NCBI GenBank assembly: GCA_903828955.1
Contig: CAIKOA010000008.1
Coordinates: 1-36,812, forward strand
DNA length: 36,812 bases
Direction of reading: 5' to 3'
From: an uncultured Microcaldota archaeon
GTDB taxonomy: Archaea; Micrarchaeota; Micrarchaeia; Anstonellales; Bilamarchaeaceae
A model generated the notes under the pieces. That model was not told the DNA's origin and did no database searches. It worked only from the letters and a program-made list of their open reading frames with translations. Numbering within the stretch: position 1 is the stretch's first letter; each line of letters opens with the position of its first letter. Made by a program: the position numbers and the translations under genes. Below are positions 1 to 36,812 of the stretch, one piece after another.

Positions 1-332
1 GATGCAATCGTAAAGTAGAGGTCGTCCCTCCACCTAGCCACAGTTGGATATGGAGCCACAGAAGCATGCCCGTTATCCACAAAATATTTCTCAATCTCTT
101 TCCAAGTCTGCACATACCCCAGATTCCTCTTGCTCACCGCATTCCCTACAAAGGTATATCCAATGCAGGAAGAGTCCTCGCAAACATCCCTCTCCACAGG
201 GCTCCAGAAGTGCCTCTTGCACTGCTTGCACTCATACCTCCTGAAGCCCATTTCCTCCAGAGACTTGATTTTGTAGTGTTTTTCCCACTCTTTTGCAAAC
301 TGCAATCTAAGCTCCGGCTTGGTAAGCACCAT
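1..332 (-). CDS. alaS: Alanine-tRNA ligase, archaeal type (N-terminal 110 residues; cut by window edge)
   Basis: Charges tRNA-Ala with alanine in the cytoplasm. Translating the minus strand from the ATG at 332-330 gives 110 uninterrupted codons running off the window edge. Residues 33-59 hold a Cys4 zinc-binding module (C35-x2-C38, C51-x4-C56) typical of the N-terminal extension of archaeal AlaRS. Near residues 98-110 the protein reads VARWRDDLYFTIAS, the conserved entry to the class II catalytic core. The rest of the catalytic, editing and C-Ala domains lie outside the window. The gene is divergent from the SDR gene at 387 with 54 nt between the starts. Identification rests on remembered family motifs, but the match is strong. 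It marks the chromosomal backbone at the left border of the sugar locus. Confidence 0.9.
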   Translation of the reverse strand, partial: MVLTKPELRLQFAKEWEKHYKIKSLEEMGFRRYECKQCKRHFWSPVERDVCEDSSCIGYTFVGNAVSKRNLGYVQTWKEIEKYFVDNGHASVAPYPTVARWRDDLYFTIA

Positions 333-386
333 AAGGGGGATTTGAAGGGGAAGGATTTTAACCTTAAAGCCGGAATGTTTTCCCGT

Positions 387-1304
387 ATGAAGGTTCTGGT
401 TACAGGAGGTTGTGGCTTTATTGGCTCAAACCTCTCGATTAAGCTTGCTTCCCTTGGCTACGAAACCCACATTCTGGATTTAGCCACTCAGCCGGCGCTT
501 CCGCTTCCAAAACAGGCAAAAATCCACAAAGGAAGCATCACCGATCCAAAGGAAGTCGATTCTTTAGTTTCCGGATGCGCTTTCGTTTTCCACCAGGCTG
601 CGCAGATTTCGGTCGTAGATTCAATAAAAAACCCCAAAAGAACCCACGAAATAAATGTGGAAGGAACCCGCAATGTTCTGGAATCCTGCAGGAAGCACAA
701 TGTTAAGCGCGTAGTTCTCGCTTCCAGTGCCGCGGTTTATGGAGATGCGCCCGGCCTTCCGAAAAAAGAAACAGATATTCCAAAACCCATTTCCCCTTAT
801 GGGGAAAGCAAGCTCCAGAACGAGTCGGATGCAAGAAAATACTTAGAGGAGTATGGATTAGAAACCATTTGCCTCCGCTATTTTAACGTATACGGGCCGG
901 GGCAGAAGGCGGATTCTCCCTATTCAGGAGTCATCTCTCGCTTCCTGGATTGCGCAATCCACAACAAACAACCCACAATTTTCGGGGATGGAAAGCAAAC
1001 AAGGGATTTTGTTTTTGTTGAAGATGTAGTAAATGCAAACGTCCTTGCAACAGAAGCAAAAAGGGCAGCAGGGGAGGTTTTCAATATTGGAACCGGGAAG
1101 GAAGTTTCTCTTCTGGAACTCTGGAAAACCATAAAAACAATCTCCGGGTGCAAACTTGAGCCGAAATTCGAGCCAAAAAGGGAAGGCGACATCTATCGCT
1201 CAGTGGCAAGCATAGAAAAAGCAAGGGATTCCCTTTCATATTCCCCGGTTTTTGGAATCAAGAAAGGACTTGGCAAATTAGTCCAACCACGCAAGCCCGC
1301 TTAG
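387..1304 (+). CDS. NAD-dependent epimerase/dehydratase (extended SDR, GalE-like)
   Basis: A 305-residue extended short-chain dehydrogenase, probably a UDP-hexose 4-epimerase or related nucleotide-sugar enzyme. It has an N-terminal NAD-binding GxxGxxG motif (residues 7-13), an SSAAVYG substrate loop (113-119) and an intact catalytic Tyr138-x3-Lys142. The frame is open far upstream (to 66), but that extension lies antisense to alaS and has no SDR character. The start at 387 places MKVLVTGG at the N-terminus, as usual; an in-frame ATG at 375 is an alternative. Its 3' end overlaps the convergent flippase gene by 4 nt. The substrate cannot be assigned from sequence: UDP-Glc/UDP-Gal or their N-acetyl or uronic acid forms are all possible. 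Confidence 0.88.
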   Translation: MKVLVTGGCGFIGSNLSIKLASLGYETHILDLATQPALPLPKQAKIHKGSITDPKEVDSLVSGCAFVFHQAAQISVVDSIKNPKRTHEINVEGTRNVLESCRKHNVKRVVLASSAAVYGDAPGLPKKETDIPKPISPYGESKLQNESDARKYLEEYGLETICLRYFNVYGPGQKADSPYSGVISRFLDCAIHNKQPTIFGDGKQTRDFVFVEDVVNANVLATEAKRAAGEVFNIGTGKEVSLLELWKTIKTISGCKLEPKFEPKREGDIYRSVASIEKARDSLSYSPVFGIKKGLGKLVQPRKPA

Positions 1305-2947
1305 AAAAACCGCATGGTGAATTCGCCAAACGTTTTAACCCAGCCAGTGGGAACCCCACCTCTCCTCATTGCGGCAAAAAGGAGTTCCCAGTCTTCCTTC
1401 TTAATCGCTTTAAGCAAAATCGCAAATGCCCCATATACCAGGCAAATCAACGCAAAAAGAATTCCCATCCCGATTAATTTCACCATTTTTTGCGCTACCA
1501 ATGCAACAATTCCTTCTCCAACAAAATTAAGCGGGGGGATCGCATTTATCAAAGCAATTGCGTTCTCTCGTATAAGCAGGATTACTGCCAGAGTAAGGAT
1601 CCCCGCCCCTATGGGTTTTAGCAGCTCCCTGCTGAATTCAAATCCGGCTATTTTCTTGCAGTAATACGCGATCATTATAGAAGTTACTAATAAGGAAAAC
1701 GCGGAAGCAGCCGCTGCCCCAGCCATTCCATAAATAGGTATAAGGAACCAGCATAAAACCAGGTTAAGCACAAGCGCAATCGCCGCAGCGATAAATTCCA
1801 CTTTTATAATTCGCATGGAAGCAAGAATCGCCCCTTCAATATTGGTAAGGAGCCTGAAGAAAGTCCCAAGCGCAAATATAGCAAGAACTATTCCTCCTGC
1901 CGCATAAGCACTCCCATAAAACATCTGGAGGATTTCGCTTGCAAAAACAATCATCAATATGGAGAAAGGCACGAGCAGGAAAACGTTCCACCTTACCGCA
2001 GTTCTTGCGAGTTTTTCCATTTCCTTCGTATCCCCCTTTCCGTGAAGTTCTGCCGCCATCGGGGAGAATATGCTAAGGATTGAGCCAGGGAATATGGGTA
2101 TCAGGAGCGCCATGGATATCGCGATGGAGTATATCCCGATTTGCGCAGCGGAAATTTCCGGAGGCATTAGATAGCTCATAATTATCCTGTCCATATAGAA
2201 TGCAAAATTTGCAATGCCAACAATCAGCGCAATTGTTATCCCAAACGGCACGGTTTCCTTCAGCAGTTCTATCTGTTCCCCTAGCCCCAGCTTTAGTTTG
2301 GGAATTCCTGCCTTTTTTGCCTCTTTTTCCGCGTACCAGAACGAAACGAACACAAAAACAAAATATGACGCCACGAATGCTGAAGTTATTACAAGTGCAC
2401 TTGCCCCAATCCAGAAATACAGCCCAAGCGTAAGAACAAGCTTAAGCAGATTCTGCCCGTTCAGGAGAACATTCGATTCCTTTATTTTTTTCAAGCCACC
2501 AAGGAAGGCAGTATTAAGCCCGAAAAAGTTGCTCAGAACCAGGAAAATCGCCATAACCTGGAGAGGCGCAACAAGCAAGGGATTTGAGAGGCCGCCTGAG
2601 ATCTGAGCCGCAAACAGGAAGATTGCCGCTGCAAGGATAAACGAAAGGGTTCCTGAAAACAGGTAGGAAACAGTAAGGAGCTTGTATGCCTTTTCCTTTT
2701 CGCCCTTTCCGATGTAGTATGGAACATACCTGGTGAATGCAGAAGTCAACCCAAGGTCCGCAAATACTGAAACGATGTAGATTACGCTGAGGGAGAGGTA
2801 GTAGAGCCCGACGTCTTCAGGGGTGAACAACCTTGCAAGAAGTATTGTATACACAAGCGAAACCAGCTTCAGGGCAACAGTTCCGCTAATGCTCCAGAAC
2901 GTCCCCTTTGCAATTGTTTTCTGCCCTTCTCCAAGCGAGTTGTCCAT
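1301..2947 (-). CDS. Polysaccharide/oligosaccharide flippase, Wzx-type (MOP superfamily)
   Basis: A 548-residue polytopic membrane protein of the polysaccharide-biosynthesis (Wzx/RfbX) family. It probably flips lipid-linked glycans across the membrane. The N-terminus (GTFWSISGTVALKLVSLVYT, then LARLFTPEDVGLYYL) is the typical start of the family. Alternating hydrophobic segments give roughly 12-14 predicted transmembrane helices, and the polysaccharide-synthesis C-terminal domain follows the long central loop. The start ATG at 2947 is preceded on the minus strand by a GAAGGG-like ribosome-binding site. The gene diverges from UDP-glucose dehydrogenase at 3025 across a shared promoter region. 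With the many sugar-nucleotide and glycosyltransferase genes to its right, it is the likely exporter for the glycan built by this locus. Confidence 0.88.
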   Translation of the reverse strand: MDNSLGEGQKTIAKGTFWSISGTVALKLVSLVYTILLARLFTPEDVGLYYLSLSVIYIVSVFADLGLTSAFTRYVPYYIGKGEKEKAYKLLTVSYLFSGTLSFILAAAIFLFAAQISGGLSNPLLVAPLQVMAIFLVLSNFFGLNTAFLGGLKKIKESNVLLNGQNLLKLVLTLGLYFWIGASALVITSAFVASYFVFVFVSFWYAEKEAKKAGIPKLKLGLGEQIELLKETVPFGITIALIVGIANFAFYMDRIIMSYLMPPEISAAQIGIYSIAISMALLIPIFPGSILSIFSPMAAELHGKGDTKEMEKLARTAVRWNVFLLVPFSILMIVFASEILQMFYGSAYAAGGIVLAIFALGTFFRLLTNIEGAILASMRIIKVEFIAAAIALVLNLVLCWFLIPIYGMAGAAAASAFSLLVTSIMIAYYCKKIAGFEFSRELLKPIGAGILTLAVILLIRENAIALINAIPPLNFVGEGIVALVAQKMVKLIGMGILFALICLVYGAFAILLKAIKKEDWELLFAAMRRGGVPTGWVKTFGEFTMRFF

Positions 2948-2960
2948 TAGCTTCCCTTCT

Positions 2961-2976
2961 GGCAGGTATTCCTGCC
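2961..2976. promoter_or_regulatory. Inverted repeat in divergent promoter (possible operator)
   Basis: GGCAGG-TATT-CCTGCC is a perfect 6-nt-arm inverted repeat between the flippase start (2947) and the TATA-like element at 2981-2990. It overlaps the expected transcription start of the flippase gene. It could be an operator or an mRNA 5' hairpin. No regulator is identified. Confidence 0.4.
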
Positions 2977-2980
2977 CATA

Positions 2981-2990
2981 CTTAAAATAT
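2981..2990. promoter_or_regulatory. Shared TATA element of the flippase / UDP-glucose dehydrogenase divergent pair
   Basis: CTTAAAATAT is AT-rich on both strands. It sits about 40 nt from the plus-strand start at 3025, leaving a short leader carrying a GGGAG ribosome-binding site. It sits about 38 nt from the minus-strand start at 2947, leaving a short leader with GAAGGG. This fits an archaeal bidirectional promoter. It is assigned by position only. Confidence 0.45.
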
Positions 2991-3024
2991 TTGTTTTTAT
3001 TTACCTTATAATGGGAGTGGGTTT

Positions 3025-4290
3025 ATGAAAATTTGCGTGATCGGGAGCGGTTATGTTGGCCTCATAACAGCCTGCGGTTTCTCAAAGCTCGGGCACACCG
3101 TTGATTGCGTTGATATCGACCCAAAGAAAACAGAGTCCATAAACAAGGGAATCCCCCCCATATACGAATCCGGATTAAAGGAGCTACTTGGAGAAGTAAT
3201 CGGCAAGAAACTCAATGCAACAACTGACCTTAATAAGGCGGTTTCTTCTTCAGAAATAGTTTTCATAAGCGTTGGAACTCCTTCCAGAGAAGACGGATCC
3301 ATAGATTTGTCCTACATAAATAAAGCATTTCTTGATGCGGTTTCCGCTTCCAAATCCTATAAAGTGATTATCGTAAAGAGCACAGTTGTTCCCGGAACAT
3401 GCGATTCCCTGGCCAAACTTGCAAAAGAGAAGCTCGGAAAGCAGGACGGAAAAGATTTCGGCCTTTGCATGAATCCGGAATTCCTCCGCGAAGGAAAGGC
3501 GCTTGAGGATTTCTTCAATCCGGACCGAATCGTAATCGGCTCGGAAGATGAAAAATCAAGAAAAAAAGTCCTCGAGTTATATTCTTCTTTCAAGTGCCCA
3601 ATCCTGAATACTGACCGGAAAACCGCGGAAATGATAAAGTATGCAAGCAATTCCTTCCTCGCGACTAAAATAAGCTTTGCAAACGAGTTCGGCAACCTCT
3701 GCAAGAAGATGGGTATTGACGTTTACGAAGTGATGGACGGAATCGGGATGGATAAGCGCATCGGAAGGAGTTTTCTGAACGCGGGAATCGGATACGGGGG
3801 GAGTTGCTTCCCCAAGGATGTGAAGGCGATTGTCCATTCCTTCAAGGAGAATGGAATTGAGCCAAAACTTCTCAACTCCGCAATTGAAGTGAATGAGAAT
3901 CAGCCGCTCAAGATTGTTGATTTGGCTAAAAAGAAGCTCGGTTCGCTTAATGGAAAGAAAATAACAATTCTGGGGCTTGCCTTCAAGCCGGACAGCGACG
4001 ACATCCGCGAAGCGCCCAGCATAAAAATCTTGAATAAACTCCTTTCCGAAGGCGCAAAAATAATGGTTTATGATCCGGAAGCAATGCTAAACATCAGGAA
4101 GGTTTTTGCAGCCAGGATTGAGTACGCGAAAACAGCCCAGGAAGCCCTTTCCTACTCAGACAACGTATTTGTGCTTACGGAATGGGCGCAATTCAGGGAT
4201 GAAAAGCTCTATTCCGGGAAAACCGTTTTTGATGGAAGGAAGGTTTTAAAGAGGAAGAGCGGAGGAAAATACGAAGGAATTTGTTGGTAG
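3025..4290 (+). CDS. UDP-glucose 6-dehydrogenase (UDP-glucose/GDP-mannose dehydrogenase family)
   Basis: Oxidises UDP-glucose to UDP-glucuronate with two NAD. The 421-residue protein starts with the Rossmann motif GSGYVGL (residues 8-14). It contains NPEFLREGKA in the middle domain, the catalytic-cysteine motif GYGGSCFPKD with Cys261, and the C-terminal GLAFKPDSDDIREAPS signature. Length and all three domains match the family (AglM in haloarchaea, Ugd/TuaD in bacteria). UDP-N-acetyl-hexosamine or GDP-mannose dehydrogenase activity cannot be fully excluded, but the motifs and a UXS gene further along (8077) favour UDP-glucose. It is the first gene of a tight same-strand unit with 4306 and 5339. 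Confidence 0.9.
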   Translation: MKICVIGSGYVGLITACGFSKLGHTVDCVDIDPKKTESINKGIPPIYESGLKELLGEVIGKKLNATTDLNKAVSSSEIVFISVGTPSREDGSIDLSYINKAFLDAVSASKSYKVIIVKSTVVPGTCDSLAKLAKEKLGKQDGKDFGLCMNPEFLREGKALEDFFNPDRIVIGSEDEKSRKKVLELYSSFKCPILNTDRKTAEMIKYASNSFLATKISFANEFGNLCKKMGIDVYEVMDGIGMDKRIGRSFLNAGIGYGGSCFPKDVKAIVHSFKENGIEPKLLNSAIEVNENQPLKIVDLAKKKLGSLNGKKITILGLAFKPDSDDIREAPSIKILNKLLSEGAKIMVYDPEAMLNIRKVFAARIEYAKTAQEALSYSDNVFVLTEWAQFRDEKLYSGKTVFDGRKVLKRKSGGKYEGICW

Positions 4291-4305
4291 GTTTGAGGTG
4301 TAATC

Positions 4306-5334
4306 ATGAAAGTTCTTGTTACCGGGGGGGCGGGCCTTGTTGGGACCGAATGCTGCAAGCTTTTTGCAAAGGAAGGATGGGACGTGATAAGCGTTGACAA
4401 TTACACCCGCGCCAAAATATTCGGAAAAGACGCAGAAACCCGCTCAAACATAGAAAAAACAAGGAAGGAATACAACATTGAGCACCACGAGATGGACATC
4501 CGTGATGAGAAAATCGCGGAGTTGATAAAAAAATCCGATGCAATTGTGCACACCGCTGCACAGCCTTCACACCCCCGCTCGATAGAAATCCCGATGGAGG
4601 ACTTCCAGATAAATGCCTACGGGACGCTTTTCCTTTTGGAAATGGTTCGGAAGCACAAAAAGGAAATTCCGTTTGCTTTCTGCTCAACAAATAAGGTATA
4701 TGGAGAAGCTCCAAATTATTTCTCCTATAAAAAGGTTGGGAGGAGATTCGAGCCTTTAGACCCGACGCTTTTCGATGGTTTTGACGAAAACTTGCGGATA
4801 AACCACATGATGCATACTCCGTTTGGGGTTTCCAAGGTAGCAGCAGACCTTTATTGCCAGGAATATGCATACCTATACGGGCTTAAAACCGGAATTTTCA
4901 GGATGGGCTGCATAACCGGAGGGGCTGCAAAAGCGGTGGAAATGCACAACTGGGAGCCTTTTTTCGTAAAGAAGGCACTTACTGGCGAAGAGCTCACCAT
5001 TTTTGGGCACGGAGGCTATCAGGTCAGGGACGTCATACATGCGGCAGACCTTGCCAAATTGCTCTTTGAATTCGTAAAGGCCCCCCGCCCTGGAGAATCC
5101 TATAATATCGGGGGAGCAAGAAAGAACTCGATCTCTCTTTTGGAGTCAATACAGCTGATTGAGGAAGTGACCGGAAAGAAGATGAAATATAAGTTCGGCC
5201 CTGAAAGGGAAGCGGACCACATCTGGTGGATTTCCAACATAAACAAAGCCAGATTGCACTATCCGCAATGGGACATAAGGATAGGATTGAAGCAGGTATT
5301 TAAAGATATTTACGAAGCGCTTTCAAGAGCCTGA
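4306..5334 (+). CDS. NAD-dependent epimerase, CDP-paratose 2-epimerase-like extended SDR with Phe in the YxxxK site
   Basis: A 342-residue extended SDR. The NAD motif GGAGLVG is at residues 7-13. The loop STNKVYG (127-133) is characteristic of CDP-paratose/tyvelose 2-epimerases and their relatives, rather than the usual SSxxVYG. The position of the catalytic tyrosine reads F173-G-V-S-K177 (codon TTT), so the canonical Tyr is absent. From memory, a subfamily of uncharacterised archaeal and bacterial SDRs shares this FGVSK and the following MGCITG segment, so it may be a lineage trait rather than a lesion. A GAGGTG ribosome-binding site lies 6 nt before the ATG. It follows UDP-glucose dehydrogenase by 15 nt. 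The substrate is unknown, and a 2-epimerase acting on a CDP-3,6-dideoxysugar is one possibility. Confidence 0.82.
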   Translation: MKVLVTGGAGLVGTECCKLFAKEGWDVISVDNYTRAKIFGKDAETRSNIEKTRKEYNIEHHEMDIRDEKIAELIKKSDAIVHTAAQPSHPRSIEIPMEDFQINAYGTLFLLEMVRKHKKEIPFAFCSTNKVYGEAPNYFSYKKVGRRFEPLDPTLFDGFDENLRINHMMHTPFGVSKVAADLYCQEYAYLYGLKTGIFRMGCITGGAAKAVEMHNWEPFFVKKALTGEELTIFGHGGYQVRDVIHAADLAKLLFEFVKAPRPGESYNIGGARKNSISLLESIQLIEEVTGKKMKYKFGPEREADHIWWISNINKARLHYPQWDIRIGLKQVFKDIYEALSRA

Positions 5335-5338
5335 CAGG

Positions 5339-6094
5339 TTGCGTGATTCTTTGGACAAGATAAAAACGACATTCGGAATAATCCGGAAGGTCAAGAACTG
5401 GCCGATCTATTTCTTGGACTACTTCGGCCTGGTTCCTCCCAAAGAAAGAGTTTACTATCTGGATGAAGCAGGGGGGTTGAAAATCTCCACCCGCCCGAAA
5501 CTCGGGGACCGCAGCACGATAAATGAGATTTTCATCCACAAGAATTACCCTTATACAATAGGCGAAACCGATACAATTGTGGATATCGGGGCGCATATAG
5601 GGGTTTTCACGGTTTATGCTGCAAAGCTGGCAAAGAAAGGAGCAGTTTATTCATTTGAGCCAGACCCGGGGAATTTTTCCCAGCTCAAGAAGAATGTTGA
5701 ACTCAATGGCTTGAATAATGCAAAAATTTTCAACGAAGGCATTTTCAGCAAAGAAGGAACTTTCGATTTTTACGTGAGCGACCAGCACAGCGGAGGGAAC
5801 AGCATGCTTAAGGTTTCCGGAGAGAAAATCAGCGCACACTTTACAACTCTCACTTCCGTTATGGATTCCAATAAAATAGAACAGATTGATTTCCTTAAGA
5901 TTGACACCGAAGGTGCGGAGTATGATATTCTTCTCAGTACCCCAGCATCTTACTTTTCAAGAATAAGCAGGATCGGCCTGGAAACGCACGATTGGATGAC
6001 TGAACAGAAAGGTCCGGTCTTGAAGAAGTTTCTGGAAGAGCTGGGCTTCTCGGTTTCAGAAAACAATGGAATGTTATATGCCTATGGAAAGTAA
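5339..6094 (+). CDS. FkbM-family SAM-dependent methyltransferase
   Basis: A 251-residue protein with an FkbM methyltransferase domain. The SAM motif VDIGAHIGVFTVYAA lies near residues 81-95, the acidic ribose-binding SFEPDPGNF follows, and DFLKIDTEGAEYDIL marks the C-terminal half. The family O-methylates sugars and other hydroxyls; in a glycan locus a sugar O-methylation is likely. The start is uncertain. The TTG at 5339, 4 nt after the previous stop, gives the longest form, an in-frame TTG at 5351 is an alternative, and there is no nearby ATG. It appears translationally linked to the preceding SDR and is the last gene before a new promoter at about 6110. Confidence 0.82.
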   Translation: MRDSLDKIKTTFGIIRKVKNWPIYFLDYFGLVPPKERVYYLDEAGGLKISTRPKLGDRSTINEIFIHKNYPYTIGETDTIVDIGAHIGVFTVYAAKLAKKGAVYSFEPDPGNFSQLKKNVELNGLNNAKIFNEGIFSKEGTFDFYVSDQHSGGNSMLKVSGEKISAHFTTLTSVMDSNKIEQIDFLKIDTEGAEYDILLSTPASYFSRISRIGLETHDWMTEQKGPVLKKFLEELGFSVSENNGMLYAYGK

Positions 6095-6107
6095 TCCCCT
6101 TCCCATG

Positions 6108-6115
6108 TTTTATAA
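6108..6115 (+). promoter_or_regulatory. Archaeal TATA box of the 6139 glycosyltransferase gene
   Basis: TTTATAAA is centred about 27 nt before the ATG at 6139, the spacing expected for a leaderless or nearly leaderless archaeal transcript. It lies in the 44-nt gap after the FkbM gene, implying that the 6139-9018 genes form a separate transcription unit. Confidence 0.55.
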
Positions 6116-6138
6116 AAACTTTGAATTAAGGGTTTCTT

Positions 6139-7320
6139 ATGAAGAAAGTATTTTTCTATATGTCTTCTTCTTTCCACAATTCTTACCTGCACATGGTAAA
6201 AAACGCTCCAGAAGGTTTTGATATAACGCCCAGCCAGTATATGGCCCACATTTTTGGAGCCCAAACCGCTTCAAAGTCCGGGCAAAAAACCCCCGAGCAA
6301 GGATTCATCAGGAAACTCCAGCCCAGCATTTCTCCCCTGTACAACCGGCTCCTGATCTCCTTAGGCATCCCAAAAAGCCGCAGGTTCTCCGCAACGGGCT
6401 ATGATTTGGTCCACAGCGGCCAGAGCATACTGGATACAAACGTCCCCTATGTGATGGATTTCGAGCACGCCGCAGTTTTTTCTGGGTATAACCAATATGC
6501 CTTTGACCGCCCAGGCTTCAGGAATGCATTGAAGAAAAAGCTTCTGGACAAGAATCTAAAGAGGCTAATGCCATGGTCAGATGCGGCAAAAAGAAGCCTC
6601 CTGAATTTTGTGAAGGGAGACAGTATTGAAGATAAGGTGGAAACCGTTTACCCAGTAGTCACTCCCCCTGAAAAACTAGTTAGGGAGAAGCACGAAGGCA
6701 TAAATTTTCTATTCGTGGGGGGCATTTTCTTTGAGAAAGGCGGCTATGACACAATGCTTGCCTTTGACAGGTTCAGCGAGCGCTACGATTGCACTCTTTC
6801 CGTTGTTTCTAACGTCCCGGACTGGGTTTGCAAGAAGTTCAGCAATAACAAGAAAATACGCGTTCTTGGCCCCAAACCATATGAGGAAGTGAAAAAACTC
6901 TATTCCCAGAGCGACGTTTTTGTACTGCCCACCCACTACGATACATTCGGGTTCGTAATCCCGGAAGCGTTCTCTTACGGTCTTCCGGTTATTTCTGACA
7001 ACAGCTTTTCTCGGCCCGAGATAATCGAGCACGAAAGGACCGGCCTGCTTGTAGATTCTTATTACTCTTCTTTTAGAGAAGATGGGGGGTATATCTACCC
7101 GACAATGGAGGAATTGGGAAAGCGAAAAGAGGACTGCATGCACCCGACCGACCGTTATATTTCCGATCTTTCTCAGGCAATGATCCGGCTTGTTGAAGAA
7201 GACAAATTCCGGAAAGCTCTTTCAGAGAATGCCATACGAGAAAGCAGGGAGGGTAAGTTCAGTCCAAAAATATGGAAAGAGAAAATGGGCAGGATATATG
7301 GAGAGGCATTAAGAAAATGA
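6139..7320 (+). CDS. Glycosyltransferase, GT4/GT-B fold
   Basis: A 393-residue glycosyltransferase. The C-terminal half carries a GT-B nucleotide-sugar domain (Glycos_transf_1): FLFVGGIFFEKGGYD, then SQSDVFVLPTHYDTFGF, then the E-x7-E-type segment VIPEAFSYGLPVISD and RTGLLVD. The N-terminal acceptor domain (1-190) lacks an obvious named family. It is retaining by family precedent, but donor and acceptor cannot be read. It has its own TATA box and leads a unit with the nucleotidyltransferase at 7340 and UXS at 8077. It might therefore use a product of that pathway such as UDP-xylose (inference). Confidence 0.86.
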   Translation: MKKVFFYMSSSFHNSYLHMVKNAPEGFDITPSQYMAHIFGAQTASKSGQKTPEQGFIRKLQPSISPLYNRLLISLGIPKSRRFSATGYDLVHSGQSILDTNVPYVMDFEHAAVFSGYNQYAFDRPGFRNALKKKLLDKNLKRLMPWSDAAKRSLLNFVKGDSIEDKVETVYPVVTPPEKLVREKHEGINFLFVGGIFFEKGGYDTMLAFDRFSERYDCTLSVVSNVPDWVCKKFSNNKKIRVLGPKPYEEVKKLYSQSDVFVLPTHYDTFGFVIPEAFSYGLPVISDNSFSRPEIIEHERTGLLVDSYYSSFREDGGYIYPTMEELGKRKEDCMHPTDRYISDLSQAMIRLVEEDKFRKALSENAIRESREGKFSPKIWKEKMGRIYGEALRK

Positions 7321-7339
7321 CTATCGATAGTTGATTCAA

Positions 7340-8080
7340 ATGAAAGCGATAATCCTTGCAGCAGGGGAAGGCAAAAGGCTCAGGCCGCTTACCTATGGCA
7401 TCCCAAAGCCGCTTCTCCCAGTGGGCGGCAGGCCCGTGATAGATTACGTAATAGACAACATCTTGAAATGCAAAGAAATTGATACCATATATGTTGCGGT
7501 TTCCCACATGAAAAGCCCGCTCGAGTCCTATTTGGCGCATTCTCCGCATTCCGATGTTTCCATAGAGACTGTGGATACGCTTGGCTGGGAGACGGGGGGA
7601 GACCTCAAAACCGTGCTGATACAGAAAGAGATACGCGAGGAGCCCGTTCTCGTTTGCTACGGGGATAATGTTACTACCTTGGACACTTCAGAGCTTTTTT
7701 CCGCGCATAAAAAAAACAAGGAATCTTTTTGCACGGTTTCCCTTTTCGAGGTTCCGCAGGAAGATGTCCCCAGATTCGGGATTGCAGAACTCTCCGGAAG
7801 GCAAATCACCAGGTTTGTTGAAAAGCCAGCTCCCGGGGCGACTTCTTCAAGGCTCGCAAACGCAGGTTATTTTGTCCTGGATTCCTCGGCAGTTGCCGGA
7901 CTTCCCATGCGTAAATTCAAGCTAGAAAGCGAGTATTTTCCTTCCTGGGCATCCGCAGGCCGCCTTTTTGGCCATGTGCACGAAGTCAAGCTTTGGATAG
8001 ATATCGGAACAATCGACGCTTACCGGGCCGCAAACAGGCTTGTTGAGGAGATACTGCCCCCTCCAGTGGTGAAGAAATGA
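7340..8080 (+). CDS. Sugar-1-phosphate nucleotidyltransferase
   Basis: A 246-residue nucleotidyltransferase (NTP_transferase family) that couples a hexose-1-phosphate to an NTP. The signature LAAGEGKRLRPLTYGIPKPL is at the extreme N-terminus. Metal-binding CYGDN (about 110) and FVEKP further on are present, followed by DIGTIDAYRAANR near the C-terminus. It is shorter than mannose-1-phosphate guanylyltransferases and has no left-handed beta-helix domain. It resembles RmlA/MurU-sized enzymes. The ATG at 7340 is chosen over an upstream TTG at 7331 because it puts the signature at the N-terminus. The stop overlaps the UXS start (ATGA at 8077-8080). Which NTP and sugar it uses is undetermined. Confidence 0.85.
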   Translation: MKAIILAAGEGKRLRPLTYGIPKPLLPVGGRPVIDYVIDNILKCKEIDTIYVAVSHMKSPLESYLAHSPHSDVSIETVDTLGWETGGDLKTVLIQKEIREEPVLVCYGDNVTTLDTSELFSAHKKNKESFCTVSLFEVPQEDVPRFGIAELSGRQITRFVEKPAPGATSSRLANAGYFVLDSSAVAGLPMRKFKLESEYFPSWASAGRLFGHVHEVKLWIDIGTIDAYRAANRLVEEILPPPVVKK

Positions 8081-9018
8081 GGTATCTCGTTACGGGTGCA
8101 GCGGGTTTTCTCGGCACGAATCTATGCCTTAGGCTGCTTGAAGACGGCCACGAAGTCCTAGGCATTGACAATTTGAGCACGGGGTTCAGCTATAACTTAG
8201 AAACCCTTAGGAAAAACAAGAAATTCAGTTTTCTTAAGCACGATGTGACGCAACCCTACCCGGATATCGGAAAAATCGATTTTCTCTATAATCTTGCCTG
8301 TCCGGCTTCTCCACCGCGTTACCAGAAGGATCCGGTCCAGACTTTCCGCACCTCCATATGGGGCATCTGGAACGCGATTGAATTTGCGCGGAAAAACAAG
8401 ATTACTATTTTTCATACTTCTACTTCTGAGGTTTACGGAGATCCGCTTATGCATCCCCAAAAGGAAGCCTACTGGGGGAACGTGAATCCGATCGGAATCC
8501 GAGCCTGCTATGATGAAGGCAAACGGGGCGCAGAAGCGCTCCTTATGGACTATCACCGCTCCACAGGCAATCCAATCAAGGTCGTGCGGATATTCAACAC
8601 ATATGGCCCGTATATGGACCCAAAAGACGGCCGCGTAATAAGCAACTTCCTGAATCAGGCAATCTCAGGGAGACCACTCACAATATATGGGGATGGAAAG
8701 CAGACGCGCTCTTTTTGCTTTGTTGATGATTTGATTGAAGGTATCATACGGATGGAAAAATCCCCCAAAGAATTCATCGGCCCGGTGAATCTGGGTAATC
8801 CCAAAGAGTTTACCCTTCTCGAACTTGTGAAGGCAATAGAAAAGTCAATCGGAAAAAAACAGAAACTCGAGTTCCTGCCCCTTCCCGGAGACGACCCGAA
8901 ACAGAGGAGGCCGGACATCTCGCTTGCTAAGGAAAAACTTAACTGGGGGCCGGATACCTCACTAGAGACCGGTTTATCAAAAACCCTTGATTACTTCCGC
9001 GCATTAGGCCCTTCTTGA
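8077..9018 (+). CDS. UDP-glucuronate decarboxylase (UDP-xylose synthase)
   Basis: Decarboxylates UDP-glucuronate to UDP-xylose through a 4-keto intermediate. The 313-residue SDR shows the hallmarks of UXS: LACPASPPRYQKDP after the Rossmann domain, the STSEVYGDPLMHPQKE loop, and RACYDEGKRGAE with the catalytic Tyr-x3-Lys. VVRIFNTYGPYMDPKDGR then follows. These are more specific than generic SDR motifs. It overlaps the nucleotidyltransferase by 4 nt and its substrate would come from the UDP-glucose dehydrogenase at 3025. The 3' end overlaps the convergent SDR gene by 28 nt. Confidence in the family is high; archaeal UXS is less common than bacterial or plant UXS. Confidence 0.9.
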   Translation: MRYLVTGAAGFLGTNLCLRLLEDGHEVLGIDNLSTGFSYNLETLRKNKKFSFLKHDVTQPYPDIGKIDFLYNLACPASPPRYQKDPVQTFRTSIWGIWNAIEFARKNKITIFHTSTSEVYGDPLMHPQKEAYWGNVNPIGIRACYDEGKRGAEALLMDYHRSTGNPIKVVRIFNTYGPYMDPKDGRVISNFLNQAISGRPLTIYGDGKQTRSFCFVDDLIEGIIRMEKSPKEFIGPVNLGNPKEFTLLELVKAIEKSIGKKQKLEFLPLPGDDPKQRRPDISLAKEKLNWGPDTSLETGLSKTLDYFRALGPS

Positions 9019-9920
9019 TATCCGCCCTCAACTAATTTCTTTATTCCTTCTTCAAGGCTGACCTTTGCCTTAAACCCGATTATCTTTTGGGCCTTTGAAG
9101 TCTCCGCAAGCGTATATTCCACATAATTCTTTATCGGGTTTTCAACATATCTTGGTTTGATCTCCTTTCCAAGCACTTTCCCAAGAACATTTATCATTTC
9201 GTTTATGGTTACGGACTTGCCCCCGCCCACGTTGAAAATTCCGAATTCAATATTGCTTTTCATCGCAAGCATGTTCGCTTCAACCACATCGTCCACATAC
9301 GTGAAGTCCCTGGTCTGGCTCCCATCCCCATAGACCACCGGAGCTTCGCCTTTTTGGGCGGCCCAAAGGAATTGCGAAATCAGGTTTGCATACTGCCCCT
9401 TGCTTTCTTCATGCGGGCCGTATACGCTGAAATACCTCAATGCGATGGACTTAACCCCATATAGCTTATGGTAAAGCTCCGCAAGCCTCTCCATCGCAAG
9501 CCGTGCTTCGGTATAGAAGTCGGTTACCAATATGGTTGCATCTTCCTTCTGCGGTGGCTTCACCCCATTGTAAACTGAAGATGAAGATGCCCAGACCAAC
9601 CTGGTTTTGTTCTCCTTTGCGTATTCCAGTATTGCAATAAAATCCTCGATTACTTCCGCGGTAAGATAGGGGTCTTTCCTGTACATCGGAGTGGAAGAAT
9701 AAACTCCCTCGTGGAATATTACATCAAATTTTTCTTTCATCTTTGAGATTTCCTTGCCCCTGCCAATTACAACTCGTATCTTACCCCTGAGATTTTCCAC
9801 GTTCTTCTCGTTTCCAGTATTTTTGTTATCCAGGATTGTAATCTCATGCCCATCCAGAACAAGCCGCTTCACTATGTTGGAACCTATGAATCCGAGGCCG
9901 CCAGTAACGAGGATTTTCAT
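8991..9920 (-). CDS. NAD-dependent epimerase/dehydratase with Arg in the YxxxK site
   Basis: A 309-residue extended SDR, GalE-like in architecture: GGLGFIG (residues 7-13), WASSSSVYNG (110-119), and LRYFSVYGPHEE in the substrate region. The catalytic stretch reads DFY136-T-E-A-R140, so the usual lysine is arginine. From memory the segment DFYTEARLAMERLAELYH recurs in a set of archaeal SDRs, suggesting a subfamily trait. It diverges from gmd at 9986 and converges on UXS with a 28-nt overlap. An AT-rich TATA-like stretch at about 9945-9953 lies some 29 nt before the ATG. Substrate unknown. Confidence 0.84.
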   Translation of the reverse strand: MKILVTGGLGFIGSNIVKRLVLDGHEITILDNKNTGNEKNVENLRGKIRVVIGRGKEISKMKEKFDVIFHEGVYSSTPMYRKDPYLTAEVIEDFIAILEYAKENKTRLVWASSSSVYNGVKPPQKEDATILVTDFYTEARLAMERLAELYHKLYGVKSIALRYFSVYGPHEESKGQYANLISQFLWAAQKGEAPVVYGDGSQTRDFTYVDDVVEANMLAMKSNIEFGIFNVGGGKSVTINEMINVLGKVLGKEIKPRYVENPIKNYVEYTLAETSKAQKIIGFKAKVSLEEGIKKLVEGGYQEGPNARK

Positions 9921-9985
9921 GGATTTTCTTTTAATGTGCAGAGATTAAAAATCCAACCTGAGATACTTTTTTAGCGTGATTTTCT

Positions 9986-11912
<1,927 letters not shown>

Positions 11913-11933
11913 CCCTGCAGGAGGCCATCCTGG

Positions 11934-12962
11934 TTATTCTGCGAAAAAAGAACGGTTGGAAAGTTCTGGCCTCTCAAAGTTCTTCAGCCAATACTCCTGC
12001 CAGAAGGAATATTCAGCGTTCTTTGTGAGCTTTGCCTTGCCTATCAGAAAAAGCGCGGCCCCGAGCTGCAGTTCTGATGCGCCAAGCGGGAGGATGCCAA
12101 TAAACGCCCTATATAACCATAAGGCAATCCCTATCATCCCAAAGTTATTCAAAAAGAATCCAATCCCCAGCTTCTCCATTCCCTTGTTGCGGAATACCCG
12201 TTCGCACAATATATGGAAAAAGGGAAAGCCGACAGCCCCAACCAGCTTCTTTGCAAAAAAGAGCCTTTGCTTTCCATGCAAGAAGAGCCAGGAATATTGC
12301 GTTATGAAAGAACCTGAGTGCCGCAGTTCCTTGTTGAGTTCGACCCTGAGGTTCGATGCTTCGCCATCTATCAGGCGTTCCCCAAAATAAACCGCCTTGT
12401 TTTCCGGGTCGGAAAAGCCTAACATGCGAATGATCCAGCAGTGCATATATCCGCTTTTAAGGCCAAGTTTCAGGTCTCCCTTCTTGATCTTTTCAAAAGC
12501 GCTTTTGCTCACCGCAATATCGCTGAGGAATCCGTTTGGCTCGGAAATCAGCCCGAAGTTGCCTTCATTATCCCTCAGCCTGGGGCTAAAGTATATGAGT
12601 ACGGTTTTCTCATCTTTTATTCCAGCCAGGAAATTCATTGCGCGCGCTAAACCATTCTCTATGAAATAATCATCATCCGAGACAAGCCAAGAATATCTGC
12701 CGCTTCCAAGCGCAAGGGCCTTGAGTATATTGTTGTCCATCCCCTCATTCTTTGCGTTGAGCCCAACTTTCACTTCAAAAGGGTATTCCCCAGTCTTTTG
12801 CCCGAGGAACTCCCTTGTTCCATCTGTAGAGCAATTGTCGGATATGCATACTTCTATCATATCCCATCTTTTGGGTGGGTATTTTGCTATGCTGCCCAGC
12901 AGCCCTTTCAATTTTTCAATTCGGTTGTAAGTAGGAATGCATATCGATAGCAGTTTTTCCAT
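11934..12962 (-). CDS. Glycosyltransferase, GT2 family
   Basis: A GT-A fold, family 2 glycosyltransferase of about 342 residues. LSICIPTYNR opens the domain, CISDNCSTDGTREFL gives the nucleotide-binding aspartates, and WLVSDDDYF is the DxD-like metal site. The C-terminal 100 residues contain an amphipathic to hydrophobic stretch (IGIALWLYRAFIGILPLG) that may associate with the membrane. The start at 12962 has an AGAGG ribosome-binding site 6 nt upstream; a longer form from 12998 is possible. It lies alone on the minus strand between fcl and the SDR at 13047. Donor and acceptor are unknown. Confidence 0.84.
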   Translation of the reverse strand: MEKLLSICIPTYNRIEKLKGLLGSIAKYPPKRWDMIEVCISDNCSTDGTREFLGQKTGEYPFEVKVGLNAKNEGMDNNILKALALGSGRYSWLVSDDDYFIENGLARAMNFLAGIKDEKTVLIYFSPRLRDNEGNFGLISEPNGFLSDIAVSKSAFEKIKKGDLKLGLKSGYMHCWIIRMLGFSDPENKAVYFGERLIDGEASNLRVELNKELRHSGSFITQYSWLFLHGKQRLFFAKKLVGAVGFPFFHILCERVFRNKGMEKLGIGFFLNNFGMIGIALWLYRAFIGILPLGASELQLGAALFLIGKAKLTKNAEYSFWQEYWLKNFERPELSNRSFFAE

Positions 12963-13046
12963 TGGCATCCTCTTTGCGGAGTATGTGCTACTCATCAATT
13001 TTAACGATATCGCTTCAAATCATCCATGCTGAACTATGGTGCTGAT

Positions 13047-13967
13047 ATGGCCGTTTTGATAACCGGAGGGACTGGTTTTGTCGGTGCCGCGTTGACTAGG
13101 CGCCTCCAGTCCATTGAAGAAGTCCATCTTGTGCTAAGACCAGGCTCCAATCTGTGGAGGCTAGAGGGAGTAAGGTTCACCCCGCATTACCTGGACCTCA
13201 CAGATTTCGAATCACTGGATAGTTGCATAAAGGAAGTTAATCCGGAAAGAGTATTCCACCTCGCGGGATATGGGGTGTATCCCACCCAGAAGAGCATACC
13301 CAAGATTTTCGAGGACAATATCCTTTCCTCTATACATCTTCTGCGCGCTTTAGAAGGAACGGATTATCAGAGCTTGGTTTTTGCGGGTTCGGCTTTCGAA
13401 TACGGATTCGTGGACCACCCAATCTCAGAAAAAGACCCCATCGTGCCTCCGGATGTTTATTCCCTGTCTAAAGCATCTGTATCCTCATTTCTTCTGTACG
13501 AAGCGCTTTCAAAAAAATTGCCGATAAACGTGGCTAAACTGTTCCTAGTATACGGATACTATGAAGCGTCAACCCGGCTCATCCCCACCTTGATAAACTC
13601 ATACTTGAACAATCAGTCCCCCCAGCTCGCTTCCAAAAGCAATGTGAGGGATTTTATATTCGTTGAAGATGCGGTTGATGCGCTGCTTGCAATTTCCCAG
13701 CATAATAGCAGAGGGGAAGTTTTCAACGTTGGTTCTGGGAAAGAATATTCAGTTGAAGAGGTCTGCGAAAAGGTGCGGGCAATGCTTGGTTCCCAAATCC
13801 AGCCGACCTGGGGCGTAGCGGAGATGCGCTCGTTCGAACCGCAGCATTGGTGCGCGGATATCTCAAAAGCCAGATCTATGCTCGGCTGGGAGCCCAAGCA
13901 CTCATTGGATGAGGGGCTCGCAAAAACAATCGAATGGTACAGGACCACCCGCAAGACAGGACAATGA
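13047..13967 (+). CDS. NAD-dependent epimerase/dehydratase or 4-keto reductase (extended SDR)
   Basis: A 306-residue extended SDR: ITGGTGFVG at the N-terminus, GSAFEYG in place of the usual SSxxVYG, and VYSLSKAS (catalytic Tyr-x3-Lys). RDFIFVEDAVDALLAI and LGWEPKHSLDEGLAKTIEWY follow in the C-terminal half. The GS(A/G)xEYG loop resembles 4-keto-6-deoxy-sugar reductases such as CDP-abequose synthase (RfbJ) more than classical GalE, so a reductase in the CDP-dideoxysugar route 3 kb downstream is possible, not proven. The ATG at 13047 (GGTG just upstream) is preferred over 13026. It is separated from the CDP-sugar operon by an opposite-strand gene. Confidence 0.8.
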   Translation: MAVLITGGTGFVGAALTRRLQSIEEVHLVLRPGSNLWRLEGVRFTPHYLDLTDFESLDSCIKEVNPERVFHLAGYGVYPTQKSIPKIFEDNILSSIHLLRALEGTDYQSLVFAGSAFEYGFVDHPISEKDPIVPPDVYSLSKASVSSFLLYEALSKKLPINVAKLFLVYGYYEASTRLIPTLINSYLNNQSPQLASKSNVRDFIFVEDAVDALLAISQHNSRGEVFNVGSGKEYSVEEVCEKVRAMLGSQIQPTWGVAEMRSFEPQHWCADISKARSMLGWEPKHSLDEGLAKTIEWYRTTRKTGQ

Positions 13968-13969
13968 TC

Positions 13970-15181
13970 CTAGATGCGTTTCCGATAAATGGCACCTCGG
14001 TTTTTTCTCCTAACCCTTGCTTTAGTTCTAGACCACAAAGTAATAGTTACGTAGAGTGAGCAAATAATGACTGCCAGCGAAGGAATTGCAAAGACGTATT
14101 CGGTAAAGAACAAAATTTGTGTGACTATCGGTGCTATCGCTCCAATGATTTTTACTGTTTCATTTCTTTCCTTCTTTTCATTACTTTGAAAAATCGCGTA
14201 TAGACACGCTAGTGATATAATGACAATTCCCACGTACGTTGCTTTTGACTCGTCGCTTCGGTATATCTCGATATTTATTGCGTTATCGTGGGAGCGTAGT
14301 GATCCACGATACTTTTCTGAAGGCAGTACAGTAATTTCGCCATTCTTTTCTATCAATGATTCGTTAGTTGTTATCTCAGCGGAATAACTATCAAAAGGAA
14401 TTAAGAGATAATTGTCATAAGCCACAGACAATTGGCCTTCAAACGTACAGCCGTCGCTGGTTTTTGCCCCTAACGAATCTTTATAATAAAACGTCATGTT
14501 TGTACAATTGCTCAATGGAATCCTGACCTCAACAGTCGGCGTTGAAAACGAAAAAGGTTCAACTTCAAAAATATACGGTGCAAGGTTGTTGGTTAACTGA
14601 ACTGAGCTAGTGTCTAGTTCTACTTCCGCCCCTACAGAAAATGTGCCATAAAGGCGAGCGCGATAATAGTCCAAAGGCGCATTGCTCCCAGTACTCTCCA
14701 GATATAATTTAATAACGCCCGTTTTGTTTATCGTTCCAATACAAATGTCTCCGTCCTTTTCATGTATCTCATATCCTGTGCTGGGCATCACGTTTTCACT
14801 GATAATAAAGAATGAATTTCCATCTGAAAATAGCATATTTGTAGTATTGTCCTGTTGTATGGTTCGATATGGCGAGTTACTCGAAAACCTGATGATGCAA
14901 CCTTCATTATTTGGTAGAGAATAATCGATATTTATGGAGACAATCTTGTCTAATATGGGTCTACCCGAAGTGTTTATCCAAAAAGAAGCGGATGAATTGT
15001 CGTCCACCATGTTTACGAAACCCGTATCGCACTCTTCATCAAAACATGTCGATATTGCTACGGGGGCGTTCTCGAAAAGGATGGCGCTTCCGTTGTACTG
15101 TATCGCACTAGCTTGAACAATTAGTACGATGATATTTAGTAAAAAAACGTGTTTCAATCCGTTTGATAGGAGTTTTCCCAC
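13970..15181 (-). CDS. Predicted secreted/membrane protein, sequon-rich, unknown function
   Basis: A 403-residue protein not matched to any family. An N-terminal hydrophobic stretch (about residues 12-26, ending QASA) looks like a signal peptide. A roughly 300-residue extracytoplasmic region rich in Ser, Thr, Asn and beta-strand-like segments follows. Three C-terminal hydrophobic segments (about 315-333, 344-365, 367-385) and a basic tail close the protein. The ectodomain contains about eight N-x-S/T sequons, and a few spaced Cys residues may form disulfides. The start is GTG at 15181, about 25 nt from a TTATAA element, fitting a leaderless transcript. It sits alone, antisense to the sugar genes on both sides, and could be a target of the encoded glycosylation system (inference). 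Confidence 0.7.
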   Translation of the reverse strand: MGKLLSNGLKHVFLLNIIVLIVQASAIQYNGSAILFENAPVAISTCFDEECDTGFVNMVDDNSSASFWINTSGRPILDKIVSINIDYSLPNNEGCIIRFSSNSPYRTIQQDNTTNMLFSDGNSFFIISENVMPSTGYEIHEKDGDICIGTINKTGVIKLYLESTGSNAPLDYYRARLYGTFSVGAEVELDTSSVQLTNNLAPYIFEVEPFSFSTPTVEVRIPLSNCTNMTFYYKDSLGAKTSDGCTFEGQLSVAYDNYLLIPFDSYSAEITTNESLIEKNGEITVLPSEKYRGSLRSHDNAINIEIYRSDESKATYVGIVIISLACLYAIFQSNEKKERNETVKIIGAIAPIVTQILFFTEYVFAIPSLAVIICSLYVTITLWSRTKARVRRKNRGAIYRKRI

Positions 15182-15202
15182 GCCATAATTTCGGAATAAA
15201 GG

Positions 15203-15208
15203 TTATAA
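15203..15208. promoter_or_regulatory. Palindromic TATA element between divergent genes at 15181 and 15238
   Basis: TTATAA within GGTTATAATCC reads as a TATA core on both strands. Its centre is about 25 nt from the GTG at 15181 and about 33 nt from the ATG at 15238. It is the best promoter candidate for the nine-gene CDP-sugar/glycosyltransferase operon. Confidence 0.45.
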
Positions 15209-15237
15209 TCCCTTTCTGAGCTAATAACTTGGTTTTC

Positions 15238-16158
15238 ATGAAGGTTTTTATCACTGGCGCAAATGGGTTCATAGGGAGAAACCTTTGCGAGCATCTTGCC
15301 GGAAAATACGAGCTTTTCACGCCAAGCAGCAAGGAGCTTGACCTTCTGGATGAAGCCGCGGTAAGAAAGTATGTCCAGGCAAACGATGTCGACATCATAA
15401 TCCACTCCGCCAACAGGGGGGGCTCCCGGGACACTGCGGACATGAAGAACGTGACGGAATACAACCTGAGGATGTTCTTCAATATCGCAAGGAACAGCGG
15501 AGAGGTAGACCGCGTACTCTATTTTGGCTCCGGAGCGGAATTCGGAAAGCACCGCAACCTCCACAAGGTAAAGGAAGAGCAGTTTGACGAAGTGGTTCCC
15601 AAGGACGACTATGGTTTCTACAAATATGTCTGCAACAAGCATGCGGAAAAGTCTGAAAACATAATAAACCTCAGGCTTTTTGGGGCATTTGGAAAATATG
15701 AGAATTACAAAATAAGGTTCATTTCCAATGCCATTCTGAAGAATCTGATTGGCGAAGAGATTGTAATAAGCCAAAACGTAGTTTTTGATTATCTATTTGT
15801 AGCCGATCTAGTAAAAATCACCGAGTATTTCTTGAAAAGCAGCTGCGGTCACAACTCTTACAATATAACCCCGACAGAGTCTATAGACCTGGTGCAAGTC
15901 TGCAAAATAATAAACTCCTCTTCAGATTCCAAATCCAAAACCAAGGTACTGAACAAAGGGCTCAATCTGGAGTATACTGGAGACAATTCACGACTTTTGC
16001 GTGAGATTAAAGGTGTCACTTTTACTGGATACCCAGAAGCGATAGCTTCGCTATATTCGTATTACAAATCAAATTTGGGCCATTTGGACATGAAGGACGT
16101 GGGATCCGACAAATACCTCAAATACTGCAAAACGGCAGTTCACGGTGAAGAATTATGA
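15238..16158 (+). CDS. NAD(P)-dependent SDR, candidate keto-reductase of the CDP-branched-sugar route
   Basis: A 306-residue extended SDR: FITGANGFIGRN at the N-terminus, FGSGAEFG loop, DDYGFYKYVCNK with Tyr-x3-Lys, then LRLFGAFGKYENYKIRF and VFDYLFVADLVKI. The GSGAEFG and YGFxKY elements resemble RmlD/keto-reductase-like SDRs of capsule loci. The start is the ATG at 15238. Its last 4 nt overlap the start of the ThDP enzyme gene (ATGA, 16155-16158), so the two are very likely co-translated. By analogy with YerE and YerF it may reduce the keto group of the newly attached two-carbon branch. That role is inferred only from context. Confidence 0.78.
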   Translation: MKVFITGANGFIGRNLCEHLAGKYELFTPSSKELDLLDEAAVRKYVQANDVDIIIHSANRGGSRDTADMKNVTEYNLRMFFNIARNSGEVDRVLYFGSGAEFGKHRNLHKVKEEQFDEVVPKDDYGFYKYVCNKHAEKSENIINLRLFGAFGKYENYKIRFISNAILKNLIGEEIVISQNVVFDYLFVADLVKITEYFLKSSCGHNSYNITPTESIDLVQVCKIINSSSDSKSKTKVLNKGLNLEYTGDNSRLLREIKGVTFTGYPEAIASLYSYYKSNLGHLDMKDVGSDKYLKYCKTAVHGEEL

Positions 16159-17918
16159 AAACCAGTGATTACATTGTGGAATTTTTAGCAAAAGAACACC
16201 TTACGCACGGTTTTTTCATGATTGGCGGGGCTCTCGGCCACATCGCGGATTCTTGCCACAAAGCCAAGTTCACATTATACACCATGCACCACGAACAAGC
16301 CGCGGCATTTGCAGCAGAAGCCCAGGCCGCGGTCACTAGGAATACTGGCCTGGCTTTAGCCACCAGCGGTCCGGGCGCAACAAATCTCATAACAGGAATT
16401 GCGAGTTCCTATTTCTCCTCTCTGCCCACAGTATTCATAACAGGGCAGGTAAATACCTTTGAATCCGACCTTTCCGGAAGACGGCGGCAGGTCGGTTTCC
16501 AAGAAACCAATATTGTAGATATGGTCAAGGGTGTAACGAAATATGCCGTCCGCATTACCGAACCGGAGAGCATCGCATACCACCTAGAGAAGGGCTTTGC
16601 TTACGCAAAAAGCGGGCGGATGGGCCCCATATTACTCGATGTCCCCCTAAACATCCAGAGGTCAGAAATTGATCCGACAAAAATTCCGCACTTTTTGGGC
16701 TCCAAGGAACATGAGCAGTTTCTTCTGGAAAACACACATCCAGTCCCGGAAATTTCTGTTAAGTCTGCATTGGACCTAATAAACAATTCAAAACGGCCCA
16801 TAATACTGGTCGGCCAGGGGGTTAGGAGGTCCGGAGCAGAAAAAGAGCTGCTCAAAATGGTAGAAGAAACAGGGATTCCAGTAGTTTCATCTCTTCAGGG
16901 AACCGATGCTTTCCCAAATGAACACCCCCTCTTCTTCGGTTTCATTGGCACTTACGGCCAGCGGTACTCGAACTTTGCAATTGCAAATTGCGACCTACTT
17001 ATCGCTCTAGGAACTAGGCTAGATTCTCGCCAGGTTGGGGTGGTTTCTTCAGCGTTTGCTCCAATGGCCAAAATAATCCATGTGGATATCGATAATAACG
17101 AACTAGGCGCATCCGTAAAAGAAGCCATTTCTATCCACTCCGACATAGGCGCATTTTTGCGCGCCCTCACTGGAAGACTGAAAAAAGGGCTTTCCCGAGG
17201 GGATTGGATCAAGCATCTTAGTGGCTTAAAACAAAAATACCCGCGCGTAATCCAGGAAATCGGAACAGATGAAATTGACCCGGTGGAAGCGCTTTCAATG
17301 CTCTCCAGCCATTATGCAGGCTCCGATATCATCAGCGTAGATGTCGGTTCTAACCAGATGTGGTTTGCGCAGGGGTGGGTCGTCAAAAAGGGCCAGACAA
17401 TACTGACCAATGGGGGGATGGGCCCTATGGGCTATGCCCTCCCCGCAGCCATAGGCGCGCACCTCTCTTCCAAAGGAGCCAGAACGCTCGCAGTTACCGG
17501 GGACGGAGGGCTCCAGATAAACATCCAGGAACTCCAGACAATAGTGCGGAACCGCATACCGGTCAAAATTCTTGTTTTAAACAATGGCGCTCTCGGTATG
17601 CTCGTACAGTTCCAGACTGAGAATTTTGAGAAAAGATTGATCGGAAGCATGGAAGGCTATGACGCCCCGGATTTTGTAAAAATCGCGGAGGCATATGGAC
17701 TAGCGGCAAAACACGCTTCCAGCAAAAAAGAGCTGCCCTCCGCATTAAGCTGGCTGGTAAACTCTCCAGGCCCTGCGCTATTGGATCTAAAGATACCTAA
17801 CAATTTTTTCGTTTTCCCTAAATCCTCTTACCGGCTTCCGATCTATGATATGCAACCCCTTCTTGACCGCTCAGAATATAAAGAAGCTTTAAAATTCCTT
17901 GATAACAGCAATATCTAG
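16155..17918 (+). CDS. ThDP-dependent enzyme, acetohydroxyacid-synthase fold; candidate YerE-like two-carbon branch transferase
   Basis: A 587-residue thiamine-diphosphate enzyme with the three domains of the AHAS/pyruvate oxidase family. The N-terminal Pyr domain has the catalytic Glu47 in HHEQAAAFAAEA and the SGPGATNLITG segment. A central Rossmann-like domain follows (PIILVGQGV to HVDIDNNELG). The C-terminal PP domain has the ThDP motif starting GDG (449-451) and ending LNNGALGM. It could be an ordinary acetolactate synthase, but no small subunit or ilv gene is near. It is locked between an SDR (4-nt overlap) and rfbF-rfbG-rfbH. Bacterial YerE, of this family, attaches an acetyl unit from pyruvate to CDP-3,6-dideoxy-4-ketohexose in yersiniose A synthesis. 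Family is certain; the branching role is inference. Confidence 0.85.
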   Translation: MKTSDYIVEFLAKEHLTHGFFMIGGALGHIADSCHKAKFTLYTMHHEQAAAFAAEAQAAVTRNTGLALATSGPGATNLITGIASSYFSSLPTVFITGQVNTFESDLSGRRRQVGFQETNIVDMVKGVTKYAVRITEPESIAYHLEKGFAYAKSGRMGPILLDVPLNIQRSEIDPTKIPHFLGSKEHEQFLLENTHPVPEISVKSALDLINNSKRPIILVGQGVRRSGAEKELLKMVEETGIPVVSSLQGTDAFPNEHPLFFGFIGTYGQRYSNFAIANCDLLIALGTRLDSRQVGVVSSAFAPMAKIIHVDIDNNELGASVKEAISIHSDIGAFLRALTGRLKKGLSRGDWIKHLSGLKQKYPRVIQEIGTDEIDPVEALSMLSSHYAGSDIISVDVGSNQMWFAQGWVVKKGQTILTNGGMGPMGYALPAAIGAHLSSKGARTLAVTGDGGLQINIQELQTIVRNRIPVKILVLNNGALGMLVQFQTENFEKRLIGSMEGYDAPDFVKIAEAYGLAAKHASSKKELPSALSWLVNSPGPALLDLKIPNNFFVFPKSSYRLPIYDMQPLLDRSEYKEALKFLDNSNI

Positions 17919-17926
17919 GTGTGGGC

Positions 17927-18715
17927 ATGGAGAAACCAAAAGTAGTAATCCTCTGCGGAGGGGAAGGAACCAGGCTTAGGGAAGAAACCGAGTTCAAGCC
18001 AAAGCCAATGGTAACGATAGGGGGTATGCCAATCCTTTGGCACATAATGAAAACCTATTCTCACTATGGTTTCAACGATTTCGTTCTTTGCCTTGGTTAT
18101 AAGGGAGATGTAATCAAGCAGTTTTTCCTTTCCCACGAATTGATGCACAACGACGTTACAATCAACATGAAAAACAGGCAGAAGGACGTAATCCATAAGG
18201 ACCCCAACGAAGAGGACTGGAACATAACTTTTGCGGATACTGGCCTCAAAACCATGACCGGGGGAAGGGTAAAGAGGGTAGAGAAATATATCAAAGACGA
18301 CAATTTCTTCCTCACTTATGGAGATGGAATCTCAAATGTGGATATCAACAAACTTTTCGCTTTCCACAAAAAACAGGGCACTATCGGCACACTTACCGGA
18401 GTGCACCCGCAGGTGCGATGGGGGATGCTGAAAATTGGCCAGAACGAAGTAGTTGAGGGTTTCGCAGAAAAGCCAGTAATGTTCGATTATGTGAACGGAG
18501 GCTTTTATTGCTTCAAAAAAGACTTTTTTGACTATCTCTCTCCAGAAGAGGGCTGTGTGATGGAAACGAAGCCTTTGGAGAAACTCTCAAAGGACCACCA
18601 GTTGTCCATCTACAAGCACGACAATTTTTGGTATGCAATGGATACTTACAGGGAGTATCTGGAGATTAACAAGATGTGGGATGATGGCAACCGCCCCTGG
18701 AAGGTGTGGAAATGA
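17927..18715 (+). CDS. rfbF: Glucose-1-phosphate cytidylyltransferase
   Basis: Makes CDP-D-glucose from CTP and glucose-1-phosphate, the entry step to CDP-3,6-dideoxyhexoses. The 262-residue sequence has [40 protein letters not shown] and [36 protein letters not shown] and an ending of [14 protein letters not shown] also match the RfbF/DdhA family over its whole length. The ATG at 17927 follows AGGTG with 5-nt spacing; a GTG at 17921 is the alternative. It begins 8 nt after the ThDP enzyme and its stop overlaps rfbG (ATGA, 18712-18715). Confidence 0.93.
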
Positions 18716-19695
18716 AGAACGAATTCTGGTTCCAAAAGAATGTTTTTGTTACTGGAGCTTCCGGAATACTGGGCTCTTGGGTAACTGATTTTTTAGTTGG
18801 AAAAGGCGCAAACGTAACAATTCTCATGCGCGATGATGTTCCTGCATCCAGGCTTTTCGAAAGCGGTTCGATAAACAAAGTGAATGTGGTCAGGGGAACA
18901 GTAGAAGATTATTGGGTGGTTGAGCGGGCTTTGAACGAGTATGAAGTGGATACGGTATTCCATCTTGGCGCCCAAACAATAGTTGGAGCCGCAAACCGCT
19001 CCCCCCTAGGGACCTTCCGCTCAAATATCGAAGGCACCTGGAATGTCATGGAAGCGGCAAGAAATTCAGAACTGGTAAAGAAAGTGCTTTTCGCCTCTTC
19101 GGATAAGGCATACGGAGACCAAGAAAAGCTCCCGTACACCGAAGAAGCTCCATTGCAGGGAAGGCACCCATATGATGTTTCAAAGAGCTGCTCTGACCTG
19201 ATAGCGCAATCATACTTCCATACCTACGGGCTCCCAGTCTGCGTTGCAAGGTGCGGCAACCTTTACGGGCCCGGAGACCTGAATTTCAACAGGATAATCC
19301 CCGGAACGATACGTTCGGTGTTCATGAAAGAAAAACCGGTTATACGGAGCGATGGGACGTACATACGCGACTATTTGTACGTGAAGGATGCCGCGGATGC
19401 TTACCTTAACCTTGCGGAAAAGATGGAGAATAAGGGAGTAGCCGGTCAGGCTTTCAATTTCAGCACCGCAAACAAACTCACCGTCTCGCAGGTTGTGGAA
19501 AAGGTGCTAAAAGCAATGGGTTCAGACCTGAAGCCAGTAATTCTTAATGAGGTTAAGGGAGAAATAAAAAATCAATATCTCTCAAGCGAAAAGGCAAAGC
19601 GCCTTCTTGGTTGGGAAGCGAAATACTCAATCGAGCAAGGGCTCAAAGAGACCGTTCCCTGGTATCTGGAACACTTGAAGAAGAATTCCGGCTGA
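18712..19695 (+). CDS. rfbG: CDP-glucose 4,6-dehydratase
   Basis: Converts CDP-glucose to CDP-4-keto-6-deoxyglucose. The 327-residue extended SDR has [30 protein letters not shown], and [20 protein letters not shown] with the dehydratase-type acidic pair. [18 protein letters not shown] carries the catalytic Tyr and Lys, and [19 protein letters not shown] follows. These match the CDP-glucose dehydratase (RfbG/DdhB) family; some members are labelled GDP-mannose dehydratase, but the flanking rfbF and rfbH settle the assignment. The start is the ATG at 18712, overlapping the rfbF stop. Confidence 0.92.
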
Positions 19696-19700
19696 TAAGA

Positions 19701-21014
19701 ATGGAAGAAGCGGAGTCAAGGAAGGAAATCCTCCAAAAAGTTAAGGAATACTACTTGAAGCACAAGGCGGCTCAGCCAAAGTTCGAGCCGGGCAAGTCCA
19801 GGATAAGTTATGCCGGGCGGATCTATGATGAAGAGGAAATGATAAACGCGGTTGACGCAGTTCTGGATTTCTGGCTCACTTCTGGAAGATACTGCACGGA
19901 GTTCGAGAAGGAATTCGCAAAATTCTGGGGGCTCAAGTTCTGCTCGCTTACCAATTCCGGCTCTTCAGCAAACCTGCTTGCGCTCTCTTGCCTAACCTCC
20001 AAGAAACTCGGTGAAAAGAGGCTAAAAAAAGGAGATAAAGTAATAACCGCGGCTGCAGGTTTTCCAACCACTGTTAACCCGATATTCCAGAACGGCTTAA
20101 TCCCGAAATTTGTGGATGTTGAGCTTGGCACATATAACCCCACCCCTAAGATGATTGAAGAGGCAATCGATGACAAAACCAAGGCAATAATGATTGCGCA
20201 TACTTTGGGCAACCCTTTCGATGCCGAAAAAATCTCAAAAATCGCAAAGGAGCACGACATTTACTTAATCGAGGATTGCTGCGATGCAGTAGGCTCAAAA
20301 CTGAATGGAAAGAACGTAGGTACTTTCGGAGACCTTGCAACGGTTAGTTTCTACCCGGCCCACCACATGACGATGGGTGAAGGTGGAGCGGTTCTTACTT
20401 CAAATCCGCAGCTCAATATCCTCGTTGAATCTTTTAGGGACTGGGGCAGGGACTGCTGGTGCCCGCCTGGGAAGGACAATACCTGCAAGAAACGCTTCAT
20501 GTGGAAACTTGGGGATTTGCCCTATGGATATGACCACAAGTACATCTATTCGAATATCGGGTATAACCTGAAGGTTCTGGACGTGCAGGGGGCGATAGGG
20601 CTTGCGCAATTGAAGAAGCTCCCGGAATTTATTAGTAAGAGAAAGGAAAACTACAACTTCTTCCTAGCCAAACTTTCCAAGTTTTCATCCAAGTTGCTTC
20701 TTCCAAAGACGATCCCCGGGGCGGATATTTCTCCCTTCGGATTTCCGATAACTGTCAAGGAAGGCGCGGGCTTTACCAAAAACCAGATTGTCGAATATTT
20801 GGAATCCAAGGGAATCGCAACCAGAATGCTCTTTGGGGGTAACCTAGTAAGGCAGCCTGCGTATTCCGGGGAAATTTTTGAAAAGTCAGGTGATTTGAAA
20901 AATTCCGATTTAGTAATGAACAACACTTTCTGGATAGGAGTTTACTCTGGCATAAACAATGAGATGCGGGAATATATTTTGGAATGCTTTGGACAGTTCA
21001 TGGATAAGTTCTGA
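19701..21014 (+). CDS. rfbH: CDP-4-keto-6-deoxyglucose 3-dehydrase (E1), PMP and [2Fe-2S] enzyme
   Basis: Removes the C3 hydroxyl of CDP-4-keto-6-deoxyglucose. The protein is 437 residues from the ATG at 19701, which lies 5 nt after the rfbG stop; the frame is open upstream, but that part is antisense to logic and overlaps rfbG. The fold is the DegT/DnrJ/EryC1/StrS aminotransferase type. In place of the PLP-binding lysine it has His221-His222 (FYPAHHMTMGEGGA), the hallmark of the 3-dehydrases. Cys194, Cys252, Cys254 and Cys262 reproduce exactly the C-X57-C-X1-C-X7-C motif of the E1 iron-sulfur cluster. The NADH-dependent reductase E3 that normally completes the reaction is not in the window. 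Confidence 0.95.
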   Translation: MEEAESRKEILQKVKEYYLKHKAAQPKFEPGKSRISYAGRIYDEEEMINAVDAVLDFWLTSGRYCTEFEKEFAKFWGLKFCSLTNSGSSANLLALSCLTSKKLGEKRLKKGDKVITAAAGFPTTVNPIFQNGLIPKFVDVELGTYNPTPKMIEEAIDDKTKAIMIAHTLGNPFDAEKISKIAKEHDIYLIEDCCDAVGSKLNGKNVGTFGDLATVSFYPAHHMTMGEGGAVLTSNPQLNILVESFRDWGRDCWCPPGKDNTCKKRFMWKLGDLPYGYDHKYIYSNIGYNLKVLDVQGAIGLAQLKKLPEFISKRKENYNFFLAKLSKFSSKLLLPKTIPGADISPFGFPITVKEGAGFTKNQIVEYLESKGIATRMLFGGNLVRQPAYSGEIFEKSGDLKNSDLVMNNTFWIGVYSGINNEMREYILECFGQFMDKF

Positions 21015-21023
21015 GGTTTTGGA

Positions 21024-21872
21024 ATGGCAAAAAAAGGAATCTCCGCTTGCATAATGGTGAAAAATGAGGAAAAGAACCTACCGGAACTGCTCAAAAATCT
21101 TGAGGGGGTTGTTGATGAGCTTGTGGTTATTGATCATGAGAGCACAGACAACACCGAGAAAATTCTGGAAAACGCAGGTGCAAAAATAATCCCGCAAACA
21201 GATCCAGAACGTTTGAAAGGGAAAAATTGGGTGGACGTAGAGCGGGTTCTTCTTAATCAAAACGCCAACCAGGAATGGATCTTGCATATAGATGCAGATG
21301 AACGGTTGACAGAACGTACGCGAGAAGAGCTTCCAAAGATCGCACAACAAAACGATTACGATGTTATCTGGCTCATATCGAAACATTTCTACGCCCCGGG
21401 CAAATGGTTCAAGCACGGTTTTTATCATCCCCATCCAGAACCTCGCTTTTACCGTCGTTCATGCAAAACGAATTGGAGCGTAAAGATACACGAGCCCCCC
21501 CAAATAGAAGGGAAGCAGTTCTACTCAGATTTGGATTATGACCATATATACTACACGGCGGGCGATAAGAGAATTGCGGAAAAACACGAGTCTTATATCA
21601 AAGTGGAGCGAGAGCAGAAAAAGGAATATCTCTCCAAGAACATGCTCGTAAAGTGGTTTTTCATAATCCTGGGTTATCCAGTCTATTTTTTTTATGGCCT
21701 CTTTAGATGGATGGCTTTCTTGGATGGGTGGAGGGGGGTGACTACAAACTACTTTCTCGCGCAGTATTTTGCCAGGTCGGGTTATCTAGAGGTCTTCGTT
21801 AAAAAGAAACTCGGGCTGATTAAGACCAATCCGTTTCTGGATAAGAATTACGGAAAAGAGGCCCCCAAATGA
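21024..21872 (+). CDS. Glycosyltransferase, GT2 family (WaaE/KdtX-like)
   Basis: A 282-residue GT-A enzyme: ISACIMVKNEEKNLPELL, ELVVIDHESTDNTEKIL, WILHIDADERLTE (DxD-type metal site), then HPHPEPRFYRR and VKIHEPP. The layout matches the WaaE/KdtX-like group of GT2. A hydrophobic segment near residues 209-226 (VKWFFIILGYPVYFFYGLF) may anchor it to the membrane. It starts 9 nt after rfbH and its stop overlaps the next GT2 by 4 nt. Its place right after the CDP-sugar genes makes it a candidate transferase for the dideoxysugar; donor not readable. Confidence 0.85.
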   Translation: MAKKGISACIMVKNEEKNLPELLKNLEGVVDELVVIDHESTDNTEKILENAGAKIIPQTDPERLKGKNWVDVERVLLNQNANQEWILHIDADERLTERTREELPKIAQQNDYDVIWLISKHFYAPGKWFKHGFYHPHPEPRFYRRSCKTNWSVKIHEPPQIEGKQFYSDLDYDHIYYTAGDKRIAEKHESYIKVEREQKKEYLSKNMLVKWFFIILGYPVYFFYGLFRWMAFLDGWRGVTTNYFLAQYFARSGYLEVFVKKKLGLIKTNPFLDKNYGKEAPK

Positions 21873-22606
21873 ACAAGATCAGCATAGTAACCCCAACTTA
21901 CAACACCGGCAGGTTCATCGAGCGCACAATTCTTTCGGTCAAAAACCAGAATTACTCAGATTATGAACACATAATAGTTGATGCGGGGTCTACAGACGAA
22001 ACGCTTCAGATCATCAAAAAATATCCTGAGGTAACCTATGTTCTAAAAGATAAATGCACCCAATCCGAAGCCCTCAACATCGGATTTCAGAAGGCAACCG
22101 GAAGCATAATCGGTTGGGTTAACTCAGATGACGTTTACGAGCCCGGGGCTTTCGGGAAAGCCTCTAGAGTTTTGGATGAGCACAAAGATACAGACCTCGT
22201 GTACTCCAATTGCCGGTTCATAGATGATGGAGACAAGGAAATAGGTTTCTGGAAAACTGCAAAATTCAGTTATTTCAGAAACCTGAACTACTTCCAGATG
22301 ATCCCCCAGCAGACAATTTTCTTCAGGAAATCTGTATTCGAGAAGGTTGGCTACATAGACGAATCCTTCAGTTATACGATGGATTATGATTTCCTGGTAA
22401 GGATTTCCAAGAAATGCAGGGTAGAATATGTTCCGAACGAAGTTTTTGCTTCTTTCAGGCTGCATTCCGTTTCCAAAACAATGGCGCAGAGAAAAAAATT
22501 CGAGCCAGAAGTGATTGCAGTAAAGAAAAAGCACGGAGCAGTGGTCCCTTACCAGTTTGCCTTCGCGCTCCAAAGATTTATAGGCTTGTTCAAAAAAAGG
22601 CTCTAA
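21869..22606 (+). CDS. Glycosyltransferase, GT2 family
   Basis: A 245-residue GT-A enzyme: SIVTPTYNTGRFIERTILSV, YEHIIVDAGSTDETLQII, GWVNSDDVYEPGAF (DxD region), IPQQTIFFRKSVFEKVG and ESFSYTMDYDFLVRI. This is the compact GT2 type common in O-antigen and capsule loci. It is translationally coupled to the previous GT2 (overlap at 21869-21872) and followed 6 nt later by the DUF268 gene. Donor and acceptor unknown. Confidence 0.86.
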   Translation: MNKISIVTPTYNTGRFIERTILSVKNQNYSDYEHIIVDAGSTDETLQIIKKYPEVTYVLKDKCTQSEALNIGFQKATGSIIGWVNSDDVYEPGAFGKASRVLDEHKDTDLVYSNCRFIDDGDKEIGFWKTAKFSYFRNLNYFQMIPQQTIFFRKSVFEKVGYIDESFSYTMDYDFLVRISKKCRVEYVPNEVFASFRLHSVSKTMAQRKKFEPEVIAVKKKHGAVVPYQFAFALQRFIGLFKKRL

Positions 22607-22612
22607 GGTGGA

Positions 22613-23308
22613 ATGTTGATAAAAAAAATGAGGAATTTGCTGGCTTATTTCTTAGATCTGTTCAAGTACTTCCGTATGGAGGGAGCAGAAAAGTTCGAGC
22701 TACGGCATCTCTTCCCCAAAATAAGCGACAGGACCACGGTAACCCCATTATGCCATGCTTATTTCTACCAGGACACCTGGGGCGCAGAGAAGGTATTCCA
22801 GACAAAGCCAAAATATCACGTGGACGTAGGTTCTACTGCATTGCTAGTAGGAATCCTTGCAAAATATACAAAGGTTTGCAATGTCGACATCCGGCCTTTG
22901 CCGGTAGATCTGGAGAACCTGGAGGCAAAAAAAGGCAGCATTACTAAACTTCCTTTCAAAGACGGGGAAATAGAGTCCTTGAGTTCGCTCTGTGTCCTGG
23001 AGCATATCGGACTAGGCAGGTACGGAGACGAACTGGATCCGCGCGGAACAATAAAAGCCGCAAACGAGATCCAGAGGGTAATGAAAAAGGGCGGAAATAT
23101 TTTTGTTTCAACAATGATGGGCCAGGAAGACTACGTTAGGTTCAACGCTCACAGGGTTTTCTCTATGGATACTTTTTGCAAGTATTTCAACCAATCTATT
23201 TTGAAAGAAATAAAATTCATTTATGGGGACAAAATGCATTCTCTGGAAGATTTCCAGAAGGATAAGCCGGAAGAGTGCGTGGGGTTATTCCACTTCGTAA
23301 AAAAATGA
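22613..23308 (+). CDS. DUF268-family protein, SAM-methyltransferase-like
   Basis: A 231-residue protein. After a basic, partly hydrophobic N-terminus it has VDVGSTALLVGILAKYTKVCNVDIRPLPVDLENL, which looks like a SAM-binding Rossmann region. SLSSLCVLEHIGLGRYGDEL, GTIKAANEIQRVMKKGGNIFVST and FNAHRVFSMDTF follow. The C-V-x-EHIGLGRYGD block is the mark of DUF268. Function is unproven; a methyltransferase acting on glycan intermediates is plausible. GGTGGA precedes the ATG. It is in the middle of the operon, 1 nt before the next gene. Confidence 0.75.
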   Translation: MLIKKMRNLLAYFLDLFKYFRMEGAEKFELRHLFPKISDRTTVTPLCHAYFYQDTWGAEKVFQTKPKYHVDVGSTALLVGILAKYTKVCNVDIRPLPVDLENLEAKKGSITKLPFKDGEIESLSSLCVLEHIGLGRYGDELDPRGTIKAANEIQRVMKKGGNIFVSTMMGQEDYVRFNAHRVFSMDTFCKYFNQSILKEIKFIYGDKMHSLEDFQKDKPEECVGLFHFVKK

Positions 23309-23309
23309 G

Positions 23310-24308
23310 ATGTCTATGGCTGAAAAAATAGTGGATGTGCTAGGGTTTCATCCGGTTTACGAGTCCATTTCCTCAGTTTTATCCAAATGCGCGAAAAAGC
23401 TAGGGGCAGGGCACTCCAGGACTTATCCAGATCGCGGGAAGATGCAGCACCTCTTTCTTGCCAAAACCAAGACGTTTTCATATTCAAAATTAAATCCAAA
23501 AAAAGGAGAAATATACGTCCTAAATTCGCCGATTGTTTTTTTTGAAGGCTGGGAATTTTTGGTTAAGCGAATTCCGTTTTTGATAGCAGAGGAGTACCAT
23601 CCTAAAAATTCAGCAAGAGACACAATACCTCTCCTAATGTTGGGTTTTTTCAAGGGAAAGGCATTCCTTACTCAGATAAAGCGCACTAAATCATTTTTGC
23701 AAAATAACCGTTTCCAGGTCTTCTTGGTTCCGCCAGCAGAACTCAAGAAAAAAGGCTCAAAAAACCGTAAGCATGTGCTCTGTGTGAGCAGGACGGTGGC
23801 AAATAAGAACCCTCAGCTCTCCCTCAAGCTCGCGGAGCATTTCAAAAAGGAGCAATTTGTCATGATCGGCAGGGGGGAACTTTCAAAAGAGATCTCTGAA
23901 AAAGCGAAGGCTCTCCCGAACTTGAAAATCATCGATAGCGTGCAAGAGCGTGAAGAGCTCTTCAAGTATTATTCCGAAGCGAAACTCCTCATCCATCCTG
24001 CCTGGAAAGATCCAATCGGACACGTAATCATCGAAGCCTTAAGTACTCAAACCCCGGTTCTTGCTTCAAGTGGAGCAGGAGCCTCGGATTTCCTTCCAAA
24101 GGAATGGATCGCAAGCCCGAAAAACGAGCAGGAATGGATAGAGAAAACCAAGGCAATCCTGGAAAACCAGGAAGAATCCATTAGGAAAGCAGAAGAAGTC
24201 TTCGAGAAGGAGCACCTGAACATCGAAGACCCTTATTTTGAAAAAGTCGCAGACGAATTGGCCGAAACTCTAAAGAAAAAATGGCCGAAGCTATTTGAGA
24301 AGGGCTGA
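23310..24308 (+). CDS. Glycosyltransferase, GT4/GT-B-like
   Basis: A 332-residue protein whose C-terminal half is a Glycos_transf_1 domain: RKHVLCVSRTVANKNPQLSL, FVMIGRGELSKEI, YYSEAKLLIHPAWKDPIGHVIIEALSTQTPVLAS (the E-x7-E-type segment) and SGAGASDF. The N-terminal acceptor domain is short and poorly conserved. It begins 1 nt after the DUF268 stop and is the last gene of the operon. It converges on the next glycosyltransferase gene with an 18-nt 3' overlap. Confidence 0.82.
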   Translation: MSMAEKIVDVLGFHPVYESISSVLSKCAKKLGAGHSRTYPDRGKMQHLFLAKTKTFSYSKLNPKKGEIYVLNSPIVFFEGWEFLVKRIPFLIAEEYHPKNSARDTIPLLMLGFFKGKAFLTQIKRTKSFLQNNRFQVFLVPPAELKKKGSKNRKHVLCVSRTVANKNPQLSLKLAEHFKKEQFVMIGRGELSKEISEKAKALPNLKIIDSVQEREELFKYYSEAKLLIHPAWKDPIGHVIIEALSTQTPVLASSGAGASDFLPKEWIASPKNEQEWIEKTKAILENQEESIRKAEEVFEKEHLNIEDPYFEKVADELAETLKKKWPKLFEKG

Positions 24309-25310
24309 AGAATAAACTTCCATATATCTAGAAGCAACTCTCCCCCAGTCATATTTCTCAGCAGTCTTGAGCGCATTCTTCTCCATCTCTTTCAGGAGTT
24401 TCTCATTCTTTACTAGGGAAGAGCACCACTCCCTGAGGGAAGCGGGGGAATTCTCAATTATAAGCCCGTTCTTCCCGTTTTCCACATAATCCAAAGGCCC
24501 TCCGGCTTCTTCATAAACAACGACCGGCTTCCCGCACGCAAGCGCCTCCAGCCCGCTTATCCCAAAAGGCTCGTAATGCGAAGGAAAGGCATAAACCTTG
24601 CAGGATTTGTATGCAGAAAGCAACTTCTCCCGCGGAAGGTTAACCATGCACTGTATCCCCTTCTTTGCGCATTCGGAAACCACCTTTTTCTCGGTTTTTG
24701 GGTCCCCATGCCCGATCACAAGGGCATTAACCCCAGAACCTCCGAATGCCTCAATAAAATCAAATATTCCCTTCTGCTCAGTAAATCTCCCTACAAAGAG
24801 GACATCGGATTCCAGCCCGTCATCAAATTTCGCTTTCCTGAACTCTTCGAAAGGTATCCCATTTCCTATCACCGTGGAAACCCTCACTTTGTTCTTCTCC
24901 GCCTCTTCCTTCATGAATGAGCTTATAGTCACGTTTTTACGGATTTTCCTTAAAGCATCGATATACGGATTTCCGAATACCCTGCTTATGAGTTTCATCC
25001 GGAGAGAGTACTCGTATTCTTCATGGAAGAAGGAGTGGATGGTAGAAACCGCATTCTTCCCAAAAATGCGTGTATCCACGAAATTCATCGCAATTATTGC
25101 AGTAGAATGGAGGTGGATTACATCAGCTTTGCATTCCTTTATCGCTTCGGGTATTTTTTGCAGGGAAACAATCCGGTCCCCGGAGTCTTTCCAGGAGATC
25201 CTCTCCACTTCAACCCCCTGCCCCCCCAGCTCTTTGGAAAGATAATGGACGTGGTTGCTCACTCCGTTGTTGAGGTTTTTTGAAAATGGCCCGAACATCG
25301 CTACTTTCAT
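24291..25310 (-). CDS. Glycosyltransferase, GT4 family
   Basis: A 339-residue GT-B enzyme. The N-terminal domain has FGPFSKNLNNGVSNHVHYLSKEL, typical of GT4 acceptor domains, and IHLHSTAI. The C-terminal domain has VLFVGRFTEQKGIFDFIEA, YKSCKVYAFPSHYEPFGISGLEALACGKPVVV (the E-x7-E segment, FGISGLEAL) and NGLIIEN. It is on the opposite strand from the CDP-sugar operon and divergent from the phosphohexomutase at 25384. Its donor is unknown. Confidence 0.87.
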   Translation of the reverse strand: MKVAMFGPFSKNLNNGVSNHVHYLSKELGGQGVEVERISWKDSGDRIVSLQKIPEAIKECKADVIHLHSTAIIAMNFVDTRIFGKNAVSTIHSFFHEEYEYSLRMKLISRVFGNPYIDALRKIRKNVTISSFMKEEAEKNKVRVSTVIGNGIPFEEFRKAKFDDGLESDVLFVGRFTEQKGIFDFIEAFGGSGVNALVIGHGDPKTEKKVVSECAKKGIQCMVNLPREKLLSAYKSCKVYAFPSHYEPFGISGLEALACGKPVVVYEEAGGPLDYVENGKNGLIIENSPASLREWCSSLVKNEKLLKEMEKNALKTAEKYDWGRVASRYMEVYSSALLK

Positions 25311-25383
25311 GATTAATCCCGCGTTGATACGTTTGCCCTGCTAAATTTTAAAACTGTTGATTAGAAGGATTAGGAAGATAGAA

Positions 25384-26715
25384 ATGGCAAAATATTTCGG
25401 AACAAACGGAATCCGCGGGAAATTCGATATGCTTACTCCGCAGTTTGCCCTTCAATGCGCGCAGGCGATCGGAATCTACTTCCAGAGGGGAAAGGTGCTG
25501 GTCGCAAGGGACCACAGGCTTACCGGCCCCGTCCTGCATAAGGCGGTTTTAGCCGGCTTGCAGAGCGTTGGATGCGAAGTGGTCGATTTAGGCATGGCTA
25601 CTGCGCCTACCGCTGAATTCATGATTGGGAAAACCAAATGCAACGGTCTTATCATAATTACCGCTTCCCACAATCCCCCTGAATGGAATGCGCTGAAAGT
25701 TGTGGATGGAAAAGGGGTTGCGATTTCCAAGGAAAGAGGGGAAGAAATAGAGAAATTAATGGATGGGAAGATTGAGCTTGCCCCCTGGGATAAAGTAAAA
25801 GAGGTTGAGGAATACGAGGATGCGGTTGGGGAGCACCTTAAGGCAATCCTTAAGGAAGTGGATGCGGATAAACTAAAGAAACGCAAACTCAGGGTTGTGC
25901 TGGATTGCGCAAACGGAACACCTGCATTAATCGGGCCGCGCTTATTCAAGGAACTTGGATGCGAAGTAATTCTACTCAATGATAAAATAGACGGGCATTT
26001 CCCAGGGAGGCCCTCCGAGCCCAGGGAGGAGAACGTCCAGCAGATGCTCAAAACCGTTAAGGAAAAGAAGGCGGATTTGGGGATTGCCTGGGACGGGGAT
26101 GGGGACCGGGTAATAATGGCGGATGAGAATGGAGCGTTCATAGTTGGAGACCGGGTTTATGCGCTCTCGGTTTTGCTCAAGTTGAAGGAAAAGAAGGGAA
26201 AAGTGGTTACTACAGTCGCTACTAGCAAAGCAGTTGAGGACGTTGCAGGGAAATTCGCCCAGGAAGTAATCTATACGAAGGTGGGCGCGCCCTACCTCTC
26301 CGAAGAAGCCGCCAAAGGGAAATGCGCAATTGCAGGGGAAGAAGTAGGAGGGGTAATCTGGCCGGAAGTTTCCCTTGCAAAGGACGGATTCCTTACTGCT
26401 GCAAAGATTGCAGAAGCATTGTGCGAGAAGTCGCTGAGCAACTGGCTGAAGGAATTCCCGTTCTACTATAATGTAAAGGGAAGGGTGAAGGGAGACCCGA
26501 AGAAAATAATGGATAAAATGGAAAAGCTCCCGCTTCCAAAAGATGCGGAAAAAGTAATCAAAATAGACGGAATTCGGATTAATTTCAAGGATTCCTGGGT
26601 GATTGTGCGCCCCTCGGGCACGGAGCCATTGGTGAGGGTATTCGCAGAATCCACAGACAAAGAAAAGGCGGAAAAACTGGTTAAGGAATACGAGGGAAAA
26701 CTAAGCGGGAATTAG
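25384..26715 (+). CDS. Phosphohexomutase (phosphoglucosamine mutase / phosphomannomutase, archaeal type)
   Basis: Interconverts hexose-6-phosphate and hexose-1-phosphate, supplying substrates for the nucleotidyltransferases. The 443-residue alpha-D-phosphohexomutase has FGTNGIRG at the N-terminus, the active phosphoserine Ser95 in TASHNPPEWNALK, the metal loop D237-G-D-G-D-R242, the sugar-binding GEEVGGVIWPE, and the phosphate-binding RPSGTEPLVRV near the C-terminus. The GEEVGG motif and the archaeal-style N-terminus fit archaeal GlmM/ManB proteins, but the choice between GlcN, Man and Glc phosphates is open. The ATG at 25384 is preferred to an upstream in-frame ATG at 25357 because the FGTNGIRG block then sits near the N-terminus. 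Confidence 0.9.
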   Translation: MAKYFGTNGIRGKFDMLTPQFALQCAQAIGIYFQRGKVLVARDHRLTGPVLHKAVLAGLQSVGCEVVDLGMATAPTAEFMIGKTKCNGLIIITASHNPPEWNALKVVDGKGVAISKERGEEIEKLMDGKIELAPWDKVKEVEEYEDAVGEHLKAILKEVDADKLKKRKLRVVLDCANGTPALIGPRLFKELGCEVILLNDKIDGHFPGRPSEPREENVQQMLKTVKEKKADLGIAWDGDGDRVIMADENGAFIVGDRVYALSVLLKLKEKKGKVVTTVATSKAVEDVAGKFAQEVIYTKVGAPYLSEEAAKGKCAIAGEEVGGVIWPEVSLAKDGFLTAAKIAEALCEKSLSNWLKEFPFYYNVKGRVKGDPKKIMDKMEKLPLPKDAEKVIKIDGIRINFKDSWVIVRPSGTEPLVRVFAESTDKEKAEKLVKEYEGKLSGN

Positions 26716-26726
26716 GCAGCATATGT

Positions 26727-26749
26727 AGGGGTACGCTATACCGTAAGCC
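26727..26749. repeat. 23-nt direct repeat, copy 1 (3' end of the ATPase gene)
   Basis: A perfect 23-nt match to 27950-27972, beginning AGGGGTACGC and ending CGTAAGCC. This copy encodes the last residues and stop codon of the minus-strand ATPase. It contains the short inverted repeat GGTA-CGCTA-TACC. Confidence 0.9.
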
Positions 26750-27920
26750 AACTGGAAATCTCCTTTTCGCCTTTCAATAGAACGTTTTCCTTCACTTTAT
26801 GCTCGGCAGAGAACTTTTCCAGCGCTTCAGTTTCCCGCAATGGCGCAGTTTCGCTTGCGCAGACATTCATTGCAGTAAGCGCAAGCCCGTCCTTAATTAC
26901 GAAATCGACTTCGTAGGAATTAGAGTAATACTGTATCTCCTTGCCGCGCCGCAGCAGGTCTATCGCAACCGCATTTTCAATCCTGCGCCCAAAATCAGGG
27001 GAAAAGGATTTGGAAACTGCGGCCTGGAGCCCGGTATCGTAAGCATAGTATTTGCGGGGTTTTTCCATCGCTTTCTTCAGAGAGTAGGAAAAGTAAGGGA
27101 CCTGGAACCCAACAAAAGCATCTTCCAGATATGTTAGGTACATCTTTATCGCATCAAAAGAGAGGCCGGTCATCTCCCGTATTTTGTTGTAGCTGAACAG
27201 CTTCCCGGAATTGGTAAGCACATACACCGCCAAGGTGCGCAGAGTGGGGACGTCCCGCACATCATAGCGCGCCGCAATGTCGCGGGTTATCGCGGTGTCG
27301 AAATACTCCTCAAGGAGGCGGGTGCGCTTTTCCGGATTTTTCTCCAGTGCAACCGCAGGGTAGCCGCCAATCTCAAGGTACTCTTTCAGGCTTGCCTTGG
27401 GGTATATCCCCCTGAATTCCCTAAATGAAAACGGAAGGACAAGAAAGCCCGTTCCTCTCCCTCCGAGGGAGGTGGAAAACTCAGAGCTTAGGAGTTTTGC
27501 AGATGAGCCGGTAAGGAATATCTTGAATTCCTTCTTATCCACCCGTGCACGCACCCATTTTTCCCACATGGGCACATTCTGTATTTCATCAAGGAAAACG
27601 AATGAGGGTTTTTTCCCAAATCGGGTCTTGAATTCATCAGTTGCATCATCCAGGAAAGCGGTGGAAAGCACGCTTGCAAACGAGGGTTCCTCAAAGTTTA
27701 TGTAAATGCAGGATTCCTTTCCGTGTTTTTTCGCCAGGCGTTTCAAAATCTGGAGGCACACCGTTGTTTTTCCGGTTCTGCGCGGACCGTAGAAATAAAC
27801 CGCCTCAGGGCCATCCACAAATTCCATTGCTTTATCAGTTATTTCCCTGGGAATCCCGGTTTCCGGCTCCCCTTTCCAGTAGTTCCAGCTCTCTACAGTG
27901 CTCCAAGCCCTCTCGTCCAT
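26736..27920 (-). CDS. AAA+ ATPase with DUF4143 C-terminal domain
   Basis: A 394-residue P-loop ATPase of the archaeal/bacterial AAA_14-DUF4143 type. Walker A is GPRRTGKT (45-52), Walker B FVFLDEIQN (about 108-116) and sensor LTGSS follows. The C-terminal half has a DUF4143 region with YYSNSYEVDFVIKDG, which resembles a PD-(D/E)xK-like core. The role of this family is poorly understood, and members are often multi-copy and mobile. Here the gene is flanked by a perfect 23-nt direct repeat, with copy 1 covering its own stop codon. A TATA box (27943-27950) sits 26 nt before the ATG. It does not belong to the neighbouring sugar operon. Confidence 0.88.
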   Translation of the reverse strand: MDERAWSTVESWNYWKGEPETGIPREITDKAMEFVDGPEAVYFYGPRRTGKTTVCLQILKRLAKKHGKESCIYINFEEPSFASVLSTAFLDDATDEFKTRFGKKPSFVFLDEIQNVPMWEKWVRARVDKKEFKIFLTGSSAKLLSSEFSTSLGGRGTGFLVLPFSFREFRGIYPKASLKEYLEIGGYPAVALEKNPEKRTRLLEEYFDTAITRDIAARYDVRDVPTLRTLAVYVLTNSGKLFSYNKIREMTGLSFDAIKMYLTYLEDAFVGFQVPYFSYSLKKAMEKPRKYYAYDTGLQAAVSKSFSPDFGRRIENAVAIDLLRRGKEIQYYSNSYEVDFVIKDGLALTAMNVCASETAPLRETEALEKFSAEHKVKENVLLKGEKEISSWLTV

Positions 27921-27942
27921 GGATTTATTCTCTTTTGAAGGG

Positions 27943-27950
27943 TATATAAA
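27943..27950 (-). promoter_or_regulatory. TATA box of the AAA+ ATPase gene, abutting repeat copy 2
   Basis: TTTATATA on the minus strand is centred about 26 nt before the ATG at 27920, fitting a leaderless archaeal transcript. Its last base touches repeat copy 2, so the repeat occupies the BRE/upstream side of the promoter. Confidence 0.55.
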
Positions 27951-27972
27951 GGGGTACGCTATACCGTAAGCC
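27950..27972. repeat. 23-nt direct repeat, copy 2 (upstream of the ATPase gene)
   Basis: Identical to 26727-26749, in the same orientation, 1,223 nt apart, so the two copies bracket the ATPase coding sequence. Bases just outside the match differ (26726 T versus 27949 A; 26750 A versus 27973 C). Confidence 0.9.
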
Positions 27973-28007
27973 CATCAAAATCCAAAACACCAAACCCTAA
28001 ACTTAAG

Positions 28008-28027
28008 AAATAAAACAAAAAAGAAGG
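28008..28027 (-). terminator. T-tract terminator after the candidate eL41 gene
   Basis: Read on the minus strand this is CTTCTTTTTTGTTTTATTTC, starting 17 nt after the stop codon at 28044. U-rich tracts without a hairpin are the normal archaeal terminator. Confidence 0.5.
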
Positions 28028-28043
28028 AAACCTGGTTCTATTT

Positions 28044-28118
28044 CTAGAGCTCCCCGATTCTCCTGTCCATTCTCCTCTTGAGGCGTTTGCGCTTCTTCTT
28101 TACCCATTTCCAGCGCAT
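28044..28118 (-). CDS. Candidate ribosomal protein eL41 (24 residues)
   Basis: A very small, highly basic open frame reading [16 protein letters not shown] then MDRRIGEL. eL41 is a 24-25-residue Arg/Lys helix of the large ribosomal subunit that begins MRxKWxKKRxRRLKRKR. The first 16 residues line up with it almost position by position. The ATG at 28118-28116 has AAAGG a few nt upstream, and a T-tract terminator follows the stop. The frame stays open upstream to 28235 without recognisable similarity; that extension may be noise. A chance basic frame cannot be excluded, but length, composition and the KW and RLKR positions favour eL41. Confidence 0.6.
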
Positions 28119-28229
28119 GCGGCCTTTCTTTTTCCATTTTCTTGGCCTTGAACCCAAATTATCACCGTTAATCTTGTTGGAGTTACTTAGCCTGCGAAAC
28201 ATTCTAAAAGCGGGAACAGGCGCAAAACG

Positions 28230-28246
28230 AGGCAAAGCTTTATATT
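28230..28246 (+). promoter_or_regulatory. BRE/TATA promoter of the HAD phosphatase gene
   Basis: A purine-rich BRE-like AGGCAAAGC leads into TTTATATT at 28239-28246, centred about 26 nt before the ATG at 28268. This fits a leaderless transcript covering the HAD and zinc-ribbon genes. Confidence 0.6.
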
Positions 28247-28267
28247 CAGGGAAAAAGGCATTATTGC

Positions 28268-28933
28268 ATGGTCAAGCATATTTTCTTCGATATTGACGAT
28301 ACCCTCTTCCCGACAAGCGAGTTTGCGGAATTGGCAAGGAGGAAGGCAATCCGCGCAATGGTGGAAATGGGCCTGGAAGAGAGCCAGGAGAAAATTTATG
28401 CAATTTTATTGAAGGTAATCGAAGAGAAGGGCCCCAACTACCCAAACCAGTTTGACGAGGTTTGCAAAAAACTAAAGGTAAGGGAGCCTGCAAAATACGT
28501 AGCTGCCGCAGTGGGCGCATACCATGCGGCAAAAACCGCAATCCAGCCCTATGCAGAGGTTCCGGGAACTCTCCTAAAATTAAGGGATGAAGGATACAAG
28601 CTCTACATTGCAAGCAACGGGACTTCCGTAAAGCAATGGGATAAGTTAATCCTCTTGGGAATTTCCCTATTCTTTGAAGACGTTTTCATCTCGGAAAGCG
28701 TGGGAGAGGAAAAAAGCGAGCATTTCTTTCGGAGCGTAATAAAAAGAATAGGCGCAAAGCCCGAAGAATGCGCAATGGTGGGCGACAAGCCATCCATAGA
28801 TACGATTCCTGCAAAGAAGGCGGGAATGAAAACAATCCGCGTTCTCCTTGGAAAGCACAAGGGAGAAAAAGGAAAGGCGAACGCGGAAATAACCAATTTT
28901 GCGCAGCTTCCGAAAATCCTGAAAAAACTATAG
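28268..28933 (+). CDS. HAD-superfamily hydrolase (subfamily IA phosphatase)
   Basis: A 221-residue haloacid-dehalogenase-type phosphatase. Motif I is [10 protein letters not shown] (residues 6-15, nucleophile Asp8 and Asp10), motif II IASNGTS, motif III a Lys in the [11 protein letters not shown] region, and motif [21 protein letters not shown] helical cap domain lies between motifs I and II. It resembles the archaeal group of small-phosphate HAD phosphatases related to glyceraldehyde-3-phosphate phosphatase; the substrate is unknown. It has its own TATA box and is followed 20 nt later by the zinc-ribbon gene with a good ribosome-binding site, so the two are probably co-transcribed. Confidence 0.88.
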
Positions 28934-28953
28934 CTTCAATAAGGTGAAAAAGA

Positions 28954-29199
28954 ATGAGCACCCATAAATGCGCAGCTTGCAGATGTTCAATGAAAAAATA
29001 TTCCAAAGTGAACAAGCTATTCAAAGGCAAATACATACTTTCCGATGTGACCATGTACGTATGTGAAAAATGCGGGGAAGAGTACATAAGTGATGAGGAG
29101 TACGAGCGGATACGCAAAAAGATTGAAGAAATTGAATCGAAGAGCAGGATACCCGCAGTCCACGAAGTAATCGCAAAGGCGCGTTTCATAGTCCTCTGA
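28954..29199 (+). CDS. YgiT-like zinc-ribbon protein
   Basis: An 81-residue protein with two metal-binding knuckles: CAACRC near the N-terminus and CEKCGEEY in the middle. A helical tail ends IPAVHEVIAKARFIVL. This is the layout of the YgiT-type zinc-finger domain, which in bacteria forms the N-terminal half of MqsA antitoxins and also stands alone. There is no adjacent toxin-like gene of MqsR type, so a toxin-antitoxin role is not supported. AAGGTGA lies 6 nt before the ATG. Confidence 0.75.
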   Translation: MSTHKCAACRCSMKKYSKVNKLFKGKYILSDVTMYVCEKCGEEYISDEEYERIRKKIEEIESKSRIPAVHEVIAKARFIVL

Positions 29200-29269
29200 T
29201 TTGGAAAATTCCGAGGAGTTACTAACCATTTTAATTCTTTCCCGCTAAAAGAGGACGCAAGGTGTATTC

Positions 29270-30124
29270 ATGAGAACGTTAGCGCTTTTCGGAATTATCA
29301 TAGCAATGCTGTTCCTCGCCGGATGCGGGGGCCCAAGCGGATGCTCGACAAATGCGGACTGCGGAAACTGGCAATCCTGCAACAACGGCACAAAGGTGTG
29401 CGATGCAAAGGCGGGCTTCTGCAATGTGGATACGGAATGCAAGGGGAAAGAGAATTCCTGCCTCCAGGACACGCACAAATGCAAAATAGAGAATTATTGC
29501 GACTCTGAAGGCGATTGCGACACTTCCTGGCAAACATGTTCGCTTGCAGACAAAACCTGCAAGCCAAAGGCAGGCTTCTGCGTTTCTGCAAGCGAATGCA
29601 ACCCAACAATTGAGCAGTGCAACAACGCAACGCACACCTGCGTATTGAAAAATGGGGTTTGCACGAGCGATTATGATTGCGAGGCATGGCAGGCATGCAA
29701 TTTGGTAAATAAGAACTGCGTCCCCACTGAAGGAAGGTGCGCAGTGGATACAGATTGCCTGGAATGGGAGACCTGCAACTCAACCGCGCACATGTGCAAT
29801 CCAAACGCCGGGTTCTGCATAAACGACGGGGACTGCCAAAAATGGCAATCCTGCGAGCTGCTCACCAACAAGTGCAAGGTTGCCACGGGCTTCTGCGACC
29901 ATGATGCAGGGTGCAACACCTGGGAATACTGCGACCTTGCGAAGCACCTTTGCACTCCGAGGCGCGGATACTGCTCCTCAAGTGCGAACTGCAACACTTG
30001 GGAACTGTGCCAGTTCGACAGCCACACCTGCAGGGCGAAAGCGGGAATGTGCAACACTAACATGGATTGCGACACAGGGTATTCCTGCAACTTAAAGAGC
30101 CATAAATGCGAAAGGGTAGGATAA
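29270..30124 (+). CDS. Secreted lipoprotein of ten tandem four-Cys repeats
   Basis: A 284-residue protein. A short hydrophobic signal ends in the lipobox LAGC, with Cys19 as the likely lipidated residue. The rest is ten back-to-back units of about 25-27 residues with the consensus C-x5-C-x5-C-x6-C-x5-6. Typical units are FCINDGDCQKWQSC plus ELLTNKC, and RCAVDTDCLEWETC plus NSTAHMC. Each unit therefore has four Cys, about 40 in total plus the lipobox Cys, presumably two disulfides per unit. Asp/Glu often precedes the second Cys and Trp is common before the third. No function is known; a surface adhesin or binding stalk is likely. It has its own AAGGTG ribosome-binding site and a TATA-like TTTTAATT about 36 nt upstream. 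Confidence 0.82.
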   Translation: MRTLALFGIIIAMLFLAGCGGPSGCSTNADCGNWQSCNNGTKVCDAKAGFCNVDTECKGKENSCLQDTHKCKIENYCDSEGDCDTSWQTCSLADKTCKPKAGFCVSASECNPTIEQCNNATHTCVLKNGVCTSDYDCEAWQACNLVNKNCVPTEGRCAVDTDCLEWETCNSTAHMCNPNAGFCINDGDCQKWQSCELLTNKCKVATGFCDHDAGCNTWEYCDLAKHLCTPRRGYCSSSANCNTWELCQFDSHTCRAKAGMCNTNMDCDTGYSCNLKSHKCERVG

Positions 30125-30127
30125 AGG

Positions 30128-30394
30128 CTAATCCCTTTCCCTCCACATTTTTCTTTTGGTATTCAATAAATCCTTAGAAATAGACGCGAGCTGGCTGCTC
30201 ACCCTCAAAGCCTCATCAGGGCTTAATTTTATCGCCACCTGCCCAATAGTATTGATTACCCTCAAAGTAAGGACTCCATCGCGAGGAAACCCGTTTGAAT
30301 TCGTAGGGGCTTCGCTCTCCATCCGCAATATCGTGCGGTGCTGTTCCCCCTTATCGTCCTTCCACCAATGGGTTACCTCATCTTCAACTGGCAT
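30128..30394 (-). CDS. Small conserved-looking protein, unknown function
   Basis: An 88-residue protein without recognised family: MPVEDEVTHWWKDDKGEQHRT, then VLTLRVINTIGQVAIKLSPDEALRVSSQL, then a basic helical tail. It has no signal peptide or transmembrane segment. The ATG at 30394 is preferred because GGTGG sits 5 nt upstream and a TATAA-type element (about 30434-30443) lies about 45 nt before it, giving a short leader. The frame extends to a TTG at 30433 (101 residues), but that start would lie upstream of the expected transcription start. It is antisense-convergent with the Cys-repeat lipoprotein, 3 nt apart. Confidence 0.62.
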   Translation of the reverse strand: MPVEDEVTHWWKDDKGEQHRTILRMESEAPTNSNGFPRDGVLTLRVINTIGQVAIKLSPDEALRVSSQLASISKDLLNTKRKMWRERD

Positions 30395-30433
30395 GGATGC
30401 CACCACGGTCGCAATTCTAAGATAGTATTTCAA

Positions 30434-30443
30434 CCTTTATAAA
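30434..30443 (-). promoter_or_regulatory. TATA box of the 30128-30394 gene
   Basis: On the minus strand this region reads TCTTTATAAAGG. Transcription would begin near 30412, inside the longer TTG-started frame, which supports the internal ATG start. Confidence 0.45.
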
Positions 30444-30515
30444 GAAAAGGAGAGAGTAGGTTTCCACTATTCCACTGAATTTTCCATTAATTTTTACAAA
30501 AAAAGAAGTACAAAT

Positions 30516-30524
30516 GTTTAAAAC
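30516..30524 (+). promoter_or_regulatory. TATA-like element of the Cys-rich surface protein gene
   Basis: GTTTAAAAC is centred about 35 nt before the GTG start at 30555, so the transcript would have a leader of about 9 nt. Confidence 0.45.
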
Positions 30525-30554
30525 GCTTATTCCCGAAGGGGTTTCGGTGTTAAT

Positions 30555-32330
30555 GTGGAGGGCACGAACCTTTTCGTATTATTCATAGTTGGATTTGTGC
30601 TGGGCTGCGTCCTCGTAATGCTTTTATGGATGGCAAGCCCGGCATGCCTCTCAATCCCCGGAATCAGCGGGGCTGCGGGAGTAGCGGCAGGAACTTCTGC
30701 CAACCTTACCCCTGCCTCGGGCACGTATACCAACATGGTGATACGCGACCAGGGCGGAAGGACGATCGCGACCACCGGGGATAAGGGAACGCTGAGCACA
30801 TTCACCGATGAAAACGGAAAGAAGAGGAATGTGATGTGCTACATGTCCTACTACTGCGTGGACCAGACCCCCTGTGAAAACAACCAATGCATACAGAAAG
30901 GGCAGAGATGCAGCCTCTCAACGATGCAGCAGGCTTCAGCAGCCACGGCCAACTACAATCCGGCAACGGGCGCATACACAGGAACAAGCGCCACGGCCGC
31001 AAGCCAGTGCTGCTCTCCCTATGAATGCATAAACGGATACTGCGGCGAGACCCAGACCTGTGTTAAAAGCGGGGAAAAATGCTCGACCGACAACGACTGC
31101 TGCCAGGGCCAGTGCACAAACGGAGTGTGCGGCCAGAACACCTGCCAGCAGGAAAACGACAGGTGCGGCAACGTATATCCGCAGCAAACAACAACGACGA
31201 TGATGGTAAACCAGCAGCCAACTTATTACGGAGAATGCTGCTCTCCCTATGAATGCGTAAACAACACGTGCACCCCACAGCAGGCATGCGTTCAAACTGG
31301 GAAAATCTGCGGAAGGGTCCAGGACTCCTCCATAGTCACAGCGGTTGTCTACAAGGACTATGGGGAATGCTGCTCTCCTGACGAATGCGTGAACAATGTC
31401 TGCGGCGGCACACAGCAATGCGTCCAGACAGGGCAGACCTGCGGAACAACTTACCCAGCAGGGGCAACAGCCAATTACCCGATACAACACGGGGACTGCT
31501 GCGCGCCTGACCAATGCGTGAACAACGTGTGTACACCACAGGAAACCTGCCAGAAGACAAATGCGATCTGCGGCTATGGGCCGCCGGTTTACACAACCGT
31601 TGTGGCAAACAGGACATGGCATGGAGACTGCTGCAGCGGGGATACCTGCGTGGACGGGTACTGCCAGCCGCAGTGCGGAGAGCTGAATGGAAAATGCAGC
31701 TCGACTCTTGCCTGCTGCGAGGGATACTGTGTTGCTAGCGTGTGCCAATCCTGCGAACCGGTAGGCTACACCTGCAAGGCGGATTCAGAATGCTGCCAGG
31801 GGTACACCTGCCAGAACGGAAAGTGCAGTTCCTGCATGAAGCAGAACTCGGAATGCAGCAAGGACGCGGACTGCTGCAACGGCCTTGTTTGCTTTGACGG
31901 CACATGCAAGCTTCAAGGGGCATGCGGCGAAGCAGGCCAGACCTGCGGCCTCGGAGTGAAGTGCTGTGAAGGAATGGAATGCTCTGATAATGATGTGTGC
32001 GTAGAATGCGCGCCGGTGGGGGATAGCTGCGGAGGGCAGTACACCGGAGCAGGAGGGTCAAGCTGCTGCTCAACCGGATACTGCTATTCCGGAACATGCA
32101 AGCAGAAAACCAAGTACCTCTGCGAGGACACCGAGACCGGGCCGGACTACTATTCTCCAGGCAGCGCAACCGGAGTATTCAAGGGCGTATACGGGACCTA
32201 CACGGACTATTGCCTTACGAGCGCTTCAGGAGTGGTGGATTACTACTGCGAAGTGAACGGTGAAAACTCCGAGATACAAACAGCGCAGGTGACGTGCCCG
32301 AACGGATGCTCTGGCGGGGCATGCAAGTAA
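30555..32330 (+). CDS. Membrane-anchored protein with tandem knottin-like Cys modules
   Basis: A 591-residue protein. Residues about 5-27 form one transmembrane segment or uncleaved signal anchor, followed by a Thr/Ala/Gly-rich linker. From about residue 90 on there are roughly ten Cys-rich modules containing a CC pair, such as C-x6-C-x5-CC-x4-C-x4-C. Examples are CVKSGEKCSTDNDCC plus QGQCTNGVC, and CEPVGYTCKADSECC plus QGYTC. Spacing and the CC doublet are those of inhibitor-cystine-knot (knottin) folds. Some modules carry 15-20-residue Thr/Tyr-rich insertions between the second Cys and the CC. The C-terminal 100 residues form a different Cys-containing domain ending CPNGCSGGAC. The start is GTG, with GGTG upstream. 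Function unknown; probably surface-exposed. Confidence 0.82.
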   Translation: MEGTNLFVLFIVGFVLGCVLVMLLWMASPACLSIPGISGAAGVAAGTSANLTPASGTYTNMVIRDQGGRTIATTGDKGTLSTFTDENGKKRNVMCYMSYYCVDQTPCENNQCIQKGQRCSLSTMQQASAATANYNPATGAYTGTSATAASQCCSPYECINGYCGETQTCVKSGEKCSTDNDCCQGQCTNGVCGQNTCQQENDRCGNVYPQQTTTTMMVNQQPTYYGECCSPYECVNNTCTPQQACVQTGKICGRVQDSSIVTAVVYKDYGECCSPDECVNNVCGGTQQCVQTGQTCGTTYPAGATANYPIQHGDCCAPDQCVNNVCTPQETCQKTNAICGYGPPVYTTVVANRTWHGDCCSGDTCVDGYCQPQCGELNGKCSSTLACCEGYCVASVCQSCEPVGYTCKADSECCQGYTCQNGKCSSCMKQNSECSKDADCCNGLVCFDGTCKLQGACGEAGQTCGLGVKCCEGMECSDNDVCVECAPVGDSCGGQYTGAGGSSCCSTGYCYSGTCKQKTKYLCEDTETGPDYYSPGSATGVFKGVYGTYTDYCLTSASGVVDYYCEVNGENSEIQTAQVTCPNGCSGGACK

Positions 32331-32340
32331 GGCGCAAGCC

Positions 32341-32369
32341 TTATTTTTTCTTTATTTTCTTCCCTTTTT
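32341..32369 (+). terminator. T-tract terminator of the Cys-rich surface protein gene
   Basis: Three runs of T within 29 nt, starting 10 nt after the stop at 32330. The same bases, read on the minus strand, encode the Lys-rich C-terminus of Trm56. Confidence 0.5.
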
Positions 32370-32874
32370 CTGCAGGCTCTAAACTGATATTTCCCCTGAA
32401 ATTAGATTCAAAACTCCTTTCCAGCTCCTGCCCGCCCATAATCCGGTCAAGTGTAACCGCAAGCGCGGCAACTTCCGAGTGGGGCTGGCTGCCCACCGCA
32501 ATGTTGAAATCAGCCATATGGTAAACTTCAGTAGGGACTTTCTCCCCTCCGACAACAACTACTGCCTTCTCGGCATTCCGAATTGCATTTTCCTTTTCAG
32601 GCAGAGGCATCCCATATACGGTCAGGTGGATAATCGAGTAGCCGGCTTTCTTGAGTTTTTCAAGCCGCTCAATCGGAGAGTTTTCGTGCGCAATCGAGAA
32701 TTTCCCGCCCCAGCTCCCCACGACCCCCTGCACGCTTTTCTCGAGGGAGTGGTCCTTCTGCCCGGAATAAATTACAGAATTTGCGCCGAATGCGCGAGCA
32801 ACCAGGCAAACATGGGTGGTAATCCTTTCATCCCGCGGAAGCCTGTGCCCGAGGCGGAACACGATTATCTCCAT
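32341..32874 (-). CDS. tRNA (cytidine(56)-2'-O)-methyltransferase Trm56
   Basis: Methylates the 2'-OH of C56 in the T-loop of archaeal tRNAs; the family is found only in archaea. The 177-residue SPOUT-fold protein has LGHRLPRDERITTHVCLVARAFGA at the N-terminus, IHLTVYGMPLPE in the middle, and the deep-knot SAM site VVVGGEKVPTEVYHMADFNIAVGSQPHSEVAALAVTLDRI. It ends in a Lys-rich tail (KKIKKK). A TATA element centred 28-29 nt before the ATG indicates a leaderless transcript. It converges on the Cys-rich surface protein gene, with 10 nt between the stops. It is one of the best archaeal markers in the window. Confidence 0.92.
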   Translation of the reverse strand: MEIIVFRLGHRLPRDERITTHVCLVARAFGANSVIYSGQKDHSLEKSVQGVVGSWGGKFSIAHENSPIERLEKLKKAGYSIIHLTVYGMPLPEKENAIRNAEKAVVVVGGEKVPTEVYHMADFNIAVGSQPHSEVAALAVTLDRIMGGQELERSFESNFRGNISLEPAEKGKKIKKK

Positions 32875-32898
32875 GTTTTATCTCTACGAACCAACATA

Positions 32899-32906
32899 TT
32901 TATAAA
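32899..32906. promoter_or_regulatory. Palindromic TATA box, likely bidirectional (Trm56 and a small RNA)
   Basis: TTTATAAA is self-complementary. On the minus strand it is 28-29 nt from the Trm56 ATG. On the plus strand a start about 26 nt downstream falls at 32928-32930, exactly where the stem-closed candidate RNA begins. Confidence 0.55.
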
Positions 32907-32927
32907 CAACGGATGCGTAATTAAGTA

Positions 32928-32997
32928 GGCGACGATGATATGACCGTCCCAGAGGGAGGGGAAACCCGATGACCGCCGGAGTAGCTTTTGAGTCGCC
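32928..32997 (+). ncRNA. Candidate structured small RNA, class unknown
   Basis: A 70-nt stretch with no coding frame. It is closed by GGCGAC (32928-32933) pairing with GTCGCC (32992-32997). Inside are a TCCC-AGA-GGGA hairpin and GGG-GAAA-CCC with a GNRA-type tetraloop. Two GATGA elements (32934-32938 and 32968-32972) lie in the presumed junction. Its 5' end is placed correctly for the TATA box at 32899-32906, and the downstream gene has its own TATA box at 33005, so it is not simply a 5' UTR. The GATGA elements and UUGA before the closing stem recall box C/D RNAs, but boxes C and D are not canonical. Confidence 0.5.
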
Positions 32998-33004
32998 CAA
33001 TACT

Positions 33005-33012
33005 TCTATATT
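33005..33012 (+). promoter_or_regulatory. TATA box of the nitroreductase gene
   Basis: TCTATATT is centred about 27 nt before the ATG at 33036, fitting a leaderless transcript for the nitroreductase-UppP pair. Confidence 0.5.
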
Positions 33013-33035
33013 CTTTTCCGCCTCTAATCTGAGCC

Positions 33036-33584
33036 ATGGAAGTTGAAAAAGCGATAATGGGAAGAAGGTCTATAAGGGATTACGAGACTAAGCCCATCCC
33101 GGAAGAAGCGCTCGCTAAAATTCTAAAAGCAGGAGCAATGGCTCCCTCTGCAATGGATGCGCAGCCCTGCAGGTTCATCGTTATTGAAAACAGGCAGAAA
33201 ATTCTTGAAATTGCGGAAAAAGTAAAGCAGAAGCTCGGCGTTCTCGGAATGGGCGCAAGGCTTGCTGAGCGGGCAAAGATAAAGCCGGACGTGATTTTCT
33301 ACGGGGCGCCGCTCCTAATCCTGATAGTTGCGGAAAAGGGAGACTGGTCCGAAACCGATTGCAACCTCGCGGCGCAGAACATGATGCTCCGCGCATACGA
33401 TTTGGGCCTGGGAAGCTGCTATATTGGCTTCATGAAAAAAACAATCAGGGATGACCGTGAAACGTTGCGGGAACTCGGAATTAAGGACAACCAGGAGCTT
33501 TACTGCCCATTAATATTCGGATACCCGAAGAAATGGCCAGAACCTAAAGACAGGGTTGAAAACATCCAGAAAAGGATAAAATGA
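33036..33584 (+). CDS. Nitroreductase-family FMN-dependent oxidoreductase
   Basis: A 182-residue member of the NADH oxidase/flavin reductase (nitroreductase) family. MGRRSIRDYETKPIPEEAL is the FMN phosphate-binding start, AGAMAPSAMDAQPCRFIVI follows, and CNLAAQNMMLRAYDLGLGSCYIGF is the central helix and FMN contact. PLIFGYPKKWPEPKDR is near the C-terminus. The physiological substrate of such proteins is generally unknown. It is followed 13 nt later by uppP with a GAGGGA ribosome-binding site, suggesting co-transcription without an obvious functional link. Confidence 0.88.
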   Translation: MEVEKAIMGRRSIRDYETKPIPEEALAKILKAGAMAPSAMDAQPCRFIVIENRQKILEIAEKVKQKLGVLGMGARLAERAKIKPDVIFYGAPLLILIVAEKGDWSETDCNLAAQNMMLRAYDLGLGSCYIGFMKKTIRDDRETLRELGIKDNQELYCPLIFGYPKKWPEPKDRVENIQKRIK

Positions 33585-33597
33585 GGGAAAACTCCAG

Positions 33598-34383
33598 ATG
33601 GACCTATTAGGCATAATTCTCCTTTCCATTCTCCAGGGAATAACCGAATGGCTTCCGGTCTCCAGCTCTGCCCACCTTGCGCTTGCCCAGTATTATTTCA
33701 TAGGGCAAATCCCAATCCTCTATGATCTGGGCCTGCACGTAGGGACTACGCTCGCAGTCTTGGTCTATTTTAGGGAAAAAATACTCAAAATAATCTTAAG
33801 CGTATTGAAATTCCAGACTAAAAGCGAGGAATTCAACCTCGCAGCAATGATAGTTCTCGCATCCATCCCTACCGCAATAATAGGATTTGCACTCAAGGGA
33901 TTTTTTGAATCAATGTATTCAAACCCGTTCTCAATCGGGCTTGCATTGGTAATCACGGCTGCAATCCTCCTCTCAACCTTGTTCGCAAAGCCAAAGGCAG
34001 CAAAACCCAACCCAAAGAATGCAATCGCAATCGGGATTATGCAGGGAATCGCAGTCGCACCGGGAATTTCAAGGAGCGGCTCCACAATCTCAGCCGGCCT
34101 CCACTGCGGGATGGATTGGAAAGAGGCAGCCTCCTTCGCCTTCCTGCTCGCAATCCCGGCGGTTATGGGCGCAACCCTCTTCGAACTGAAGGATACCCCC
34201 ATAACTTCTATAGATTCAACTCTTCTCTTAGTCGGAATCGCAGTCTCATTCCTCGCAGGCTATGCAACAATCCATCTCCTCATGAATAAAATAAACAAGA
34301 ATATTTTCCCCCTATTTGCAGCATACTGCCTTGCTTTAGGGGTATTCGTAATGGGAATAAATTGCGGAGTCTGCGGAAGCTAG
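33598..34383 (+). CDS. uppP: Undecaprenyl/polyprenyl-diphosphate phosphatase, UppP (BacA) family
   Basis: Integral membrane phosphatase that recycles the polyprenyl-diphosphate lipid carrier used in glycan assembly. The 261-residue protein has the motif QGITEWLPVSSSAHLAL (residues 14-30) and the second signature PGISRSGSTISAGL (about 158-171), with about eight hydrophobic segments, all typical of BacA/UppP. In archaea the carrier is probably a dolichol- or undecaprenol-type phosphate. This links the region to the surface-glycan locus on the left. Its stop overlaps the convergent adenosyltransferase gene by 4 nt. Confidence 0.9.
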   Translation: MDLLGIILLSILQGITEWLPVSSSAHLALAQYYFIGQIPILYDLGLHVGTTLAVLVYFREKILKIILSVLKFQTKSEEFNLAAMIVLASIPTAIIGFALKGFFESMYSNPFSIGLALVITAAILLSTLFAKPKAAKPNPKNAIAIGIMQGIAVAPGISRSGSTISAGLHCGMDWKEAASFAFLLAIPAVMGATLFELKDTPITSIDSTLLLVGIAVSFLAGYATIHLLMNKINKNIFPLFAAYCLALGVFVMGINCGVCGS

Positions 34384-34898
34384 TCCGCCCATTCCTTCCA
34401 AATCTCTTCTTCCACTCCTTCTTCCCGGTTTTCCCAGCGGGCCATCACAAATAAGAGGTCCGAAAGCCTGTTGAAATATGCAAGGTATTCCTTCTGCGCC
34501 TTCATTCCCGCAAGCCTTCGCTCCACGCCGCGTGCGCTTACTCTTGCAAGGTGCAGGAAGCAGCAGCCCTGCGTGCCGCGGGGGATTATGAAGTGGTGGA
34601 GGGAATGAAGCTTATCCTCCATTAGGTGGATTTCATTTTCCATAGAATTTGTTTCCTTGTCCGAAACCGCGGCTTTCTTTTCGGTAAGGCGGGAGCCGAT
34701 ATTGAAAATCTGGTTCTGCACTTCGGTCAAGGTCGCCTTGTTCCTCTTGCTTTCCATGAAGCAGAGGGCGAGCCCTATTGCCGCATTAAGTTCGTCAAGT
34801 TCGCCATAAAGATGGATGATCGGGTCATCCTTGCTTACCCGCTTTCCATCTGCGGTTGCGGTAGTTCCGCTATCCCCGCTTTTAGTCACGATGCTCAT
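34380..34898 (-). CDS. Cob(I)alamin adenosyltransferase, PduO type
   Basis: Transfers the adenosyl group of ATP to cob(I)alamin to make coenzyme B12. The 172-residue protein matches the PduO/MMAB family: TKSGDSGTTATADGKRVSKDDP at the N-terminus (ATP-binding), LYGELDELNAAIGLAL, and FIIPRGTQGCCFLHLARVSARGVERRL and FNRLSDLLFVMARW in the C-terminal half. It starts inside the end of the ferredoxin gene (ATGA, 34895-34898). The pairing is suggestive, because the enzyme needs cob(I)alamin and hence a low-potential electron donor. No B12-dependent enzyme is visible in the window. Confidence 0.9.
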   Translation of the reverse strand: MSIVTKSGDSGTTATADGKRVSKDDPIIHLYGELDELNAAIGLALCFMESKRNKATLTEVQNQIFNIGSRLTEKKAAVSDKETNSMENEIHLMEDKLHSLHHFIIPRGTQGCCFLHLARVSARGVERRLAGMKAQKEYLAYFNRLSDLLFVMARWENREEGVEEEIWKEWAD

Positions 34899-35110
34899 TC
34901 TTCAACCCTTATGCATTGCACCGGGCAGGCGTTTGCAGCGTCATTGTTGCATTCGGCCTTTGCAACCACGAGCACGTGCTCGGTCTTGATTACCGTGGAG
35001 CCCCGGAGGAAGGATTTCCCGTCCCCCTTCATCTCCCAGTATTTCGGGCAGATTGCCGCGCATGCGCCGCAGCCGACGCAGGCTTCCCTGTTATGGATTA
35101 CGTTTGCCAT
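34895..35110 (-). CDS. Ferredoxin, [4Fe-4S] type
   Basis: A 71-residue ferredoxin. The cluster motif is C11-V-G-C14-G-A-C17-A-A-I-C21-P, and the fourth ligand is probably Cys62 in NACPVQC. The second half lacks a full CxxCxxC set, so one [4Fe-4S] cluster is expected, as in monocluster archaeal and Desulfovibrio-type ferredoxins. Extra cysteines Cys54 and Cys66 are present. GGAG lies a few nt before the ATG on the minus strand. It is the first gene of a two-gene unit with the overlapping cobalamin adenosyltransferase and could supply its electrons (inference). Confidence 0.88.
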   Translation of the reverse strand: MANVIHNREACVGCGACAAICPKYWEMKGDGKSFLRGSTVIKTEHVLVVAKAECNNDAANACPVQCIRVEE

Positions 35111-35206
35111 TTTTATCTCCGCGCCTATTTCTACCTTGTTTTTTTAATTGTTGCCGCTCGTTTTCCTGCCCTTTTTGATTTATCAATGAAAAGCGCAAAA
35201 GCCGGC

Positions 35207-35228
35207 TTTTGTAACCATGGTTACAAAA
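35207..35228. promoter_or_regulatory. Perfect 22-nt palindrome, candidate operator
   Basis: Arms TTTTGTAACCA and TGGTTACAAAA form an uninterrupted palindrome. It sits 28 nt upstream of the TATA box at 35257-35264 and about 97 nt upstream of the ferredoxin start on the other side. A dimeric transcription factor site is the simplest reading. No regulator gene is in the window. Confidence 0.6.
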
Positions 35229-35256
35229 AACCCCCATAAGCCGCCCGCAAGCAATC

Positions 35257-35264
35257 CTTAAAAA
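35257..35264 (+). promoter_or_regulatory. TATA-like element of the membrane GT2 gene
   Basis: CTTAAAAA is centred about 28 nt before the ATG at 35289, giving a leaderless or nearly leaderless transcript. Confidence 0.45.
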
Positions 35265-35288
35265 GCGCGCCCTCTCAATTCCCCATTA

Positions 35289-36485
35289 ATGGAACTAAGC
35301 ACAGTGAAACTCATCGAATACGCAGTGGCATTCCTGGCCCTCTACGTCACTGTATTCTACATCCTCGTATACCTCAAAAACAGGTCGAGAATGACCGAAG
35401 TCCCGCAATTAAATGGCTGGGAACCCAGAATCTCAGTAGTAATCCCCGCCTACAACGAGGAAAAAAACCTCCCCAAATGCCTTGATTCCCTCCTCTCTTC
35501 CAATTATCCAAAGGAAAAGCTCGAAATAATCGTAGTGGATGACGGCTCAAAGGACAAAACCCTTGAAGTTGCAAAATCCTATTCAAAAAAAGGCGTGAAA
35601 GCCTTCCATAAATCCAACTCCGGAAAAGCCAACTCCCTCAATTACGGAATCGCAAGGGCAACCGGAGAAATAATCGCAACTTTGGATGCAGATTCCTTCA
35701 TCCTCCCGGATACCGTAAGGAAAATGCTCCCGCACTTTGGAGAAAAAGGGGTTGCCGCAGTAACCGCGGCAGTAAAAGTGGAAAACCCCAAGAATTTCAT
35801 AGAGGAGCTCCAGAAAGTCGAATACATCTACACTCTTTTCTCAAGAAGGGTACTAACCTTCCTTGAATCCGTCCACGTAACCCCAGGCCCCTTCTCAATG
35901 TTCAGGAAGGAGGTTTTCGATGAGATCGGAGGCTTCGACCCCAACAATATTCTCGAAGACCAGGAAATCGCGATGCGCATCCAGTCCTACAACTACAAAA
36001 TCCGCTCTTCCCTGGACGCAACAGTATACACGGAAGTCCCCTCCACATTCGCAGAACTCCTGAAGCAAAGAACCCGCTGGCACCGCGGAGGCCTCCACAA
36101 TGCAGCCAAATATTCCAAGCTGGTAGGCCCCCAGTACGGAGATTTGGGCATGATCGTAATGCCCCTGGGGTTGATTGCAGTGGGCGCAATCTTCGCAGTC
36201 CTTTTCATCAGCATCTATTATTATTTCTTCACAATACACCCCGCATTCGTGGATTTAGGCAGCTTCCTCTACCTCATTAACCCAATCCACGTAATCGGCC
36301 TCACCATTCTCCTTCTCACCCTCTGGTGGACCTTCACAGGCATGCAGCTTTTCAAGGAAGAAAAGATAAATCCGTTAATGGTAATCGTCTACCTGGTTAC
36401 CTACGCCTACCTGATTACGCTCTTCTGGCTTTCCGCAATCTTCAAGGAATTAACCATGAAAAAGATGACGTGGGAATCCGGCTAA
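35289..36485 (+). CDS. Membrane-bound processive-type GT2 glycosyltransferase
   Basis: A 398-residue GT2 enzyme of the BcsA/HasA/PgaC-like kind. One N-terminal transmembrane helix (about 9-30) is followed by the GT-A domain: SVVIPAYNEEKNLPKCLDSLL, IIVVDDGSKDKTLEVA, ATLDADSFILPDTV (DxD), TPGPFSMFRKEVFDEIGGFD, then NILEDQEIAMRI (catalytic ED) and LLKQRTRWHRG (QxxRW). Three or more C-terminal transmembrane helices follow (about 280-380). D,D,D with QxxRW is the signature of processive polysaccharide synthases, though some members add single sugars to lipid. It has its own TATA box and an upstream perfect palindrome, so it may be separately regulated. Confidence 0.88.
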   Translation: MELSTVKLIEYAVAFLALYVTVFYILVYLKNRSRMTEVPQLNGWEPRISVVIPAYNEEKNLPKCLDSLLSSNYPKEKLEIIVVDDGSKDKTLEVAKSYSKKGVKAFHKSNSGKANSLNYGIARATGEIIATLDADSFILPDTVRKMLPHFGEKGVAAVTAAVKVENPKNFIEELQKVEYIYTLFSRRVLTFLESVHVTPGPFSMFRKEVFDEIGGFDPNNILEDQEIAMRIQSYNYKIRSSLDATVYTEVPSTFAELLKQRTRWHRGGLHNAAKYSKLVGPQYGDLGMIVMPLGLIAVGAIFAVLFISIYYYFFTIHPAFVDLGSFLYLINPIHVIGLTILLLTLWWTFTGMQLFKEEKINPLMVIVYLVTYAYLITLFWLSAIFKELTMKKMTWESG

Positions 36486-36494
36486 CCAAACCGC

Positions 36495-36512
36495 GGAGGG
36501 GAGCGCCCCTCC
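36495..36512. terminator. GC-rich hairpin between convergent genes
   Basis: GGAGGGG-AGCG-CCCCTCC is a perfect 7-bp stem with a 4-nt loop, followed by CCAGTTTT. It lies 10 nt after the GT2 stop and about 65 nt before the end of the convergent thioredoxin-fold gene, so it may stop transcription in both directions. Confidence 0.6.
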
Positions 36513-36577
36513 CCAGTTTTAGGTTAATCCTGACCCTCCCCCATCCAACTTTGATGCTCCTAGAACTAGCTTTGTTT

Positions 36578-36812
36578 CTATTGCAACTTCTTCTCAAGCT
36601 GCGCCAGGCTCTGGAACCCCACAAGCCTGCTATCATTGAAAACAACCGCAGGGTAAGAGCTCACAAGGTATTTCTCCTTAAGCACCTTCACAACCGCGCT
36701 ATCCATGTTCCCGTCAAATGAGAAAACCTTCACTTGCGGATTTGCTGCCCTAAGCTGGTTCAGGACCTCCCCCTGGCTATTGGAGTTCTGATCCCCATCC
36801 GCATAAAAGAAA
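36578..36812 (-). CDS. Thioredoxin-fold domain protein (C-terminal 77 residues; cut by window edge)
   Basis: Minus-strand frame entering from the right edge and ending at TAG 36580-36578. The visible 77 residues start FFYADGDQNSNSQGEVLNQL, continue with VKVFSFDGNMDSAVVKVLKEKY, then LVSSYPAVVFNDSRLVGFQS and a terminal helix. The strand-helix-strand order, the YPAVVF segment with the thioredoxin cis-proline position, and the following beta-hairpin fit a thioredoxin fold. At the place where CxxC would follow the FFYAD strand there is D-Q-N-S, so the redox cysteines are absent. The protein may be longer upstream of the window and might have other domains. Function unknown. Confidence 0.7.
   Translation of the reverse strand, partial: FFYADGDQNSNSQGEVLNQLRAANPQVKVFSFDGNMDSAVVKVLKEKYLVSSYPAVVFNDSRLVGFQSLAQLEKKLQ

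What the first reader, a model, noticed from the sequence alone, without database searches (positions are those of the whole stretch)
30555..32330. Membrane-anchored tandem knottin-like protein
Around ten modules share the C-x6-C-x5-CC-x4-C-x4-C layout of inhibitor cystine knots, known mainly from toxins and protease inhibitors in eukaryotes. Several modules have a 15-20-residue Thr/Tyr-rich loop inserted at the same point, between Cys2 and the CC pair. An N-terminal anchor places the array outside the cell, which requires an oxidative folding system.
Basis: partly seen in the sequence, partly recalled or inferred. Interest (0 to 1): 0.6.

Follow-up and report, generated by a model that had tools for sequence, protein, structure and literature searches.

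The report
Archaeal surface protein of stringed knottins
A tiny uncultured archaeon (Micrarchaeota) encodes a membrane-anchored, probably surface-exposed protein made of eleven beads of the disulfide-knotted "knottin" fold, otherwise familiar from spider and snail toxins and plant protease inhibitors, and relatives across its phylum carry the same beads on other anchors.

Summary
ORF 30555-32330 (+, GTG start, 591 aa, 77 Cys) has an N-terminal membrane helix and 11 modules with the inhibitor-cystine-knot spacing C-C-CC-C-C (0.05 expected in shuffles). Five are short; six carry an 11-32 residue insert, always between Cys2 and the CC pair. Homologues occur in 12 of 43 genomes of the same family and at 14 GTDB loci. 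Cysteines are kept (94-98%) while other residues drift (20-39% identity); dN/dS is 0.14-0.37.

A module profile finds only knottins plus Dickkopf-4 among the 60 best PDB hits (best E 4.8e-6; residue-shuffled control 0.063). AlphaFold2 gives two modules pLDDT 90, and Foldseek returns mainly knottins and Dickkopf. Disulfide pairing could not be read.

Best reading: a membrane-tethered, disulfide-rigidified bead string displayed outside the cell, probably for adhesion or recognition (inferred). The gene is accessory, in one subgroup beside a near-universal Cys-repeat lipoprotein. Elsewhere in the phylum knottin arrays follow pilin-like N-termini, lipoprotein signals or sit in giant proteins. The genome gives no VKOR hit but encodes exported thioredoxin-fold proteins. 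I found no earlier report of archaeal tandem knottins in the open literature searched.

The parts
30555..32330 (+). 591-aa membrane-anchored tandem knottin protein (KNOT)
   Evidence: ORF; homologues; purifying selection
30564..30632 (+). N-terminal membrane helix, aa 4-26 (uncleaved signal anchor inferred)
   Evidence: hydropathy; AF2 helix 4-26
30735..30875 (+). conserved N-domain (TYTDxxGxxR..CYxxxYCVe.CP motif), aa 61-107
   Evidence: alignment A1
30888..31043 (+). knottin module 1, long (C2-C3 loop 32)
31059..31130 (+). knottin module 2, short
31143..31271 (+). knottin module 3, long (23)
31287..31403 (+). knottin module 4, long (19)
31419..31532 (+). knottin module 5, long (18)
31548..31664 (+). 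knottin module 6, long (19)
31674..31745 (+). knottin module 7, short
31752..31826 (+). knottin module 8, short (folded as a pair with module 9)
31833..31907 (+). knottin module 9, short
31923..32000 (+). knottin module 10, short
32007..32099 (+). knottin module 11, long (11)
32121..32324 (+). C-terminal six-Cys domain, aa 523-590, related to tandem repeats of other surface-type proteins of the phylum
   Evidence: not predicted with confidence by AF2
29270..30124 (+). neighbouring 284-aa Cys-repeat lipoprotein (LIPO; lipobox LAGC, repeat C-x5-C-x5-C-x6-C-x6), syntenic with KNOT in two genera

Best explanation
The gene encodes a surface protein of a Micrarchaeon. An N-terminal membrane helix holds it in the cytoplasmic membrane and the rest lies outside (inferred). 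Eleven inhibitor-cystine-knot modules, joined by 2-5 residue linkers, form a compact, probably protease-resistant string of beads; the six inserts between Cys2 and Cys3 stick out as flexible loops, several of them Thr/Tyr-rich, and a C-terminal six-Cys domain ends the string. The most likely use is multivalent contact with partner cells, surfaces or envelope material, the knots supplying the scaffold and the loops the binding or glycosylated face. Shown: module pattern, conservation, predicted fold, hydrophobic anchor. Inferred: outward topology, disulfide pairing, adhesive role. I put about 0.9 on the membrane-anchored knottin array and about 0.45 on adhesion/recognition.
For: Pattern far above chance. 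Module profile against PDB: the 60 best hits are knottins plus Dickkopf-4, best E 4.8e-6; with the non-Cys residues shuffled the search still points to knottins but only at E 0.063, 16 hits instead of 98, so the match is more than Cys spacing. AF2 of two modules pLDDT 90; Foldseek to knottins and Dkk. Full-length AF2: helix 4-26, a hairpin in all 11 modules, and pLDDT below 50 in all six inserted loops, the N-region and the C-domain. Cys kept 94-98% against 20-39% for other residues; dN/dS 0.14-0.37. In several relatives positive charges lie on the N-side of the helix (weak; the window protein has none). Elsewhere in the phylum knottin arrays follow pilin-like N-termini (L083, L084, L091, L101, L102) or lipoprotein signals (L028, L029), or sit in a 3246-aa protein with a signal-like N-terminus (L092); Class_IIIsignal E 7.6e-5 for one L102 ORF, just below its cut-off. 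These carriers are of exported types.
Against: No binding partner, ligand or expression data. Disulfide connectivity was not measured and is not readable with these tools. The outward orientation rests on chemistry and a weak charge bias. No VKOR hit in the genome, so the oxidising enzyme is not identified. The full-length model has pTM 0.23, so the overall shape is unknown. Presence in only 12 of 43 family genomes shows that many relatives do without it.
Confidence: 0.5

Rival explanations
1. Mainly structural: a disulfide-stiffened spacer or coat protein that strengthens the envelope, with no specific ligand, working with the neighbouring Cys-repeat lipoprotein.
For: Purifying selection and conserved Cys with drifting surfaces; adjacency to a Cys-repeat lipoprotein present in 38 of 43 genomes; module number varies between relatives.
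Against: The knottin gene itself is patchy (12 of 43) and in G020 the same place holds unrelated genes, unlike an essential coat protein; two module types with a recurrent loop motif CGYGPT...YYGxCC suggest more than spacing.
Confidence: 0.25
2. Membrane-tethered protease-inhibitor array that shields the cell surface from secreted proteases, as squash knottins and Kazal domains inhibit proteases.
For: Foldseek matches include squash trypsin inhibitors such as EETI-II. The same genome has a lipoprotein with a Pfam Kazal domain (E 2e-6, over cut-off) and repeats like the C-terminal domain of this protein (L081).
Against: The short modules show no conserved residue in the C1-C2 loop that could serve as an inhibitory P1 site, only a Gly preference; the sequence profile's best hits are venom-type peptides rather than squash inhibitors.
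Confidence: 0.15
3. Anti-competitor or anti-host toxin array, by analogy with venom knottins.
For: Nearest solved structures are mostly venom peptides; two of the 12 proteins in A3 match Pfam Toxin_12, best E 4.6e-9.
Against: Membrane-anchored, with no evident release sites between modules; dN/dS 0.14-0.37, no sign of an arms race; the annotated neighbours are housekeeping and sugar-transfer genes with no evident immunity gene. Similarity to venom peptides reflects the fold.
Confidence: 0.05
4. The cysteines bind metal ions or clusters rather than forming disulfides.
For: Very high Cys content; no VKOR-type oxidase hit.
Against: Spacing is the knottin one in all 11 modules and the fold prediction agrees; no metal-binding family matched.
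Confidence: 0.05

Closest known systems
Inhibitor cystine knot (knottin) peptides: spider and cone-snail toxins, squash trypsin inhibitors
   Same: Six-Cys spacing, predicted fold, shared non-Cys positions (profile best E 4.8e-6 against PDB; Foldseek).
   Different: Those solved are mostly secreted single or double domains of eukaryotes; here 11 modules in one membrane-anchored archaeal chain, six of them with a long C2-C3 loop.
Dickkopf N-terminal Cys-rich domain (Pfam PF04706; Dkk1, Dkk4, draxin)
   Same: Contains the same C-x6-C-x5-CC-x4-C-x4-C unit; weak Pfam match at aa 423-451 (E 0.0016), over cut-off in a phylum relative (7.5e-21); top Foldseek hit. By my own reading the neighbouring lipoprotein repeat resembles its first half.
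   Different: Animal Wnt-pathway proteins with one such domain; the window protein is below the Pfam cut-off.
Secreted cysteine-rich repeat proteins, SCREPs (PMC6262176)
   Same: Tandem disulfide-rich domains in one extracellular chain.
   Different: Described there for bacteria and eukaryotes; the passages read name no archaeal members and say knottin folds were scarce.
Membrane proteins of pithoviruses and uncharacterised proteins of iridoviruses (BFVD)
   Same: Foldseek matches to the two-module model, best E 2.5e-4, several named 'Transmembrane protein'.
   Different: Giant viruses of eukaryotes; no evidence of common descent.
Archaeal type IV pilins / class III signal proteins
   Same: Other knottin-array proteins of the phylum carry pilin-like N-termini.
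   Different: The window protein has a plain membrane helix and no class III signal match.

Membership tests
Inhibitor cystine knot (knottin) fold | Six Cys in order C-C-CC-C-C with knottin loop lengths | tested here: met
   11 modules; shuffles mean 0.05
Inhibitor cystine knot (knottin) fold | Sequence profile related to known knottins beyond Cys spacing | tested here: met
   PDB profile search best E 4.8e-6 versus 0.063 for the residue-shuffled control
Inhibitor cystine knot (knottin) fold | Small sheet with the C5/C6 hairpin; structural match to solved knottins | tested here: met
   AF2 pLDDT 90; Foldseek rmsd 0.6 A/25 columns (conotoxin GXIA), 0.8 A/30 (Pn3a); E-values no better than 0.016 as the modules are tiny
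Inhibitor cystine knot (knottin) fold | Disulfides 1-4, 2-5, 3-6 with the third threading the ring | not testable with these tools
Dickkopf_N (PF04706) | Pfam gathering score | tested here: not met
   19.1 bits against 25; 5 of the 12 proteins in A3 match at E 0.01 or better, best 4.8e-10
Type IV pilin-like surface protein | Class III signal peptide | tested here: not met
   No match in the window N-terminus
SCREP (secreted Cys-rich repeat protein) | Two or more disulfide-rich domains in an exported chain | tested here: inconclusive
   Tandem domains met; export inferred from the anchor only

The most novel reading that the evidence does not exclude
Micrarchaeota have radiated the knottin fold as a general-purpose surface module, mounted on membrane helices, lipoproteins and pilin-like filament proteins, and use it to recognise partner or host cells.
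Probability: 0.3. Interest if true: 0.8.

Novelty: new variant of a known kind. Interest (0 to 1): 0.58.

Why it matters
Knottins are prized stable scaffolds and are known mainly from eukaryotes: one survey of solved structures found none in archaea (PMC4491269). A conserved family with several kinds of anchor in a phylum of tiny archaea gives a concrete candidate for how such cells contact other cells, a test case for extracellular disulfide formation without an identified VKOR, and a natural source of multi-knottin scaffolds.

Tried and rejected
NCBIfam gave nothing for the protein. A virus origin was checked: no relative in IMG/VR by the patterns used, no phage match. The PDB search with the whole protein gave one weak hit; the module profile was needed. 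A metal-binding reading was set aside for lack of any family match. L031 looked as if it might come from another phylum, but a search of its phylum returned matches at the same contig numbers and positions as before, so no occurrence outside this phylum is shown; the single GTDB scan used one peptide pattern and would miss distant cases. The idea that knottin and lipoprotein genes form an obligate pair was rejected: the lipoprotein is in 38 of 43 genomes, the knottin in 12, and in L024 and L026 the lipoprotein is not beside the knottin gene.

Full report
What is there. The window lies in a Micrarchaeon: genomes the tool calls the same genus (G018, G019) hold contigs of the same length as GenBank contigs titled Candidatus Micrarchaeota (WJMN01000052.1, 27,755 bases; WJMK01000013.1, 31,606 bases). 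Some members of the same family are titled 'ainarchaeum' or just 'archaeon' by their submitters. The ORF 30555..32330 (+) begins with GTG and encodes 591 aa with 77 Cys. From the N-terminus: a hydrophobic helix (aa 4-26), a poorly conserved stretch, a conserved N-domain, 11 knottin-type modules, and a C-terminal six-Cys domain.

The pattern is not chance. Eleven modules fit the knottin spacing; shuffling the residues after position 90 gives a mean of 0.05 and never more than 2. Across 18 related proteins with 190 modules, C1-C2 is mostly 5-6, CC to C5 mostly 4, C5-C6 mostly 4-5 and linkers mostly 2-6 residues, while C2-C3 is bimodal: about 5 (short modules) or 17-20 (long modules).

It is a gene under selection. 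Homologues align over the whole length (A1; A3). Against the window protein, Cys are kept at 94-98% of aligned positions and other residues at 20-39%; pairwise dN/dS among relatives over 50% identical is 0.14-0.37, with dS high in some pairs.

The modules are knottins by sequence and by predicted fold. A profile of 55 short modules searched against the PDB finds 98 sequences; the 60 shown are knottin peptides plus Dickkopf-4, the best at E 4.8e-6. With the non-Cys residues shuffled in each module the search returns 16 hits, still knottins, best E 0.063: spacing alone points to the fold, and the other residues add to it. AlphaFold2 on modules 8-9 with 46 rows gives mean pLDDT 90.2. Foldseek against the PDB gives Dkk4, draxin, Dkk1, squash inhibitors, Pn3a (0.8 A over 30 columns) and conotoxin GXIA (0.6 A over 25); E-values are weak (best 0.016), as expected for such short chains. 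The full-length model is low in overall confidence (pLDDT 56, pTM 0.23) but shows the helix and a hairpin in all 11 modules; pLDDT falls below 50 in all six inserted loops, the N-region and the C-domain.

The neighbourhood. The order HAD hydrolase - Cys-repeat lipoprotein - small conserved reverse-strand gene - knottin gene - Trm56 is kept in L018, L020, L021 and L022, and L019 and L023 keep the part their contigs cover. The lipoprotein occurs in 38 of 43 family genomes, the knottin gene in 12. In G020 the same place holds other genes, and in L024 and L026 the lipoprotein is not beside the knottin gene. It is therefore an accessory gene, in one subgroup beside a near-universal one. Nearby are glycosyltransferases and what I read by its motif as an undecaprenyl-diphosphatase (33598-34383).

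The wider family. Searching 295 genomes of the phylum with A1 gave hits in 67, many only to the C-terminal domain. Knottin arrays also occur after pilin-like N-termini (L083, 857 aa with 148 Cys; L084; L091; L101; two in L102), in lipoproteins (L028, L029) and in a 3246-aa protein (L092). One L102 N-terminus matches Class_IIIsignal at E 7.6e-5, just below the cut-off, L083 only at 0.084 and the others not at all, so 'pilin-like' rests on the Q-x-S-x-E type motif before a hydrophobic helix and is not fully tested. L083 passes the Pfam cut-offs for Dickkopf_N and Toxin_12. The C-terminal domain occurs as tandem repeats in other surface-type proteins, including L081 of this genome, which starts with a Kazal domain. 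In this genome the window gene is the only clear array by the module profile; single or weak modules lie in a few other Cys-rich proteins.

Folding. There is no VKOR hit in this genome and only weak, sub-cut-off hits in 6 of 43 family genomes. Present are a 369-aa protein with a signal-like N-terminus, a CPHC thioredoxin domain and a multi-pass membrane domain that I read as CcdA/DsbD-like (Pfam gave only sub-cut-off SfLAP and Thioredoxin_3), and a 357-aa membrane-anchored DsbA-like protein with CPYG in place of CxxC. These could handle extracellular thiols, but no oxidase is established.

How it most likely works. A membrane-tethered string of rigid beads with flexible loops suits multivalent contact outside the cell. 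That similar arrays sit on pilin-like and lipoprotein anchors supports a surface role. Whether the role is adhesion, protease shielding or envelope stiffening is not decided by sequence; I put adhesion/recognition first.

Known and new. The fold is well known; tandem disulfide-rich proteins are known in bacteria and eukaryotes (PMC6262176). One survey found no such peptides among archaeal PDB chains (PMC4491269). Searches of the open-access library for knottin or Cys-rich proteins in archaea, DPANN and Micrarchaeota gave no report of this; subscription papers are not covered. I rate it a new variant of a known kind.

Noticed in passing
29270-30124 (+): 284-aa lipoprotein made of a Cys repeat (C-x5-C-x5-C-x6-C-x6), found in 38 of 43 family genomes, mostly at 37-51% identity; DUF5885 match at E 5.5e-8, just below cut-off. 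Resembles the first half of a Dickkopf N-domain by eye.
   Followed up: partly
30128-30433 (-): 101-aa protein with no Pfam match, 63-81% identical in relatives and next to the lipoprotein in seven loci; much more conserved than its neighbours.
   Followed up: no
L083:993-3563 (-), L084, L091, L101, L102: Other proteins of the phylum combine a pilin-like N-terminus and a shared 'YW...P(I/L)AI' domain with knottin modules; one has 148 Cys.
   Followed up: partly
L081:1-1614 (+) (own genome C28): Lipoprotein with a Kazal-type protease-inhibitor domain followed by repeats like the C-terminal domain of the window protein.
   Followed up: partly
L016:706-1779 (+) and L017:547-1656 (-): Membrane-anchored DsbA-like protein with CPYG instead of CxxC, and a CPHC thioredoxin fused to a multi-pass membrane domain; candidates for the extracellular thiol system.
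   Followed up: partly
28954-29199 (+): 81-aa protein with a weak MqsA antitoxin match (E 0.0008, below cut-off) and no obvious toxin partner beside it.
   Followed up: no
BFVD search of the two-module model: Many pithovirus 'Transmembrane proteins' and iridovirus proteins match the knottin pair, a parallel case in giant viruses.
   Followed up: no
L087 (own genome C20), 703-aa ORF on the - strand: Surface-type protein with a longer array of the lipoprotein's Cys repeat and a hydrophobic helix near its C-terminus.
   Followed up: no
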